Below, one piece after another: positions 1 to 64,000 of a stretch of DNA of 64,000 bases. The stretch is from assembly GCF_002270355.1 (NCBI RefSeq), contig NZ_NJFZ01000004.1, positions 124,001 through 188,000 of the forward strand. Reading direction: 5' to 3'. The notes beneath the pieces were generated by a model. That model was not told the DNA's origin. It was given only the letters and a program-made list of their open reading frames with translations, and did no database searches. Origin of the DNA: Flectobacillus sp. BAB-3569 (lineage in GTDB: Bacteria; Bacteroidota; Bacteroidia; Cytophagales; Spirosomataceae). The position numbers and the translations under genes were made by a program. Positions within the stretch are counted from its first letter, which is position 1, and each line of letters starts with the position of its first letter.

Positions 1-429
1 TGTGGCATTAGGCTCCTTTGGCACTACATTGAGAGCCTTCGTACTTGAAGTTTCAGCTTTGGCTTTGGCAAAATTATGGATAGCTAAATCGATAGAAATT
101 CTTAAGGCTACATCACCGACGGGTTTGGTGAGATAGGCTGAGGGAGAAGTTTCTTTGGCACGTTCGAGAGTCTCCTCATCTGTTTGACCAGATAAGTACA
201 CAATCGGCACCGATTTTATTTGTTTTAAGTGTTGTGCTGTCTCTATTCCATCCCAGCTACCCTTCAACTGAATATCAAGCAGGACTAAATCCACTTCGTT
301 GGCTTTGAATAAAGCTAATGCGTCTTTTCCGTTATCAGCTACCTCGAGTACATCATATCCTTCGGCTTCAAGTCTGGCAGCGAGGTCCATCCCTACAATA
401 GCTTCATCCTCTACGATTAAAATGGTCAT
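1..429 (-). CDS. Response regulator receiver protein (partial, C-terminus outside window)
   Basis: The reverse strand reads from an ATG at 429 to the window edge without a stop (143 codons). The N-terminus is a CheY-like receiver: it begins MTILIVEDEAIVGMD with the acidic pair near residues 7-9, has the phospho-acceptor Asp at residue 52 (LVLLDIQLKG), a Ser at about 80 (VYLSGQTD) and the conserved Lys at about 102 (YLTKP). After about residue 110 the sequence becomes Ala/Lys-rich, so a linker to an output domain probably begins there. The output domain lies outside the window; a receiver of this type often belongs to a LytTR or HTH regulator, but this cannot be decided here. No kinase is visible on this side. 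The upstream gene (fba, same strand) is separated by a terminator, so this gene is probably transcribed from its own promoter. Confidence 0.85.
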   Translation of the reverse strand, partial: MTILIVEDEAIVGMDLAARLEAEGYDVLEVADNGKDALALFKANEVDLVLLDIQLKGSWDGIETAQHLKQIKSVPIVYLSGQTDEETLERAKETSPSAYLTKPVGDVALRISIDLAIHNFAKAKAETSSTKALNVVPKEPNAT

Positions 430-501
430 AATTCTTAATTTCTATAGTATTGCGGTATGTTTAGTAGGTAGCAAAATTGTTTGCATTAATTGATAAAACA
501 A

Positions 502-532
502 AAGCCGTTCAATAAATCCTATTGAACGGCTT
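502..532 (-). terminator. Rho-independent terminator after fba
   Basis: A perfect 13-bp stem (AAGCCGTTCAATA with its complement) encloses a 5-base loop. Read on the minus strand it is followed by a T-rich stretch, so it ends the aldolase transcript before the response regulator gene. Confidence 0.8.
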
Positions 533-555
533 CGAACTTATGTTATATTGTATGA

Positions 556-1638
556 CTACAAGTATTTGTTAACATCTACAGAGTTAAGATCTTCGAATGC
601 CAATTTCAAGCGGCTAACGAAAGTTTCTTCTCCTTTACGCAACCATACACGTGGGTCATAGTATTTCTTGTTTGGAGAATCTTCACCTGTTGGGTTACCA
701 ATTTGTCCTTGCAAGTATCCTTCTTTCTCTTTGTAGAAGTTCAAGATACCTTCCCAGAATGCCCATTGCAAGTCTGTATCGATGTTCATTTTGATAGCAC
801 CATAAGAGATAGCTTCACGGATTTCTTCGCGAGAAGAACCAGAACCACCGTGGAATACAAAGTTGATTGGTTTCTCAGCTTCCAAACCGTATTTCTCTTT
901 GATAAACTCTTGAGAGTTGTGCAAGATCACTGGAGATAATTTCACGTTACCTGGCTTGTATACACCATGTACGTTACCAAATGCAGCAGCGATAGTGAAA
1001 CGGTGAGAAATTTTGCTCAATTCTTCATAAGCATAAGCTACTTCAGAAGGCTGAGTATATAATTTAGATGAATCAACGTCTGAGTTGTCAACGCCATCTT
1101 CTTCGCCACCAGTTACACCCAACTCAATTTCAAGAGTCATGCCTAACTTAGCCATTCTTTCAAGATACTTAGCACAGATTTCGATGTTTTCGTGCAAAGG
1201 CTCTTCAGAAAGGTCAATCATGTGTGAAGAGAAAAGTGGCTTACCATATTGTGCATAGAATTTTTCACCTGCATCCAAAAGACCGTCTAACCAAGGCAAC
1301 AATTTTTTTGCACAGTGGTCTGTGTGTAAGATTACTTGCACGCCATACGCTTCGGCCAATTGGTGTACGTGATGAGCTCCAGAGATTGCACCTGCAATAG
1401 ATGCTTCTTGTTTGCCATTTGGTAAAGATTTACCAGCATAGAACTGAGCACCACCATTTGAGAACTGGATGATTACTGGAGAATTAACAGCTTTTGCAGC
1501 TTCTAATACACCATTAACCGTGTCTGTACCTGTTACGTTAACAGCTGGTAATGCAAATTGATGTTTTTTGGCAACTTCGAAGAGTTCTTGCACTGCATCT
1601 CCATGCAATACACCTTTTTGAGTAGCTAAACTTGACAT
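556..1638 (-). CDS. fbaA: Class II fructose-bisphosphate aldolase
   Basis: This 360-residue protein has the length and motifs of the class IIA (E. coli FbaA-type) zinc aldolases, which interconvert fructose 1,6-bisphosphate with dihydroxyacetone phosphate and glyceraldehyde 3-phosphate in the cytosol. LHTDHCAKK carries the catalytic Asp (107) and zinc ligand His (108). NVHGVYKPG and FVFHGGSGSS carry the further zinc-binding His residues and the phosphate-binding Gly/Ser loop, and MNIDTDLQWAF is the substrate-binding segment. The ATG at 1638 follows a clean Bacteroidota promoter at 1697-1730, and a terminator follows the stop, so the gene looks monocistronic. Two other lower-glycolysis genes, gpmI and eno, occur elsewhere in the window but in separate units. 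Confidence 0.97.
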   Translation of the reverse strand: MSSLATQKGVLHGDAVQELFEVAKKHQFALPAVNVTGTDTVNGVLEAAKAVNSPVIIQFSNGGAQFYAGKSLPNGKQEASIAGAISGAHHVHQLAEAYGVQVILHTDHCAKKLLPWLDGLLDAGEKFYAQYGKPLFSSHMIDLSEEPLHENIEICAKYLERMAKLGMTLEIELGVTGGEEDGVDNSDVDSSKLYTQPSEVAYAYEELSKISHRFTIAAAFGNVHGVYKPGNVKLSPVILHNSQEFIKEKYGLEAEKPINFVFHGGSGSSREEIREAISYGAIKMNIDTDLQWAFWEGILNFYKEKEGYLQGQIGNPTGEDSPNKKYYDPRVWLRKGEETFVSRLKLAFEDLNSVDVNKYL

Positions 1639-1696
1639 AGTGAAATTTTTTCTTGTTAAAAACGTACCTTACCTAATTTTTCAATCAGATAGTAGT

Positions 1697-1730
1697 CAAA
1701 ATTAATAATTTTTCCTTGCTTTTTGACAAA
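1697..1730 (-). promoter_or_regulatory. Bacteroidota-type promoter for fba
   Basis: On the minus strand TTTG (1730-1727) is followed after 22 bases by TAATTTTG (1704-1697). This fits the TTTG / TANNTTTG pattern of the Bacteroidota primary sigma factor. The predicted start of transcription is about 1690, giving a leader of about 50 bases. Confidence 0.65.
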
Positions 1731-2121
1731 AACACAAAATATAATTTGGCAACAACAATAAAGTAGCTAATTTGAATATATAGTTATTAGAGTGTTTTTG
1801 AAATCGAATACTACCTTCAATAAAAATCCATAACTAGCTGTTTTTCAGAAACAAACATATTCTATATTAGTCACCTATGTGGAAGCTTTTTATAACAAGC
1901 GTTTATTCGTCAATCGAAGATTTAGGAACTTATCTTCTTGAGATTATTTCACAAAAATACGAATCTATTTGGCATTATTATCGTTAAAATAACATTGATA
2001 TTTGAATGACCTGACACATTTTATGATTACCCCTGGAAGATTTATTGTTGGAATGTCTGGAAGGTATAAAGCAATAACCAAGTTTATTAGTAGGATATTC
2101 GTTAGTCTAGGTGCAATTACC

Positions 2122-2129
2122 TAATTTTG
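2122..2129 (+). promoter_or_regulatory. Possible -7 element for cysE
   Basis: TAATTTTG matches TANNTTTG exactly and lies 50 bases before the cysE start. A good upstream TTG is not present at the usual spacing (only a TTAG near 2102), so the assignment is tentative. Confidence 0.35.
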
Positions 2130-2179
2130 TCTCATAATTTCTCAATGATTAATAGACGTTTACCAAACGTTCAGCTTAC

Positions 2180-2980
2180 ATGTTACCAAAAGACTTTTTA
2201 GAGGCATTAAGCCAAAAACATACCAAGTCCAATACCTTCCCTTCTACGTCGGCGGTCAAAGAGTTGTTTACTGATATCATGCTCACGCTCTTTCCAGAGC
2301 AGACCCAAAGACATTATGGTTGTTTGGACGAACTTCAAGAGGCTTTTGACCAAATCGAGCTAAGACTCACACGTCTATTGCGCTCTATGCAAAAGCATCT
2401 TGATGAAGACGCTCGTATTTTAGCGACCAACTATATTCAAAAGCTTCCCGAAATTTACAGAGTTCTATTGACTGATGTTCAAGCGACACTGCTTGGTGAC
2501 CCAGCAGCTCAAAGTGAATATGAAGTAATACGAGCTTATCCTGGCTTTTACGCAATTGCTTTTTATCGTTTAGCACATGCACTTTACGAAATGAATGTAC
2601 CAATGCTTCCTCGTATTTTGACGGAGTATGCTCATTCAAAAACAGGCATTGACATTCACCCTGGCGCTGATATTGATGAGTATTTTATGATAGACCATGG
2701 CACGGGTGTGGTAGTTGGAGAAACAACAACCATTGGAAAACATGTGAAACTGTATCAAGGTGTAACTTTAGGAGCACTGTCGGTCAGTAAAGAAATGGCT
2801 TCACTTAAACGTCATCCAACCATCGAAGATCATGTGGTGATTTATTCGGGAGCAACTATCTTAGGGGGCGAAACAGTTGTGGGAGCTCATTCAATTATTG
2901 GGGGTAATGTGTGGCTAACTAGAAGTGTGCCTCCTCAAACCAAGATTTACCATCAAGAACAAGTAAAGATATTAAATTAA
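2180..2980 (+). CDS. cysE: Serine O-acetyltransferase
   Basis: This 266-residue protein makes O-acetylserine from serine and acetyl-CoA, the first step of cysteine synthesis. The N-terminal 110 or so residues are helical, including a segment with LLRSMQKHLDEDARIL. The C-terminal part is a left-handed beta-helix of hexapeptide repeats of the SAT type: GIDIHPGADI, then MIDHGTGVVVGETTTIG with the catalytic His, then LYQGVTLGAL and KRHPTIEDHVVIYSGATILGG. The longer N-terminal helical domain resembles the EpsC/plant-like SAT arrangement rather than the shortest bacterial forms. A cysteine synthase follows on the same strand after 98 bases, so the two probably form a cysteine operon. Confidence 0.93.
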   Translation: MLPKDFLEALSQKHTKSNTFPSTSAVKELFTDIMLTLFPEQTQRHYGCLDELQEAFDQIELRLTRLLRSMQKHLDEDARILATNYIQKLPEIYRVLLTDVQATLLGDPAAQSEYEVIRAYPGFYAIAFYRLAHALYEMNVPMLPRILTEYAHSKTGIDIHPGADIDEYFMIDHGTGVVVGETTTIGKHVKLYQGVTLGALSVSKEMASLKRHPTIEDHVVIYSGATILGGETVVGAHSIIGGNVWLTRSVPPQTKIYHQEQVKILN

Positions 2981-3078
2981 GCATTGGGCGATTGGCTATG
3001 GTCTTTGAGCAGGAATTATCCAGAAAATCGTACACTTGTTAGAATCTCATAGCAATTTGCTCATATAAAATACAAATT

Positions 3079-3963
3079 ATGGCAACACTTTTGGATTTGG
3101 TGGGAAATACCCCGCTGGTTGAATTAAATCGTATTAATCCTAATCCTAATGTAAAAATTCTAGGAAAATTAGAAGGCAACAACCCAGGGGGCTCTGTCAA
3201 AGATCGTGCAGCTTATGGCATGATTAAAGGTGCATTGGAAAGAGGTGAAATCACCCCAGGAATAAAACTCATCGAAGCGACTTCAGGTAATACTGGTATT
3301 GCCTTGGCAATGATTGCTCGTCTTTTTGACATTGATATAGAATTGGTAATGCCCGAAAACTCTACACGTGAGCGTGTATTGACGATGGAAGCATTTGGGG
3401 CTAAGGTTACACTTACACCAGCCTCAGAGGGTATAGAAGGTTCTCGTGACTATGCAGAAGCGCAGGTGGCTAAAGGGGGCTTTTTGATGTTGAATCAATT
3501 TGCTAATCCAGACAACTACATGGCGCATTATCATAGCACAGGGCCCGAAATCTGGCGTGATACCAACCAAACAGTAACGCACTTTGTAAGCTCAATGGGA
3601 ACAACGGGTACGATTATGGGCACTTCCAAATTTTTGAAGGAAGTAAATCCAGCTATTCAAATTGTAGGTTGTCAGCCAACAGAAGGCTCAAAAATCCCAG
3701 GTATACGTCGTTGGCCTGAAGAGTATCTCCCTAAAATTTATGACCCAAGTCGTGTAGACCGCGTGATGGATATTTCAGAAGATGAAGCTCGTGCGATGGC
3801 CAATACTTTAGCAAAAGTGGAAGGTGTTTTTGGAGGAATGAGTAGTGGTGGCGCGGCATCGGCGGCTGTACGCTTAGCACAAGAATTAGAATCAGGAGTA
3901 ATTGTATGTATTATCTGTGATCGTGGCGACAGATATTTATCAAGCGACCTTTTTGGCGCGTAA
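3079..3963 (+). CDS. cysM: Cysteine synthase (CysM type), PLP-dependent
   Basis: A 294-residue fold-type II PLP enzyme that condenses O-acetylserine with sulfide (CysM types may also use thiosulfate) to give cysteine. The PLP lysine is Lys41 in NNPGGSVKDRAA, the substrate loop TSGNTG lies at 68-73, and the phosphate-binding GTTGT loop is near residue 175. GIRRWPEEYLP and the C-terminal CDRGDRYLSSDLF are typical of the CysM branch and differ from CysK. It is shorter than CysK (about 320 residues), as expected for CysM. It lies directly downstream of cysE, and both probably end at the strong terminator at 4071-4113. Confidence 0.9.
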   Translation: MATLLDLVGNTPLVELNRINPNPNVKILGKLEGNNPGGSVKDRAAYGMIKGALERGEITPGIKLIEATSGNTGIALAMIARLFDIDIELVMPENSTRERVLTMEAFGAKVTLTPASEGIEGSRDYAEAQVAKGGFLMLNQFANPDNYMAHYHSTGPEIWRDTNQTVTHFVSSMGTTGTIMGTSKFLKEVNPAIQIVGCQPTEGSKIPGIRRWPEEYLPKIYDPSRVDRVMDISEDEARAMANTLAKVEGVFGGMSSGGAASAAVRLAQELESGVIVCIICDRGDRYLSSDLFGA

Positions 3964-3976
3964 AACCCGAATTTAA

Positions 3977-4011
3977 TTGAGTGATTTAGTGGTTGAGCGA
4001 ATGAGTGATTG
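3977..4011 (+). repeat. Degenerate 8-bp tandem repeat (TTGAGTGA type)
   Basis: Four consecutive octamers are visible in exact 8-base phase: TTGAGTGA, TTTAGTGG, TTGAGCGA and ATGAGTGA, followed by TTG. The same octamer occurs twice at 45899-45914, also after a plus-strand gene and just before a GTAGAGACGC-type palindrome and a terminator. Confidence 0.6.
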
Positions 4012-4019
4012 TTTTATTT

Positions 4020-4043
4020 GTAGAGACGCAATACTTTGCGTCT
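4020..4043. repeat. Dispersed palindromic repeat (GTAGAGACGC type), copy 1
   Basis: GAGACGCAATACTTTGCGTCT is an imperfect palindrome. Related copies lie at 4127-4151 and 45934-45957. It is in the convergent space between cysM and the MTHFR-like gene. Confidence 0.6.
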
Positions 4044-4070
4044 AATGTGGAGTCATACAGTAGGATAGTA

Positions 4071-4113
4071 TCAAAAAAAGCGGTCGGAAATTATTTTCCG
4101 ACCGCTTTTTTGA
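4071..4113. terminator. Bidirectional terminator between cysM and the MTHFR-like gene
   Basis: A perfect 16-bp stem (left arm 4075-4090, right arm 4095-4110) with a TTAT loop is flanked by A-runs on the left and T-runs on the right. It can therefore stop transcription from both convergent genes. Confidence 0.85.
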
Positions 4114-4126
4114 TCCAACTTGGCTT

Positions 4127-4151
4127 GAGACGTAAAATATTACGTCTCTAC
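4127..4151. repeat. Dispersed palindromic repeat (GTAGAGACGC type), copy 2
   Basis: GAGACGTAAAATATTACGTC followed by TCTAC is a near-perfect palindrome in the opposite orientation to copy 1, so copies 1 and 2 bracket the terminator. Confidence 0.6.
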
Positions 4152-4166
4152 TGTTGACACCAACTA

Positions 4167-5099
4167 TTATTTCCTTAAACCTTCCGCTTTCAACATCTCC
4201 CCTATCTGGTTTACCATCGCAATCGACGCTTCGATTTCTTCTTTACGTATCGCTACACTTTCAATGTTAAACCCTACTGGTACTCCTAATTGAATGCAGT
4301 ATTTTATTAACTCGTCTGCAATCGTGATACATACTTCTACAGATCTATCCAAGATATTTTCTGAAGCCTTAAACTCTTCTTTCAACTCCTCTGGAATGTG
4401 AATACCTAACCATTCCATAAAATGCAATGTTTTCAATGATCCACAAGCTGTTAGCGTAAAGATAATCGTTGGAATTTCCTGATTTTTCGCTTGACAAGCT
4501 TGTACCAAAGCATCTAACATCGCTTTGGCATAATCGACATTAAATACACATTGCGACACAAAATAACTTACTCCCGACGATACTTTATCCAAAATACGTT
4601 GATCTTCATCCTTCAGTACAGCATGACGTTCGGGAATAGTGACAGCACCAATTACCGATTGATCTTGATATTGTCTCCAAACACCATAAGCTTCTGGTAA
4701 GCTGGTAACAGGTACAAAGTCTGGAGAAGGCACACCCACGAATACAGGTGAAAAACCATGATTTACCACTTCTTTCAACCAAGCATTTAACTCTTCTTTG
4801 GTAAACTTTCCTGCTGGACGATAGATAATTTTGGGTACTTGTAGAGAAGATAGGTGATCTTTGGCAAACTCAAAAGGGTCATGAGCACTAATAAATGGAA
4901 ATGGGCGCTCTTCGCTAGTACGAGCTGATTCGTCTTGAACATCATACACGACTAAAGCATCAATGTCAAGATTATGCAAACGAGCTAATGTTTTCTCTGC
5001 AATTTCTATTACTTTTTCTGGACCAACCTGTGCTTTGGGAGGCGTAATTCCATACAATAAGATACCAGACTCTTTTGATTTGATTTTATCTAAAAACAT
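4167..5099 (-). CDS. Methylenetetrahydrofolate reductase-like TIM-barrel protein
   Basis: This 310-residue protein has the length and barrel pattern of the MetF/MTHFR family. It has an early YGITPPKA segment where MetF has its E-F-F-P-P-K strand, and SYFVSQCVFNVDYAKAMLDA corresponds to the family's F-x-x-T/S-Q-x-x-F-D strand. The catalytic Glu of classical MetF is replaced here by Gly-Ile in the first strand, so the usual reduction of methylene-tetrahydrofolate to methyl-tetrahydrofolate cannot be assumed. The gene is convergent to cysE-cysM. A sulfur or one-carbon role is plausible from family and neighbours, but this is inference. A TACCTTTG -7 element lies upstream at 5174-5181. Confidence 0.6.
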   Translation of the reverse strand: MFLDKIKSKESGILLYGITPPKAQVGPEKVIEIAEKTLARLHNLDIDALVVYDVQDESARTSEERPFPFISAHDPFEFAKDHLSSLQVPKIIYRPAGKFTKEELNAWLKEVVNHGFSPVFVGVPSPDFVPVTSLPEAYGVWRQYQDQSVIGAVTIPERHAVLKDEDQRILDKVSSGVSYFVSQCVFNVDYAKAMLDALVQACQAKNQEIPTIIFTLTACGSLKTLHFMEWLGIHIPEELKEEFKASENILDRSVEVCITIADELIKYCIQLGVPVGFNIESVAIRKEEIEASIAMVNQIGEMLKAEGLRK

Positions 5100-5173
5100 A
5101 AATTATTTACGAGATTGTGTAATCGGTTAACAGGATTACGTGGTAAGAGATAAGCATTTAGCTTATTGGGCTA

Positions 5174-5181
5174 CAAAGGTA
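5174..5181 (-). promoter_or_regulatory. -7 promoter element upstream of the MTHFR-like gene
   Basis: TACCTTTG on the minus strand matches TANNTTTG. TTTG at 5210-5207 is 25 bases further upstream, somewhat longer than the usual spacing, so the full promoter is only probable. Confidence 0.4.
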
Positions 5182-5326
5182 GCAGGAAGATTTGTGATTA
5201 TAGAATCAAAATGAAAGGTTTTCTTGAGAATTGATAATGAATGAAATATCCACTCTATGATTCTTTATCCTTTCCAAACTCCTAAAAAATTCGGAACTTT
5301 GTGGTTTCATACAAAAATACAATCAC

Positions 5327-6559
5327 ATGAGAATACATCGCCCTTTGGCAGATGCCGTTGTTGGGACTTTACAAGAAATCTTTTTGAATAAACGTCAAGC
5401 AGACCGTGCTATAGAATATGTACTAAAATCAAACCGTAAATGGGGAAGCCGTGATCGTGGTTTCATTGCTGAAAACACTTACGAAATTGTTCGCTGGTGG
5501 CGTATGCTCCATTTTGTGATTGAAGCACCCGAATCACTCAATAAATATCATTTCTGGCAAGCATTTGGCGCTTGGCAATTACTCAAAGCAAAGCACGCCA
5601 ATTCTGACGAGGCACTTTTTCGCTTACCAGATTGGGTTGAGTTTTCGAAAGTAAATACCAACCGCATTTTTAGTCGTTACGAAGAAGCCAAAAATATTCG
5701 TAAAATAATCGAATCTGTTCCAGATTGGTTAGATACCCTTGGAGAAGCAGAGCTAGGTACTGAGAAGTGGAATAAAGAAATTCATGCACTAAATCAGCAA
5801 GCACCTGTTATTTTGCGTGTTAACTCTCTTAAATCAAACCGTGAACATGTAGCGGATTTGTTGGGCGATGAAGACATTAATGCTGATTACAACAATGAAT
5901 TACCCGATGGTCTTATCCTTGAAGGTCGCCCAAGTGTATTCAAAACATCTATGTTTAAGGATGGCTTTTTTGAAGTACAAGATGCTGCCTCTCAGTTGGT
6001 AGCACCTATGTTAGATGTAAAAGCTGGTATGCGTGTGATTGATGCATGTGCTGGAGCAGGTGGTAAAACCTTGCATATTGCGGCTTTGATGGAAAACAAA
6101 GGACGCATTATTGCGATGGATGTAGAAGAGCGTAAGCTTCAAGAATTACAAAAACGTGCTCGTCGTGCTGGTGCCATGAATCTCGAAACTCGTTTGATTG
6201 AACCTAAAACAATCAAGCGTTTACAGGAAAGTGCTGACCGTTTATTGCTTGATGTTCCATGTTCGGGCTTAGGGGTAATTCGTCGTAACCCAGATGCTAA
6301 GTGGAAACTTACACCAGAATTTATCGAAAACCTTCGCACAATTCAATATAACATTCTTACTCAATATTCATCTATGTTGAAAAAGGGTGGGAAAATGGTT
6401 TTTGCTACATGTAGTTTACTACCTTCTGAAAGTGAAGACCACGTACGTCGTTTCTTGGCTGAACAAGGCGAGCAATGGGAATTGTTAGAAGAACGTCGTA
6501 CTTCTCCTGCTGAGGATGGATACGATGGTTTTTATATGGCTTGTTTGCAGAGAAAGTAA
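5327..6559 (+). CDS. RsmB/NOP-family RNA (cytosine-C5) methyltransferase
   Basis: A 410-residue SAM-dependent enzyme of the RsmB/NOL1/NOP2/Sun family, which methylates cytosine C5 in rRNA (RsmB acts on 16S C967). The N-terminal 150 or so residues are helical, as in the NusB-like domain of RsmB. The catalytic domain shows the SAM motif DACAGAGGKTLHIAAL, an acidic second-strand residue in IIAMDVEERKL, the motif LLLDVPCSGLGVIRRNP with one active Cys, and MVFATCSLLPSESEDHV with the second. The C-terminus ends in GYDGFYMACLQRK, typical for the family. The exact rRNA target cannot be read from sequence. It is transcribed alone and followed by a strong terminator. Confidence 0.88.
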   Translation: MRIHRPLADAVVGTLQEIFLNKRQADRAIEYVLKSNRKWGSRDRGFIAENTYEIVRWWRMLHFVIEAPESLNKYHFWQAFGAWQLLKAKHANSDEALFRLPDWVEFSKVNTNRIFSRYEEAKNIRKIIESVPDWLDTLGEAELGTEKWNKEIHALNQQAPVILRVNSLKSNREHVADLLGDEDINADYNNELPDGLILEGRPSVFKTSMFKDGFFEVQDAASQLVAPMLDVKAGMRVIDACAGAGGKTLHIAALMENKGRIIAMDVEERKLQELQKRARRAGAMNLETRLIEPKTIKRLQESADRLLLDVPCSGLGVIRRNPDAKWKLTPEFIENLRTIQYNILTQYSSMLKKGGKMVFATCSLLPSESEDHVRRFLAEQGEQWELLEERRTSPAEDGYDGFYMACLQRK

Positions 6560-6577
6560 ACTCTATTTGTAATAACA

Positions 6578-6617
6578 AACCCCGTCAGAATAACACATTG
6601 ACGGGGTTTATTTTTTG
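6578..6617. terminator. Terminator between the RsmB-like and SGNH-like genes
   Basis: An 11-bp stem, AAACCCCGTCA with TGACGGGGTTT, is followed on the plus strand by ATTTTTTG. It lies between convergent genes. Confidence 0.8.
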
Positions 6618-6620
6618 ATT

Positions 6621-7580
6621 TTATCTTCCTACTCCTATCTTCTTTAAATCTTCTGCAAGCTTTGCGGAAAAAACCTCCGCTCCCTTTTTATTGAGATGTT
6701 GAGAATTATAAAACCATTTCTTCTCAAAACATAATGAATCGTTGGTGTAATCTAAGAAAATACATCCGTATTTATTGACAGCATTTTGACACAGTGTATT
6801 AAACGCCTTTTTGTTTTTATAAAAAGGTTGTACTTCGTAATATTCCGGGGCATATACCAAAATAACTTTTATTCCTTTCTTTTGACAAAAACGGAGATAT
6901 TCTTCAAAACTCGCCTTTACATCGCTCTCGATGGTATAATTGATGCCTTTAGGATATTTTTTCTTAAACTTTTCAAACTGATTATCCCACGGAATATCAT
7001 TTCCTTGGAAGCCTTTGTATTTGTTGGTATGTGCTACATTTTTAGACCCTGTATAACACTTAAAACCTTCCCAAGCCAAATCCAAATCATTGGCATACTT
7101 ATACATAGGCATGTATTTCTGAAAACCATTAAACTCTCCTTTTATACCTGTTAGGTTATTGAGTAAAAGTGGCTCGTTGAGATAGGGCAAAAACTGTTGA
7201 TAATCTACTAGATTCTTACGTTTAGCAAAACCATACAAATCCACATTATGCACAATGTATTTGGGAGCTTTATTATGTTCTAGATATAATTTAAAACGTG
7301 TCCATTGCATATCGAATCGCCATGCCGACATACCCAAATTATAAGAATTGAGGTGTAAAGTGCTATCCAGAATATAAGGTGAAATATGAAAAGCTGCTCG
7401 TGAAGAACCCAATACCAGCAAATCAGCATTGATTTTGGCATTAAAAAGCGCATTCCAATCGGCTAATACGGTATGGTTGGACTTTCGTAGCCCCGAATCG
7501 ACCATATAAGCCATAAGACTCAAAACTAGCAATGGAACCGATATAATCAACGCTAGCTTAAGCCAAAACTTTTGTAACAT
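6621..7580 (-). CDS. Membrane-anchored SGNH/GDSL-like protein
   Basis: I do not recognise a named family. The 319-residue protein starts with one membrane segment (about residues 8-26, ALIISVPLLVLSLMAYM), so most of it probably faces the periplasm. LLVLGSSRAAFHISP near residue 55 resembles the G-x-S block I of SGNH hydrolases, and a C-terminal SQHLNKKGAEVFS resembles block V with its His, as in DltD-like or alginate O-acetyltransferase-like proteins of surface polysaccharide loci. The Asp usually found three residues before that His is replaced here (NSQH), so activity is uncertain. The gene follows a lipoprotein gene after 24 bases and is probably co-transcribed with it. Confidence 0.6.
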   Translation of the reverse strand: MLQKFWLKLALIISVPLLVLSLMAYMVDSGLRKSNHTVLADWNALFNAKINADLLVLGSSRAAFHISPYILDSTLHLNSYNLGMSAWRFDMQWTRFKLYLEHNKAPKYIVHNVDLYGFAKRKNLVDYQQFLPYLNEPLLLNNLTGIKGEFNGFQKYMPMYKYANDLDLAWEGFKCYTGSKNVAHTNKYKGFQGNDIPWDNQFEKFKKKYPKGINYTIESDVKASFEEYLRFCQKKGIKVILVYAPEYYEVQPFYKNKKAFNTLCQNAVNKYGCIFLDYTNDSLCFEKKWFYNSQHLNKKGAEVFSAKLAEDLKKIGVGR

Positions 7581-7604
7581 ACTATGATAATTGAAGATTG
7601 GACT

Positions 7605-8141
7605 TTACTGAATAGTTGCTTTGATTTGGTAGGCTTTTTTTTCACCAAAAACTAATTGCTGAAACCCATCAATTTCATAATGTTTCAATTGATTTTGCTC
7701 AAAATCAGCTTTAATTTCCTTTCTGGTTTTGTATAAATAATTTTCATCCGACAACAATGCATATACCTGTTGAAGCTTTCCATTTTTCAAAACTAGCTTT
7801 ATTTCCTTCACCAATTGTGTTTCGGTAGATTTGAGCGTATAAGTTACCAAAGAGTCATTTTGTAAAATTTGGTAGCTATTCAAAAAAGCGGGCTTATTCA
7901 AATCTGCTTGAATAAAAAAGTCCAACTCTTTTTCCCAATCCTGAATCACCTTTGTTTGTGTATCGGCAGTAGTACCAACCTTTACTGATTTTTGCACAGT
8001 AGGCTTACGTCCTGAAAGTTCTTTGATTTGTGTTTCGAAAGTACCTTTTAAGTCAAAATATTTATGATTGCTTTGCTCTACTTGCTGATTACAAGCCATT
8101 ACAGAAAGCATTAAAAATAAACTAGCTAGAATGTTTTTCAT
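7605..8141 (-). CDS. Hypothetical lipoprotein
   Basis: A 178-residue protein with a lipoprotein signal: MKNILASLFLMLSVMAC, with the lipobox Cys at about residue 17 followed by Asn/Gln. The rest is soluble, Lys- and Gln-rich and without a motif I recognise. It contains a probable beta-rich half (QLVKEIKLVLKNGKLQQVYALLS), and it ends with ATIQ. It is probably anchored in the outer or inner membrane facing the periplasm. It is the first gene of a likely two-gene unit with the SGNH-like protein. Function unknown. Confidence 0.65.
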   Translation of the reverse strand: MKNILASLFLMLSVMACNQQVEQSNHKYFDLKGTFETQIKELSGRKPTVQKSVKVGTTADTQTKVIQDWEKELDFFIQADLNKPAFLNSYQILQNDSLVTYTLKSTETQLVKEIKLVLKNGKLQQVYALLSDENYLYKTRKEIKADFEQNQLKHYEIDGFQQLVFGEKKAYQIKATIQ

Positions 8142-8331
8142 GATACAAAATTAACACAAAAGCCTTTTATGTCGTTCCTTCTTCTAAGGTAATAATTCGA
8201 GCACGAGCAAAGAATGGGATAAAATGGTTTTCTTGTCTCCATGATTTTATCAAAAAACCTCTACAGTTCAGCATATTACCTATCAGAAATATCTTGGCAT
8301 TTAGGTATATTGAGAGATAATCCCTAAACAA

Positions 8332-9456
8332 ATGATATCTCAAAATCGACTTGCCTCCGCTGACATTTATCGTGGATTTGTCATGCTACTCATGATGGCC
8401 GAAGTACTGCATTTCGGCGACGTTTCAAAAGCTCTTCCTAATAGCTCGTTCTGGGCTTTTCTGGGGCATCACCAAGACCATGTCGAGTGGGTGGGTTGTG
8501 CTTTACATGATTTGATTCAGCCTTCATTTTCCTTTCTTGTTGGTGTGGTATTGCCATATTCGGTAGCAAACCGACTCAGTAAAGGAGGCTATTTTAATCA
8601 AGCACTTTGGCATACAATCAAACGCTCAATTATCTTAATTGCGCTCGGTATATTTTTACGTTCTCAATATAAAACACAAACGTATTTTACTTTTGAAGAT
8701 ACGCTAAGCCAAATTGGTTTGGGCTATACTGTCCTATTTCTACTCGCTTTTCGTTCTCAGAAAGTGCAAATAATAGCTCTCATTACTATTCTGATAGGAT
8801 ATTGGTTAGCTTTTGCTCTTTATCAATTACCTGACGCCAACTTTAATTACACCGATGCAGGTATTACCAAAGACTGGGAATATAACCTATCAGGTTTTGC
8901 TGCCCATTGGAATAAGAATACCAATTTGGCATGGGCTTTTGACCGTTGGTTTCTCAATCTTTTTCCAAGAGAAAAACCATTCTTATTTAATGGAGGTGGT
9001 TATGCGACCTTAAGCTTTATTCCAACCTTAGGAACAATGATATTGGGTTTATTGGCAGGGAATATTTTTCTGTCGAGTAGTTCATCTCAAGAAAAGTTGA
9101 AACGTTTTTTAATCTTGGGAATATCGGGTATAATCTTGGGATTAGTATTAGATGCTTTGGGAGTATGTCCAAATGTCAAAAGAATTTGGACACCTACTTG
9201 GGTAGTTTTTAGTGGTGGTTGGTGCTTTTTGCTATTGGCATTTTTTTATTGGGTCATCGATATGAAGCAATCCACAGATGCCTATTTCTTAAAGGTTATT
9301 GGAATGAACTCCATTGCAGCCTATTGTATTGCTGATGGATTAGGCGTTTATATCTCAAAATCACTGAAGATTCATCTAGGTGAAAATTACGCCAGTATTT
9401 TAGGAGATTCGTACCAGACCTTAATTCATGGAGGATTGATGTTATTAATTTATTGA
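8332..9456 (+). CDS. DUF5009 / heparan-alpha-glucosaminide acetyltransferase-like membrane protein (likely C-terminally truncated)
   Basis: A polytopic membrane protein of 374 residues. It opens with RLASADIYRGFVMLLMMAEV, the R-x-x-S-x-D-x-x-R-G signature of DUF5009/HGSNAT-like acyltransferases, and has HDLIQPSFSFLVGVVLPYS with the conserved membrane motif and GMNSIAAYCIADGLG near the end. Family members transfer acyl groups, probably to sugars, across the membrane. The frame closes at a TGA (9454-9456) in the middle of the last membrane helix. The same frame continues with L-I-L-N-W-L-Y-K-K-K-I-F-I-R-I to a TAG at 9502-9504, which resembles the normal family C-terminus. A TGG-to-TGA change is therefore likely, so the product may lack its last 16 residues. 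Confidence 0.75.
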   Translation: MISQNRLASADIYRGFVMLLMMAEVLHFGDVSKALPNSSFWAFLGHHQDHVEWVGCALHDLIQPSFSFLVGVVLPYSVANRLSKGGYFNQALWHTIKRSIILIALGIFLRSQYKTQTYFTFEDTLSQIGLGYTVLFLLAFRSQKVQIIALITILIGYWLAFALYQLPDANFNYTDAGITKDWEYNLSGFAAHWNKNTNLAWAFDRWFLNLFPREKPFLFNGGGYATLSFIPTLGTMILGLLAGNIFLSSSSSQEKLKRFLILGISGIILGLVLDALGVCPNVKRIWTPTWVVFSGGWCFLLLAFFYWVIDMKQSTDAYFLKVIGMNSIAAYCIADGLGVYISKSLKIHLGENYASILGDSYQTLIHGGLMLLIY

Positions 9457-9521
9457 CTGATTTTAAATTGGTTATACAAAAAGAAGATATTTATCAGGAT
9501 ATAGATTTCATGTAAACAACA

Positions 9522-9554
9522 AATCCCCGTGTAAATCATATCTACACGGGGATT
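9522..9554. terminator. Terminator after gpmI
   Basis: A 12-bp stem (AATCCCCGTGTA with its complement) and 9-base loop lie between the convergent acyltransferase and gpmI genes. The T-rich side (TTTGTTGTTT) follows it on the minus strand. Confidence 0.65.
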
Positions 9555-9575
9555 CTGCGAAGCTTTTTCCTAAAA

Positions 9576-11099
9576 TTACAACAAGCTTACACCTGTCATT
9601 TCTTTTGGCTGTGCTACACCAATCAATTCCAAAATGGTTGGAGCAATATCGCCCAACTTACCATCTTTGATTGGATTGCTGTATTCGTTATCTACCAAAA
9701 TACATGGCACCAAGTTCGTTGAGTGCGCTGTGTTTGGCGAACCATCTTCGTTAATCATAAAGTCAGCATTACCGTGATCGGCAATGATGATAAAAGAATA
9801 TCCGTGTTTCAAACCAGCCTCTACCACTGCTTGCGCACATTGGTCTACTGTTTCTACTGCTTTCACTACAGCAGAGAAAACACCAGTATGTCCTACCATG
9901 TCTGGGTTTGCAAAGTTCAAACATACGAAGTCTACTTCTTCTTTTTCCAATTCAGGAATCAAAGCATCACGTAATTCAGGAGCAGACATCTCAGGAGCTA
10001 AATCATAAGTTGCTACTTTTGGAGAAGCACGTAAAATATTAGTTTGTCCTACGAATGGCTCTTCGCGACCGCCAGAGAAGAAGAAAGTAACGTGTGGATA
10101 CTTTTCTGTCTCCGCCATACGGATTTGTTTTTTGCCTGCATTTTGCAATACTTCACCCAAAGTCATTGGAATATTGCTATCGTCAAATACTACTTTTACC
10201 CCTTCAAATGACTTATCGTATTCAGTCATTGTCAAGTAGTACAAAGATAGTTTTTGCATATCTTGCTCAGGGAAATCACGCTGAGTTAAGGCTTGGGTAA
10301 TTTCACGACCACGGTCAGTGCGGAAGTTGAAGCAAAGCACCACGTCTCCTTCAGCAATAGTTGCCACTGGAGCACCATTTTCTTCTATGATAATTGGCTT
10401 GATGAACTCATCTGTTACACCAGCCTCATACGAAGTGGCAATGGCATCAATTAAACCAGAAGCTGCTACTTTTTCACCTGTACCTTTTACCATGGCATCA
10501 TACGCCAACTTCACACGCTCCCAACGGTTGTCGCGGTCCATTGCATAATAACGTCCTGTTACCGATGCGATTTTTGTACCTGTAGTAGCAATATGCGCTT
10601 GCAATTCGGTCAAGAAAGCTACGCCCGATTTTGGGTCAGTATCACGACCGTCTGTGAAAGCGTGAATATAAGCTTCTTCAACCCCTGCTGTGTTGGCTGC
10701 AGTACAAAGTGCTTTTAGGTGATTGATATGAGAGTGAACACCACCGTTTGATACCAAGCCGATTAAGTGTACTTTTTTACCATTTGATTTTGCATATTCA
10801 AAAGCCTCTGCCAAAACCGGCTCCTGCGCCAAAGTACCTTCGTCAACGGCTTTGTTAATTCTTACTAAGTTTTGGTAAACTACACGACCTGCACCCAAGT
10901 TCATGTGACCTACCTCTGAGTTACCCATCTGACCTGCTGGCAAACCTACGGCCAAACCTGAAGCTTCCAATTTTGAGTGTGGATACTTTGTATATAAAGA
11001 ATCCATGAATGGCGTTTTAGCGGCTTCAATCGCCGATACCTCTGGCTTAGTACCGATACCCCAGCCATCCAAAATCATTAATACGACCTTCTTGTTCAC
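9576..11099 (-). CDS. gpmI: 2,3-bisphosphoglycerate-independent phosphoglycerate mutase
   Basis: A 507-residue cytosolic enzyme of lower glycolysis that interconverts 3- and 2-phosphoglycerate using two Mn ions. The alkaline-phosphatase-like domain starts with VVLMILDGWG (metal Asp at 11), and the phosphorylated Ser is Ser61 in GQMGNSEVGHMNLG. The middle domain carries HIHAFTDGRDTDPKSG-like and TGRYYAMDRDNRWERV segments. The metal-binding C-terminal blocks are NFANPDMVGHTG and IIADHGNADFM, followed by AHSTN. Length is normal for the family. The 149 bases upstream contain T- and A-rich inverted sequences but no clear TANNTTTG element. It is transcribed alone. Confidence 0.96.
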   Translation of the reverse strand: MNKKVVLMILDGWGIGTKPEVSAIEAAKTPFMDSLYTKYPHSKLEASGLAVGLPAGQMGNSEVGHMNLGAGRVVYQNLVRINKAVDEGTLAQEPVLAEAFEYAKSNGKKVHLIGLVSNGGVHSHINHLKALCTAANTAGVEEAYIHAFTDGRDTDPKSGVAFLTELQAHIATTGTKIASVTGRYYAMDRDNRWERVKLAYDAMVKGTGEKVAASGLIDAIATSYEAGVTDEFIKPIIIEENGAPVATIAEGDVVLCFNFRTDRGREITQALTQRDFPEQDMQKLSLYYLTMTEYDKSFEGVKVVFDDSNIPMTLGEVLQNAGKKQIRMAETEKYPHVTFFFSGGREEPFVGQTNILRASPKVATYDLAPEMSAPELRDALIPELEKEEVDFVCLNFANPDMVGHTGVFSAVVKAVETVDQCAQAVVEAGLKHGYSFIIIADHGNADFMINEDGSPNTAHSTNLVPCILVDNEYSNPIKDGKLGDIAPTILELIGVAQPKEMTGVSLL

Positions 11100-11248
11100 G
11101 TAATTTTTTGGTTAATTGGTTATTATTATTTATTCAAGTCGCTTTTTTTAAAAAACGACCTTCAAAAGGGATTTTTATGCAAGTTAATCCTTTTTAGGGA
11201 AAATAGTCTTCGGCTTAAGCCCTACTACCCTAGCATTGCTCACTAGAA

Positions 11249-11866
11249 TTAGTGATTATTACTCTTTTCTTTTAAAAACAATTTTTCACCTGCTTCTATT
11301 CTCACAGGAAGATGATTTTCTTTGGGTGGAATCGGACAGCTATATCCTTCACTAAAAGCACAATAGGGATTGTAAAGTTTATTGAAGTCCAAGGCTATTT
11401 TTCCGTCCTTAATATCCTTTGCGCTGGCATCTAAGTATCGTCCTGCTCCATAGGTTTCTTTGCCTGATGTTTGGTCTTTTACAGGAATAAACAAATAATC
11501 TCTATAGCGAGGTATTTGCAACAGCGCTAAACTACGGTAGATATTCAGCTTTAAAGCTTTGCCATGAATCTCAAAGCTTACTTCTCCATATTTAACATAT
11601 TCCTTAATTTTTCCATTAGAAGTAGGAAACTTGAAGATAGTACCATCACTTATTTTGGAAAAATTTCCCACTACTTGATAAGAAGAGTCGGGTTCGAAAA
11701 ATTGGAGATACTGTAAATCGTTTGCTTTGAGAGGACTATTGGCTTCTTCCAGAAACGCTTTTTTGTATTTTTCACGAAAAACCTCCACCGAATCTTTCCA
11801 TGCTTGTGCATGAGTATGAGTGGCAAGGCATAAACCTACGAATAAAAGACAGAATTGCTTTACCAT
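11249..11866 (-). CDS. DUF1684 family exported protein
   Basis: The C-terminal 170 residues match DUF1684: YLFIPVKDQTSG then ETYGAGRYLD, DFNKLYNPYCAFSEGYSCP, PPKENHLPV and RIEAGEK. The function of this family is not established. I place the start at the ATG at 11866, which gives MVKQFCLLFVGLCLATHTHAQ, a compact signal peptide ending before AWKDS. In-frame ATGs further upstream (11887, 11938) would add up to 24 residues with no hydrophobic character and would overlap the phosphatase gene by 14 bases. The protein is probably secreted to the periplasm. It follows the phosphatase and FtsB/DivIC-like genes on the same strand, and may be co-transcribed. Confidence 0.8.
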   Translation of the reverse strand: MVKQFCLLFVGLCLATHTHAQAWKDSVEVFREKYKKAFLEEANSPLKANDLQYLQFFEPDSSYQVVGNFSKISDGTIFKFPTSNGKIKEYVKYGEVSFEIHGKALKLNIYRSLALLQIPRYRDYLFIPVKDQTSGKETYGAGRYLDASAKDIKDGKIALDFNKLYNPYCAFSEGYSCPIPPKENHLPVRIEAGEKLFLKEKSNNH

Positions 11867-11924
11867 AAACTTCGGTTTTTTAGACATCACATGAGACATC
11901 TCAATTTTTCTATATCCAAATAAC

Positions 11925-12458
11925 TTATTGTAATCCATGCGTTCTAACCAAAAAGTCTAAAAACTCTTCTGCACAACGGCTCACAATTTGATAGACATTT
12001 TCAAAATCTTCATTTTGTCCATAATAGGGATCAGGAACCTCAGGAATTTTGTATTCGGAAGAATCTATAGGAAAATCTCTGTTCGGGATAGGGACTTCGG
12101 GATCAAAGCGACGGTACATAAAACAAATATCGTCGGGTTGATGCATACCCGTAGCGCGATACGAGATAGACTGGATATTATCCATATTGTAGTCATCCAT
12201 ACCAACGATATAATCAAACACAGAAAAGTCTTCTCCTGTCAGTTTACGACAACGGTGAAGTAATTCGATTCCATGGCTACTAGCATTTTTACGAGTACGA
12301 TGATCGGGCAATTCGCCAATGTGATAGCTATGCGTAGCCGCCGAATCGCATTGGATAACTCTTTGTAAATTTCGTTTTTTTACGGCATGTCTGAATGTTT
12401 CCTCCGCAATCGGCGAACGACAAATATTTCCAGTACAAACAAACAGGACTTTAATCAT
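11925..12458 (-). CDS. Low-molecular-weight protein-tyrosine phosphatase
   Basis: The start at 12458 gives MIKVLFVCTGNICRSP, with the C-x5-R-S P-loop holding the catalytic Cys and Arg near residues 8-14. The general acid Asp lies in VPDPYYG. At about 177 residues it is longer than the usual 155, because of an insertion between the GMDDYN segment and the DPYYG loop (about RATGMHQPDDICFMYRRF and onward). An upstream in-frame ATG at 12518 adds 20 residues before the first beta strand that are not part of the fold. LMW phosphatases act on phosphotyrosine proteins or, in exopolysaccharide loci, on tyrosine kinases. No kinase is nearby, so the substrate is unknown. Confidence 0.88.
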   Translation of the reverse strand: MIKVLFVCTGNICRSPIAEETFRHAVKKRNLQRVIQCDSAATHSYHIGELPDHRTRKNASSHGIELLHRCRKLTGEDFSVFDYIVGMDDYNMDNIQSISYRATGMHQPDDICFMYRRFDPEVPIPNRDFPIDSSEYKIPEVPDPYYGQNEDFENVYQIVSRCAEEFLDFLVRTHGLQ

Positions 12459-12524
12459 ATAATTCAAAAAAGGGTAATGATATTGGGGTTTTGTGATTTT
12501 GCTAGGTATCTTTCCCAAAAACTA

Positions 12525-12854
12525 TTACTTCTCAACAGGTTGATTCTCATCGTCTACTAAGATGTATATTTCTTCTTTGGGTTTTTTCATCAAATATTTT
12601 TCTCTCGCGTATTTCTCTATCAATTTTGGATTACCTAATACCTCTTCTCGCTCACGTTGAACATCCTTGAGTTTTTCTTGATAATAGACTTTCTCATCTT
12701 CCAAACGACCTAACTCTCCTCGTCTTTTAAACTGAGTCCAAATATCATTATCATCAAAAGCAAGCATCCACCCTGTCAATGCGAGAAAGCTTAATGTGTA
12801 AAATCGGTATTTTGTGAACAACAAACGTATCATAGGATTATATAGATTATTCAA
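12525..12854 (-). CDS. FtsB/DivIC-like septum formation protein
   Basis: A 109-residue bitopic protein: short basic N-terminus, one membrane segment (about residues 15-32, FYTLSFLALTGWMLAF), then a heptad-like coiled coil (LGRLEDEKVYYQEKLKDVQ) and the family's short tail motif PKLIEKYAREKYLMKKPKEE with a terminal IYILVDD strand. This is the pattern of FtsB/DivIC, which joins FtsL and FtsQ in the division complex at the inner membrane. A second ATG at 12833 is also possible. The gene sits ahead of the phosphatase and DUF1684 genes. In many Bacteroidota it follows enolase, as it does here. Confidence 0.85.
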   Translation of the reverse strand: MNNLYNPMIRLLFTKYRFYTLSFLALTGWMLAFDDNDIWTQFKRRGELGRLEDEKVYYQEKLKDVQREREEVLGNPKLIEKYAREKYLMKKPKEEIYILVDDENQPVEK

Positions 12855-12985
12855 TCATGTAAAATTATCATATTTATTTGGCTATCAGTAAACCGAATCA
12901 GAGAAATTACGCTTGTTTGTAGGCTACCATCACGCTCGGCCAAAAAAAACTTTGGGAGTCTGTAAGGGTACCAACTTTGTTGAGG

Positions 12986-13024
12986 TAAAAAAAAAGACCA
13001 GCAAATTACTTTGCCAGTCTTTTT
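12986..13024 (-). terminator. Terminator after eno
   Basis: A 13-bp stem with two G-U positions (AAAGACTGGCAAA with TTTGCTGGTCTTT on the minus strand) is followed by a long T run. It separates eno from the FtsB/DivIC gene. Confidence 0.7.
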
Positions 13025-13043
13025 GTAAATATGGTTTTTCCAA

Positions 13044-14504
<1,461 letters not shown>

Positions 14505-14535
14505 TCATAATCTATTAATGTCAATGCACAAAAAA

Positions 14536-15249
14536 ATGAAAAATATTATTTCTAAAATTATATTATTTTCAATCGTTTATTTGGGATTTTATAGTTTTTC
14601 CCATGCACAAGTTTTGTCTGTAGAGGATTTTGAAAAAAAATATTCTGAATCTACTGGAGCTCAATTAATTGATGTACGTACTTCAGGCGAATATGGAGGG
14701 GGGCATTTACCCAAAGCAACCAACATTGATTATCGTGGGGCTGATTTTCAGGAAAAAATCAAAACTCTCGACAAAACTAAACCTGTCTTTGTCTATTGCT
14801 TATCAGGAGGACGAAGTGCCGCTGCTACAGAAGCCCTTCGTAAAAGCGGTTTTTCGCAAGTATATGACTTACAAGGTGGATATTTGAAATGGACTACCAA
14901 AATGAAACCAGTGGAAGGTATTAGTGCTACCAAGGATGCAAAAGCTATCACTGATGCAGAACTAGAAGCAATATTGGCGCAGCATTCGATAGTAATTTTA
15001 GATTTTTTTGCGCCATGGTGTGGTCCTTGTATCAAAATGATGCCAGCTGTAGAAAAGCTTTCTGAAGAATACAAAGGAAAGGTATTAATCGTAAAAGTCG
15101 ATGCTGATGCCAATCGTGCTATTTTAACAAAATATCATATTGACGAAATTCCGACGTTTTTAATCTTTAAAGATGGTACACAAAAAATGCGTGCAATTGG
15201 GTATCAAGAAGAATCTGCTTTGAAAAAACTGTTTACGCAATATTTGTAA
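14536..15249 (+). CDS. Exported rhodanese-thioredoxin fusion protein
   Basis: Starting at 14536 the product is about 237 residues. It begins with a signal peptide (MKNIISKIILFSIVYLGFYS, ending near SHAQ). A rhodanese-like domain follows (QLIDVRTSGEYGGGHLPKA, active Cys in YCLSGGRS, then VYDLQGGYLKW), and after a short linker a thioredoxin domain (VILDFFAPWCGPCIKMMPAV, later IDEIPTFLIFKDG). The rhodanese Cys and the WCGPC pair are intact. The protein is expected in the periplasm. It could carry sulfane sulfur on the rhodanese Cys and be reduced by the attached thioredoxin; that coupling is inference. Earlier in-frame ATGs at 14500 and 14524 only lengthen the region before the signal peptide. 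It is divergent from eno and ends at a shared terminator. Confidence 0.87.
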   Translation: MKNIISKIILFSIVYLGFYSFSHAQVLSVEDFEKKYSESTGAQLIDVRTSGEYGGGHLPKATNIDYRGADFQEKIKTLDKTKPVFVYCLSGGRSAAATEALRKSGFSQVYDLQGGYLKWTTKMKPVEGISATKDAKAITDAELEAILAQHSIVILDFFAPWCGPCIKMMPAVEKLSEEYKGKVLIVKVDADANRAILTKYHIDEIPTFLIFKDGTQKMRAIGYQEESALKKLFTQYL

Positions 15250-15268
15250 AAAGTAGATAATTTCTCAT

Positions 15269-15309
15269 AAAATAGGGCTGTAAACCATCCGTTTACAGCC
15301 CTATTTTAT
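15269..15309. terminator. Bidirectional terminator
   Basis: A 15-bp perfect stem (AATAGGGCTGTAAAC with its complement) with a 5-base loop lies between the plus-strand fusion gene and the minus-strand membrane protein gene, with A/T runs on both sides. Confidence 0.85.
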
Positions 15310-15311
15310 TT

Positions 15312-15941
15312 TTATTTACAAACAAACATACTTACATAATTAGGTGAGCTTGAAGTTATTTGTTTTAACTTAAACTCTACACCGTCATCTTGCAATACAT
15401 TTTCGGCAATACTTTTGAGCTTACCCGCAATTTTTGATTCTTGCAACTCATGTCTAATCTGACAGCTTGTTATTTTGAGCGAGCTTTTTTTAGTAGATGA
15501 CAACGCCGACACTTTCACATCGTAGGATGTTTTATCTTTCAAAACATCTGCCAAATCTTCTGCTAAAGCTTTTTTCGGATTTTCGTAAAAAATCTCAATC
15601 GTGTATTCGTCACTCGATGAGGTCAATGAGTTATGTGCAACGGCTTTCTTCGGACTCGTTTTTTTAGGCTTAGACACCACGATTGTATCCTCCGAAGTAT
15701 TGGGTTTCAAGATAGAAGACACCCCCGATACCACTCCAAGTATGACCGTTACCCACATAAACAAGCGAATCGTCTTGATGATTTCGGGTCTAGGTTTTGG
15801 GCGGCTACTTTCTCTAAATAACAAGAAATACGACAGAATAAATGCAATAGCACTCAATCCTGTTACACCGTATTTTAAGAAAGAACCTAATTCTGTAACA
15901 TTAATCTGCAATAACATGGCTAGGAATGATTGGATATTCAA
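15312..15941 (-). CDS. Hypothetical two-helix membrane protein
   Basis: I do not recognise a family. The 209-residue product has two membrane segments in its first 80 residues (about GVTGLSAIAFILSYFLLF and LFMWVTVILGVVSGVSSI), joined by a short Arg/Pro/Lys-rich loop. A Lys/Ser/Thr-rich linker follows. The C-terminal domain (about residues 112-209) has alternating beta and alpha character (YTIEIFYENPKKALAEDLADVL, VKVSALSST) that ends in a Cys-Lys. Its start lies 17 bases behind the thiL stop, so it is probably the second gene of a thiL transcript. No catalytic motif is visible. Confidence 0.6.
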   Translation of the reverse strand: MNIQSFLAMLLQINVTELGSFLKYGVTGLSAIAFILSYFLLFRESSRPKPRPEIIKTIRLFMWVTVILGVVSGVSSILKPNTSEDTIVVSKPKKTSPKKAVAHNSLTSSSDEYTIEIFYENPKKALAEDLADVLKDKTSYDVKVSALSSTKKSSLKITSCQIRHELQESKIAGKLKSIAENVLQDDGVEFKLKQITSSSPNYVSMFVCK

Positions 15942-15958
15942 AGGATCCGTTGAAATTA

Positions 15959-16984
15959 TTAGAAATGTTCGTAACCAGGAGACGTTAATTTTACCAAGCT
16001 ACCTGATTTCATCATGATATGCGCGCCTTCTACTTCGTTAGTGATATAACCAATCGGCGTGATTTCGCTTACCTGTTCGATTTTCTGATAATCTTCTTGA
16101 CTTACTGTAAATAATAATTCGTAGTCTTCTCCCCCATTCAAAGCTGCTGTCATTGGGCTAAAATTCAATTCTGTGCCAGTCAAATAGGTTTGGTCATCGA
16201 TTGGCATTTTATCTTCAAAAATCACCCCACCAATGCCCGAATTCTTACAAATATGGAGCAATTCTGCAGCCAAGCCATCCGATACATCAATCATTGCTGT
16301 AGGAATCACATCTAAAGCTCTCAATTCATGAATCACATCCATGCGAGCAGTTGGTTTCAACTGACGTTCTACAACATAATCTTTATCGCTCAACTCTGGT
16401 TGCATATCTGGATTTGCCATGAAAACCTGCTTTTCTCTTTCCAATACCTGAAGACCCATAAAAGCTGCACCTAAGTCACCTGTTACGCAAACGATATCGC
16501 CTTTTTGGGCAGTATTACGGTAAACAATTTGGTTTTCATCAGCAGTTCCTAGAACAGTAATAGAGATAGCCAAGCCACCTCTCGATGAAGAGGTATCCCC
16601 GCCAATTAAATCAATATTGTATTCTTCACAAGCAATTTTGATTCCTTCGTACAATTCTTCAATGGCTTCTACCGAAAAACGATTACTCAAGCCCAAGCTT
16701 ACTGTTATCTGATTCGGAATACCATTCATGGCAGCAATATCCGAAACGTTTACGGCTACAGCCTTATAACCCAAATGTCGTAGAGGAGTGTAAGCCAAAT
16801 CAAAATGAACACCCTCCATCAACAAGTCTGTTGAAATCAATAATTTTTTACCCTCAGTATCTACTACAGCGGCGTCGTCACCAATACCTTTGATAGAGCC
16901 AGATTGCACTATCGGAAATTTTTCGGCGATTCTCTTAATTAGTCCGAATTCGCCAATTGTACTCAATTCAGTTCTTGTTTCCAT
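15959..16984 (-). CDS. thiL: Thiamine-monophosphate kinase
   Basis: A 341-residue enzyme of the PurM/ThiL fold that phosphorylates thiamine monophosphate to the diphosphate cofactor. It shows GIGDDAAVVDT near residues 34-44 (metal-binding Asp pair), LISTDLLMEGVHFD, GYKAVAVNVSDIAAMNG, LIGGDTSSS, VTGDLGAA and MIDVSDGLAAELLHIC, all typical of ThiL. The C-terminal GGEDYELLFTV is also conserved. No other thiamine gene is near. The start codon at 16984 lies only 4 bases behind a near-perfect promoter (16989-17019), so the mRNA is probably leaderless. Confidence 0.95.
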   Translation of the reverse strand: METRTELSTIGEFGLIKRIAEKFPIVQSGSIKGIGDDAAVVDTEGKKLLISTDLLMEGVHFDLAYTPLRHLGYKAVAVNVSDIAAMNGIPNQITVSLGLSNRFSVEAIEELYEGIKIACEEYNIDLIGGDTSSSRGGLAISITVLGTADENQIVYRNTAQKGDIVCVTGDLGAAFMGLQVLEREKQVFMANPDMQPELSDKDYVVERQLKPTARMDVIHELRALDVIPTAMIDVSDGLAAELLHICKNSGIGGVIFEDKMPIDDQTYLTGTELNFSPMTAALNGGEDYELLFTVSQEDYQKIEQVSEITPIGYITNEVEGAHIMMKSGSLVKLTSPGYEHF

Positions 16985-16988
16985 ACTG

Positions 16989-17019
16989 CAAAGTTAATCA
17001 GTCTTTTAGTGCCGAGCAA
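16989..17019 (-). promoter_or_regulatory. Promoter for thiL, leaderless arrangement
   Basis: On the minus strand TTG (17019-17017) is followed after 20 bases by TAACTTTG (16996-16989), then CAGT and the ATG of thiL. The predicted transcription start is at or within a few bases of the start codon. Confidence 0.7.
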
Positions 17020-17033
17020 TTTTGTACTATATC

Positions 17034-17067
17034 AAAAAAAAAGCCGTTCAAACAAGTCGAACGGCTC
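17034..17067 (-). terminator. Terminator after the 17.1-kb lipoprotein gene
   Basis: An 8-9 bp stem (AGCCGTTC with GAACGGCT) is followed on the minus strand by a long T run, ending the lipoprotein transcript before thiL. Confidence 0.75.
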
Positions 17068-17089
17068 CATAGCAAGTATTGAGTTTGAT

Positions 17090-17554
17090 TTAAGGATTAG
17101 TCAATTGATAATTGGCAATTGTATTACTAGCCTTAATATATGCTGTTGCTGTTTCAAGTGTTACAGCAGAGGTAGTTGGAGTACCTACAATTTTGTAAGT
17201 CAACGTACCATTCGTACCAGTAGGTACACCCGACGAACTAGTCAAGCCAGAAATAGTCAAAGTTGTGTTATCTGTTGAAATAGACCATGTTCCTGTAAAT
17301 ATCACGCCGTCTTTTTCAGTTAATTTAGCAGCTGTTTTGCTAGTAAGATCTAATTTGTAATTGGCATAGCCAGGGATTTTGTTACTTGAAGCCGTTTTAT
17401 CATAAACAATATCAGAACCTTCTTTTACAACTTTTGCAGTCCAAATACGTGTTAATTTTGCTTCTACAGTAGGTTCAGCCTCTGTACTTTTGCAGCTCAA
17501 AAGCACTCCAGAGATTAATACAATTAAAGGCAATAGGGTCAATATTTTTTTCAT
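17090..17554 (-). CDS. Small lipoprotein, lipocalin-like
   Basis: The start at 17554 gives MKKILTLLPLIVLISGVLLSC, a lipoprotein signal with the lipobox Cys near residue 21. The remaining 130 or so residues are Thr/Ser-rich and beta-like. They include LTRIWTAKVVKEG early and FTGTWSISTDNTTLTISG in the middle. A Trp-containing G-T-W-S strand followed by short Thr-rich strands resembles the small lipocalin-like lipoproteins common in Bacteroidota. The protein at 48562-49011 in this window has the same plan (KTWKFYLYV, then GEWVLSSDGN). Function is unknown. It is probably surface- or periplasm-exposed. Confidence 0.6.
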   Translation of the reverse strand: MKKILTLLPLIVLISGVLLSCKSTEAEPTVEAKLTRIWTAKVVKEGSDIVYDKTASSNKIPGYANYKLDLTSKTAAKLTEKDGVIFTGTWSISTDNTTLTISGLTSSSGVPTGTNGTLTYKIVGTPTTSAVTLETATAYIKASNTIANYQLTNP

Positions 17555-17661
17555 AACCATTAATAATTTTAATTTTTTTGATAAAAATAGATAAAATTAG
17601 TTGAATTCAACAAAGAGATAATGAATTTTTGCACCCAAAATTCTTCGACATTTACCGCACT

Positions 17662-17892
17662 ATGCTACCAACCTTTACCAAATCACAACTCGCTTTACGC
17701 AACGGTCAAGACCGTGAAGAAATTTGGATTGCTTACAAAGGAATTATTTATGATGTTGGCAAATCACGTCTTTGGAAAAATGGTAAACATTACGAGCATT
17801 GGGCTGGACAAGACCTTACCCTTGAACTGGCCGACGCTCCGCATAATGGCGCCGTCTTTGAGAAGTTCACCATTGTAGGTCAACTGGTTTAG
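17662..17892 (+). CDS. Cytochrome b5-like heme/steroid-binding domain protein
   Basis: The start at 17662 gives a 76-residue protein that is nearly all one domain: FTKSQLALRNGQDREE, IWIAYKGIIYDVGKSRLW, HYEHWAGQDLTLELADAPHN, then a final VGQL. This is the cytochrome b5-like small domain seen in bacterial proteins related to the membrane-associated progesterone receptor core. His residues in KHYEHWAG and APHN could serve in binding, but whether heme is bound cannot be said from the sequence. No membrane segment or signal peptide is present. An in-frame ATG at 17629 would add 11 residues (MHPKFFDIYRT), which look unrelated to the domain. The gene stands alone ahead of the kinase gene. Confidence 0.82.
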   Translation: MLPTFTKSQLALRNGQDREEIWIAYKGIIYDVGKSRLWKNGKHYEHWAGQDLTLELADAPHNGAVFEKFTIVGQLV

Positions 17893-17971
17893 TCTGTATC
17901 TATTATGACTATTTTTTACTAAAAAAGGTTGTATGGAAGTTGATTTTCACTTCAAAATAAACTAAAAAACT

Positions 17972-18820
17972 ATGATTCTAATCGCAGACAGCGGGTCTAG
18001 CAAAACAGATTGGCGTCTTGTGGCATCTGATGCCAGCATTCAGCAAGTCAAAACTATTGGATTCAATCCATATTATCAAGATAGTACCTCTATTGCAGAG
18101 GAGTTAAAGCTTCAACTTTTACCTAAAGTTCAAGAACCTTTAACACAAATTTATTATTACGGCACTGGCATTACCAATTCTGAAAAATCTCAGGTCTTAA
18201 TTGACGCCTTCAAAAGTGTTTTCCCTGATTGCGACAGCATTCATGTTCATAACGATATGTTGGGTGCTGCAAGAGCCTTAGCCGGGCATCACAGTGGTAT
18301 TGTCTGTATTCTGGGAACAGGGTCTAATTCATGTTTCTACGATGGTGAACAAATTGCCCATCAAGTTCCTCCCTTGGGCTTCTGGCTTGGCGATGAAGGT
18401 AGCGGTGGGCATCTGGGCAAACAATTAGTGCTCGCATATCTGCACAAGGATCTGCCTATGGACCTACGTGACAAGTTTGAGAAAAGATATGGTGCCAAAG
18501 ACCGTTTGGAGATTTTGGATAATGCCTACCATAAGCCCTTTCCTAATCGCTATTTTGCTTCATTTTCAAAGTTTTTATTTGACAATAGACAGCATCCTTT
18601 TATATATCGTTTGTTGTTCGACGCATTTACAGATTTCTTTGAAAAATACCTACTCAAATATCCAGAGGTTAGTCAATACAAAATTCATTTTACAGGCTCT
18701 GTAGCCTTTTACTACTCTGATATTCTACGCCAAGTAGCTGCTAGTAAGGAATGTACCGTCGGGATTATTGCCGAAACACCCATTGCAGGACTTACCTTAT
18801 ATCACCAACAAACTAATTAA
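17972..18820 (+). CDS. BadF/BadG-type ATPase, N-acetylglucosamine kinase-like
   Basis: A 282-residue actin-fold (ASKHA) protein of the BadF/BadG/BcrA/BcrD family. ILIADSGSSKTDWRLV is the phosphate-1 motif with its Asp and Gly-Ser turn. VHNDMLGAARALAG and IVCILGTGSNSCFYDG form phosphate 2 and the adjacent strands, and FWLGDEGSGGHLGKQLV is the helix typical of GlcNAc-kinase-type members. IHFTGSVAFYYSDIL is the adenosine motif. The closest known activity is ATP-dependent phosphorylation of N-acetylglucosamine in amino-sugar recycling, but the substrate here is an inference. It is cytosolic and transcribed alone. Confidence 0.85.
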   Translation: MILIADSGSSKTDWRLVASDASIQQVKTIGFNPYYQDSTSIAEELKLQLLPKVQEPLTQIYYYGTGITNSEKSQVLIDAFKSVFPDCDSIHVHNDMLGAARALAGHHSGIVCILGTGSNSCFYDGEQIAHQVPPLGFWLGDEGSGGHLGKQLVLAYLHKDLPMDLRDKFEKRYGAKDRLEILDNAYHKPFPNRYFASFSKFLFDNRQHPFIYRLLFDAFTDFFEKYLLKYPEVSQYKIHFTGSVAFYYSDILRQVAASKECTVGIIAETPIAGLTLYHQQTN

Positions 18821-19040
18821 GAAGGAGTTATGTTGTTTAAATATGACAATTCCTATACAAAATTGACCCAGTTTATTGAATTCTATTTGGATTTTAATTC
18901 AGTTTTGACTTTCTAAAGATTTTTTAAATTAAAATTGTATCTTTTCAAGAAAACAGTTTAAAAGTAGGGTTATTTATATAAATTAGTAGAGAATTTAGGT
19001 TATCTTTATACAACCAGTCACCGCAAACTATCAACTGTTA

Positions 19041-20459
19041 ATGATTACTTACGATAAAAATTTAGGCACAAAACAAAAGGCTCTACGTATCAACTTAGAC
19101 CGTCGCATTTACGGTTCTTTTGCTGAGATTGGAGCTGGTCAAGATGTGGCAGCCAACTTTTTTAAAGCTGGTGGTGCCTCTGGTACGATTGCCAAAACTA
19201 TTTCGGCTTACGACATGGCATTTTCGGATGCTATTTATGGCGAAGAGCCTTCAGGTAGATATGTGTGTGAACCGCGCTTGGTGAAGATGCTCAATCGTGA
19301 GTATAAGCTACTCAATGTTCGTCTTACGGAAAGTGCTTCAGAAAAAATGTTCTTTGCCTTTGCTGACACAGTAGCAGCATTGAATTATCAAAAAACCAAT
19401 GATCCTCACGGCTGGATTGGTCTACGTTTTCAGTTACATCCTGATTCTGAACCAAACGATGTAATCATCCACGTACGTATGAAGGATAACGATAATATCC
19501 TTCAACAACAGGCTTTAGGCGTTATTGGAGTCAATTTGGTATATGGATGTTTCTTTTACCATGAGCAACCAGAAATCCTTTTACAGTCGTTAATGGACGA
19601 CCTCCATACCGACCGTATCGAGATTGACATGATTCGTTTTGCGGGTCCTGACTTTGCTGATGTTGATAACCGTTTGATGTCTTTATATCTTGTAAAGAAA
19701 GGTTTTACAAATGCTGCTCTATTTGGCCCAGACGGAAACGTAATGAACCCTTCTGAGGCATTCTACAAAAAACATATTTTAGCAGTTAGAGGACGCTTCC
19801 GTCCTGTAACCAATGTATTTGTAGATATGTTGAAAAAAGGTCAAATGCAGTTCGAAAATGAGCCTGACGTTGACGATGATAAAGTAGTGGTACTTTCAGA
19901 GCTTACTTTACGAAGCTTACAAAGTGGCGATGAAGAAATTAATGAAAAAGACTTCCTCGATCGTGTAGATATTTTATGCTCTCTTGGACAAACTGTATTG
20001 ATTTCGAATTTCCATGAGTACTACAAGCTAATATCATATCTCAATAGGTTCACTCAAAAACGCATGGCGTTGATTATGGGTATGCCAAACCTTGCTTATA
20101 TCTTTGAAGAAAAACATTATCAAAATCTTACAGGAGGTATTTTAGCTGCTTTTGCAACGCTCTTTGGCCCTAAAATCAAGCTATATCTATATCCTACAGC
20201 CGATTCGGAAGGTAATGTTGTCACATCAAGAGAATTTAGCCCTCCTGCACATCTAAGAGGACTATTTCAATACATGCTCGACAATGATAAGTTTGAAGAT
20301 GTGTTGAATTACGATAAAAATCTATTGAGCATTCACACCGATAGCATTCTAAAAATGATTCAATCGGGTGAAAGTGGTTGGGAAGATTATGTTCCTAAAA
20401 GTGTAGCAAAAATGATTAAGGAAAACTGCTTATTTGGCTTTCCTTGTCAATTAGTATAA
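19041..20459 (+). CDS. Conserved cytosolic protein of unknown function (472 aa)
   Basis: A soluble 472-residue protein without signal peptide or membrane segment. It has several strikingly rigid stretches: KALRINLDRRIYGSFAEIGA, GGASGTIAKTISAYDMAFSD, FFAFADTVAALNY, GWIGLRFQLHP, and QQQALGVIGVNLVYGCFF. I remember closely similar proteins as widespread in Bacteroidota and some other phyla, usually labelled with conflicting or unsupported names, so I give no function. The second half (about 290-440) contains a possible alpha/beta domain with TVLISNFHEYYKLISYL and MALIMGMPNLAYIFEE. It lies between two unrelated single genes and ends in a symmetric palindromic terminator. No clear TANNTTTG promoter was found in the 220-base gap before it. 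Confidence 0.8.
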   Translation: MITYDKNLGTKQKALRINLDRRIYGSFAEIGAGQDVAANFFKAGGASGTIAKTISAYDMAFSDAIYGEEPSGRYVCEPRLVKMLNREYKLLNVRLTESASEKMFFAFADTVAALNYQKTNDPHGWIGLRFQLHPDSEPNDVIIHVRMKDNDNILQQQALGVIGVNLVYGCFFYHEQPEILLQSLMDDLHTDRIEIDMIRFAGPDFADVDNRLMSLYLVKKGFTNAALFGPDGNVMNPSEAFYKKHILAVRGRFRPVTNVFVDMLKKGQMQFENEPDVDDDKVVVLSELTLRSLQSGDEEINEKDFLDRVDILCSLGQTVLISNFHEYYKLISYLNRFTQKRMALIMGMPNLAYIFEEKHYQNLTGGILAAFATLFGPKIKLYLYPTADSEGNVVTSREFSPPAHLRGLFQYMLDNDKFEDVLNYDKNLLSIHTDSILKMIQSGESGWEDYVPKSVAKMIKENCLFGFPCQLV

Positions 20460-20461
20460 CC

Positions 20462-20495
20462 ATAAGAGCGAGCTACCTAGGTAGCTCGCTCTTAT
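20462..20495. terminator. Perfect palindromic terminator
   Basis: A 34-base perfect palindrome centred on CCTAGG (arms ATAAGAGCGAGCTAC and the complement) lies between convergent genes. It overlaps the last codons of mnmD. TATTTT follows on the plus strand. Confidence 0.75.
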
Positions 20496-21145
20496 ATTTT
20501 AATAGCTTTTAAGACCTCTCTTTTGCCACGTGGTCCTTGATGTTTCTCTACAATAAATCCAGCAGCTATCAATGCCTTTCTTACGACCGTTTTTGAGCAA
20601 TAAGTCGTCAAAACTCCCCCTTCATTCATAGCTTCATAAATTTTTCGAAAAACCTCTTCTGTCCACAACTCAGGCTGCGTATTGGGTGAATAAGCGTCGA
20701 AATACACTAAATCTACTTTTTGAGTAAACTGATATTTTAGTAAATCATCTTGAATCTTCGTCAAAGAAAAGTTTTTCATTACCTCGTGCTGCTGATTCCA
20801 CGAAAGCTGGTGCAATCGTTGTAACACGTCCGAACCCAATAATGAGTCATAGTTCAGAGCGCTATACTTTTCGACTGATAAGGGAAATGCCTCCAAAGTG
20901 GTATAATCAACATGATAATCATGTTTTTGTGCCTCAATGAATGTTAGTAATACATTTAACCCTGTTCCAAAGCCCATTTCGAAAACTCTTATCTCTTTAC
21001 CTGCTTGAGCTTTTTCCCACAAACCTAATTCAATGTAAATTCTTGTTGACTCCTGCAATGCTCCATTTACAGAGTGATGCCACACTCCTAACTCTGAGTC
21101 ATATAATGTATGTGAACCATCTTTGGTAAGTATTAACTCTATCAT
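20492..21145 (-). CDS. mnmD: tRNA 5-methylaminomethyl-2-thiouridine methyltransferase (MnmD-like)
   Basis: The start at 21145 gives MIELILTKDGSHTLYDSELG, the usual beginning of the stand-alone MnmC-N/MnmD methyltransferases (about 215 residues here). The enzyme performs the last methylation in forming mnm5U at the wobble position of tRNA. The SAM motif is FEMGFGTGLNVLLTF, the acidic strand follows in YTTLEAFPLS, and FDAYSPNTQPELWTEEVF is the family hallmark. The oxidase half of MnmC is absent, as is normal outside the Proteobacteria. ATG 21154 is an alternative start 3 codons earlier. The stop lies inside the palindromic terminator. Confidence 0.88.
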   Translation of the reverse strand: MIELILTKDGSHTLYDSELGVWHHSVNGALQESTRIYIELGLWEKAQAGKEIRVFEMGFGTGLNVLLTFIEAQKHDYHVDYTTLEAFPLSVEKYSALNYDSLLGSDVLQRLHQLSWNQQHEVMKNFSLTKIQDDLLKYQFTQKVDLVYFDAYSPNTQPELWTEEVFRKIYEAMNEGGVLTTYCSKTVVRKALIAAGFIVEKHQGPRGKREVLKAIKI

Positions 21146-21288
21146 AATTTGCAAATAGAATGTACTTGTATCTATTATTTTGTCATTTACTCAATGATTG
21201 ACAAAACTAGCCTTTGATAAGAATAAACTAGGATATAGCCAGAATGTTGAAATATCATAAAGGATAAAATATAACTCCAGCTACTTTA

Positions 21289-21322
21289 TAAAAAAAGCGG
21301 TTCGAAATTCGAACCGCTTACA
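21289..21322 (-). terminator. Terminator after carA
   Basis: A 12-bp perfect stem (AAGCGGTTCGAA with its complement), with at most one base between the arms, is followed on the minus strand by seven T. Confidence 0.8.
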
Positions 21323-21325
21323 ATT

Positions 21326-22423
21326 TTATAACATTTCCACAAAAGAATCAAATAAGTATCTTGAATCGTGTGGGCCAGGAGAAGCTTCAGGGTGGTGTTG
21401 TACCGAAAATGCTGGTTTATCAACACGACGCAAACCTTCAACTGTTTTATCATTAAGGTTGATATGAGTCAATTCAACTGATGGATTAGCCTCTAATTCT
21501 TCCATTTTAACTGCAAAACCGTGGTTTTGAGAAGTAATTTCCGACAAACCTGTAATCAAGTTCTTTACAGGGTGGTTTAAGCCACGGTGTCCATTTTTCA
21601 TTTTATAAGTAGACAAACCTGATGCTTGCGCTAAAATTTGGTGTCCTAAACAGATTCCAAAAGTTGGTTTTTCGTTCTCTACAATCTCTTTTACTGTTGC
21701 AACAGCATAAGGCATTACCGCTGGATCACCAGGACCATTTGAGATAAAGTACCCATCTGGAGCCCATGCTTCCATTTCAGCAAAGCTAGTTTTTGCAGGG
21801 AATACTTTCAAATAACAACCTCTGTCTGTCAAGTTAGACAAAATACTTTTCTTTACACCAAGGTCAAGAACAGCTACCTTTTTCTCAGCGCTTTCTTCGC
21901 CTAAGAAATAAGGTTCTTGAGTACACACTTGAGAAGACAACTCTAGGCCTTCCATTGGAGGAACTTTAGCAAGTTCAGCTTTTAACGCTTCAACATCCAA
22001 AATTTCAGATGAAATGATACAGTTCATTACACCTTTTTCGCGGATATGTCTTACAATTTGACGAGTGTCAATGCCCGAAATACCTACGATACCCGCCTTT
22101 TCAAAATACTCCTGCAAAGACCCATCAGCAGTCTTACGTGAGTGAATTGGCGAAAATTCATTACAAACCATCCCTGCAATCTTCACTGAAGCTGATTCTT
22201 CTTCAAGCTCATTGACTACACCATAGTTACCTATGTGAGAGGTTGTGTTTACAATTACCTGTCCAAAGTACGAAGGGTCGGTATAAATTTCTTGATACCC
22301 AGTCATCCCCGTATTGAAGCAGATTTCGCCGCCACTAGTCCCGATTTTTCCGAGGGCATTGCCTCTAAAAACTGTGCCGTCTTCCAACAACAAAATCGCT
22401 GGTTGGCTTTGTGTTACTTTCAT
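21326..22423 (-). CDS. carA: Carbamoyl-phosphate synthase small subunit
   Basis: The glutaminase subunit of carbamoyl phosphate synthetase, supplying ammonia to CarB for arginine and pyrimidine synthesis. The N-terminal half has the CarA domain (LLLEDGTVFRGNALG, FNTGMTGYQEIYTDPSYFGQ). The C-terminal half is a class I glutamine amidotransferase with the catalytic Cys in TFGICLGHQILAQASG and the His/Glu pair in SVQHHPEASPGPHD. I chose the ATG at 22423, giving about 365 residues. The earlier ATG at 22453 lies inside a TAACTTTG -7 element at 22451-22458, so it would not be transcribed. carB is not in the window. The gene lies behind rplQ but a terminator separates them. Confidence 0.95.
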   Translation of the reverse strand: MKVTQSQPAILLLEDGTVFRGNALGKIGTSGGEICFNTGMTGYQEIYTDPSYFGQVIVNTTSHIGNYGVVNELEEESASVKIAGMVCNEFSPIHSRKTADGSLQEYFEKAGIVGISGIDTRQIVRHIREKGVMNCIISSEILDVEALKAELAKVPPMEGLELSSQVCTQEPYFLGEESAEKKVAVLDLGVKKSILSNLTDRGCYLKVFPAKTSFAEMEAWAPDGYFISNGPGDPAVMPYAVATVKEIVENEKPTFGICLGHQILAQASGLSTYKMKNGHRGLNHPVKNLITGLSEITSQNHGFAVKMEELEANPSVELTHINLNDKTVEGLRRVDKPAFSVQHHPEASPGPHDSRYLFDSFVEML

Positions 22424-22450
22424 TGGTTGCTCTTTGGTTAAAAAATTATG

Positions 22451-22458
22451 CAAAGTTA
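22451..22458 (-). promoter_or_regulatory. -7 element for carA
   Basis: TAACTTTG on the minus strand fits TANNTTTG, 28 bases before the chosen carA start. No TTG was found at the normal upstream spacing. Confidence 0.45.
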
Positions 22459-22602
22459 AGCGAAAATGAATAAAAATGAAGAGATTTTGTAATCAACTCC
22501 TTGTACATCATGACAATTTCAAATTTGAAAAATGAGAATTATCATTTTCCCATTGAAATTTAGAATTATTAAAAGTTTGAGTAGAACTGCTCATCAAAGG
22601 GC

Positions 22603-22641
22603 GCAAAAAAAAGCCTCAATCAAAAACGATTGAGGCTTTTA
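22603..22641 (-). terminator. Terminator of the ribosomal protein cluster
   Basis: An 11-bp perfect stem (AAGCCTCAATC with GATTGAGGCTT) is followed on the minus strand by an 8-T run, just behind rplQ. Confidence 0.85.
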
Positions 22642-22660
22642 TGTCAGGACTACATCATGA

Positions 22661-23179
22661 CTATTCTTCTGATTTTTCTTCAGCAGCTGGAGCTTCAGGA
22701 GCTTCTTCAACAGCTGGAGTTTCAGCAACAACTTCTGCAGCAGGTGCATCAGCTTTCTTAGTCGAACGACGGCTACGACGAGTTTTAGTAGCTTTCTCAG
22801 TAACAGCAGCCAATAAAGTTTCGTTGAAATCAACTAACTCAATTAAGCAAATATCAGCGTTGTCACCAAGACGATTTCCTAACTTGATAATTCTTGTGTA
22901 TCCACCTGGGCGGTTAGCGACTTTCTCAGAGATTGTTCCGAAAAGTTCTTTAACAGCTTCCTTACTTTGCAAGTAAGAGAATACAACGCGACGGCTGTTA
23001 GTATCGTCAGTCTTTGATTTTGTGATCAAAGGCTCAACATACTTTCTTAATTCTTTAGCTTTTGCAACAGTAGTTTGAATTCTTTTGTGAAGAATCAAAG
23101 AAGAAGCCATGTTTGATAACAAAGCGGCTCTGTGAGAGGCAGTTCTGCCTAAGTGGTTGAATTTTTTTCCGTGTCTCAT
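22661..23179 (-). CDS. rplQ: 50S ribosomal protein L17 with acidic tail
   Basis: The first 120 residues are L17 ([58 protein letters not shown]). After a basic [10 protein letters not shown] patch, a tail of about 35 residues is made almost only of Ala, Glu, Pro and Val ([20 protein letters not shown]). Such an Ala/Glu tail is absent from E. coli L17 (127 residues) but is common in Bacteroidota. It is the last gene of the cluster, after rpoA, as in most bacteria. Confidence 0.96.
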
Positions 23180-23324
23180 TGTGTTCGTAAGTTGAAAGCG
23201 AAATCGAATTTCGCTGCGGTTAGATAACCCTCAAGGTATCCACCTATTACTACTAGTTAAAATTGGAGTGCAAAGTTATACAATGTGCAATTACTTACCA
23301 AGTATAACTTTGCATTTCCTATTA

Positions 23325-24314
23325 TTAATCCTCATCCAAACGGTAGCGAGCTACGTCCATACCGAAGTGAAGACCTTTTTCTTCTACTAATTGTTCCAAT
23401 TCAGTCAAAGACTTCTTACCGAAGTTGCGGAATTTCATCATATCAGAAATTTCCAATTTAACTAAATCGCCTAAAGTTCTAACGTCTGCTGATTTCAAAC
23501 AGTTGTAAGCACGAACTGACAAATCAAGATCTGCCAATGGTGTCTTCAACAGTTTTCTCATGTGAAGCATTTCTTCGTCCACTACATTTTCATCTTCAGC
23601 CTTCATAGCTTCGAATGTCATTGTTTGGTCAGAGAACAACATGAAATGCTGAATCAATATATACGCTGCACCTTTCAAAGCATCCTCTGGGTGAATCGAA
23701 CCATCTGTTTCGATATCCAAGATTAACTTTTCGTAGTCAGTTTTTTGTTCTACACGTGTGTTTTCTACACTAAACTTCACGTTTTTAATTGGAGTGTAGA
23801 TAGCATCGATTGGGATATGACCAAATGGAGGCTCTACATTACGAGGCTCGTCAGCAGGAACATAACCACGACCTTTTTCAACGATTATCTCCATTTCAAA
23901 CTCTTTCGACTCATCCAAGTTGCAGATTACTAAATCTGGGTTAAGGATTTCGAAATAGTTTGTAAATTTGTTAATGTCTCCAGCAGTCAACGTAGTCTGG
24001 CCCTTTACTCTTACATTGATTTTGTTTTCAAGAATTTCCTGAGTTTTCTTAAAACGAACTTTTTTCAAGTTCAAGATAATCTCAGTCATATCCTCAATAA
24101 CACCCTCAATAGCAGAGAACTCGTGCAATACTCCACCTACTTTCACGCTAGTAATAGCGTAGCCTTCAAGTGAAGACAACAAGATTCTACGAAGTGCGTT
24201 ACCGATTGTAACGCCATAGCCTTTTTCGAGAGGCTTAAACTCAAATAACCCGTGAAAGTCGTCAGCTTTCTCCATAACGACTTTGTCGGGCATTTGGAAT
24301 GCTAATATTGACAT
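23325..24314 (-). CDS. rpoA: DNA-directed RNA polymerase subunit alpha
   Basis: A 329-residue alpha subunit. The N-terminal domain assembles the core enzyme ([46 protein letters not shown]). The C-terminal domain has the helix-hairpin-helix pair [20 protein letters not shown] and [20 protein letters not shown] that contacts DNA and regulators. Length is as in E. coli. It sits between rpsD and rplQ, but the 299-base gap from rpsD is unusually long for this operon and contains a stable hairpin. Confidence 0.97.
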
Positions 24315-24613
24315 ATTTCGTAGCTTAATTTATCTTAGATTTTATAAGAATAGAGTAACCGAGCGTAATATACTAAATAACTTCGTGAGTTTTAGGAATT
24401 TGTGGAGTATTTTTTAAAAAAAATCTTGACAAAATTGTTTTTTTTTATTATAATACAATTTTCAAAGCAAGAATCATAACCTAAATTACTCTACTCCGTT
24501 TTATAAAATATCGAATACCAAGTAAATTGATATTCGATATTTTATAGCTAACAAAGTTTTTCGTATTTACAACTAACAAAACAAGTAGATAAATAGTTTT
24601 GTTAAAGCTACGA
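24315..24613. other. Long AT-rich spacer between rpsD and rpoA
   Basis: No gene is visible in 299 bases. The stretch contains poly-T/poly-A runs near 24411-24450, the hairpin at 24502-24546 and a plus-strand sequence matching the E. coli sigma-70 consensus at 24426-24454. No TANNTTTG element was found on the minus strand. Confidence 0.6.
24502..24546 (-). promoter_or_regulatory. Long hairpin in the rpsD-rpoA spacer
   Basis: Arms 24502-24517 and 24531-24546 are perfectly complementary over 16 bp (core AAAATATCGAATA) around a 13-base loop. It is not followed by a T run on the minus strand, so it is more likely an mRNA processing, stability or translational control element than a terminator. 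Confidence 0.45.
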
Positions 24614-25219
24614 TTACTTCGAGTAAAGCTCGACGATTGCCTGCTCGTTGAAGTTTTCAGGAATGTCACTTCTCTCTGGGTAAGAAAGGAATTTACCAGT
24701 TAAAGTAGATGCTTCCCACTCCAACCAGTTAAAACGCTTAACTGCTCTTCCAGCAAGAGAGTTAGTGATAACTTCTAATGACTTCGATTTTTCACGAACA
24801 CCAACTAATTGTCCTGGCTTTAATGAATATGATGGGATGTTAACAATTTCTCCGTCAACAAGGATGTGCTTGTGGATAACCAACTGACGTGCAGCACGAC
24901 GAGTTGGAGCAATACCTAAACGGTAAACTGTATTGTCAAGACGTGCTTCACAAAGTTTCAAAAGGTTTTCACCTTTGATACCTTCTCTTACGGCAGCTTT
25001 GTGGAAAAGATTTTCGAATTGTTTTTCAAGAATACCATAAGTGTATTTCACTTTTTGTTTTTCTTTCAACTGCAAAGCATATTCTGATTGCTTAGCACGT
25101 TTTCCTTTTCCGTGTTGACCTGGACCGTAGTTCTTGCGTGATAACGCTTTGCTTGGACCTAAGATTGGCTCACCGAAACGACGAGCAATTTTTGATTTTG
25201 GACCTGTGTATCTTGCCAT
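24614..25219 (-). CDS. rpsD: 30S ribosomal protein S4
   Basis: A 201-residue S4 (primary 16S binder; in E. coli also the translational repressor of the alpha operon). It starts [19 protein letters not shown], contains [19 protein letters not shown] and the S4 RNA-binding domain [40 protein letters not shown]. No zinc-binding Cys cluster is present at the N-terminus, so this is the C-minus form. It is placed normally between rpsK and rpoA. Confidence 0.97.
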
Positions 25220-25362
25220 TTTTATTAGGAAATTGAGTCAATGAGCCTCTTTTGCTCAATGAAGTAATTAAGTTATTAGAAACATGAAAACGAAGGGTAA
25301 TAATTACTAATTACCCTTCGCAATGCTTTTTTAAAAGTGTTACAGAACGTAACGACTTCAAA

Positions 25363-25758
25363 CTATACTCTACGACGTTTTGGAGGACGACAACCGTTGT
25401 GAGGTAGTGGAGTAATATCTTTGATAGAAAGAACTTCAATACCAGCATTTGCTACAGTTCTGATAGCTGATTCACGACCAGCACCAGGACCTTTAACAAA
25501 AACTTCAGCTTTTTTCATACCAGCTTCAACAGCTACAGCAGCACAGTTGCTAGCCGCTGTTTGAGCAGCGTATGGAGTGTTTTTCTTAGAGCCTTTGAAG
25601 CCCATTTTACCAGCTGAAGCCCAAGAGATAACTTGTCCTTGGCTATTTGTGATAGAGATAATGATATTGTTAAAAGAAGCTTTGATGTGTACTTGGCCTA
25701 CTGCCTCTACAATCACAACTCTCTTTTTTGCTTTATCTTTTCTTTTAGCTTGTGCCAT
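25363..25758 (-). CDS. rpsK: 30S ribosomal protein S11
   Basis: A 131-residue S11 of the 30S platform. Motifs are [74 protein letters not shown] and the basic C-terminus [15 protein letters not shown]. The N-terminus has a short Lys-rich extension. It follows rpsM with 87 bases between and precedes rpsD. Confidence 0.97.
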
Positions 25759-25845
25759 TTTAAGAGATTTGGTTAATAATGCGCTATACCGAGTTTTTCA
25801 AACTAAATTGAATCTTAGGTACATCCTGCTACATTATATTAATTA

Positions 25846-26223
25846 TTACTTAGTAGCTTTTTTCTTGTTAGCAACTGTCTTACGTTTACCCTTACGAGTA
25901 CGAGAGTTATTCTTAGTTCTTTGACCACGCAAAGGAAGACCTTTACGGTGACGAAGACCACGGTAACAACCAATGTCCATCAAACGTTTGATGTTCAACT
26001 GGATTTCAGAACGAAGTTGACCTTCTGTTTTGAATTCAGCTGCGATGATGTTACGGATGGCACTAGCTTCCTCATCGTTCCACTCACCAGCTTTCTTGTC
26101 TAAAGAAATACCAGCTTGAGCTAAAATTTTCTGAGCAGTGCTACGACCGATACCGAAGATATAGGTCAAAGCGATTTCGCCTCTTTTTTTATCGGGAATA
26201 TCAACCCCTGCAATACGAGCCAT
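25846..26223 (-). CDS. rpsM: 30S ribosomal protein S13
   Basis: A 125-residue S13 of the 30S head. It begins [20 protein letters not shown], continues [18 protein letters not shown] and has the conserved basic C-terminal region [20 protein letters not shown], then [17 protein letters not shown]. It lies between rpmJ and rpsK in the standard order. Confidence 0.97.
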
Positions 26224-26296
26224 ATTGTTCTAAAGCTTTTTTAGTTTTTTAGGGAATTTAAGGAAAGTAATTTCGCAACTACTGCCTCAAATAGTA

Positions 26297-26413
26297 TTAC
26301 CCTTGTCTTTGTTTGAACTTTGGATTTTTTTTGTTAATAACGTAAAGTTTACCGTTACGACGGATTACTTTACATTCAGCACTACGCTTTTTGATAGACG
26401 CTTTAACTTTCAT
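26297..26413 (-). CDS. rpmJ: 50S ribosomal protein L36
   Basis: A 38-codon gene on the minus strand between infA and rpsM. The product begins [20 protein letters not shown] and ends NPKFKQRQG, which is L36. Only one Cys of the zinc ribbon (in SAEC) is visible, and the usual C-x2-C, C and His set is missing, so this is a zinc-independent (C-minus) L36. The position between infA and rpsM is the normal one. Confidence 0.93.
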
Positions 26414-26503
26414 TGTAGTATTGTCTTATAAGTTGTCAATTCATTCTGACAGTGCCAAAGTATTAGCTTTTGCAAACTGCCCAGCTAACTAACAACTGTC
26501 TTT

Positions 26504-26722
26504 TTATTTGTAACGATACACGATTCTTGCTTTTGACAAGTCGTAAGGTGACATTTCTAGTTTCACCTTATCTCCTGGTAAAATTTTAATGTAATTCATT
26601 CTCATTTTACCAGAAATATGGGCAATCACTTGATGGGTATTCTCAAGCTCTACTCTAAACATAGCGTTAGAAAGTGCTTCAATGATTATACCATCGACTT
26701 CAATGGATGATTGTTTTGCCAT
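26504..26722 (-). CDS. infA: Translation initiation factor IF-1
   Basis: A 72-residue OB-fold protein: [60 protein letters not shown] and [12 protein letters not shown] are classic IF-1. It binds the A site of the 30S subunit during initiation. It is located between map and rpmJ. Confidence 0.97.
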
Positions 26723-26807
26723 AAATTTGTTTTATTTGTTAGTCGTAATTCGCGTGATAAATGAATTTGTACGAGTCAACGATTAACAACTACTTTCAAA
26801 GAGTTTT

Positions 26808-27614
26808 TTAGATTTCAGCTAAATATTCGTTACTTTTCAAAACATCTTCGATGTACTCAAAGGTCGTTAATATACTTGCTTGGTCTTTGCTCACAGCAAC
26901 TGTATGTTCAAAATGTGCTGAAGGCTTACGATCTTGAGTTCTTATAGTCCAATAATCGTTTTCTTGATGAATTGCTCTCTTTCCTAGATTAATCATGGGT
27001 TCAATTGCAATCACCATTCCTTCTTTAAGCTTGGGACCATCGCCTCTTCTTCCGTAGTTGGCTACTTCTGGGCCTTCATGAAGTGATTTACCTACACCAT
27101 GGCCAACAAGTTCTCGCACAACTGTAAATCCTGCTTTCTCGCAATATGACTGAATAGCAAATCCAATATCCCCAATTCTTTTGCCAGCTACAGCTTGTGA
27201 AATACCTAAGTATAACGATTCTTTAGTGACACGTAAGAGTTGAAGCGTTTCTTCTTTGACATTGCCTACTGCATAAGTATATGCACTGTCTGCGTGAAAG
27301 CCATTCTTATAAACTCCGCAATCAATCGAAATAATGTCTCCGTCCTTTAGTTCGTAATTATTAGGAATCCCATGCACGACAACGTCATTAACCGAAATAC
27401 ACAAAGATGCAGGGTATTTATGACCACCTACATTATAATTAAGAAACGAAGGATGAGCTTCATTATCTTTAATGTATTCGTAGGCTACTTTATCGAGTTC
27501 TTTAGTAGTAATACCAGGTTTAATAACCTTTGCTACCTCAGCGTGAGTTTTCCCCAGAATTACACCATTAGTACGGATAATTTCTAACTCTGAAGATGTT
27601 TTTAAATAAATCAT
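26808..27614 (-). CDS. map: Type I methionine aminopeptidase
   Basis: A 268-residue metalloprotease that removes the initiator Met from new proteins. The metal ligands are visible: Asp in ISIDCGVYKNGFHADSAYT (two Asp), His in ELVGHGVGKSLHEGPEVANY, Glu in MVIAIEPMINLG and Glu-like C-terminal HFEHTVAVS. VHGIPNNYELKDGD is also conserved. There is no extra N-terminal zinc domain. The gene starts 6 bases after secY ends, so it is co-translated in the same operon. Confidence 0.96.
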   Translation of the reverse strand: MIYLKTSSELEIIRTNGVILGKTHAEVAKVIKPGITTKELDKVAYEYIKDNEAHPSFLNYNVGGHKYPASLCISVNDVVVHGIPNNYELKDGDIISIDCGVYKNGFHADSAYTYAVGNVKEETLQLLRVTKESLYLGISQAVAGKRIGDIGFAIQSYCEKAGFTVVRELVGHGVGKSLHEGPEVANYGRRGDGPKLKEGMVIAIEPMINLGKRAIHQENDYWTIRTQDRKPSAHFEHTVAVSKDQASILTTFEYIEDVLKSNEYLAEI

Positions 27615-27620
27615 CTGATA

Positions 27621-28940
27621 TTACTGAGCGATTGCTTCAGTTCTACCTTTTACACGACCCGACTGCATCAACCCTTCATATTTACGCATCAAAAGGTAAC
27701 TTTCAATTTGTTGAAGAGTATCAAGCACAACACCAACCAAAATCAAAAGAGAAGTACCTCCGAAGAAAGAAGCAAAACCACGAGTGATTCCGAAGATGCT
27801 TGCAACTGCTGGTAAAATCGCAATGATTGCCAACATAAATGCACCAGGGAGCGTAATTCTATCAAGAATATCAGCAATGAAAGTTGAAGTAGCTTCTCCT
27901 GGTTTAACACCCGGAACAAAACCACCACCACGTTTCATATCATCTGAAATTTGTGTTGGGTTGATAGAAATAGCAGTGTAAAAGAATGTAAATACAATAA
28001 TTAAAAATGCAAATAACAAATTGTACTGCCAAGTAGTAAAGTCACCAAACGCTTGAGCGATTGATTGAGCTACTTCGCTCTTATCAGCTAATGATTGAGC
28101 AACAAGACCAGGTACAAACATCAATGCTTGAGCAAAAATGATTGGCATTACACCAGCAGCATTCAACTTAAGAGGAATATACTGACGTTCGCCACTCATT
28201 GAAACTCTATTTCCTACCACTTGCTTCGCGTATTGTACTGGAATACGACGTACAGCTTGAGTTACCATCACAGCGCCCATTACTACAAAGAACAAGGCTA
28301 CAACCTCGATAATGAATAATAAAGCACCAGACATACCTCTTGATTGAGCTTCACCTAATAAAGAAGCTGGAAAACGAGATACAATACCAATCATAATAAG
28401 CATTGAAATACCGTTACCAATACCTTTGTCAGTGATTTTCTCACCAAGCCACATACAGAACATAGTTCCAGCAACCAAGATGATTACTGAGTACAAACGG
28501 AATGACCAAGGAGAAACTAGAATAGCTTCAGCAGGGATAGTTACTTGCAAATATGTAAAGGCTTGTGCAGCTGTCACAAAAATTGTTAGAACACGAGTGA
28601 TTTGGTTTAACTTTTTGCGACCAGACTCACCATCCTTCTGCATCTTTTGGAAATATGGCAATGCAATTGTAAGAAGTTGGATTGCAATAGAAGCAGAGAT
28701 ATATGGCATGATGCCTAAGGCAAAAATAGAGGCGTTATTAAACGCTCCACCTGAGAACATATTCAACAAACCTAATAAACCGCCTTCACCCTTCTGCGCT
28801 AACTTCGTGGCATCTACACCTGGTAAAACAACGTAAGATCCAAGGCGAAAAAAGGTGATAAACAACAGGGTGTTAAGAATACGAGTTCTTAACTCCTCTA
28901 TTGAGATAATGTTTTTGATAGTGCTAATAAACTTGTTCAT
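27621..28940 (-). CDS. secY: Preprotein translocase subunit SecY
   Basis: A 439-residue channel subunit of the Sec translocon with ten predicted membrane helices. Conserved pieces are TLLFITFFRLGSYVVLPGVD, GGAFNNASIFALGIMPYISA (with the plug-side motif), SMLIMIGIVSRFPASLLGEA, IPVQYAKQVVGNRVSMSG, YIPLKLNAAGVMPIIFAQAL, FFYTAISINPTQISDDMKRG and PGVKPGEATSTFIADILDRI. It is in its common place between rplO and map. Confidence 0.97.
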   Translation of the reverse strand: MNKFISTIKNIISIEELRTRILNTLLFITFFRLGSYVVLPGVDATKLAQKGEGGLLGLLNMFSGGAFNNASIFALGIMPYISASIAIQLLTIALPYFQKMQKDGESGRKKLNQITRVLTIFVTAAQAFTYLQVTIPAEAILVSPWSFRLYSVIILVAGTMFCMWLGEKITDKGIGNGISMLIMIGIVSRFPASLLGEAQSRGMSGALLFIIEVVALFFVVMGAVMVTQAVRRIPVQYAKQVVGNRVSMSGERQYIPLKLNAAGVMPIIFAQALMFVPGLVAQSLADKSEVAQSIAQAFGDFTTWQYNLLFAFLIIVFTFFYTAISINPTQISDDMKRGGGFVPGVKPGEATSTFIADILDRITLPGAFMLAIIAILPAVASIFGITRGFASFFGGTSLLILVGVVLDTLQQIESYLLMRKYEGLMQSGRVKGRTEAIAQ

Positions 28941-29074
28941 GCTATCTGTTTAAGTAATCGTTATAGAATATAACTCGAAAGATGTTCAACTTTTTCGTTA
29001 TTTACAAATCCGTTGCCAGATTTTACAATGATTACTCAATTATTTCTGTTGTCTATCGATTTTTCAATTGAAAA

Positions 29075-29521
29075 TTAAGCTACAACTGCCTTACCTCCTG
29101 CAGCTTCAATAGCAGCTTTAGCAGAAGCAGAGAAACCTTTAACTTGTACCTCTACAGCAGACTTGATTTCGCCACGTGACAAGATTTTCACCAAGTCATT
29201 TTTAGAAACCAAACCATTTTGGTACAATACATCGTGAGTGATTACAGTTACACCAGTAGTGTCAACCAAAGCTTGAAGTGTATCCAAGTTGATTGCTTTG
29301 TATTCAACACGGTTAATATTTTTAAAGCCGAATTTAGGAATACGACGTTGAAGAGGCATTTGACCACCTTCAAAACCAGATTTACGAGAGTAACCTGAAC
29401 GTGATTGAGCACCTTTGTGACCACGAGCAGAAGTACCACCTAAACCAGAACCTGCACCACGACCAACTCTTTTTCTTACCTTAGTAGAGCCCACTGCGGG
29501 CTTTAATGACGATAAATTCAT
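29075..29521 (-). CDS. rplO: 50S ribosomal protein L15
   Basis: A 148-residue L15: MNLSSLKPAVGSTKVRKRVG, RGAGSGLGGTSARGHKGAQS, GFEGGQMPLQRRIPKFGFKN and the C-terminal domain SRGEIKSAVEVQVKGFSASA. Length is normal. It lies between rpmD and secY. Confidence 0.97.
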   Translation of the reverse strand: MNLSSLKPAVGSTKVRKRVGRGAGSGLGGTSARGHKGAQSRSGYSRKSGFEGGQMPLQRRIPKFGFKNINRVEYKAINLDTLQALVDTTGVTVITHDVLYQNGLVSKNDLVKILSRGEIKSAVEVQVKGFSASAKAAIEAAGGKAVVA

Positions 29522-29596
29522 TTTTTTGAAATTAAATAATTGCTAAACGCCATCTCACCGTGAGATGACTCGCTTAATCAAACCTAGTGGTTTAGA

Positions 29597-29776
29597 TTAA
29601 AGATTTTCAACTACAATCAAGTGTTGAACCGCACGAATCATACCTGCGATAGCTGGGTTCAAATCTTTCTCTACGCTTTTGTTCAATTTACCCAAACCTA
29701 AAGCTTGAATAGTACGTTTTTGAACTTCTGGACGCTTGATTGTACTCTTAACTTGAGTAATTTTTACCTTTGACAT
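29597..29776 (-). CDS. rpmD: 50S ribosomal protein L30
   Basis: The start at 29776 gives a 59-residue L30 beginning MSKVKITQVKSTIKRPEVQK and ending AVQHLIVVENL, with TIQALGLGKLNKSV in the middle. The upstream in-frame ATG at 29824 would add 16 residues that L30 does not have. It lies between rpsE and rplO. Confidence 0.95.
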   Translation of the reverse strand: MSKVKITQVKSTIKRPEVQKRTIQALGLGKLNKSVEKDLNPAIAGMIRAVQHLIVVENL

Positions 29777-29849
29777 GGTCTTATATTTTGGAGTCTCAGT
29801 ATAGGGCTTGAAGTGATACGACAAACCCTATAGCATCAACTAAAATAAA

Positions 29850-30368
29850 TTATCCGTTAAATACTTTTGCTAAAGATACTCCTCTTTGGAAGGCTACTGT
29901 ATGAGGGTTTCTCATTTTAACTAGCGCATCAACTGTTGCTTTAACCACGTTGTGTGGGTTTGAAGAACCTTTTGATTTAGCCAATACGTCATGAACACCT
30001 GCAGCTTCTAATACGGCACGCATCGCACCACCTGCAATTACCCCAGTACCTGGAGCTGCTGGCTTCAACAATACGAAACCTCCTGAGAACTTACCGATTT
30101 GTTCGTGAGGTACAGTTGCTTTCAAAAGAGCAACTTGGAATAAGTTTTTCTTAGCGTCTTCGATACCTTTAGAGATAGCGTCAGTTACTTCGTTTGCTTT
30201 ACCCAAACCAAAGCCAACTACACCTTTGCCATCACCAACAACTACGATCGCAGAGAAGCTGAAACGACGTCCACCTTTTACTACTTTCGCTACGCGGTTG
30301 ATAGCAACAACTCTTTCTTTTAGTTCGCCTTCGTTAACCTTGATAGGTTTTGATATTAATTGCGACAT
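29850..30368 (-). CDS. rpsE: 30S ribosomal protein S5
   Basis: A 172-residue S5: [60 protein letters not shown], and a C-terminal domain with [20 protein letters not shown] then [20 protein letters not shown]. It takes part in decoding fidelity. It is separated from rplR by a palindromic element. Confidence 0.97.
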
Positions 30369-30376
30369 TTTTTTCT

Positions 30377-30476
30377 AATTTGAAAATTGTTGAATTTGAA
30401 AATTTGAAATCTGTGCTTTAACATCAAAAACTTTCATTTTGGAACGGCGGATATCCGCATTGCACAAATTCAAATT
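30377..30476. repeat. Palindromic element with 8-bp tandem arms (AATTTGAA), rplR-rpsE spacer
   Basis: The left arm is AATTTGAA, AATTGTTG, AATTTGAA, AATTTGAA in exact 8-base phase (30377-30408). The right arm has the complementary CAAATT twice (30465-30476). The core contains the perfect 12-mer GCGGATATCCGC (30447-30458). The same octamer family fills the rplD-rplC spacer. Confidence 0.6.
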
Positions 30477-30482
30477 GACTAA

Positions 30483-30830
30483 TTAAAATTTAAGACCTCC
30501 TTCTCTTGCACCTTCAGCAACTGCTTTAACACGACCATGGTACAAGTAACCGTTACGGTCAAAAACAACTGTTGAAACACCTGCAGCCAAAGCTTTCTCT
30601 GCAATTTTAGCACCTACTAATTTTGCACTTTCAACATTACCATTCTTCAAACCTAATTCCTTAGATGAAGCAGCAGCCAATGTAGAGCCTTTAGTATCGT
30701 CGATCAACTGAGCATAGATACCCGAGTTTGAACGGAATACTGACAATCTTGGCTTTTCAGCTGTACCAGAGATTTTAGCTCTGATAGACAACTTAATACG
30801 AAGTCTTCTTGATTCTTTTTGCGAAGCCAT
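30483..30830 (-). CDS. rplR: 50S ribosomal protein L18
   Basis: A 115-residue L18, the 5S rRNA-binding protein: [60 protein letters not shown] and a terminal AREGGLKF. It lies between rplF and rpsE. Confidence 0.97.
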
Positions 30831-30875
30831 TAATTTATATAGTTTTGTGGATTACCGACCCACGATGATTAAATT

Positions 30876-31430
30876 CTATTTCTTACCACCAGCTTTACCA
30901 GCTTTTCTACGAATTTGCTCACCAACGAAGCGAATACCTTTACCTTTGTAAGGCTCAACTTTACGTAGAGAACGAATTTTAGCTGAAACTTGGCCAATTA
31001 ATTCTTTGTCGATACCTTCTAAAGTAACCTTAGGGTTTTGACCTTTTTCCATTGCAGTTGTAACTTTCAACTCAGCTGGAATTTGCATGAAGATTGCGTG
31101 AGAGTAACCCAACGCTAATTCAAGAAGGTTTCCTTGGTTAGAAGCTTTGTAACCTACACCAACGATTTCCATTTCTTTTTTGAAACCATCGTTTACGCCA
31201 ACAACCATGTTGTTAATTAAAGCGCGGTATAAACCGTGAAGAGCTTTGTGACGTTTTTGATCTGTAGGACGTTGTACACGTAATTCGCTTCCTTCGATTT
31301 CTACAGTAATATCTGGATCGATAGAGCGAGTAAGAGTACCTTTTGCGCCTTTTACTGTTACTGTGCTTTTTTCAACTGTTACAGTAACACCGGCAGGAAG
31401 TGTGATAACTTTATTACCAACGCGTGACAT
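30876..31430 (-). CDS. rplF: 50S ribosomal protein L6
   Basis: A 184-residue L6 with two similar domains: MSRVGNKVITLPAGVTVTVE, HGLYRALINNMVVGVNDGFK, EIVGVGYKASNQGNLLELAL, and the signature VEPYKGKGIRFVGEQIRRKA with a GKAGGKK end. Normal length and position. Confidence 0.97.
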   Translation of the reverse strand: MSRVGNKVITLPAGVTVTVEKSTVTVKGAKGTLTRSIDPDITVEIEGSELRVQRPTDQKRHKALHGLYRALINNMVVGVNDGFKKEMEIVGVGYKASNQGNLLELALGYSHAIFMQIPAELKVTTAMEKGQNPKVTLEGIDKELIGQVSAKIRSLRKVEPYKGKGIRFVGEQIRRKAGKAGGKK

Positions 31431-31535
31431 GACTTGTGTGTTTTTGCTTAAATGAAGGAGAAACTCCTCTTTCAGCGTTATTTGAAAATAAGTTAGGGAA
31501 CAAACCTGTATAAGACTTATTCCCCAAATGTAAGA

Positions 31536-31931
31536 TTAGTATACGTAGCAAAGAACTTCACCACCCACATTAAGTGTGCGAGCTTCTTTGTCAGTAATAA
31601 CACCTTTTGATGTTGAAAGGATAGCTACACCTAAACCATTCAATACGCGAGGCAATTCATCTGCTCCTTTGTATTTACGTAAACCTGGTTTAGAAATTCT
31701 CTCCAACTTAACGATTGCTGGTTGTTTAGTAACTGGGTTGTATTTCAAAGCGATTTTGATTGTACCCTGTACTGATGAATCGTCAAACTTGTAGTTTTGA
31801 ATGTATCCTTTATCAAAAAGCACTTTAGTGATTTCCTTTTTGATGTTAGAAGCAGGAATTTCAACGATTCTGTGACGTGCCTTGATGGCATTTCTCAATC
31901 GTGTTAAGTAGTCTGCTATTGGATCTGTCAT
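31536..31931 (-). CDS. rpsH: 30S ribosomal protein S8
   Basis: A 131-residue S8: [40 protein letters not shown], and the signature [20 protein letters not shown] with GGEVLCYVY at the end. It binds the 16S central domain, and in E. coli it represses the spc operon. It lies directly downstream of the frameshifted rpsN. Confidence 0.97.
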
Positions 31932-32059
31932 TGTTTTCGATATTTGAAACGAACTTTTCTTTGGGAAAAGGCTCGCAAAATTACGGAATTGGATTTAAAA
32001 AAACAACCATAAGTGGCTGATTTTAATAAAGATTACGACAAATTTTTATCGTAAGAGTA

Positions 32060-32328
32060 TTACCAGCTTGATTTTGTCACACCTGGAATCAATCCTGCTG
32101 AAGCCATTTCACGGAAAGTCACACGGTTGATGCCGAATTTACGCATATAACCTCTTGGACGTCCTGTAAGCTTACAACGGTTGTGCAAACGTACTGGTGA
32201 AGCGTTTTTAGGCAATTTATCCAAACCTAAGTAGTCGCCAGCAGCTTTTAAAGCAGCACGCTTAGCAGCGTATTTAGCAACTGTTGCTTCTTTTTTCTTT
32301 CTCTTGCTTTAACTGATTCTTTTGCCAT
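32060..32328 (-). pseudogene. rpsN: 30S ribosomal protein S14, apparent one-base deletion in a poly-A run
   Basis: Between rplE and rpsH, where S14 belongs, the minus strand codes for [12 protein letters not shown] and then continues in the -1 frame as [18 protein letters not shown], later [20 protein letters not shown] and a C-terminal PGVTKSSW with TAA at 32062-32060. The two parts join if one more A is added to the run of six A at 32291-32296. The span is 269 bases, one short of the 270 needed for 89 residues plus stop. As given, translation would stop after about 28 codons. S14 is essential, so a base-calling error is the simplest reading. The break is also exactly an A-AAA-AAG heptamer, the classic bacterial -1 slippery site. 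Confidence 0.85.
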
Positions 32329-32343
32329 GTTGGTTGAATCTTT

Positions 32344-32417
32344 TTATCAGTTGTCTGTTATCTGTTATTCGTTATCCGTATGGCGTTTCCGAAGTCGGGA
32401 CGACGAATAACGGATAA
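32344..32417. repeat. Palindromic element with 7-bp tandem arms (TTATCNG), rplE-rpsN spacer
   Basis: Five heptamers run in exact 7-base phase from 32344 to 32378: TTATCAG, TTGTCTG, TTATCTG, TTATTCG, TTATCCG. The right arm has the complementary CGAATAA and CGGATAA (32404-32417). Thirteen or fourteen bases of each arm can pair (32358-32371 with 32404-32417). Confidence 0.65.
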
Positions 32418-32426
32418 CATAATTTA

Positions 32427-32984
32427 TTACTTCTTCGAATTAGCGAAAGGCATACCCATTTGTTGTAACAAAGCGTAAGCTTCAGCATCTGTATTTGCAG
32501 TCGTAACGAAAGTGATATCCATACCAGAGATTTTGCTCACTTTGTCGATAGAAATCTCTGGGAAGATGATTTGTTCTTTCACACCCAAAGTATAGTTACC
32601 ACGACCATCGAAACCTTTGTCTGAGATACCTTTGAAGTCACGTACACGTGGAAGAGCCACTGTCGTCAAACGATCAAGGAATTCGTACATTTTATCTCCT
32701 CTCAAAGTTACTTTCACACCGATTGGCATGTTTTCACGTAACTTAAAGTTTGAGATAGCTTTTTTAGACATTGTAGCTACTGCTTTTTGACCAGCAATAA
32801 GAGTTAGTTCTTCAACACCTGTGTCGATCAATTTCTTGTCAGCTACAGCAGCACCGATACCTTTGTTGATTACAATTTTAGTAATCTTAGGAACTTGCAT
32901 TACTGATTTGAATTGAAATTTCTCTTTTAGAGCAGGAACGATTTCGCTAACGTATTTGTCCTTTAATCTTGTTGTAGTTGCCAT
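32427..32984 (-). CDS. rplE: 50S ribosomal protein L5
   Basis: A 185-residue L5, a 5S rRNA-binding protein of the central protuberance: [60 protein letters not shown] and [19 protein letters not shown]. It lies between rplX and rpsN. Confidence 0.97.
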
Positions 32985-33055
32985 TATTATGAAAACTTTA
33001 TGTGGATTTCCGACCCACTTTTCACGGTATCAAAAGACACCGCTTCATTGAATTA

Positions 33056-33388
33056 TTAGATAAATTTACCTGTTGCTTTAGAATATCTTTGCAACTTACC
33101 ATTCTCGTTCAATTTACGACCTGTACGAACAGCTTTACCGTTCTCAGAAACTGCAATATTAGAGATATGGATAGTACCTTCTGTTTTAACGATACCACCT
33201 TGAGGGTTAGCAGCGCTAGGCTTAACGTGTTTTGTGATAAAGTTTACGCCTTCTACGATAGCACGTTGTTTATCAATCAAAACTTTTTTAACTACGCCTG
33301 TTTGACCCTTAGCGTTCCCAGCGATAACCACAACAGTATCACCAGTTTTGATGTGCAACTTTGGTTGCTTATTAAACTTTCTTTCCAT
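33056..33388 (-). CDS. rplX: 50S ribosomal protein L24
   Basis: A 110-residue KOW-domain protein: KLHIKTGDTVVVIAGNAKGQ, TGVVKKVLIDKQRAIVEGVN, KHVKPSAANPQGGIVKTEGT and IHISNIAVSENGKAVRTG. It starts subunit assembly by binding the 23S 5' end. It lies 18 bases behind rplN. Confidence 0.97.
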   Translation of the reverse strand: MERKFNKQPKLHIKTGDTVVVIAGNAKGQTGVVKKVLIDKQRAIVEGVNFITKHVKPSAANPQGGIVKTEGTIHISNIAVSENGKAVRTGRKLNENGKLQRYSKATGKFI

Positions 33389-33406
33389 GATGATTACAAA
33401 TTATGA

Positions 33407-33775
33407 TTAAAGTACTTCTGGAGCTAATGAAACAATTTTCATGAAACCTGCGTCACGCAATTCACGTGCAACTGGTCCAAAAATACGAGTACCACGTGGC
33501 TCGTCATTGTTGTTTAAAAGAACTGCTGCATTGTCTTCGAAACGGATATATGATCCATCCTTACGACGAATTTCTTTTTTAGTTCTTACAACTACGGCTT
33601 TAGAAACCGTACCTTTCTTCATGTTTGATGACGACAAAGCAGACTTCACTGTTACTACAATTTTGTCACCAATAGAAGCATATCTTTTTCCTGTACCGCC
33701 CAACACGCGGATAACCAGTACCTCTTTTGCACCTGAGTTATCAGCAACGCCGAGTCTTGATTCTTGCTGTACCAT
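33407..33775 (-). CDS. rplN: 50S ribosomal protein L14
   Basis: A 122-residue L14, normal length: [80 protein letters not shown], ending PEVL. Standard position between rpsQ and rplX. Confidence 0.97.
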
Positions 33776-33881
33776 TGTTTGTTTGGTATATTAAAGATTG
33801 CGAAAAAATTAAATTTAACGATACACCACTAACTATATAGATAAGTGATGTTGAACGTCGGATAAAAACTGGAGTAGTGAA

Positions 33882-34136
33882 TTATTTCGCTTTCTCGATA
33901 ATTTCAACTAATCTCCAACGCTTGTTCTTTGACAAAGGACGGGTTTCCATTACCTTCACTGTGTCACCGATTCCACATTCGTTATTTTCATCGTGAGCCA
34001 TCAATTTGGAAGTTTTCAACATAAACTTACCATAAAGAGGGTGCTTAACTTTTCTGTCTACGGCGACGGTGATAGATTTATCCATCTTGTTGCTCACCAC
34101 ACGCCCAATCCTTACTTTTCTTAGATTTCTTTCCAT
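33882..34136 (-). CDS. rpsQ: 30S ribosomal protein S17
   Basis: An 84-residue OB-fold S17: [75 protein letters not shown]. Standard position between rpmC and rplN. Confidence 0.97.
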
Positions 34137-34221
34137 CGTTGGATTTGGTTGTTTTAGATTGACCTCAAGCGGTATGTTGATGAGGTCTGTTCAGTTAAAA
34201 TAAAATGATAGGAAATTCCTA

Positions 34222-34410
34222 TTATTTAGAAGCTGCTGTAATAGCAGTTTCCAAACGAGCGATCAATTTGCGAGATTCACGCAAGCGCAAAGGGTTCTCG
34301 ATTGGAGAAATAGCGTGAGCAAACTTCAAACGTGCCAAAGCATCTTTTTCTGAAGCTAGAGTTGCTTTCAACTCATCTAGGCTCAATTTTTGGATTTCTG
34401 CGTTCTTCAT
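34222..34410 (-). CDS. rpmC: 50S ribosomal protein L29
   Basis: A small helical hairpin protein at the peptide exit: MKNAEIQKLSLDELKATLAS, LKFAHAISPIENPLRLRESR, KLIARLETAITAASK. I use the ATG at 34410 (62 residues), because the five residues after the upstream ATG at 34425 (MTDKI) are not part of L29, but the longer form cannot be excluded. Confidence 0.93.
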   Translation of the reverse strand: MKNAEIQKLSLDELKATLASEKDALARLKFAHAISPIENPLRLRESRKLIARLETAITAASK

Positions 34411-34466
34411 TATTTTATCAGTCATGGAGTCGTTAGAAGTTTTAAGGCTTCCAACGACATGATATA

Positions 34467-34886
34467 CTATTCTTGATAATCTCTACGAACTACGAATTTA
34501 GTACGAAGTGGCAATTTTTGAGCCGCCAAACGAAGTGACTCTTGTGCCAATTCCAAAGGTACCCCAGCAGATTCGAATAAGATAGTTCCTGGTTTGATAT
34601 TAGCTACCCAGTATTCTGGAGCACCTTTACCTTTACCCATACGAACTTCGGCTGGTTTCTTAGTGATTGGTTTGTCAGGGAAGATACGAATCCAAACCTG
34701 ACCTTCACGTTTCATTGCACGAGTTACTGAGATACGAGCTGCTTCGATCTGACGAGCAGTGATACGTCCTGGCTCCAGAGCTTTGATAGCGAATGTACCG
34801 AAGTCAATTTCATGACCGCGAGTAGCCAAACCTTTCACTCTACCCTTCTGTTGCTTACGGAACTTGGTTCTTCTTGGTTGTAACAT
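34467..34886 (-). CDS. rplP: 50S ribosomal protein L16
   Basis: A 139-residue L16 near the peptidyl transferase centre: [80 protein letters not shown]. The Arg recognised by the YcfD hydroxylase family (in [10 protein letters not shown] context) cannot be assessed further. Standard position. Confidence 0.97.
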
Positions 34887-34895
34887 TGTCTTATG

Positions 34896-34966
34896 AAGTC
34901 TTGCAGTTTTAAGTCGTAAGTCTTAAAGTACATGAGAGTAACCTTAGGACTTGCGACTTTAAACTA
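34896..34966. repeat. Palindromic element with 7-bp tandem arms (AAGTC), rpsC-rplP spacer
   Basis: AAGTC-type units lie at about 34896, 34904, 34911, 34918 and 34925, in 7-8 base steps. The opposite arm has ACCTT (34941), GACTT (34948), GACTT (34955) and AACTA (34962), in exact 7-base steps. The arms pair over roughly 20 bases with a few mismatches. Confidence 0.55.
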
Positions 34967-34976
34967 AGATTAAAAA

Positions 34977-35825
34977 TTATCTCTTACCGCCTCCTCTGTT
35001 GTTGGTATTTCCTCCTTTACCACCACCACGGTTGTTGTTATTGTTGTTGTTACGACGCTGATCGCCACCACGGCCACCACGGTTGTCGCGTCCACGACGT
35101 CCGTTATCGTCATCACGACCACCACGATTGTGGTTACCACCGCGAGAATCGCCGCCAGCTTGTTGAGCTGACATACCAGCGTTTGGAGAAAGATCACGTT
35201 TTCCGTACACTTCGCCTTTACATACCCAAACTTTGATACCAATTTTACCGTAAACTGTCAAAGCTTCAGATACTGCATAGTCGATATCGGCACGCAAAGT
35301 ATGAAGAGGAATACGTCCTTCTTTGTATCCTTCTGAGCGAGCCATTTCAGCACCACCCAAACGGCCAGAAAGTTTCAATTTGATACCTTGAGCACCTACT
35401 CTCATCGCAGAAGCAATTGCTTGCTTCATCGCACGACGGAAAGAAATACGTGCTTCTAATTGCTGAGCGATAGTTTCGCCAATCAATTTAGCATCAATCT
35501 CAGGACGTTTAATTTCAAAGATGTTGATTTGAACATCTTTGCCTGTGATTTTCTTTAATTCTTCTTTGATTTTATCTACTTCTTGACCACCCTTACCGAT
35601 TACAACGCCTGGGCGTGCAGTATTGATAGTCAAAGTAATACGTTTCAAAGTACGCTCAATGATTACCTTAGAGATTGCACCCTTTGGAATACGAGCAGCT
35701 ACGTATTTACGGATTTTTTCATCCTCAACTAACTTGTCGGCAAAATTTTTACCGCCGTACCAGTTAGAATCCCAACCTCTGACGATACCAAGTCTAAGAC
35801 CAACGGGGTTAACTTTCTGTCCCAT
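34977..35825 (-). CDS. rpsC: 30S ribosomal protein S3 with long RGG/Asn-rich tail
   Basis: Residues 1-215 are a normal S3 ([40 protein letters not shown] with the KH motif, [40 protein letters not shown]). After it comes a tail of about 65 residues rich in Gly, Arg, Asn and Asp, with repeated RGG blocks ([19 protein letters not shown]) and a run of seven Asn. E. coli S3 ends near 233 residues and has no such tail. The tail is expected to be disordered and RNA-binding. The DNA of the tail has low complexity, but the frame is intact. Confidence 0.95.
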
Positions 35826-35852
35826 TTTATGATATTTAGATGTTTTCTCTAA

Positions 35853-36224
35853 TTATTCTTCTGATGTTACGATTGATGGAGCACTTGCAGAAGCAACCAC
35901 TAATGTAATGTGGTTTGAACGCTTCAAGATTCTGTACCCACGACCTTGTGGAGCTGGACGCAAACGCTTCAAAGAGCTACCGCCATCTACCGTAACGGTT
36001 TTAACGTATAAGTCAGCATCTTCCAACTTAACGTCTTCGTGCTTGTTTTGCCAGTTAGCAATTGCTGAGAGTAACAATTTCTCAACAAATCTAGCACCAA
36101 CTTTAGGCTCATATTTCAAGATACCTAAAGCCTTGTTAACTTTCTGACCTCTAATCATGTCTACCACGATTCTCATTTTCTGAGGTGAAGTCGGAACATT
36201 GTTTAATTTAGCTATTGCTTCCAT
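35853..36224 (-). CDS. rplV: 50S ribosomal protein L22
   Basis: A 123-residue L22 of the exit tunnel: [60 protein letters not shown] and the tunnel loop [20 protein letters not shown] followed by ITLVVA. Standard position between rpsS and rpsC. Confidence 0.97.
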
Positions 36225-36233
36225 TTCTATAAT

Positions 36234-36306
36234 TTCGGATTTAGGTTCTGGGATTTTGGATTATCAGGATTGAATCTTACAATCCGCAATCCTCATTCCA
36301 CTATCC
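36234..36306. repeat. Palindromic element with 7-bp tandem arms (GGAT/ATCC), rpsS-rplV spacer
   Basis: The left arm has GGAT, GGTT, GGAT and GGAT at 36237, 36244, 36251 and 36258 (exact 7-base phase), then one at 36267. The right arm has AATCC, AATCC, ATTCC and TATCC at 36281, 36288, 36295 and 36302, again every 7 bases. The same GGAT heptamer family recurs at 62792-62901. Confidence 0.65.
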
Positions 36307-36310
36307 CCTA

Positions 36311-36589
36311 TTATCTTTTGCCTTTATCTTTTTTAGCGATGTGACCACGGAAATTGCGTGTTGGAGCAAATTCACCAAGTTTATGTCCTACCATGTTTTC
36401 TGTTACATATACTGGGATAAACTTGTTACCGTTGTGCACTGCGAAAGTATGTCCAACGAAATCAGGAGAAATCATTGAACGTCTTGACCAAGTTTTGATA
36501 ACTGACTTTTTACCTGACTCATTCATAGCAATTACTTTGTTGTCAAGGCGGTAGTCAATATAAGGTCCTTTTTTTAATGAACGTGCCAT
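36311..36589 (-). CDS. rpsS: 30S ribosomal protein S19
   Basis: A 92-residue S19 of the 30S head: [72 protein letters not shown]. It follows rplB after 7 bases. Confidence 0.97.
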
Positions 36590-36596
36590 CTATGTA

Positions 36597-37418
36597 TTAT
36601 TTCTTTCTACTGATGATTAGACGATTTGAATGCTTTTTCTTGTCGCGAGTTTTCTTACCTTTCGCTAACAAGCCGTTACGTGAACGTGGGTGACCTCCTG
36701 AAGAGCGACCCTCACCACCACCCATTGGGTGATCAACTGGGTTCATTACTACACCACGAACTCTTGGACGGCGGCCTAACCAACGGTGACGACCAGCTTT
36801 ACCCAAGTTTGTGTTCATGTGGTCAGCATTAGATACTGAACCAATTGTAGCCAAACAGTTAACTAACACCATACGCATTTCGCCTGAAGGCAACTTCAAT
36901 GTAGCATATTTGCTATCACGAGCCAACAATTGAGCATAAGTACCTGCAGAACGAGCTAATTCAGCACCACCACGAGGACGAAGCTCGATAGCGTGTACAA
37001 TTGTACCTACTGGAATGCTTGACAATGGCATTGTGTTACCAACTTCAGGAGCTACTGATGTACCAGACACTACTGTCTGACCAACTTTCAAACCTGAAGG
37101 AGCAATGATGTATGATTTTTCACCATCTGTGTACTCGATCAATGCGATACGAGCTGTACGGTTTGGATCGTATTCAATTGTTAATACGGTTGCTTCTACG
37201 TCAAATTTATCACGATAGAAGTCAATCAAACGATAACGACGCTTGTGACCACCACCAATATAGCGCATTGCGCGGTGACCAAAGGCGTTACGACCACCTG
37301 TTTTCTTAATTGGAGCCAACAACGGTTTATACGGTTTCGAAGCTGTGATTTCTTCGAAAGTTGGAGCGATACGTTGACGTTGACCCGGAGACGTTGGTTT
37401 TAATTTTCTAACTGCCAT
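36597..37418 (-). CDS. rplB: 50S ribosomal protein L2
   Basis: A 273-residue L2 that bridges the subunits near the peptidyl transferase centre: [80 protein letters not shown] and the conserved [18 protein letters not shown] with [16 protein letters not shown]. The His in the GGGEG region is kept. Standard position between rplW and rpsS. Confidence 0.97.
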
Positions 37419-37490
37419 TTCTCTAGTTTGTTCAAATTATCGGGGTGAACACCCATAAATTGTTTGAAAGCTTTCGCTTTCTCACTGGTC

Positions 37491-37778
37491 TTAGATACCT
37501 TCGTAGAAATCGATTACTTCGCCTTTAGCTACTGTAATAACTGCTTTCTTGAAAGTAGAAGTATAACCAGTTGTGATTTTAGATTTTGTACTTCTTGATT
37601 TTTTCTTACCAAATTGACGAAGTGTATTTACAGATTCTACGTCAACTCCGTACATTTTCTTGATTTCTTTCGCAATTTCAATCTTGTTTGATTTTACTGC
37701 TACTTCGAAAACGTACTGACCGCCTTTCTGCAACTCCTGAGTTTTTTCAGTAAGAATTGGTCTTTTGATGATGCTCAT
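37491..37778 (-). CDS. rplW: 50S ribosomal protein L23
   Basis: A 95-residue L23, the exit-site docking protein for trigger factor and SRP: SIIKRPILTEKTQELQKGGQ, YVFEVAVKSNKIEIAKEIKK, MYGVDVESVNTLRQFGKKKS and KKAVITVAKGEVIDFYEGI. Standard position between rplD and rplB. Confidence 0.97.
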   Translation of the reverse strand: MSIIKRPILTEKTQELQKGGQYVFEVAVKSNKIEIAKEIKKMYGVDVESVNTLRQFGKKKSRSTKSKITTGYTSTFKKAVITVAKGEVIDFYEGI

Positions 37779-37819
37779 TTCTTTATGACGTTAATTGTCA
37801 TCAGTTTTTATACTGATAA

Positions 37820-38449
37820 CTATTTGCTGAAAGATGATTCGATTTTTGCAACAGCATCTTCTAAGATAACAAGACGAGTTGCATTTACTAAGTCATAAGT
37901 GTTTACTTGCGCTGCTGAAATAACTTTAGTTTTCGGCAAGTTACGACCTGACAAGTAGATGTTTTGGTTATCTTCTGGCAAAATCACCAAAGTTTTAGTA
38001 TCTGTCAATGACAATGCATTTAAGATAGCCAAGAAACCTTTAGTTTTTGGAGTTTCCAAAGAGAAGTTCTCTAATACAGAAACCTCACCTGCTTGTGCTT
38101 TTGCAGCAAATGCAGACTGACGTGCCAAAGTCTTAACCTTTTTATTCAATTTGAAAGAGTAGTCACGTGGAACTGGACCGAAAATACGACCACCACCTTT
38201 GAACAATGGTGACTTCATTGAACCTGCACGAGCACCACCTGTACCTTTTTGACGCTTCAACTTACGAGTTGAGCGAGCAACTTCAGCTCTTTCTTTTGCT
38301 TTGTGCGTTCCTTGACGCTGGTTAGCCAAGAATTGCTTTACATCTAACCAAACAACGTGCTCGTTTGGCTCGATACCAAAGATTTCGTCAGAAAGTACAA
38401 CTTTCTTACCTGAATCTTTGCCTTGTATATTTAATACTGATAATTCCAT
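37820..38449 (-). CDS. rplD: 50S ribosomal protein L4
   Basis: A 209-residue L4: MELSVLNIQGKDSGKKVVLS, QFLANQRQGTHKAKERAEVA, RSTRKLKRQKGTGGARAGSM, KSPLFKGGGRIFGPVPRDYS and the C-terminal SGRNLPKTKVISAAQVNTYD. In E. coli L4 represses the S10 operon through its leader. Here, too, the operon is preceded by a long leader candidate. Normal length. Confidence 0.97.
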   Translation of the reverse strand: MELSVLNIQGKDSGKKVVLSDEIFGIEPNEHVVWLDVKQFLANQRQGTHKAKERAEVARSTRKLKRQKGTGGARAGSMKSPLFKGGGRIFGPVPRDYSFKLNKKVKTLARQSAFAAKAQAGEVSVLENFSLETPKTKGFLAILNALSLTDTKTLVILPEDNQNIYLSGRNLPKTKVISAAQVNTYDLVNATRLVILEDAVAKIESSFSK

Positions 38450-38454
38450 TTTTC

Positions 38455-38554
38455 AATTTGAAAATTTGTGAATTTGAAAATTTGAAAATCTTTATTCTTG
38501 ATGGCCGAACCTACAATTGTGTGAAAGGCTAGCATCCTTTCAAATCTTCAAATT
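38455..38554. repeat. Palindromic element with 8-bp tandem arms (AATTTGAA), rplD-rplC spacer
   Basis: AATTTGAA, AATTTGTG, AATTTGAA, AATTTGAA run in exact 8-base phase (38455-38486). The right arm TTCAAATC, TTCAAATT (38539-38554) is the complement in the same phase. It is the same octamer family as the rplR-rpsE spacer, with a different core. Confidence 0.65.
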
Positions 38555-38556
38555 GA

Positions 38557-39173
38557 TTATTTTTCAAGAATAACATAAGAGTTTTTCGCTCCTGGTACTG
38601 AACCTGACACTACGATAAGGTTTTTCTCAGCATAAACTTTCAATACTTGCAAGTTTTGAACTTTTACGCGGTTACCACCTGTACGACCTGCCATGCGAAG
38701 ACCTTTGAATACGCGAGATGGGAATGAACATGCACCAATTGAACCTGGGTGACGTCCGCGGTTGTGTTGACCGTGTGTTTGACCACCAACACCACCAAAT
38801 CCGTGGCGCTTAACAACACCTTGGAAACCTTTACCTTTTGAAGTACCGATTGCGTCAACGAAATCGCCTTCTGCAAAAAGCTCAGTTGTGATAACTGCAC
38901 CTAATTCAAGTGATTGTTCGAAAGACTTGAACTCAACCAATTTTTTCTTTGGAGTAGTTCCTGCTTTTTTGAAGTGACCTAATAATGGTCTAGAAGTGTG
39001 CTTCTCTTTCTTCTCGCCGTAGCCTAATTGAATAGCGCTATAGCCTTCTTTTTCTACTGTTTTTACTTGTGTTACAACACAAGGGCCGGCTTCGATTAGC
39101 GTACAAGGAACAGCAGTGCCATCCGCGTTGTAGAGGCTAGTCATACCGATTTTTTTCCGATAATTCCAGACAT
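38557..39173 (-). CDS. rplC: 50S ribosomal protein L3, apparent one-base deletion in a poly-A run
   Basis: The body from residue 11 on is an intact L3 ([99 protein letters not shown]). L3 normally starts [12 protein letters not shown]. The minus strand does give ATG TCT GGA ATT ATC GGA AAA AAA from 39173, but then runs into TCG GTA TGA. One more A in the seven-A run (39150-39156) would restore the frame. The span, 617 bases, is one short of a multiple of three. Without correction only an internal ATG at 39144 would give an uninterrupted product, lacking ten conserved residues. It heads the ribosomal cluster; rpsJ, often its upstream neighbour, is not present. Confidence 0.88.
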
Positions 39174-39604
39174 TTTATTATTGAATAAAACGTTAAAAAA
39201 TAAAATAAAAAACTTATTTACAACGAGTTACGTTTTTGAGCTATTGGCTCGACGCAAAACGGACTGCAAAGGTCGGGATTTTATTTGGCACTAACAAAAA
39301 AGTACACAAAAAAATCTCAAAACTATTTGAGTGACAGAAAATTGAGGAAAAAAGCGACAAGAAAAGTGCGGACGAGGCTATGCTCGTGAGACGAGTCCTG
39401 TGTAGCTTAATACTCAACTTTGCAAACTGGGCATTCAGTAAAGCAAGCCAGTATCAGTTCTGACACTAATCAACCACTGTAGTTCTTTGCGGGCTGCGTG
39501 GTTGTACTTTCCAAAGAAGTTTGCCATTTGATTCGTATTCTCTAATTTCTTACTGAGTTCTGCCAACCCTTTGTAAGACACAGCGAATCGTGGCGCCCTA
39601 ATTG
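39174..39604 (-). ncRNA. Candidate leader or stand-alone RNA ahead of rplC
   Basis: A clear promoter (39610-39639) drives transcription on the minus strand into this region, and no convincing gene follows for 430 bases until rplC. The part between 39360 and 39600 is distinctly more GC-rich than its AT-rich flanks, which suggests a structured RNA. CTCGT at 39383-39387 can pair with ACGAG at either 39372-39376 or 39391-39395, so two exclusive hairpins are possible. A weak hairpin plus seven T (39308-39331) lies further on and could be an attenuator. A 48-codon GTG-started frame (39435-39581) also exists; it ends VRTDTGLLY and I do not recognise it. No RNase P, SRP, tmRNA or tRNA signature was seen. 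Confidence 0.35.
39308..39331 (-). terminator. Weak terminator or attenuator upstream of rplC
   Basis: A 6-bp stem (CTCAAA with TTTGAG, 4-base loop) is followed on the minus strand by A and seven T. It lies about 135 bases before rplC, inside the presumed leader. The stem is short, so the call is uncertain. Confidence 0.35.
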
Positions 39605-39609
39605 GACTG

Positions 39610-39639
39610 CAAAATTAGAGAATAGTTTTTGAAATACAA
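39610..39639 (-). promoter_or_regulatory. Promoter ahead of the ribosomal cluster
   Basis: TTG (39639-39637) is followed after exactly 19 bases by TAATTTTG (39617-39610) on the minus strand. It is one of the best matches to the Bacteroidota consensus in the window. Predicted transcription starts near 39604, about 430 bases before rplC. Confidence 0.65.
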
Positions 39640-39682
39640 TGAGTTACAGTAAAAAAATAATATTTTTTTTAGTTTTTTTTAC

Positions 39683-39726
39683 CCTCAAAAAAAAGGAGGA
39701 AATACCTTCGCATTTTCCTCCTTTTG
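39683..39726 (-). terminator. Terminator after the GMC oxidoreductase gene
   Basis: A 12-bp stem (AAAAGGAGGAAA with its complement) is followed on the minus strand by eight T, so the GMC gene is insulated from the ribosomal cluster. Confidence 0.8.
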
Positions 39727-39754
39727 ACCTACTTATCTCCGTTGTATAAAACGA

Positions 39755-41461
39755 CTATAAATTGCCTTTTTTTAATTCTTTTACAGTAAAGTCCGCAGCT
39801 CTAGCCGATAATGCCATATACGTAAGCGATGGATTCACATTAGATGATGACGTCATGCAAGCGCCATCAGTTACAAAGACGTTTGAACATCCCCAAACTT
39901 GATTGTGTGCATTCAAAACAGATGTTTTGGGGTCGCGCCCCATCCGTGCAGTACCCATCTCATGAATACTTAAACCAAAGCCGGGTTCATAATCATACGT
40001 TTCGATATGCTTAAATCCTGAGGCTTCGAGCATCTCAGCAGCGTCATTCTTCATATCTATACGCATTTTACGTTCGTTTTCTCCAAACTCTGCCGACATA
40101 ATCATTTGTGGTTGTCCCCACTTATCTTTTTGGTCTTTGCTCAATCTGACATGATTTTTATAATCTGGTAAGGTTTCAGCAAATCCCATAATATCTAAAT
40201 TCCACTCTCCGAGTGGCTGTGTAATTTGTGTTTTAAAATCAGCGCCAAACTCTTCTTGCGACTCTCCTCTATCTTTTGAACTACCTCCTTCATAGCCAAA
40301 TCCACGCAAATAATCCCGCTTGTCGCTTCCAATATTGCGGTATCTTGGAATATAAATCGCATTGGGGCGTCGCCCTAGGTAATACTTATCATTATAACCA
40401 TCATGCTTGCCTCGTGCACCAATACCAAAATGATGATCCATCAAATAATGTCCTAGTGCACCACTGTCATTACCTAATCCATTGGGAAAACGATTGGAAG
40501 TAGAATTCATTAAGATATAGGTCGAACCCAGCGCCGAAGCATTCAGAAAAATCACTTTTGCATAAAACTCTGTCCATTCGTGGGTGTTTTCGTCGATAAC
40601 TCTAACACCAGTTGCTTTACCTTTTTTCTCATCATATATGATAGAGTTAACAATCGAATGTGGGCGGACGGTCAGATTGCCTGTTTTACGCGCCGCTGGG
40701 AAAGTAGCAGACTGCGAACTAAAATAGGCGCCAAACGGACATCCACGCATACACATATCTCGAAGCTGACACTTGGCACGTCCTAAGGCAAGCTGTTCGG
40801 GAGTTGGCTGTGTAAGGTTTGCGGTACGTGAGTGAATCACATGACGATTAGGAAATTTTGCTTTGAGCTCTTTCCCAAAATGTTCTTCAACACAAGTCAT
40901 CGGAATGGGTGGCTGGTAAACACCATCGGGCAAATGAGGAATACCATCACGGTTTCCTGCGATTCCTGCGAACTTTTCGGCATGAGCATACCATGGAGCA
41001 AGGTCTTTGTAACGAATAGGCCAATCTACTCCAATGCCTTCTTTAGCATTAGCCTCCAAGTCCATATCACTTAAACGTAATGAGACTCTCCCCCAAGTAA
41101 TAGACTTTCCTCCTACCTGCCAACTTCTAATCCAGTCGAAGCGTTTTTCTTCGACATAGGGAAAATCAATATCTTTAGCAAAATGATGTTTGGTCGATTC
41201 AGTAATCGTGAACCCTGTGCGTTGGTGGATAGGATAGTTCTTCATTTCCTCAAGCGGCACTTGTCCCCCATGTGGAAACTCCCAAGGATTCATTAAAGCG
41301 GTGTGATAATCTTTTACATGTTCGATCATACGACCACGCTCGAGCACCAAAACCTTTAGTCCTCTTTCGGTAAGTTCTTTGGCCGACCATCCGCCACTTA
41401 CGCCCGACCCCACCACGATAGCATCGTAAGTATTTTTTTCTTTATTTGGTAAAATATACAT
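39755..41461 (-). CDS. GMC-family FAD oxidoreductase
   Basis: The start at 41461 gives a 568-residue protein with an N-terminal FAD-binding fold (YDAIVVGSGVSGGWSAKEL, then VLVLERG). WGRVSLRLSDMDLE and the Cys-rich CQLRDMCMRGCPFGAYFSS are typical of the gluconate 2-dehydrogenase/GMC branch. The C-terminal GMC block is HEMGTARMGRDPKTSVLN with the active-site His, then SSNVNPSLTYMALSARAA. Members oxidise sugars, sugar acids or alcohols. The small subunit that usually lies next to such genes (gluconate dehydrogenase subunit 3) is absent, and there is no signal peptide. The in-frame ATG at 41494 would add 11 unconserved residues. Substrate unknown. Confidence 0.87.
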   Translation of the reverse strand: MYILPNKEKNTYDAIVVGSGVSGGWSAKELTERGLKVLVLERGRMIEHVKDYHTALMNPWEFPHGGQVPLEEMKNYPIHQRTGFTITESTKHHFAKDIDFPYVEEKRFDWIRSWQVGGKSITWGRVSLRLSDMDLEANAKEGIGVDWPIRYKDLAPWYAHAEKFAGIAGNRDGIPHLPDGVYQPPIPMTCVEEHFGKELKAKFPNRHVIHSRTANLTQPTPEQLALGRAKCQLRDMCMRGCPFGAYFSSQSATFPAARKTGNLTVRPHSIVNSIIYDEKKGKATGVRVIDENTHEWTEFYAKVIFLNASALGSTYILMNSTSNRFPNGLGNDSGALGHYLMDHHFGIGARGKHDGYNDKYYLGRRPNAIYIPRYRNIGSDKRDYLRGFGYEGGSSKDRGESQEEFGADFKTQITQPLGEWNLDIMGFAETLPDYKNHVRLSKDQKDKWGQPQMIMSAEFGENERKMRIDMKNDAAEMLEASGFKHIETYDYEPGFGLSIHEMGTARMGRDPKTSVLNAHNQVWGCSNVFVTDGACMTSSSNVNPSLTYMALSARAADFTVKELKKGNL

Positions 41462-41699
41462 AAGCCGTTGAAAATTGGGACTAGAATAACACATTTCAAA
41501 AATCTCAAGTTACTCCTTTTTTTCTATAACTCAATCCAGAGCTGACTGGCATTTATTTTATTTTTTATCAACAAAATCAAATTTTATTTATTTCAAGATC
41601 TGATCTATCATTTGATAAAATTATAGATGTTTTCGACAGATATCTCAAATATTTAGCGCCACATAGAATAGTTATCCTTCATAAACCAATGGTCTTCTT

Positions 41700-41707
41700 T
41701 ATCTTTG
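41700..41707 (+). promoter_or_regulatory. -7 element for the glycosyltransferase gene
   Basis: TATCTTTG fits TANNTTTG and lies 22 bases before the start codon. No good TTG was found upstream at the right spacing. Confidence 0.4.
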
Positions 41708-41729
41708 TAAAATATTAATACCTTGATTT

Positions 41730-42473
41730 ATGAAAATAACCATTATTACTGTCTCTTTTAATAGTGAAGCAACTATCAAACAAACGATTGATAGCGTTTT
41801 GGCACAAGACTATCCCGATGTCGAGTATATTGTTGTGGATGGTGCTTCAAAAGATGGGACAGTGGATATATTAAAATCGTATGGTGACCGCATTAAATAC
41901 ATTTCAGAAAAAGATAAAGGAATCTATGATGCACTCAACAAAGGGCTAAAACTAGCAACTGGTGATGTTGTTGGCACAATTGGTTCAGATGACTTTTTAC
42001 CTAATTCCAGCGTATTGGGTCATGTAGCAGAAGCTTTTATCCAAACAGGAAAAGATGTTATTTACGGAGATTTACAGTACATCAATCCTGATAATGATGA
42101 AAAGATTGTCAGATATTGGAGTTCGGGAGAATATAAAGTGGAAAATTGGCTAAAGGGTTGGATGCCGCCACACCTTTCATGTTATATCAAAAGGGAGGCA
42201 TTTGAAAAATATGGTAACTATATCATAGACTTCAGCTGTTCGGGCGATTATGAGCTTATGCTTCGCATGATGTACAAACATAGACTATCGGCGGGTTACA
42301 TTCCCGAAGTATTGATGACCATGAGAAATGGCGGAACTAGTACAGCTTCGTGGAAGCACCGCTATCGTGCCAATATGGAAGACCGTCGTGCATGGGAACT
42401 CAATCAATTACAACCCAAATGGTACACGCTCTGGATGAAACCACTTTCGAAGATAAGTCAACTATTTACTTAA
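41730..42473 (+). CDS. Family 2 glycosyltransferase
   Basis: A 247-residue GT-A fold enzyme: MKITIITVSFNSEATIKQTI at the N-terminus, VEYIVVDGASKDGTVDIL with the nucleotide-sugar-binding Asp, then VGTIGSDDFLP as the metal-binding D-x-D-like motif near residue 90. CSGDYELMLRMMYK corresponds to the acceptor-side acidic motif. No membrane segment is evident. Such enzymes transfer a sugar from a nucleotide donor in polysaccharide or glycolipid synthesis. No other polysaccharide genes are adjacent, so the product is unknown. The gene is transcribed alone and shares a terminator with yciI on the other strand. Confidence 0.9.
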   Translation: MKITIITVSFNSEATIKQTIDSVLAQDYPDVEYIVVDGASKDGTVDILKSYGDRIKYISEKDKGIYDALNKGLKLATGDVVGTIGSDDFLPNSSVLGHVAEAFIQTGKDVIYGDLQYINPDNDEKIVRYWSSGEYKVENWLKGWMPPHLSCYIKREAFEKYGNYIIDFSCSGDYELMLRMMYKHRLSAGYIPEVLMTMRNGGTSTASWKHRYRANMEDRRAWELNQLQPKWYTLWMKPLSKISQLFT

Positions 42474-42477
42474 TTTT

Positions 42478-42525
42478 AAAATGCTCGACAATCTGCTAAA
42501 ATAGGCAATTGCCGAGCATTCTTAT
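42478..42525. terminator. Bidirectional terminator
   Basis: A 12-bp stem with one mismatch (ATGCTCGACAAT with ATTGCCGAGCAT) lies between the convergent glycosyltransferase and YciI genes, with a T-rich 3' side. Confidence 0.75.
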
Positions 42526-42816
42526 TTATACATCTGCTATTTTAAATGGTTTGATTTCTACTTTTTCCCAGACCTTCATTGTTACATAAGGGTCGTTGTT
42601 ATACCAATTATATAAAGCATCTTCTGTATCAAATTGTACTAGCATCGTTGAGCCAATCATATTGCCTGCTTCGTTGAGAATAGCCCCTCCAATAATAAAA
42701 TTACCATTAGCTTTGAGTTGCTTTACCACAACCAGATGGTGTGGGCGGGCAGCCATTCTCCGCTCAAGGGCTTGTGCATCGGTGCCATCATAGGCATAAA
42801 TTACATACTGTTGCAT
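42526..42816 (-). CDS. YciI family protein
   Basis: A 96-residue ferredoxin-like-fold protein of the YciI family: MQQYVIYAYDGTDAQALERR, MAARPHHLVVVKQLKANGNF, IIGGAILNEAGNMIGSTMLV, and NWYNNDPYVTMKVWEKVEIK. The His in RPHHL and the Asp in NDPYV are the residues conserved in the family's putative active site. Biochemical role is not well established for most members. It is divergently oriented to a Crp/Fnr-type regulator, with an inverted repeat in the shared gap. Confidence 0.87.
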   Translation of the reverse strand: MQQYVIYAYDGTDAQALERRMAARPHHLVVVKQLKANGNFIIGGAILNEAGNMIGSTMLVQFDTEDALYNWYNNDPYVTMKVWEKVEIKPFKIADV

Positions 42817-42983
42817 CTTAAAAAATAGTTATTAATCAATGGTTATCTATATTTTATCTAGTAGAATACTTCCTTTAAAAAGATTTATTTGTTTCTCAGA
42901 CAGATAATATTCTACAATTTCTTAAATACTTCTTCCAAATACTTATATTTAAAAATCGAAACATAAATTGATGATTACGCCAA

Positions 42984-43018
42984 TAACTTTGAACAAGCAT
43001 GACGCCTATTCAAAGTTA
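42984..43018. promoter_or_regulatory. Inverted repeat with two TAACTTTG elements in the YciI/Crp gap
   Basis: TAACTTTGAA and its exact complement TTCAAAGTTA are separated by 15 bases. Each arm contains a TANNTTTG -7 sequence, one for each strand. The arrangement could be facing promoters or an operator for the Crp/Fnr protein. Confidence 0.45.
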
Positions 43019-43044
43019 ATCTCTTCTAACAAGAATTTTGCTTT

Positions 43045-43617
43045 ATGAAACCCAATATGATTGCATTTGTGAGACGCTTTGTAGATTTTTCTGATGAAGA
43101 AATCGCGGCAGCTCATAGCCTCTTTGAAGAAAAGTTTATTAAAAAGGGGGAATATTTCATCAAGTCAGGCGAACATAATACCGCTATCGGTTTTATCAAT
43201 AAAGGCTTAATGCGCACTTTTTTTGTGCAAAATAATCAAGAAACTACCTTTCAACTAGCTTTAGAAAATCAGTTTGTTACTAGTATGACTTGTTATGTGC
43301 TCAATCAACCGAGCAATGATTATATTCAAGCTATAGAGGATACTGATATTTGTGTTATCTCAAAAGAGACCCTTGAAAAGTTGTGTAACCAATATCATAA
43401 CTGGGATAAATTTGGGAGACTCACCTACGAGCAGGTAGCACTTGAACAAGAAATTAGATTGCGTTCGTTTATTTCGGAAACAGCGCAAGAACGTTACGAA
43501 AAGATTCTCAAATTTCAACCCGAACTAATCAATCGAGTTCCGCAGGTATACCTATCCAACTTTTTAGGTATTACGCCCCAATCGTTGAGTCGACTTCGAA
43601 GAAATATAAGGGGGTAA
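43045..43617 (+). CDS. Crp/Fnr-family transcriptional regulator
   Basis: A 190-residue protein with an N-terminal cyclic-nucleotide-binding-like beta barrel (IKKGEYFIKSGEHNTAIGFI, NKGLMRTFF) and a C-terminal winged helix reduced to its recognition part (VYLSNFLGITPQSLSRLRRN). The region between is a long helix (YEQVALEQEIRLRSFI). This is the usual form of the Crp/Fnr-like regulators of Bacteroidota. The key phosphate-binding Arg of CRP (in R-S/T-A) is not present, so cAMP binding is not expected. There are no iron-sulfur Cys residues. It may regulate the divergent YciI gene. Confidence 0.85.
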   Translation: MKPNMIAFVRRFVDFSDEEIAAAHSLFEEKFIKKGEYFIKSGEHNTAIGFINKGLMRTFFVQNNQETTFQLALENQFVTSMTCYVLNQPSNDYIQAIEDTDICVISKETLEKLCNQYHNWDKFGRLTYEQVALEQEIRLRSFISETAQERYEKILKFQPELINRVPQVYLSNFLGITPQSLSRLRRNIRG

Positions 43618-43653
43618 AAAAAAGCTCGGTTTATTATAACCGAGCTTTTTCTT
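43614..43653. terminator. Bidirectional terminator
   Basis: A 12-bp stem (AAAAGCTCGGTT with its complement) and 6-base loop lie between the convergent regulator and ctp genes, with A and T runs on both sides. Confidence 0.8.
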
Positions 43654-45350
43654 TATCTTTTCAATGAATGAGAAAGCGTTTCGACCAACTCACCTCTTGC
43701 CAACTTTTCTGCTTTTTCGAAGCTTCTTAATGCTTTTTGAAAAGTTTCGTCAGTAGTGCTCATCACTTGATAATATTCATTGTTTAAGCCACTATTAATC
43801 GTTTTCTTTGACCAAACATTTCTAGCGATGTAGGCTTTCACTTGAGCTTTTATGTAAGGCAGTGAACGTTGATATTCCTTTTCATTATGTTGTACCTTTG
43901 TTTGCTTTGCCAAAGCTTTAAGAGTAGTTAACATTTCATCCGAAACTACAAATTGCTTGTTAAAATCTTTAAATGACTGTTTGCTCAGTTCATTCTGATG
44001 GCTATTGGCATAGTCAAGGGCTATTTCACGAATGATATTTTTACCCCAAAGCTCTGAAATATATTTTGTATAATAAGTTGTATCACGACCTACAAATACA
44101 TCTGGCGTAATACCGCCACCACCATACACAACCCTTCCTCCTGTCGTACGATATTTCAGTTTCTCGTTAAATTTGATACTATCCGAATTGAATAACTCTC
44201 CACGTTTAATACGGTCGTCATAGTCTTTATCATATTCCTCTTCATGCCCCAACAAATACGGTTTTTGAATACTACGTCCGCTTGGTGTATAATATCGAGA
44301 AATCGTTAATCGTAGTTCCGAGCCATCTGATAAGCTTACCGGCATTTGGACTAATCCTTTACCAAATGAACGACGTCCAACAATCAAGGCACGATCGTTA
44401 TCTTGTAAAGCCCCAGCCACGATTTCCGATGCCGAAGCACTATTTTCATCAATAAGTACCATGACTGCCCCTTTTTCAAAAATACCATCAAATTTCGTCA
44501 TGGTTTTTGAATCATATTGAGTTCCTTTACCATCGGTATACACAATCATTTTGTCACCACCCAATAATTCATCGACTACTTTTTCAGCTCTGTCTTTGTA
44601 TCCACCAGGGTTTCCACGCAAGTCTAGCATAAGACGTTTGGCGCCTTGGTTCTTTAGTGTGGTCAGAATATTGCGAAACTCTTGGTAAGTAGATTCCATG
44701 AATCTATCTATCTTAATATATGCCGTTTGACTATCGACCATGTATCCAGCACTTACCGAAAACGTAGGAATGCGGTCACGTGTAACCGTGAAAGTATGCG
44801 GAGCAGACTCTCCATGACGCAAAATTTCTACTTTTACTTCTGTACCTCTCTTTCCTCGAAGTTTATTGAAAATAACATTTGAGTTGACTTTGGAGCCTAC
44901 CAAAGATGCTCCATCGGCAGCCACTAGCATATCGCCGCTACGAATACCCACCAAGTCGGCAGGACCTCCAGGCATAGCGCTCATTACATAAACTGTATCG
45001 TTGAAAAGATTGTATTCGATACCGATGCCATCAAACCCTGACTCCAACTGAGTGCGAGCCATGGCTGCTTCTTCCGTTCCGAAATAGGCGGTATGTGGGT
45101 CTAATTTTTCTAGCATTTTTTTGATAGAAAAATCTACTAATGTGTCGGTATTAACTGAGTCGACATAGCTCGTTTCGACAAGTGAAAGGATTTCTCTGAA
45201 TTTGTTAACTCCACGAGAAATATTACTCATTTTGGATTGTCCTCCAAAAAAGTTAGCTCCAATAAGCATTCCTCCTACGACCGAAATAGCCACAATAATG
45301 GGAAGTTTAACGACAAGTGAACTATTAACTGGCTGCTTATCCTTCATCAT
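43653..45350 (-). CDS. S41-family C-terminal processing peptidase
   Basis: A 565-residue protein with an N-terminal membrane anchor (IIVAISVVGGMLIGANFFGG). A PDZ domain follows (GIGIEYNLFNDTVYVMSAMP, SGDMLVAADGASLVG), then the S41 protease core with the catalytic Ser in DENSASASEIVAGALQDND and the Lys in RSFGKGLVQMP. TAYIKIDRFMESTYQEF and LDLRGNPGG are the conserved flanking strands. The C-terminal 200 residues are helical and Lys-rich. It probably works in the periplasm as a tail-specific protease on substrates with hydrophobic C-termini. A TAGATTTG -7 element lies at 45377-45384. The neighbour ruvX is divergent. Confidence 0.93.
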   Translation of the reverse strand: MMKDKQPVNSSLVVKLPIIVAISVVGGMLIGANFFGGQSKMSNISRGVNKFREILSLVETSYVDSVNTDTLVDFSIKKMLEKLDPHTAYFGTEEAAMARTQLESGFDGIGIEYNLFNDTVYVMSAMPGGPADLVGIRSGDMLVAADGASLVGSKVNSNVIFNKLRGKRGTEVKVEILRHGESAPHTFTVTRDRIPTFSVSAGYMVDSQTAYIKIDRFMESTYQEFRNILTTLKNQGAKRLMLDLRGNPGGYKDRAEKVVDELLGGDKMIVYTDGKGTQYDSKTMTKFDGIFEKGAVMVLIDENSASASEIVAGALQDNDRALIVGRRSFGKGLVQMPVSLSDGSELRLTISRYYTPSGRSIQKPYLLGHEEEYDKDYDDRIKRGELFNSDSIKFNEKLKYRTTGGRVVYGGGGITPDVFVGRDTTYYTKYISELWGKNIIREIALDYANSHQNELSKQSFKDFNKQFVVSDEMLTTLKALAKQTKVQHNEKEYQRSLPYIKAQVKAYIARNVWSKKTINSGLNNEYYQVMSTTDETFQKALRSFEKAEKLARGELVETLSHSLKR

Positions 45351-45427
45351 GCTAATTTAATTAATCTTCATACTTTCAAATCTATATAAAGTTACAAAAA
45401 ACTACTACCTGACCAATCATTTTGACG

Positions 45428-45435
45428 TAACTTTG
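45428..45435 (+). promoter_or_regulatory. -7 element for ruvX
   Basis: TAACTTTG lies 20 bases before the ruvX start. No TTG at the correct spacing was found. Confidence 0.4.
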
Positions 45436-45455
45436 TTGAAACTAACTTAAAATCA

Positions 45456-45881
45456 ATGGGACGTGTACTTGCAGTAGATTATGGAACCAAGCGTGTCGGG
45501 CTAGCTGTGACTGACCCGCTCAAAATTATTGCATCGGCTTTGGATACAGTACATTCAAAAGATGTTATACAATATTTGATAGATTATTCAAAGAAAGAGG
45601 AAGTAGAATGTTTTGTGGTAGGAATGCCAGTACATTTGGACGGCTCAGACACCAATAATACTGTACATGTAAAGACTTTTGTGAAACATTTACAAAAAGC
45701 TTTTCCAGAAACCCCCATTCATTTACATGATGAGCGTTTTACGTCGCGCATGGCTTTACAGTCAATGATTATTGGAGGTGCTTCTAAGAAAGATAGAAGT
45801 CAGAAAGGTAACATTGATAAGGTATCTGCCACTATTATTTTACAATCTTTTATGGAGAAGATGTCGTTTGGTGGGCTATAA
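45456..45881 (+). CDS. ruvX: RuvX/YqgF family Holliday junction resolvase-like nuclease
   Basis: A 141-residue RNase H-fold protein: GRVLAVDYGTKRVGLAVTDP with the first catalytic Asp, VECFVVGMPVHLDGSDTNNT in the middle, and IHLHDERFTSRMALQSMIIG with the second acidic site. DKVSATIILQSFME is the C-terminal Asp/Ser-Ala motif. The family (YqgF/RuvX) is essential in many bacteria and takes part in 16S rRNA 5' processing; a resolvase function is also proposed. Normal length. Single gene. Confidence 0.93.
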   Translation: MGRVLAVDYGTKRVGLAVTDPLKIIASALDTVHSKDVIQYLIDYSKKEEVECFVVGMPVHLDGSDTNNTVHVKTFVKHLQKAFPETPIHLHDERFTSRMALQSMIIGGASKKDRSQKGNIDKVSATIILQSFMEKMSFGGL

Positions 45882-45898
45882 AATTTAGGGAATTAAGG

Positions 45899-45914
45899 TT
45901 GAGTGAATGGGTGA
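45899..45914 (+). repeat. 8-bp tandem repeat, TTGAGTGA type, copy near ruvX
   Basis: TTGAGTGA and ATGGGTGA in exact 8-base phase, the same unit as at 3977-4011. Confidence 0.5.
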
Positions 45915-45933
45915 TGCACCATACATTTCACCA

Positions 45934-45957
45934 GTAGAGAAGCAAAGTATTGCGTCT
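45934..45957. repeat. Dispersed palindromic repeat (GTAGAGACGC type), copy 3
   Basis: GTAGAGAAGCAAAGTATTGC followed by GTCT is a degenerate palindrome related to the two copies near 4.0-4.15 kb. As there, an 8-bp tandem lies before it and a terminator after it. Confidence 0.55.
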
Positions 45958-45973
45958 GAAAATGTATCATTTA

Positions 45974-46016
45974 TCAAAAAAAGCGCTCGAAAATTGTTTT
46001 TCGAGCGCTTTTTTAT
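45974..46016. terminator. Bidirectional terminator after ruvX
   Basis: A 13-bp stem (AAGCGCTCGAAAA with its complement) flanked by seven A and six T lies between convergent genes. The surrounding ATCAAAAAAAGCG sequence also appears at the 4.07-kb terminator. Confidence 0.85.
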
Positions 46017-46064
46017 GCTTGGAGAATAGTCCTAATTTGAACCTTAGGAACGCCTCCTGTTTAC

Positions 46065-46880
46065 TTATTTCTGAACCACTTTTGCAAATCTGTGGTAGAA
46101 AGGAGTTTTACTATTAGAATCTTTAGGCATGTATTTACCAGTAATAATTGGCACATACATTACACGACGACGAGAAGCTTCACCAAAGTTTGGAGATACT
46201 TCCACGCGATGCCACAAACGACCATCGTGTACAGTCAAGTCACCAGCATTGATATCAAACCCAACTTCACGAGCATCTGGTGTGTGGTCGATAAACTGTT
46301 TTTTACCGAACAACAACTTCAACACACTTTGGTTTTGAGTACCAGGCAATACTCTCAAGCCACCGTTTGACATAGGGCAATCATCCAAGTGAATACCCAC
46401 GTTGAGCATAGGAAGGATTTTTTGTCCCAAGAACAAATCGCGAGGGCTGTCTGTATGCCATCCCATCTGAGAGAACTTCGAGTTTTGAGCGTTGATATAA
46501 TGGTTAAATACAAGACCATCTTTTTCGTTCTCGCTGATACGTCCATCGTAAGGTGCTAATAATTCAATCAACAACTGCAAACGAGGGTCTTTCACTAATT
46601 CGCCCAATACTTTACTATACTTGTTAGTAAAGCACATACGCTGAATCATCTTGTCCCCATTTTCGTTCTTCCCGAACTTCAGCGGAATACCATTGATTTT
46701 TTCAACACCTTCGTCAAGCCATTGCTTTTCGATTTTTTGCAACTCGCTGATGAAAAGTTTTACTGTATCTTGATTTATGAAGTTTTTGAACTGAATAATT
46801 CCATATTTGCGGAAATATTCCTTTTGTTCATCGGTTAACTTCTCACCGAGGGTGAAGGTTTTATTCTCAAACTTTACCAT
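46065..46880 (-). CDS. Phytanoyl-CoA dioxygenase (PhyH) family protein
   Basis: A 271-residue protein with the double-stranded beta-helix of Fe(II)/2-oxoglutarate dioxygenases. GWHTDSPRD carries the His-x-Asp pair near residues 145-147. HDGRLWHRVEVSPN holds the distal His, and EASRRRVMYVPIITG has the Arg expected to bind 2-oxoglutarate. YFRKYGIIQFKNFINQDTVK at the N-terminus is the typical family opening. Substrate unknown. The protein is cytosolic and stands alone. The 377-base region before it contains no gene but a possible relic. Confidence 0.87.
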   Translation of the reverse strand: MVKFENKTFTLGEKLTDEQKEYFRKYGIIQFKNFINQDTVKLFISELQKIEKQWLDEGVEKINGIPLKFGKNENGDKMIQRMCFTNKYSKVLGELVKDPRLQLLIELLAPYDGRISENEKDGLVFNHYINAQNSKFSQMGWHTDSPRDLFLGQKILPMLNVGIHLDDCPMSNGGLRVLPGTQNQSVLKLLFGKKQFIDHTPDAREVGFDINAGDLTVHDGRLWHRVEVSPNFGEASRRRVMYVPIITGKYMPKDSNSKTPFYHRFAKVVQK

Positions 46881-47257
46881 TTCTAAAATTGTACAAAATA
46901 AAGTTTAACGTTTTGATCTCATGGTTAGCGTGTGTGGTTGGGCAGAACTACAAACGCAATTTTTTAAGTGGTTATTTTAGCGTAAATGTATTTGCTAAAA
47001 CATTGCAAATTAAAAGAATGTAATGAAACTTTAAACGTTTTGTAATATTTTTATTATTATAGCCAGAAAAAATTACATTAATTTAGAGAAATATCTAATT
47101 CGGCGGTAACTCCCTCTGTACTTGGTGGATTAGTAAAACAAATATAAGTTATATTATCAAATAAAAATATTAAAGGTATTAAGAATGGTAACTATACTGG
47201 ATTATTGGATTTAAGTAATTTTTCAGGTATTACTATTCCAAATTGATAGACTTATTC
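46881..47257. other. Intergenic region with a possible gene relic
   Basis: No intact gene is visible in 377 AT-rich bases. On the plus strand one frame from 47082 to a TGA at 47244-47246 reads like protein, including SAVTPSVLGGLVKQI and later GNYTGLLDLSNFSGITIPN, but it has an in-frame TAA at 47145-47147 and no start codon. It may be the C-terminal remnant of a decayed gene, or chance. Confidence 0.25.
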
Positions 47258-48457
47258 TTAAAAACGTTTCAATGCCATTTCAGATACCGTTTGTCCAATC
47301 GATAACGACGAGGTTGCAGCTGGCGATGGTGCATTTAGGATATTGATCACTTTTGTATCTTCGATAATCGAGAAATCGTCGAGTAGACCTCCTTCTCTGT
47401 CACAAGCTTGGGCTCTCACTCCTGCCCCACCTTCAATCAAATCACTTTCTTGAATATCTGGAATAAGCTCTTGGAGTGCTTTGGTAAAGGCTGCCTTTGA
47501 GAAACTACGGTACATTTCACCTAAACCTGTTTCCCAATATTTCATTGCTACCTTCTGGAAGCCTGGCCAAGTGAGCGTTTCATAAAGTTCTTTCGCATTG
47601 ATATCCATCTTTTTATATCCTTCACGACGGAATGCTAATACGGCATTTGGACCAGCCTCGATACCACCACGCATCATACGAGTAAAGTGAACGCCCAAGA
47701 AAGGAAAATTAGGATCTGGTACTGGATAAATGAGGTTTTTTACCAAATAGTGTTTTTCTGGGCGGATTTTGTAATACTCACCACGGAATGGAATAATTCG
47801 AACGTTGATAGGATTTTCTTGTGACATCTGGGCTACTTTGTCAGAATACAAACCACCACAATTTATCACTAATTTGGTCTCGTAAGTATTTCGTTCGGTT
47901 TTAACGATAGACAAAGAATGTCCTTTTGTTATTCCTGTTACCTTCTCTCCAAAATTTAATTCTGCACCATAGCTACGAAGTTTTTCTGCGTATTTTTCGC
48001 TTACCACCTTGTAGTCAACAATACCTGTCTGAGGTACCCACATACCTTCTACACTCGTAACATAAGGTTCGTATTCTTTTACCTCTTGTGCTGAAATTTT
48101 ACGTAATCCTTCCAAGCCGTTTTGCTGACCACGCACATAAAGGTTATTCAATAATGGACGTTGTTCTTCGTTAGTTGCCACCACAACCTTTCCTGTAATT
48201 TCGAAAGGTATTTCCTCCTTTTCACAAAAATCAATCAGCATATTATAGCCACGAATACAATTAGTAGCTTTTAGTGACCCTGGTTTATAATACAAACCTG
48301 AGTGAATTACACCCGAGTTGTTACCTGTTTGATGTTTGGCTACCTCTGTCTCTTTTTCTAATACCAAAACCTTCAAATCAGGTCGTTGTTCTTTTATTTT
48401 GAGTGCCGTTGCCAAACCAACGATTCCGCCACCAATTACTATAATATCTTGTTGCAT
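47258..48457 (-). CDS. lhgO: L-2-hydroxyglutarate oxidase
   Basis: The start at 48457 gives a 399-residue DAO-superfamily flavoprotein beginning MQQDIIVIGGGIVGLATAL (FAD dinucleotide-binding GxGxxG). KHQTGNNSGVIHSGLYYKPG is the signature of LhgO/L2HGDH-type proteins. FRGEYYKIRP and HFTRMMRGGIEAGPNAVLAF are also conserved, and the C-terminus has DFSIIEDTKVINILNAPSPA. The enzyme oxidises L-2-hydroxyglutarate to 2-oxoglutarate and feeds electrons to the membrane. An in-frame ATG at 48493 adds 12 residues but lies inside a TATCTTTG -7 element at 48491-48498, so it is unlikely to be used. Single gene. Confidence 0.9.
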   Translation of the reverse strand: MQQDIIVIGGGIVGLATALKIKEQRPDLKVLVLEKETEVAKHQTGNNSGVIHSGLYYKPGSLKATNCIRGYNMLIDFCEKEEIPFEITGKVVVATNEEQRPLLNNLYVRGQQNGLEGLRKISAQEVKEYEPYVTSVEGMWVPQTGIVDYKVVSEKYAEKLRSYGAELNFGEKVTGITKGHSLSIVKTERNTYETKLVINCGGLYSDKVAQMSQENPINVRIIPFRGEYYKIRPEKHYLVKNLIYPVPDPNFPFLGVHFTRMMRGGIEAGPNAVLAFRREGYKKMDINAKELYETLTWPGFQKVAMKYWETGLGEMYRSFSKAAFTKALQELIPDIQESDLIEGGAGVRAQACDREGGLLDDFSIIEDTKVINILNAPSPAATSSLSIGQTVSEMALKRF

Positions 48458-48490
48458 TGTCAATATCTTATGATTTTTTTTAACAGACCA

Positions 48491-48498
48491 CAAAGATA
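48491..48498 (-). promoter_or_regulatory. -7 element for lhgO
   Basis: TATCTTTG on the minus strand, 33 bases before the chosen lhgO start. It abuts the terminator of the upstream lipoprotein gene. No matching TTG is visible. Confidence 0.4.
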
Positions 48499-48533
48499 CA
48501 AAAAGACCCGTAAGGTTTTTATTCTTACGGGCT
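48499..48533 (-). terminator. Terminator after the lipoprotein gene
   Basis: An 8-9 bp stem (CCCGTAAG with CTTACGGG), 9-base loop, followed by CTTTTTG on the minus strand. Confidence 0.7.
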
Positions 48534-48561
48534 TATATCATGTGCATTCGAGCGATATATC

Positions 48562-49011
48562 TTAAATTTTCAATTTCAATTTACTCGAACTCGATTCAAT
48601 TTCTAGCTCATCGCTAGTAAGGGTCTCTATAGCATACGTAATAGGCGATCCAACGCCTATTTGAGTACTAATAGCATTTCCATCTGAACTAAGCACCCAT
48701 TCTCCCTGAAGAGAGGTATTAGCCGATGCCAGTACAAAAGTACCATCAGACTTGAAGGTATAAGTAAACTTAGCATAGTCAGAAGAAAGACCTATCCCAT
48801 CTTTCACAGAATAATTTGTGAAAGTAGAGCCATCGGGATTTTTGGTCACATATAAATAAAACTTCCAAGTTTTATCTACTAATAGCTTCTTTCTTGCGTT
48901 TATTAACTGAAGCGAAGCGATTGTTTCGGCATTGGGACTGATTGCTTCGTCGCAACTTTGCGCCGATAGCATTCCGAAGAATAATGATAGTGATAAATAT
49001 AGCTTTTTCAT
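48562..49011 (-). CDS. Small lipoprotein, lipocalin-like
   Basis: The start at 49011 gives MKKLYLSLSLFFGMLSAQSC, a lipoprotein signal with Cys near residue 20. The mature part of about 130 residues has the pattern KTWKFYLYVTKNPDGST, YTFKSDGTFVLAS, GEWVLSSDGNAI, then a short terminal strand ELEIESSSSKLKLKI. This W-x-x, F-x-x-D-G-T, G-x-W plan is that of the small lipocalin-like lipoproteins in Bacteroidota, and resembles the gene at 17090-17554. Function unknown. It is divergent from the OmpA gene. Confidence 0.62.
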   Translation of the reverse strand: MKKLYLSLSLFFGMLSAQSCDEAISPNAETIASLQLINARKKLLVDKTWKFYLYVTKNPDGSTFTNYSVKDGIGLSSDYAKFTYTFKSDGTFVLASANTSLQGEWVLSSDGNAISTQIGVGSPITYAIETLTSDELEIESSSSKLKLKI

Positions 49012-49134
49012 CCTATGTTCTCTCAAAAGATTGAAATAGTTAAATTAGTTTGCAAAGAGAAAACGTAAAATAAGCATTTTGAAATATATTTTTCATTAAA
49101 ATTGCTCAACTTCTATTAAACATTATTTTAAATC

Positions 49135-49959
49135 ATGAAAAACACACTCCTCAAAACCTCACTTATGGGTTTGTTCTGTCTTATTTCAACGTTCATTTTT
49201 TCGCAAGGAATGAAAGAACCTGCCAAGAAATACCAAGTTAAAATAAGAGTTTATGACAAAGAAACCCAAGAGGAACTCACAGGTGCTTATCTTAAATTGA
49301 TCAATTTAACCAAAAACAAATTAGCAGATTCAACCGTCGTGCTCGATGGATATGCCACCTTTACGCTTGAAAGAGGTTTTGATTATGATATTGTTGGGCA
49401 ACGCACGAGATATTTAACCAAAAGAGCCAATTTCAACGCAGCTTGTTATTTACAAGACCCTCAAAAAGTATTTTGTATTGCAGGTATTGAAATTGAAAAT
49501 ATGTCGAGAATGGGCGGTGGAACAGACCTCATAGAAGGAGCCATCGGAATGAAGCGTATCAAATTGAACGACGTTTTCAAAGTTGAAAATATTCATTATG
49601 ACTTTAACAAGGCAAATATCCGACCTGATGCTGCCAAAGAATTAGATAAGTTAATTCAATTATTAACCGATAATGCTGGCATTAGTGTTGAGCTCGGCTC
49701 GCATACCGATAGTCGAGCTGGTGCTGACTACAACATAAGCCTTTCACAAAAAAGAGCCGAAGCTGCTGTGGAATATATTGTAAATCATGGAAAAATAGCG
49801 AGGACTCGTATTTCGGCAAAAGGATATGGTGAAAGCCAATTAATCAACAAATGTGCTGATGGGGTAAATTGCAGTGAAGTAGAACACGCAGCAAACCGTC
49901 GTACAGAGATAAAAATTACAGGATATGCCGTTAATGGTGTTCCAATTGATATAAAGTAG
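49135..49959 (+). CDS. OmpA-family outer membrane protein
   Basis: A 274-residue protein. It has a signal peptide (MKNTLLKTSLMGLFCLISTF, ending near IFSQG). The first half (about 30-140) has beta-sandwich-like strands (YQVKIRVYDKETQEELTGAY) and resembles the CNA-B/carboxypeptidase-like domains. The C-terminal half is the OmpA peptidoglycan-binding domain: IHYDFNKANIRPDAAKELDK, VELGSHTDSRAGADYNISLS, KRAEAAVEYIVNHGKIARTR and AKGYGESQLINKCADGVNC, then ANRRTEI. The Asp and Arg that bind diaminopimelate are present. It likely tethers the outer membrane to peptidoglycan. The upstream lipoprotein is divergent. Confidence 0.9.
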   Translation: MKNTLLKTSLMGLFCLISTFIFSQGMKEPAKKYQVKIRVYDKETQEELTGAYLKLINLTKNKLADSTVVLDGYATFTLERGFDYDIVGQRTRYLTKRANFNAACYLQDPQKVFCIAGIEIENMSRMGGGTDLIEGAIGMKRIKLNDVFKVENIHYDFNKANIRPDAAKELDKLIQLLTDNAGISVELGSHTDSRAGADYNISLSQKRAEAAVEYIVNHGKIARTRISAKGYGESQLINKCADGVNCSEVEHAANRRTEIKITGYAVNGVPIDIK

Positions 49960-50007
49960 GAAGACTCTACAGGCTCAGGATTACAGAAGATGTTGAGGCA
50001 TTTCAAA

Positions 50008-50075
50008 AAGAAAGCACCGTAAGTGCGACATTGTCCAACATTGTGGGATGGTTGTCACACCTACGGTGCTTTTAC
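50008..50075. terminator. Terminator after the OmpA gene
   Basis: Outer stem AAAGCACCGTA with TACGGTGCTTT and an inner GTG-GACA/TGTC-CAC stem around a central loop. TTTT follows on the plus strand. Confidence 0.65.
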
Positions 50076-50134
50076 TATATAAAACGAGTTGTGCCTAAGC
50101 ATATTTAATGCTTAACACTTTCAACTCTTCAATA

Positions 50135-53100
50135 TTAAAGCGTACGCTTAACTTCTTTCATTTCGTAACATTCGATGATATCACCTTCTTGAATATCGTT
50201 GAAGTTTTTGATAGAAAGACCACATTCGTATCCAAATTTCACTTCAGCTACATCATCTTTGTAACGTTTCAAAGCAGAGATTTCGCCTTCGTGAACTACT
50301 ACGAAGTCACGTACTACGCGGATTTTGTTATTACGTTTAACGTTACCTTCCAATACGTAACATCCTGCAACAGTACCCACTTTCGAGATTTTGAATACAT
50401 CACGAACTTCGATATTAGCCGTAACTGATTCTTCGAATGTAGGAGCCAATAAACCTTCCATAGCATCACGAATTTCGTCGATTGCTTGGTAGATTACTGA
50501 GTAAGTACGGATTTCGATTTGTTCAGTTTCAGCTAAGCGACGAGCGTTTGTACTTGGACGTACTTGGAATGCCACGATAACGGCATCGGCAGCAGAAGCC
50601 AACAATACGTCTGACTCGGATACTTGACCAACACCTTTGTGGATAATACGTACTTGTACTTCTTCTGTCGAAAGCTTCAATAATGAATCTGATAACGCTT
50701 CTACTGAACCGTCCACGTCACCTTTAACAATAACGTTAAGTTCTTTAAATGTACCGATTGCTTTACGACGACCGATTTCTTCGAGTGTAATGTGCTTACG
50801 AGTACGCAACGATTGTTCGCGAATAATTTGCTCACGTTTGTTCGCAATTTCACGAGCATCGCGCTCATTTTCCATTACATTCAATTTATCACCTGCTGCT
50901 GGAGCACCACTCAAGCCCAATACCTGTACAGGAATAGCTGGGCCAGCTTCTTTCAATTTCTTTCCGCGATAATCAAACATTGCTTTTACACGACCGTAGT
51001 GTGCACCAGCCAACATCATATCACCAACACGAAGCGTACCTGCTTGAACCAAGATATTGGCTACATAACCACGACCTTTGTCCAAAGAAGCTTCGACAAC
51101 AGTACCAACGGCACGTTTGTTTGGATTCGCTTTTAATTCTAGTAATTCAGCTTCTAGTAATACTTTTTCAAGTAATTCGTTGACACCCATACCTGATTTA
51201 GAAGAGATTTCTTGAGATTGGTATTTACCACCCCATTCTTCTACCAAGATGTTACGAGCCGCTAATTGCTCACGTACTCTATCAGTATTAGCACCAGGCT
51301 TATCTACTTTAGAGAATGCAAATACAATTGGCACACCTGCTACCATTGCGTGGTTGATAGCTTCTTCCGTTTGAGGCATTACAGCATCATCGGCAGCAAT
51401 CACAATAATGGCAACGTCAGTAACTTTAGCACCACGAGCACGCATCGCTGTAAAGGCTTCGTGACCAGGAGTATCTAAGAAAGTAATACGACGACCATCT
51501 TCTTGTTTTACAGAGTAAGCACCAATGTGCTGAGTAATACCACCTGCTTCACCAGCGGCAACTTTAGCACGACGGATGTAGTCGAGCAAGGAAGTTTTAC
51601 CGTGGTCAACGTGACCCATAATCGTTACGATTGGTGCACGCATTTCTAAAGTTTCAGGAGCATCTGCTTCTTCTTGAAGGGCCGCTTCAACTTCTTCCTC
51701 AGCTGATACAAATTGTACTTCAAAGTCAAACTCCTCAGCAATAATGGCAATAATATCTGCTTCGAGACGCTGGTTGATTGAAACGAACATTCCCAAACTC
51801 ATACAAGTAGAGATAACTTCGTTTACAGAAACATCCATCAAAGATGCTAACTCGCTAGCAGAAATAAATTCAGTAACTTTAAGAATTTTTGCTTCTTCCT
51901 CTTCACGCATTTGGCGTTTTTCTTCACGCTCGGCACGAACTTTACGTTTTTCGCGACGTTCTTTTGCACCAAAGTTTGCTTTTGAGGTTTGTCCTTGAAG
52001 ACGAGCCATAGTCGCTTTGATTTGTTCCTGAATTTGTTTGTCAGAAACTTCCTCTTTTTCGTCCTTCTTAGGCTTCTTCTTGTTGTTATTATTGTTACTG
52101 TTGTTGTTATTATTATTGTTATTGTGGTTATGGTTGTTGTTACCACCTCCAGAATTTGGTCCTTGAGGTTTTTTATTACCATCCCCAGGCTTACTTGGTT
52201 CGTCTTTCTTAGGACGCGGAGCACCCTTTTCGTTACGGATTTCTGCTTCAGTAACCTTTTCAGCAGGCTTAATACGTTTACGTTTCTTCTTATTTTTGTT
52301 ATTAGAAGAACGAGGCTGTTCTACTGGTAATTCAATTTTACCTAATACAGTTAAGCCTTTTAGGGTTTCTCCTTTAGCTTCAATTAGCTCGATATTTCTA
52401 TCTGTAGGAACCTCATCATAACGCTTTGGCTGTGGCTTAGGCTGTTGTGGCTGTTGCACAGGATTTTGCAGTTTGTTTTGATTTGACTGATTATTGTTAG
52501 GCTTTTGGCCTTGTTGATTCTGTTGGTTGTTGCGTTGTTGATTCGCTTGCTGGTTGTGCTGTTGCGGGCGATTGCCTTGTTGCACTTGAGCTTGAGGTTG
52601 TGCCTTTACTTCAGCAGCAGTAGGCGTTTCGGTTTTAGCTACAGGTTGAGACTGTGGCTCTGGCTGTTTTTTCTCTTCTACCACTGGAGCAGGTTCAGCT
52701 TTAACTATTGGGTTTTCTTCAGCAATTACTTTTTTACTTTCAACAACTACCTCCTCTTTAGGAGTATTCTCATTCTGTGTCGGCGCTACTACTACTGGTA
52801 ATTCAGCTTTTGGTTCAGTGGTAGTCGGGGTTGGCGCTACTGGAGCTGGCGTTTCTGTAGGAGCTGCTATTGGTTGTGGTACCTCAGGCGCTTTGGTTTC
52901 AACTACAGGCGTTTCAACAATAACACTTTCAACTTTAGGTTCTGGTTTTGGTTCAACAGGAGGTGTTACTGGCTTTGGAGGCACAGGATTTCCTTTTCCG
53001 TCTAACTCAATTTTTCCTAATACTTTGAAAGTTACCTCTGCACGAGCTGAGATTTTCTCTGGCTCTGTAGAAGGTACTACCTCTTTGGGTTTATCTTCTG

Positions 53101-53407
53101 CTTTTCCTGCATCACTTGCTCCTTCACGGAAGTATAAAGGCATACCATCATCCTGTTTTTTAGGACTTGGTGCTGGTGCTTCCTCTACTACTTTTGGTAC
53201 AACTGGTGCTGCTGGTTGCATACCTTCGAGTAAGCTATCATTGCGATATTCTTTCGCCAATAATTTTAGCTGCTCGAAATTCAACTTGGTATTGGGGTTG
53301 TTATCAACCTTGTGACCTTTGGCAGAGAGATATTGAACAATGGTTGAGATTCCCACGTTAATCTGCTTTGCCACAAGGCTCAAACGCATCATTTTATCTT
53401 CTGCCAT
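50135..53407 (-). CDS. infB: Translation initiation factor IF-2
   Basis: A 1090-residue IF-2. The N-terminus has an IF2_N helical domain ([20 protein letters not shown]). It is followed by about 430 residues of low complexity: Pro/Glu/Val-rich, then Gln/Asn-rich with long Asn runs, then Lys/Arg-rich. The G domain has [31 protein letters not shown] and, in place of the usual N-K-x-[13 protein letters not shown]. The C-terminal domains include [20 protein letters not shown] and the final [22 protein letters not shown]-2 brings fMet-tRNA to the 30S subunit. It is the last gene of a rimP-nusA-infB unit; the long disordered region is typical of Bacteroidota. Confidence 0.96.
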
Positions 53408-53521
53408 ACTTTTGCTTATCTCCTTTTCTATAATACTAATTGATTAATGTTATGAATGTTTCTGTTTTGTCTGCATTTTCATCAAATAGAAACCTATTTG
53501 AGAAAACCTGTTGACCGGATT

Positions 53522-53618
53522 GAATGATAGAATAGTTTTGAATTGAGTAAATGATATGCTCAAGCCGAAGCTTGAAGTTTTCGAACAACTATTCTATCAT
53601 TCTATCATTCACTCAATC
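53522..53618. repeat. Palindromic element with 8-bp tandem arms, infB-nusA spacer
   Basis: The right arm is AACTATTC, TATCATTC, TATCATTC, ACTCAATC in exact 8-base phase (53587-53618). The left arm (53522-53537) is perfectly complementary over 16 bases to 53587-53602. The core holds the hairpin TCAAGC-CGAA-GCTTGA. It lies in the nusA-infB spacer. Confidence 0.65.
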
Positions 53619-53622
53619 AATC

Positions 53623-54870
53623 TTATTCAAACTCAGAACGTAAAATAGACAGTACTTCGTTCACTGTCTCTTCTTCCAATTCAGTACGACGAACAAGTTC
53701 TTCGCTACTCAATTTAAGTACTTGCTTGGCTGTATCTAGACCAATACGGTGAAGTTCTTCCAAGATCCAGTCTTCGATTTCGTCTGAGAATTCTGTCAAA
53801 TCCACATCCTCATCGTCTACTTCTTCTTGTTTGATATCACGGTACACGTCTAGCTCGTAACCTACTAGCTTACCCGCAAGCTTAATATTTTGTCCACCTT
53901 TACCAATTGCCAAAGACACTTGATCTGGCTGTAAATACACCGCAATACGTTTACGCTCTTTATCGATGTTCATCGAGCTTACTTTAGCTGGGCTAAGCGC
54001 ACGCGCTACCAACAACTCAAGGTTTTCGGTATAGTTGATTACATCGATATTTTCGTTCTGTAATTCACGAACAATTCCGTGAATACGCGAACCTTTCATA
54101 CCTACACAAGCTCCTACTGGATCGATGCGATCATCATAAGATTCAACAGCTACTTTAGCACGTTCGCCTGGCTCACGTACAATTCTGCGAATCATGATTT
54201 GACCATCATAGATTTCAGGGATTTCTTGCTCAAATAATCTTTCCAAAAATACTGGAGAAGTACGAGACAAAATGATTTTTGGCGTACCATTATTCATTTC
54301 TACACGGTGGATAACCGCACGTACTGGCTCACCTTTTTTGTAGCGATCCTTAGAAATCATTTCTGCTTTAGGCAAAATCAATTCATTCTTTTCTGCATCA
54401 GAAATGATTAATTCTTTACCAACAATTTGGTAAACATCGCCAGAAACCATCTCACCTACCAAGTCTTTGTACTTGTCGTAAAGACTTTCTTTTTCAAGGT
54501 CTTTAACCTTTTGGATTAGGGTTTGACGAGCCGTTTGAACTATACGGCGACCAAAGTCTTCTAGCTTCACCAATTCAGCCACCTCTTCGCCAATTTCGAA
54601 GTCAGGCTGGATTTTACGAGCTTCTTCCAATGGAATTTTGTCATAGTCCCAAATATCTTCTGAGTTGTCATCGACAATCTCGCGGGTACGCCACATTTCT
54701 AAGTCCCCGCTTTCCGGGTTGATGATTACATCGAAGTTGGCATCTGTTCCGTATTTTTTACGAATCATCGTACGAAACACCTCTTCCAACACCTTAATCA
54801 TCGTCGGGCGGTCAACGCTTTTCTCTTTGGCAAAATCCGCAAACGACGCTATTAACTCTGCACTATTCAT
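53623..54870 (-). CDS. nusA: Transcription termination/antitermination factor NusA
   Basis: A 415-residue NusA: N-terminal domain (TMIKVLEEVFRTMIRKKYGT), S1 domain (EMVSGDVYQIVGKELIISDA), and two KH domains (PVGACVGMKGSRIHGIVREL, VSLAIGKGGQNIKLAGKLVG). A short acidic linker (DDEDVDLTEFSDEIED) leads to a C-terminal helical repeat. It binds RNA polymerase and RNA to control pausing and termination. It lies between rimP and infB, the common operon order. Confidence 0.96.
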   Translation of the reverse strand: MNSAELIASFADFAKEKSVDRPTMIKVLEEVFRTMIRKKYGTDANFDVIINPESGDLEMWRTREIVDDNSEDIWDYDKIPLEEARKIQPDFEIGEEVAELVKLEDFGRRIVQTARQTLIQKVKDLEKESLYDKYKDLVGEMVSGDVYQIVGKELIISDAEKNELILPKAEMISKDRYKKGEPVRAVIHRVEMNNGTPKIILSRTSPVFLERLFEQEIPEIYDGQIMIRRIVREPGERAKVAVESYDDRIDPVGACVGMKGSRIHGIVRELQNENIDVINYTENLELLVARALSPAKVSSMNIDKERKRIAVYLQPDQVSLAIGKGGQNIKLAGKLVGYELDVYRDIKQEEVDDEDVDLTEFSDEIEDWILEELHRIGLDTAKQVLKLSSEELVRRTELEEETVNEVLSILRSEFE

Positions 54871-54973
54871 TGGTTCATAATTTTTAATGATTGAATAACT
54901 TGACAGAAAAGACTCTGGAGTGTTGAATTATTACTAATTCGCTCAACAAGTTCTACGCCAAGCAACGCAGCCA

Positions 54974-55444
54974 CTATTTAAACGATATTTGTACCTTTGC
55001 TTTTTCTATATTCAAAAATGAAATAAATTCTGGTTCGATTACTTCACCTTTTTTCAGTTTCTTTTTAGGCTCTTCCAACAGAATAATTCCATCCTCTTTT
55101 ACTTCTTGTAGTACTCCTACTTTCTCGGCACCATCTTTGAACTGAACTTTGAGCGTACGATCAATATTCTTGATGTACTGACGGGTCAATACTAGAGGTT
55201 GGTCAATACCTGGAGAAGACACTTCAAGGTTGTAAGCTGTTGGAATGAGTTCTTGTGCTTCGATACCATTAGCTAATTTTCGGCTAATTTTGGCACATTC
55301 CTCAATTTTGATGCCCTCATCTGAATCCACTAAAATCGTGATATTGATACGTGTTTTTAGGACATTGACTTGTAAATCCACCACGAAAAACAATCCGTTT
55401 TCGAGAAGTGGCTCAAGCATTTCTGCAATTTTATCTTTTAACAT
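54974..55444 (-). CDS. rimP: Ribosome maturation factor RimP
   Basis: A 156-residue RimP needed for 30S maturation: EMLEPLLENGLFFVVDLQVN, RINITILVDSDEGIKIEECA, KISRKLANGIEAQELIPTAY and NLEVSSPGIDQPLVLTRQYI. The C-terminal SH3-like domain has VQFKDGAEKVGVLQE and FISFLNIEKAKVQISFK. Normal length. First gene of the rimP-nusA-infB unit, with a good promoter about 160 bases upstream. Confidence 0.95.
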   Translation of the reverse strand: MLKDKIAEMLEPLLENGLFFVVDLQVNVLKTRINITILVDSDEGIKIEECAKISRKLANGIEAQELIPTAYNLEVSSPGIDQPLVLTRQYIKNIDRTLKVQFKDGAEKVGVLQEVKEDGIILLEEPKKKLKKGEVIEPEFISFLNIEKAKVQISFK

Positions 55445-55555
55445 ACTTGTTTTTGAAGCCTACAGGAAAGAAAAAAGAAAGCATGAAGATGAAAAACTCT
55501 AGAAAACCACCGCTTCACCCTCCTCTATGACTTTCTGGTCTGAACGTGTAATACA

Positions 55556-55587
55556 AAATAAAAAAGAGGGATTTCCGACCCCTCTTC
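55556..55587 (-). terminator. Terminator or attenuator in the rimP leader
   Basis: A 7-bp stem (AAGAGGG with CCCTCTT, 9-base loop) is followed on the minus strand by six T and ATTTTG. It is downstream of both the GNAT gene and the rimP promoter at 55603-55634, so it could end the GNAT transcript and also attenuate rimP-nusA-infB. Confidence 0.6.
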
Positions 55588-55602
55588 CTAATTTTTCTGT
55601 TA

Positions 55603-55634
55603 CAAAATTAGTACTTTTTTTATAAAAAAACAAA
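55603..55634 (-). promoter_or_regulatory. Promoter of rimP-nusA-infB
   Basis: TTTG (55634-55631), exactly 20 bases, TAATTTTG (55610-55603) on the minus strand. This is a full match to the Bacteroidota pattern. The predicted start is near 55597, a few bases before the hairpin at 55556-55587. Confidence 0.7.
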
Positions 55635-55655
55635 AAGATGTTATTTTTTCCTCTT

Positions 55656-56096
55656 TTAGAGAAGCGTAGGTACAAGAAAACTAAAGCCGTGTTTATCAAA
55701 GCCTAAGGATTCATAAAAAGCATGTGCTTCGACCCTCTTTTGATTGCTTGAAAGCACTAGTTTGTAACATCCTGCTTCGCTGCAAACTTGCATAGCATAC
55801 TTCATCATTTGTCTGCCTATTCCTTTTCCCTGTAAATTTTCTTGTACTGCTACATCTTCGACAATTCCTGATGGCGTGCCTCTATGTGCCAAATTGTCCA
55901 TTATTAACAAAGCAAAAGTACCTATCACTTGGCGTTCTTGCTCGGCTACATATACCTTGTAATTGGGATAGCTAGACATTTTTTGAAATAATACTTCTGC
56001 TTCCGACAGAGATAATACTTGACCTTTGTCCAACACCTCTGCATATAATTGGAGAATTGATGGCAAATCGCTTGTGGACGCTTGACGAATTAACAT
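55656..56096 (-). CDS. GNAT-family N-acetyltransferase
   Basis: The start at 56096 gives a 146-residue protein beginning MLIRQASTSDLPSILQLYAE. The acetyl-CoA-binding motif A is VEDVAVQENLQGKGIGRQMM, with Q-x-x-G-x-G, and motif B includes KLVLSSNQKRVEAHAFYESL with GFDKHG. VIGTFALLIMDNLAHRGTP is the conserved strand before it. It acetylates an amino group of an unknown substrate. An upstream ATG at 56159 would add 21 residues that do not fit the fold. Terminated by the hairpin at 55556-55587. Confidence 0.9.
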   Translation of the reverse strand: MLIRQASTSDLPSILQLYAEVLDKGQVLSLSEAEVLFQKMSSYPNYKVYVAEQERQVIGTFALLIMDNLAHRGTPSGIVEDVAVQENLQGKGIGRQMMKYAMQVCSEAGCYKLVLSSNQKRVEAHAFYESLGFDKHGFSFLVPTLL

Positions 56097-56333
56097 GAAT
56101 TGAATGATTAGAGATTGAGCAAATAAGTAATCCGATTTTCTAAAGTAATTATTTTTCACAAAAAATAACTACTGCGACCTGATAATCAGAAGCCAATATG
56201 TCACTTTACACTTTCTCTTCGTTCTTGTTTCGTCTTCATTTTTTACAAAATACTAACGTTCTGTTACGGATTAACTCATCTGCGTTGATTACCTTTGCAG
56301 ACTTAAAATTATAACAGGACTATTTCAAAAATA

Positions 56334-56921
56334 ATGCAACTCTCAAAAGTCACTCAGACAGCCATATTCACCTTTGTAGTATCTCTGTCATTGTTCGTTA
56401 ATCACTCAGAAAGCTTTGCGCAAAAAAATAAGCATAATACTCCCGCATCAGTCGAACAGTTTCCTATTCCAGCCGATGGGCCAAATCGCCTTTTTTATAT
56501 TCAGCGTAGCTCCAATATCAACACTATCCTCTATGACGCTAATGTATTGCCTAACAATAAATTAGACCACAAAAACCCTGTCCACACTTATTGGATTAGA
56601 TATACCGAAGGTGGCAAAAAGCAGGAGTTATCTAACATTCAAAGAACTTTAGCGTATGGCTTGCATACCAGTGCTCTTGAAGGTGAAGCTAATGCTTATG
56701 AAGGTCACTTTTTAGCTTATCGAAAAAGAAGATTTATTGTAAAATTAGATAGTCATGGCGAAGCTATTGCCTTGTTTCCCATTAACGGAAAAATGCAAAT
56801 CCTGAAAAAAGTATTTGTGAGTGTAGATGAGAGTGGTTTGATGCCTTCTGTCAACTATATTGAGCTTTGGGGTAAAGACGCAACAACTGGTAAAGATGTA
56901 TATGAGAAGTTCAAGCCGTAA
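56334..56921 (+). CDS. DUF4833 exported protein
   Basis: A 195-residue protein with a signal peptide (QTAIFTFVVSLSLFVNHSES, ending near SFAQ). The mature part matches DUF4833 as I know it: PNRLFYIQRSSNINTILYDA, LDHKNPVHTYWIRYTEGGKK, QELSNIQRTLAYGLHTSA and FIVKLDSHGEAIALF, then VSVDESGLMPSVNYIELWG. The function is not known. It is expected in the periplasm or on the outer membrane. It is transcribed alone and ends at a long palindromic terminator. Confidence 0.85.
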   Translation: MQLSKVTQTAIFTFVVSLSLFVNHSESFAQKNKHNTPASVEQFPIPADGPNRLFYIQRSSNINTILYDANVLPNNKLDHKNPVHTYWIRYTEGGKKQELSNIQRTLAYGLHTSALEGEANAYEGHFLAYRKRRFIVKLDSHGEAIALFPINGKMQILKKVFVSVDESGLMPSVNYIELWGKDATTGKDVYEKFKP

Positions 56922-56962
56922 ATTCTCTTTAGTGATTGAATATTACCGTGTTTGCTTCAGTA

Positions 56963-57005
56963 AAATACAATGCCTGCAAGAGATGTTCTTGCAGGCATTG
57001 TATTT
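56963..57005. terminator. Strong terminator between the DUF4833 gene and rimO
   Basis: A perfect 19-bp stem (arms 56963-56981 and 56987-57005, core ACAATGCCTGCAAGA) with a 5-base loop. It overlaps the rimO stop codon by two bases and serves both convergent genes. Confidence 0.85.
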
Positions 57006-58314
57006 ATTTAGCTAATTCGCCGTACAAATCAAATTCTTCGGCTGAGGTGATTTTTACATCTGCAAAATCGCCTAAACGAACATATTGACTAGCTGGAATT
57101 AAGACTTCGTTATCTACTTCTGGTGAGTCGAATTCTGTTCTACCAATAAAATATCCTCCTTCTTTACGGTCAAAAAGCACTTTGTAAGTATTGCCAATTT
57201 TTGCTTGATTCAATTCCAGAGAGATTTCTTGCTGTAATGCCATAATTTCGTCGGCACGTTCTTGTTTTACTTCTTCTAGAATATCGTCTTCGAAAGTGTG
57301 AGAGTGCGTATTTTCTTCGTGTGAGTAGGTAAATACGCCAAGACGGTCAAAACGCATTTTTTCAACAAATTGATAAGTTTCTTCAAAATCCTCTTCCGTT
57401 TCACCTGGGTGACCAGAAATCAAGGTTGTACGCAAAGCAATATTAGGTACTTTGTCACGGATGGCGTGGATTAAATCTTCTGTTTTTTCACGAGTAATAC
57501 CACGGCGCATTCTCTTCAATACCTCTGTTGAGCCACTTTGTAAAGGCATATCCAAATAGTTACAGATATTTGGTTTGGCAGCCATTACATCCAATACGTC
57601 CATTGGAAAGCCAGCTGGGTATGCATATTGCAAACGAATCCAATCCATACCTTCAATGTCTGATAGACGGTCGAGTAATTCAGAAAGATTACGTTTTTTG
57701 TAAATATCTAATCCGTAATATGTAAGATCTTGTGCAATAAGGATAAGCTCTTTTGTTCCTCTTTTTACCAAAGATTTAGCTTCAGTTACGAGCTCGTCGA
57801 TTGGGCGAGAAACATGACCTCCACGCATCAATGGAATTGCACAAAACGAACATGGGCGATCACAACCTTCCGCAATTTTCAGATAGGCATAGTGTGCTGG
57901 AGTTGTCAACAAACGCTCGCCAATCAATTCATGCTTGTAGTCTGCCTTGAGGGTTTTGAGTAGTCGAGGCAATTCGTTTGTACCAAAAAAAGCATCCACT
58001 GTTGGGATTTCCTTTTCCAAATCATCCTTATAGCGGTGCGACAAACAGCCTGTTACGTACAGTTTATCAATAACTCCAGCTTCTTTGGCATCTACATATC
58101 GTAAAATCGTATCGATAGATTCTTGTTTGGCATTATCAATAAAACCACAAGTATTTACAATAACAATATTTGAATCGTCCTTTTTAGACTCGTGGCTTAC
58201 ATTCATACCGTTGCCTTTGAGCTGAGTATAAATCACTTCAGAGTCTACCAAGTTTTTGCTACAACCTAATGTAACTATATTTACTTTATTTTTCTTTAAC
58301 GTTTTCGTTTTCAT
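57004..58314 (-). CDS. rimO: Ribosomal protein S12 methylthiotransferase
   Basis: A 436-residue radical SAM enzyme that methylthiolates the conserved Asp of ribosomal protein S12. The N-terminal UPF0004 domain provides three cluster Cys residues (TLGCSKNLVDSEV, VNTCGFIDNAKQES, VTGCLSHRY). The radical SAM C-x3-C-x2-C is GCDRPCSFCAIPLMRG, followed by the TRAM domain at the end (VLFDRKEGGYFIGRTEFDSP). RimO rather than MiaB is supported by the overall length and by AYPAGFPMDVLDVM. A TAACTTTG element lies at 58410-58417. The short Lys/Thr-rich N-terminus (MKTKTLKKNKVN) is the only unusual part. Confidence 0.94.
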   Translation of the reverse strand: MKTKTLKKNKVNIVTLGCSKNLVDSEVIYTQLKGNGMNVSHESKKDDSNIVIVNTCGFIDNAKQESIDTILRYVDAKEAGVIDKLYVTGCLSHRYKDDLEKEIPTVDAFFGTNELPRLLKTLKADYKHELIGERLLTTPAHYAYLKIAEGCDRPCSFCAIPLMRGGHVSRPIDELVTEAKSLVKRGTKELILIAQDLTYYGLDIYKKRNLSELLDRLSDIEGMDWIRLQYAYPAGFPMDVLDVMAAKPNICNYLDMPLQSGSTEVLKRMRRGITREKTEDLIHAIRDKVPNIALRTTLISGHPGETEEDFEETYQFVEKMRFDRLGVFTYSHEENTHSHTFEDDILEEVKQERADEIMALQQEISLELNQAKIGNTYKVLFDRKEGGYFIGRTEFDSPEVDNEVLIPASQYVRLGDFADVKITSAEEFDLYGELAK

Positions 58315-58409
58315 TCAATTAGTTGCTTGAAAGTCGTTTTCTAGCTTAATAAAATTTGTAATTGCGAGAATTATCAGTTTTCAACATTTCTCCATTTTAA
58401 TTAAGTCTG

Positions 58410-58417
58410 CAAAGTTA
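58410..58417 (-). promoter_or_regulatory. -7 element for rimO
   Basis: TAACTTTG on the minus strand, 96 bases before the start codon. No TTG at normal spacing was found. Confidence 0.35.
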
Positions 58418-58482
58418 CAACAAAAAACTTAGAAATGAGGATTTTGGTAAACTTGGGTCAAGCATCGAGGTTATAATTTATA

Positions 58483-58527
58483 GAAAAAGGCTGTGCGAAA
58501 CCTTTATCGTTTCTCACAGCCTTTTTT
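58483..58527 (-). terminator. Terminator after the VWA-like lipoprotein gene
   Basis: A 12-bp stem (AAAAAGGCTGTG with CACAGCCTTTTT) with a further GAAAC/GTTTC stack inside. A T run follows on the minus strand. Confidence 0.8.
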
Positions 58528-59339
58528 TACAATTCTTCTACTTCAGTACTTACGCCCAATTCGGCAAATAGTCTTTCCCAATACGCCGAAACGGCTGGGT
58601 TGTTGACACGAGTTGAAGCCGTTGGTTCAAAAGGTTTGGCAACAAATACCTGTATTGAAGTCAGGTTATTGAGATTTGCTTTTAAATTACTGGCATCTTC
58701 TCTGGCCCAACCTACTGCGGCGGCGTCATCGACGGGAGGATTTTTGTGAAAATCGCGACGATGCTCGCCTTTCATGCTTTCGACCATGTCTGACAGATAA
58801 TAGACCTTGACGTCATATCCTCTGGCAGCTTCTTTTTCAATCAATTCGAGCGAAGCCAGAATATCGGTACTTTCATTGCTACTCGAGGTATTGCGAGCGC
58901 TTAGTTGTTTCACGACTAACTGCTTGAAAATACTTTTTTCTTTGCCCAAATCCAGTAAAAACTCTGTTTTGAGAGCTTCTGAGTCGTTGGCATTTGAGCC
59001 TTCAGTCTCCTCCATGTCGGTACGACTGATTACTTCCGCCACTTTAGCTTTTGCGGTGTTTTCATGGATAAAATACACAATTAACTTATCGCCTTTTCCT
59101 CTGATATTCTTCTCTACTAAGTCATTGATAATTTTTGTGTATTTCTCATTCGCAAAACCTTTATCCACATTTACGCTCACTGATTTGTCGATAAATATCA
59201 TAGAACAAACCTTTGTTTCGGGCAATGTGTTTTCTTGTTTTTTGTCTTGTCCTGAACAAGCCCAAAGTACAAGGCCCACCAATATGGAAAGGCCAAAACT
59301 TATCAACTTGCTCGGAAGTTTAAATCCGAGAAATTTCAT
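58527..59339 (-). CDS. Lipoprotein with a VWA-like (MIDAS) domain
   Basis: A 270-residue protein with a signal ending in LVGLVLWAC, so probably a lipoprotein (Cys near residue 28). The mature part has the order of a von Willebrand A-type domain. CSMIFIDKSVSVN gives D-x-S-x-S near residue 51. SNESTDILASLELIEKEA gives the Thr/Asp sites, and KVYYLSDMVES gives the final Asp strand. A metal-ion-dependent adhesion site is therefore plausible, but I do not recognise the family by name. It follows another anchored protein gene (59501-60439) on the same strand and may be co-transcribed with it. Confidence 0.65.
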   Translation of the reverse strand: MKFLGFKLPSKLISFGLSILVGLVLWACSGQDKKQENTLPETKVCSMIFIDKSVSVNVDKGFANEKYTKIINDLVEKNIRGKGDKLIVYFIHENTAKAKVAEVISRTDMEETEGSNANDSEALKTEFLLDLGKEKSIFKQLVVKQLSARNTSSSNESTDILASLELIEKEAARGYDVKVYYLSDMVESMKGEHRRDFHKNPPVDDAAAVGWAREDASNLKANLNNLTSIQVFVAKPFEPTASTRVNNPAVSAYWERLFAELGVSTEVEEL

Positions 59340-59500
59340 TTTTCTTGTTTAACATTATATATGAGGATGATAAAATTACAATTCAAAATCCAAGAAGGTT
59401 CATCAAATTGACCAATCTATTGTGCAAACAGATAAACGGGCGTTTTGTCTTATGAATTGTAAAGTTAGCCATAGGTCATAAAGTACAAATGCTTCATTTC

Positions 59501-60439
59501 TTACTTCTGTGACCTTCCTACCGTCACCTGCTTCGATTGTACTAATCGCGCTACCGTGGTCGTTACCTTGCCATTTTCGGTTGTTGTATACTCCCAATTT
59601 AGTATTTTAAAAGGAAATTGGGCTTCGAATACAATACTAACTTTACGATGTTTTTCTGGATATTCTATCGTATAATTCTTCAAAACTTGCTTACTCAACG
59701 AGTCTGTTTTCTCTTCAAGCGTAGTTTTGCATGAAATAGCTTCTACCTTTTGATTTGTACTACGAAGGTATTCAAGACTAGGAATCATTTCGGCTTCTCC
59801 GTCTGGTAAAGTCTGTGGATTCAGGCGTATACGATTCCATATTTCGTCTTCGAGCCATGCCGTTTTTACACTCGTATCTTGTTGAGCTTTTGCTTGAAAA
59901 TCGCTTTTACCTTCATACAAAAATGTCTGACCTTTCCAGTTCAATTGGCTGTATTCCTGTCCTCGTGTATTTTGTTTAGCATAATCTACCTTTAATGCAT
60001 GAGGAAATACCACATAATTTGTGGGCGTAAAAGTAGAGTTCGTCAAAGAATATTCATATACTCCTGAGGCTATTTTCTGTATTAAATTTTGTTTGAGTAC
60101 AGTTGTAGACGCAGATTTGTCAGATGAAGTAGTCTGCATACGTTTTTTTGTATCAAAATCTACCATCGTAAATACCAGTTGTATTTGACCTTTCTGCTGG
60201 CTTGTATCCATAGTTTGTGTTAATTCATAGGTATTAAGCTCCGACAATCCTGTATTCCAATATTGTTGAAAAGCTTGATCTTTGGCAAGAGGATTATCTT
60301 CTAATGGAGCGGTAGTATTAGTAGGTTTTTCTATTTGAAAAATAGTTGCTTTTTTAACAACAGCAAATAAGCAAGCCAAGATAATACAGAGAAAAAGGAA
60401 GTTTCCCCGAATCCATTTGTCGAGTATTTGTAGATTCAT
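59501..60439 (-). CDS. Hypothetical membrane-anchored protein
   Basis: A 312-residue protein with one N-terminal membrane helix (about residues 13-29, NFLFLCIILACLFAVV). The remainder appears periplasmic, with an Asn/Thr/Pro linker and then beta-rich segments (GQIQLVFTMVDFDTKKRM, YVVFPHALKVDY, TFLYEGKSDFQAKAQQ). Many Lys, Thr and Gln residues give no motif I know. It ends with YTTTENGKVTTTVARLV. It is the first gene of a possible two-gene unit with the VWA-like lipoprotein, which makes a joint envelope role plausible; this is inference. Confidence 0.6.
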   Translation of the reverse strand: MNLQILDKWIRGNFLFLCIILACLFAVVKKATIFQIEKPTNTTAPLEDNPLAKDQAFQQYWNTGLSELNTYELTQTMDTSQQKGQIQLVFTMVDFDTKKRMQTTSSDKSASTTVLKQNLIQKIASGVYEYSLTNSTFTPTNYVVFPHALKVDYAKQNTRGQEYSQLNWKGQTFLYEGKSDFQAKAQQDTSVKTAWLEDEIWNRIRLNPQTLPDGEAEMIPSLEYLRSTNQKVEAISCKTTLEEKTDSLSKQVLKNYTIEYPEKHRKVSIVFEAQFPFKILNWEYTTTENGKVTTTVARLVQSKQVTVGRSQK

Positions 60440-60598
60440 ATCTAAGAAGTTTGTTGAATTGTTTCACAGCAAGTTACACATTTTAGTCAAAATCACTAAC
60501 TTGTGTAAGGATGGTTAGGCGTATTTGTTTCTCACTTACCTTTTCCTATGACAAAAAGCCCCATCATCTTTCATTACTAATCAACCTTTATATAGCTC

Positions 60599-62194
60599 AT
60601 GCATACAATTTTACGCATCAAACTCTTACTCCTGACACTATGCGCAGGCATCACTGCCATTGCCCAAATTCCCAAAGCTCCCTCACGTACGGAAGGCGAA
60701 GGTCAATTTAATCGCATGATTATTCGAGGGGTCAACGTCATCAACGGAACGGGCTCTCCTATGCAAGGACCTTGTGATATTGTTATCGAGAAAAACAAAA
60801 TTACCCAAATCAAGGTAGTGGGCTATCCAGGCGTACCTATTGACCCAAAAGATAGACCCAAAGCGGATAAAGGCGACAAAGAATTAGATTGTACTGGTAT
60901 GTACGTGCTCCCAGGTTTTGTAGATATGCACGGGCATATTGGGGGGCGTTCGCAAGGTACGCCAGCCGAGTATGTTTTCAAGCTATGGTTAGCGCATGGT
61001 ATTACCACCATCCGTGACCCTTCGGCAGGAAATGGCTTGGATTGGGTACTAGACCAAAAGCAAAAGTCTGAAAAAAATGAAATCACTGCTCCTCGTATCT
61101 TGGCCTATACAGCCTTTGGTATGGGTTCGAAAGAAAGTATCACTACCGCAGATCAAGCTCGTGCTTGGGTAGAAGAAAATGCTAAAAAAGGCGCAGATGG
61201 TATTAAGTTTTTTGGCGCAAGACCCGAAGTTATGGATGCGGCTTTACGTCGCAACAAAGAATTGGGACTTCGCTCGGCTTGTCACCATGCGCAAGTAGAT
61301 GTGGCTCGTTGGAATGTACTCAACTCTGCCAGAGCAGGCTTGACCTCAATGGAACACTGGTATGGCTTACCAGAAGCGCTATTTGATAGCCAAACGATTC
61401 AGGACTATCCTGCGGATTATAACTATGGCAACGAACAAAATCGTTTTGAAGAAGCAGGTAAACTTTGGAAACAAGCTGCCAAGCCAGGCTCAAAACGTTG
61501 GAATGAGGTTATGGATGAATTGTTGAAACTTGATTTTACGATTGACCCCACTTTCAATATCTATGAAGCCAATCGCGAGTTAATGTTGGCTCGTCGTGCC
61601 GAATGGCATGAAGAATACACATTGCCTCAGTTATGGCGTTTTTATCAGCCTTCACGTGTTTCGCATGGCTCGTATTGGCAAGACTGGGGTACAGAGCAGG
61701 AAGTAGCTTGGAAAGAAAATTATCGTTTATGGATGAACTTTGTCAATGAGTACAAAAACCGTGGCGGAAGAGTAACCGCAGGGTCTGACTCTGGCTTTAT
61801 ATTCCAACTTTATGGCTTTGCGTATATCCGAGAGCTTGAGTTGCTACGAGAAGCTGGTTTTCATCCGCTTGAGGTCATCCGTGCGGCAACCCTCAAAGGT
61901 GCTGAGGCACTAGGTATGCAAGACAAAATTGGTAGTGTAGAGACTGGTAAGTTGGCAGATTTAGTAATTTTAGAAGAAAACCCTCTCAAAAATATCAAGG
62001 TTTTGTATGGTACTGGAGCCATTCACTTGACGGAAAGCAATGAAGTAAAACGTGTGGGTGGTGTAAAATACACCATCAAAGACGGCGTAATCTACGATGC
62101 GAAAAAACTCTTATCTGACGTTCGCAAAATTGTTGCTGAAGCGAAAAAGACTGAAAATTTTGAAATTTTTCAGCCAGGCCTAGAAAAGAAATAA
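60599..62194 (+). CDS. Exported metal-dependent amidohydrolase
   Basis: A 531-residue amidohydrolase-superfamily enzyme. It begins with a signal peptide (ILRIKLLLLTLCAGITAIAQ). MYVLPGFVDMHGHIGG has the His-x-His metal pair, and ACHHAQVDVARWN has further ligand His residues. GRVTAGSDSGFIFQLYGF holds the catalytic Asp in the position expected for imidazolonepropionase-like or prolidase-like enzymes. The C-terminal composite domain (GSVETGKLADLVILEENPLK) is typical. The substrate is unknown; peptides or cyclic amides are likely classes. It acts outside the cytoplasm. Single gene with a strong terminator. Confidence 0.9.
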   Translation: MHTILRIKLLLLTLCAGITAIAQIPKAPSRTEGEGQFNRMIIRGVNVINGTGSPMQGPCDIVIEKNKITQIKVVGYPGVPIDPKDRPKADKGDKELDCTGMYVLPGFVDMHGHIGGRSQGTPAEYVFKLWLAHGITTIRDPSAGNGLDWVLDQKQKSEKNEITAPRILAYTAFGMGSKESITTADQARAWVEENAKKGADGIKFFGARPEVMDAALRRNKELGLRSACHHAQVDVARWNVLNSARAGLTSMEHWYGLPEALFDSQTIQDYPADYNYGNEQNRFEEAGKLWKQAAKPGSKRWNEVMDELLKLDFTIDPTFNIYEANRELMLARRAEWHEEYTLPQLWRFYQPSRVSHGSYWQDWGTEQEVAWKENYRLWMNFVNEYKNRGGRVTAGSDSGFIFQLYGFAYIRELELLREAGFHPLEVIRAATLKGAEALGMQDKIGSVETGKLADLVILEENPLKNIKVLYGTGAIHLTESNEVKRVGGVKYTIKDGVIYDAKKLLSDVRKIVAEAKKTENFEIFQPGLEKK

Positions 62195-62240
62195 TCATTT
62201 AATTTTCAAACAAATAAGTCTACAACAACCCTTATTTATC

Positions 62241-62281
62241 ACGAAGCTCCTTGAAAAAACCAAGGAGCTTCATGTTTTTTT
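62241..62281 (+). terminator. Terminator after the amidohydrolase gene
   Basis: An 11-bp stem (GAAGCTCCTTG with CAAGGAGCTTC), 7-base loop, then ATGTTTTTTT. Confidence 0.85.
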
Positions 62282-62452
62282 ATAGTGTAATGGTATGTTT
62301 TTTGAACCAGTTGGATTAATTAAAATCATTGAGTGAAGTGACAGTACTTATTTATCAAATATTTTATTGATAAAAAGGCTTTTTTCTATTACTTTACTAA
62401 AGTCAAAAAAAGGATAATTCCTTATTATCCAAACCCATAAATCCAACTTCCT

Positions 62453-62746
62453 ATGCTAAATCGTGTGTTATCCCCACTCAAAACATGGTCAGGTATTTGG
62501 CTATGCTTACTTTTTCTTAGCATGAGTAGTACATCTGTTCATTCTGCCGTAAGTAGTAAACTCCAACAAAAACCTTCGACTAGTGCTAAAGCTAAACCAA
62601 GCACCAGTTCAAAAACAACCACTAGTAGTAAATCCACTACTAAGAGTAAAAAGAAAAAAGGTAGTAAGAGTAAGCGAGTTGCCAAAGTAGATACAACAGA
62701 CCTTGATCCTACTCAAGTAAAAGTTCCTTTATACCAAAATCCCTAG
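62453..62746 (+). CDS. Small Ser/Thr/Lys-rich exported protein
   Basis: A 97-residue protein with a hydrophobic segment (about residues 14-32, GIWLCLLFLSMSSTSVHSA) that is probably a signal peptide ending at HSA. The mature part is a low-complexity stretch of Ser, Thr and Lys (PSTSAKAKPSTSSKTTTSSK, then KSKKKKGSKSKRVAKV) with a short acidic end (DTTDLDPTQVK). I do not recognise it. It might be a basic surface or periplasmic linker protein. Coding is supported by the continuous frame and the signal peptide, but not by any domain. Confidence 0.55.
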   Translation: MLNRVLSPLKTWSGIWLCLLFLSMSSTSVHSAVSSKLQQKPSTSAKAKPSTSSKTTTSSKSTTKSKKKKGSKSKRVAKVDTTDLDPTQVKVPLYQNP

Positions 62747-63064
62747 CCACAGGTCGGAACTGTTCGAAGGATTTTAAGCATCATCTATTTCGGATATCAG
62801 ATCTTGGATTGCGGAAGTACCACCTGCTTTTTTGACTCTTATTGTAGAAAAAAGCTATGTAGTATGCCCTTATTTCCGAAATCAGGAATCCCAAATTAGC
62901 CATAGTTTGAAGCCCATCGTACATTACTAACCACAAGTCGCTCAGTGTCATTTCTAACACTCAATAGGGTAAGGTTTGTTCTAACTCCGATATTTCCTCC
63001 TTACTTCTTGGATTAGATAATAGGTATTCAATCACAACGACTGATTTAATAAAATTCTTTTAAC
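62747..63064. other. Intergenic region with a heptamer palindromic element
   Basis: The 318 bases hold no gene or clear terminator. They contain the element at 62792-62901, and the rest shows no obvious promoter of the TANNTTTG type. Confidence 0.5.
62792..62901. repeat. Palindromic element with 7-bp tandem arms (GGAT/ATCC family)
   Basis: Left arm units GGAT, AGAT, GGAT and GGAA start at 62792, 62799, 62806 and 62813, exactly every 7 bases. Right arm units TTCC, ATCA, ATCC and ATTA start at 62874, 62881, 62888 and 62895, also every 7 bases. It belongs to the same GGAT family as the element at 36234-36306. Confidence 0.6.
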
Positions 63065-64000
63065 ATGAAAAAACTCATTTTTACTCTTTTTTTGCTCCTT
63101 AGTAGTATTATTGTAACCACAGCCCAAGATGTAAATACTGCATTACGTTACCTTAAAATTGCTAACACCCTCCGCGAAGTAAAACAATTTGACCAGTCTG
63201 AAGAATATCTCAATAAAGCATTGGGAATGGTTCGTGGACGAAACGAATACTGGGAAGCTGCTATTTATGAAAACCTTGGCTTCTTGTATCGTGATCAAGA
63301 AAATATCCTTGAGGCTTCACGTAACTTCTCCAAAGCGATTGATATCTATAAGAAATTAAAAATGGGTATGAGCGAAAAAGCTATTTCGCAATTACTCGAT
63401 GGCTTAAAAGAAGCTGAAGAACTTTATGCAGGTATCGACATCGGCTCGAAAGGTGTAAAGTTAAGTATCATTGGGGTAACCGTTTCGCCTAAAAAAGGTG
63501 TTACTTATAACCTCAAAAAGAGTATGTCAATCAATACTGAGCCTAGTGCTTTGACTCCTCAAGCTATCAAAGAAACTGCCATTGCTATCAAAGACTTGGT
63601 CGATACTGCTACTGTTCGTAACAACGTATTGTCTGACCGTATGTTTATTGTGATGAGTAGTGGATTAAAACAAGCTACTGACAAACAGCCTGGCAAAGAA
63701 GCAGAAGTAATTGCTGCCATTCGTGAGGCCTTGAAAAATCCAAATCAAAAAATTGATATTATTTCGGCAGAAGATGAAGCTAAATTTGGAGCACTTTCAA
63801 TGGTAGCACCAGAGTTACACTTGTCATCATCAGTAATGGATATTGGCGGTGGAAACATCAAAGGTGGCTATTTGTTGAGCCGTACCAAATTTGAAGCAGT
63901 GAACTTCCCTTATGGTACAAAGGCTTTTGTGAAAATTGTGAAGAAAAAATTGCCAGATGCTAATTTGGAAGAATATACCAAAGGGGTAAACGACGAAGTA
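63065..64000 (+). CDS. Exported TPR / actin-fold (Ppx-GppA-like) protein, partial
   Basis: From the ATG at 63065 the frame is open to the window edge (312 codons). A signal peptide (KLIFTLFLLLSSIIVTTA, ending near TAQ) is followed by a short helical-repeat region with TPR character (SEEYLNKALGMVRG, AIYENLGFLYRDQENILEAS). An actin-like ATPase domain follows: YAGIDIGSKGVKLSIIGV is a phosphate-1 motif and SVMDIGGGNIKGGYLLS is a phosphate-2 motif. This resembles exopolyphosphatase/guanosine pentaphosphatase (Ppx/GppA) and related proteins. An exported version with N-terminal TPRs is unusual. The C-terminus is outside the window, so the full architecture and activity cannot be judged. Confidence 0.75.
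   Translation, partial: MKKLIFTLFLLLSSIIVTTAQDVNTALRYLKIANTLREVKQFDQSEEYLNKALGMVRGRNEYWEAAIYENLGFLYRDQENILEASRNFSKAIDIYKKLKMGMSEKAISQLLDGLKEAEELYAGIDIGSKGVKLSIIGVTVSPKKGVTYNLKKSMSINTEPSALTPQAIKETAIAIKDLVDTATVRNNVLSDRMFIVMSSGLKQATDKQPGKEAEVIAAIREALKNPNQKIDIISAEDEAKFGALSMVAPELHLSSSVMDIGGGNIKGGYLLSRTKFEAVNFPYGTKAFVKIVKKKLPDANLEEYTKGVNDEV

Follow-up and report, generated by a model that had tools for sequence, protein, structure and literature searches.

The best-known control of an S10 operon is that of Escherichia coli by L4 which, according to PMC10931766, acts at two levels, on transcription via a Rho-independent terminator within the leader and on translation. Leaders of ribosomal protein genes (r-leaders) tend to be lineage-specific, and the available part of PMC7247131 places a candidate L4 leader before rplC-rplD-rplW-rplB in Archaeoglobi only, its candidates from Bacteroidia or Flavobacteria being leaders of L13, S4, S15 and S16; the string "Cytophag" does not occur in its main text. 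For Flavobacterium psychrophilum, 64 structured 5' regions have been reported, rplC not being named among them in the accessible part of PMC9723704, and the same source states that flavobacterial mRNAs lack Shine-Dalgarno sequences. Our literature search, conducted outside bioRxiv and most subscription journals, found no report of an RNA ahead of rplC in Cytophagales.

Here we describe an RNA ahead of rplC, the first S10-operon gene at this locus, on the minus strand in the 6.6 Mb genome of Flectobacillus sp. BAB-3569. It appears to be new, i.e., a folded RNA of one branch of the family, for which we found no earlier description and which is absent from Rfam. Like the E. coli S10 leader, it is a long structured 5' region of an S10 operon, with operon-protein control as a candidate function; unlike that leader, it stands where rplC comes first, and neither a strong terminator nor an Rfam family was found for it. 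The Archaeoglobi L4 candidate resembles it in being a structured RNA restricted to one lineage and placed before the same genes, although it is archaeal and is set against our RNA by description only. Coordinates below are those of the window, i.e., the whole stretch of 64,000 nucleotides that was analysed, and the features are as follows.

39610-39640, minus strand: distal promoter; ATTG at 39640-39637, 19 nt, then TAATTTTG at 39617-39610; predicted start near 39605
39348-39605, minus strand: structured RNA, about 258 nt; start and end both predicted
39523-39598, minus strand: domain I, a long hairpin of variable but matching sequence; 39598-39584 pairs with 39535-39523, and 39578-39573 with 39553-39548
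39555-39569, minus strand: tip of domain I, GGGUU-GGCAG-AACUC
39471-39504, minus strand: middle hairpin, CAACCAC/GUGGUUG, of variable sequence; from the single-sequence fold
39400-39467, minus strand: domain II, a long arm pairing GUGU-CAGAAC-UGAUACUGG... with ...GAGUAUUA-AGCU-ACAC
39427-39438, minus strand: tip of domain II, CUG-AAUGCC-CAG
39357-39401, minus strand: 3' stem P5, ACAGGA/UCUUGU, enclosing the hairpin ACGAG/CUCGU at 39387-39372; followed by a T-rich stretch at 39353-39348
39267-39298, minus strand: proximal rplC promoter, between the RNA and rplC; TTTG at 39298-39295, 20 nt, then GACCTTTG at 39274-39267
38557-39173, minus strand: rplC (L3), true start at 39173 (MSGIIGKK)

The distal promoter is of the Bacteroidetes type, with a TAnnTTTG box. 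Its predicted start, placed using a box-to-start distance from PMC9723704, falls at about 39605, i.e., 432 bases ahead of the true rplC start, in good agreement with an earlier note on this DNA, made from the sequence alone, which had put it about 430 bases before the gene. That note had also counted this promoter among the best matches in the window, and here our results differ: the window holds 104 TAnnTTTG boxes, and 39 of these, the distal promoter included, reach a match of at least 3/4 at -33, with five reaching 4/4. The quality of its match is ordinary; what sets it apart is conservation. A scan for sigma-70 sites returned three (shuffle mean 4.5), none of them the proposed promoter. 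The G+C-rich character ascribed to the region was evident, the fraction being 0.446 in 39348-39605 against 0.275 upstream and 0.297 downstream.

At the DNA level, matches to the RNA region occurred in 13 of 59 genomes, a count that includes the genome of the window. Three motifs (GGTTGGCAGAACT, GTCAGAACTGATA and TTGAATGCCCAG) kept their order in all 30 of the closest rplC loci, with up to two substitutions, and a fourth (TAAGCTACACAGGA) was found in 24 of them, the six misses all belonging to genus g20, where it escaped simple patterns. The stretches between the motifs differ among relatives in both length and sequence. When the window's RNA was folded as a single sequence, the result was unremarkable (z = -1.38, with 17 of 200 shuffles equally good), so the case for the RNA is a comparative one. 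With 19 sequences, RNAalifold produced a hairpin with the loop GGCAG and a long arm closing in the loop AAUGCC. For the whole RNA, a model of 34 pairs on 19 aligned relatives had 90.5% of cells paired and two-sided changes at 17 pairs, and its covariation score was 0.336, compared with 0.056 to 0.125 when slid. By helix, the cells paired amounted to 64.9% (P1b, on alignment A1, where register shifts occur in some rows), 100%, 96.7%, 93.4% and 93.0%.

Domain II is the most conserved part of the RNA, and the covariance model R1 was built on it. Its 22 pairs had 95.1% of cells paired, with a covariation score of 0.399 versus 0.025 to 0.120 slid, and two-sided changes at nine pairs versus 5.6 in shuffles; further pair types were not above shuffles (134 of 500). 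The long arm (columns 190-196 with 235-241) was paired in all 19 rows. A first reading of this domain, with the hairpin GUGUC/GAUAC, fails in genus g20 and was rejected. Because two bases are common to the base of domain II (GUGU/ACAC) and P5 (ACARGA/UCUUGU), which overlap there, these two helices compete. In domain I the closing stem differs in sequence from genus to genus, and a swap test of its two halves was mixed: the native combination paired better than all cross-genus swaps in 10 of 20 loci, and better than the average swap in 17, the exceptions to the latter being L033, L042 and L100. At the place of the middle hairpin, several other genera show other hairpins (by eye). Judged by these comparisons, the folded RNA is real.

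The alternative pairings for CTCGT that the earlier note had seen are present in the window, but relatives keep only one, ACGAG/CTCGT (39387-39372), the hairpin held within P5. This pairing is retained by matching changes, i.e., ACGGG/CCCGT in L025 and ACAGG/CCTGT in L024 (by eye), and the upstream CTCGT is unchanged in L024. Some strictly conserved stretches are left unpaired by the model. The two loops, GGCA and UGCC, complement each other, and a loop-loop contact between them perhaps joins the two domains; as both are invariant (19 of 19 rows), the alignment speaks neither for nor against it.

A covariance search across relatives, as the earlier note had proposed, found R1 as one copy each in 52 of 200 genomes of the family; these belong to 10 of its 36 genera, among them Flectobacillus, Arcicella, Aquirufa and Siphonobacter. 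With stricter filters, under which weak matches are lost, it was found in 8 of 291 order-level genomes, every one of the same family, and in just one of 395 phylum-level genomes, namely that of the window. With laxer filters on 40 distant genomes nothing reached E<=0.001, the two matches returned having E values of 0.38 and 0.79; a plasmid collection contained no match to the RNA. Rfam 15, at gathering as well as lax thresholds, gave no credible family match at the RNA, the best lax match (E 0.032) falling in an A+T-rich stretch outside it. A structured RNA or leader unrelated to known ones, as had been suspected, is thus borne out by the covariation, the linkage to rplC and the lack of an Rfam family.

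The linkage was complete for the matches that could be compared: 49 of 49 lay directly upstream of rplC on the same strand, the other three of the 52 having no listed rplC coordinates. An exact pattern of the core, searched in one genome per species (84,980 species), returned 48 stretches, of which 44 were followed by rplC, three ran off the end of the sequence and one had no rplC nearby; in the 44, 226 to 334 bases separated the start of the pattern from a position some 30 bases into rplC. The records matched are titled Flectobacillus, Arcicella, Pseudarcicella, Aquirufa, Sandaracinomonas and Siphonobacter, among other names. Pattern matches also occurred, with labels as deposited, in five metagenome bins labelled Spirosoma fluviale and in one record labelled Cellulophaga. 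The match lacking a nearby rplC (L153, 4904-4935, minus strand), in a record labelled Alkalicoccobacillus, is probably due to chance, and one at a sequence edge (L143, 76-110, minus strand), in a record labelled Paenibacillaceae, may be contamination. On the other side of the RNA the neighbour changes: the longest upstream open frame over 12 loci represented about eight kinds of gene, and 1 of 13 loci had none. The constant link of the RNA is therefore rplC.

Between the RNA and rplC lies a second promoter, of which the earlier note made no mention. It is conserved in 8 of the 10 RNA-bearing genera, that of the window included, and gives these a way to transcribe rplC without the RNA. The 10 loci of Aquirufa and Sandaracinomonas lack the conserved proximal box, and their best promoter-like site scored 6 to 8 of 10, whereas the 23 other loci reached 7 to 10; this score sets Aquirufa apart in part only, since L031, L037 and L102 also score 7. 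In these two genera the RNA seems to be the only leader of rplC. Loci of the same two genera (L042, L047, L048, L050 and L100) show, by eye, a short hairpin in the last 80 bases before rplC, CTTACAA...TTGTAAG (CTCACAA...TTGTGAG in L050), at the position that the proximal promoter takes in other genera.

The earlier note had placed a weak terminator after the RNA. A hairpin followed by a T run is indeed present (39331-39308), but this weak A+T hairpin was found in the window's genus only, and a strong intrinsic terminator was absent behind the RNA in all 33 loci scanned, for hairpins of up to 45 nt, a range outside which the whole of P5 falls. The 33 loci represent 32 genomes, because L031 and L102 denote a single site of one of them. 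The same scan detected a terminator in 16 of 16 loci of the sister clade, used as a control. At a lax threshold, a weak A+T-rich terminator-like hairpin appeared in 12 of the 33. Outside Aquirufa, every locus with a recognised arm has a T-rich stretch (4 to 7 of 8) after P5, the arm in L031, L099 and L102 having escaped simple patterns, and such a stretch may end the transcript there.

Of 17 R1-free loci that we read, 16 carried a different conserved RNA ahead of rplC (L083 to L095, L097, L098 and L101; e.g., L083, 248-361, minus strand, and L084, 974-1104, plus strand). Twelve of the 17 keep fusA-rpsJ in front of rplC. The elements of the RNA are the hairpin GAAGGUC...GAAACCAC, the strand CAUCUGA and, followed by a T run, GGUCAGAUG...CAUCUGACC (with GAAACCGC in L091). 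It has an antiterminator, CAUCUGA/UCAGAUG, and an intrinsic terminator, the latter present in all 16 loci. Over the 15 loci aligned, the terminator helix had 96.7% of cells paired, with two-sided changes at four pairs, and the antiterminator helix 99.0%, with a two-sided change at one pair in one locus; L091 was left out of this alignment (A3) and of the covariance model R2 because its sequence reads GAAACCGCAT, yet it has the attenuator. R2 represents an evident attenuator in front of rplC and, like R1, an RNA family that Rfam lacks.

R2 matched 116 of the 200 family genomes at E<=0.001 and 108 (18 genera) at E<=2.1e-10, and all 90 of the 108 strong matches compared, i.e., those with rplC coordinates, lay upstream of rplC. 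None of the strong matches fell in the 52 R1 genomes. The eight weak matches (E 4e-5 to 9e-4) were discounted as terminator noise without inspection and, because three of them fall in R1 genomes (G001, G120 and G213), the statement that R1 and R2 never occur together holds for strong matches only. Outside the family there were weak R2 matches only (nine genomes in one search, three in another), which were likewise treated as noise. R1 and R2 show no visible likeness in sequence, and R2 has an antiterminator and intrinsic terminator; the two occupy the same place ahead of rplC, and the proximal promoter stands behind both. This layout of attenuator, proximal promoter and rplC in the sister genera indicates that the family places an RNA control element here.

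In a tree of rplC and rplD from 30 taxa (13 with R1, 16 with R2 and one with neither), the R1 taxa formed one clade with an ultrafast bootstrap of 100, with Aquirufa and Sandaracinomonas nested inside it; the tree is midpoint-rooted, and it does not place the genus lacking both RNAs with certainty. At the thresholds used, 40 of the 200 family genomes had neither RNA, and eight genera lacked both in every genome sampled. L096 (G030, genus g27), the one locus examined from these eight genera, carries neither ahead of rplC.

Comparison thus gave a conserved promoter, a covarying fold, one copy per genome and a fixed site directly upstream of rplC, a linkage that simple inheritance might also explain. 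Because this site is occupied by another RNA switch in the sister branch, the R1 RNA is probably a control element for making ribosomes. On balance we lean, by a modest degree, toward a clade-specific structured RNA acting in cis as the leader of the rplC-rplD-rplW-rplB... (S10) operon; the RNA itself is well supported by comparison, and its function as an r-protein leader is what we infer from sequence. Transcription from the distal promoter would pass through the RNA into rplC, and the folded RNA would bind a protein of the S10 operon, with L4 and L3 as prime candidates, whenever the supply of that protein exceeds that of rRNA, with lower expression of the operon as the consequence. The simplest reading, by analogy with the L4 control of the E. 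coli S10 operon as described in PMC10931766, is that L4 is a candidate repressor acting through the leader. Since a strong intrinsic terminator was not found behind the RNA, control would be expected to work through Rho or at the level of translation and not as classical attenuation, and in 8 of the 10 genera the proximal promoter would provide a second, unregulated input. The conserved motifs matched the organism's own 23S rRNA no better than shuffles did (lowest p 0.11). Mimicry of the rRNA site, a frequent though not invariable trait of r-leaders, was rejected for the window's RNA, whose short 23S matches were no better than those of shuffles.

The main rival of the leader reading is a stand-alone noncoding RNA, transcribed on its own and acting elsewhere on RNA or protein targets. 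We consider this rather unlikely; it is favoured by the second promoter before rplC in 8 of the 10 genera, the window's included. The RNA's own conserved promoter, the T-rich end past P5 outside Aquirufa where the arm is recognised, and the strictly conserved stretches left unpaired would all suit a free RNA. Against this, none of the 49 comparable matches lies away from rplC even though the upstream neighbour changes, a strong terminator was absent from the 33 loci scanned, and in Aquirufa and Sandaracinomonas there is no conserved proximal promoter to transcribe rplC separately. A small-molecule riboswitch ahead of the operon would account for strictly conserved unpaired bases within a covarying frame, but given the narrow distribution and the single target operon of ribosomal genes, we regard it as quite improbable.

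A housekeeping RNA (6S, SRP, RNase P or tmRNA) too diverged to be recognised is scarcely more probable than a riboswitch. 6S RNA has a free-standing promoter and a size similar to that of the R1 RNA, and it is unaccounted for in the window's genome, where RF00013 had no match at E<=0.001; that test is weak for the phylum, because 5 of 14 control genomes matched and the Bacteroides control was not among them. The distribution differs, however, R1 being confined to 10 genera of one family, and the two domains do not resemble 6S, which is a single rod. ARAGORN found neither tRNA nor tmRNA in the window, and at the place of the RNA there was no credible match in Rfam. As for a short protein gene, whether live or a remnant, the frame of 48 codons at 39581-39435, whose conservation as a protein, with structural covariation absent, would by the earlier note have spoken against the RNA, is open in the window's sequence and in L023; it has early stops in four of the six loci translated, three of these four from the same genus, and the conservation tracks base pairs, covariation being present. 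Such a gene we consider extremely improbable.

If the cis-acting leader reading is combined with the R2 results, sister clades of one family might steer the same S10 operon with two unrelated RNA devices. One, R2, would be an antiterminator/terminator switch; the other, R1, would be a two-domain RNA, perhaps joined loop to loop and lacking a strong terminator, which has kept its own promoter, may act as a free RNA and, with the second promoter lost in Aquirufa and Sandaracinomonas, may act there as sole leader. We put this forward as a tentative proposal; if true, a core ribosomal control element has been replaced within one family. With two RNA families unknown to Rfam occupying one site in its sister clades, the family offers a natural series, i.e., RNA plus second promoter, RNA without second promoter, and attenuator in the RNA's stead. 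Such a series allows one to test how a core ribosomal control element is swapped, and does so in a phylum whose mRNAs have no Shine-Dalgarno sequences (judging from flavobacteria, in PMC9723704), and the second RNA in the sister clade adds interest to the r-protein leader reading.

In the window, rplC has one A fewer (39140-39173, minus strand) than all nine other aligned rows, and this breaks the frame just past the true start, so that the open frame has 205 aa in the window's genome compared with 223 aa in four others of the genus; the missing A probably reflects a homopolymer error in the draft assembly, or else slippage. After rplC come rplD, rplW, rplB and further S10 genes. Upstream of the RNA is an oxidoreductase gene of the GMC type (39755-41494), which sits between the RNA and a glycosyltransferase gene (41730-42473). 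In genera g10 and g57 (L026 and L029) the nearest large frame upstream of the RNA is a glycosyltransferase gene, and the oxidoreductase gene beside the RNA in the window is an apparent insertion.
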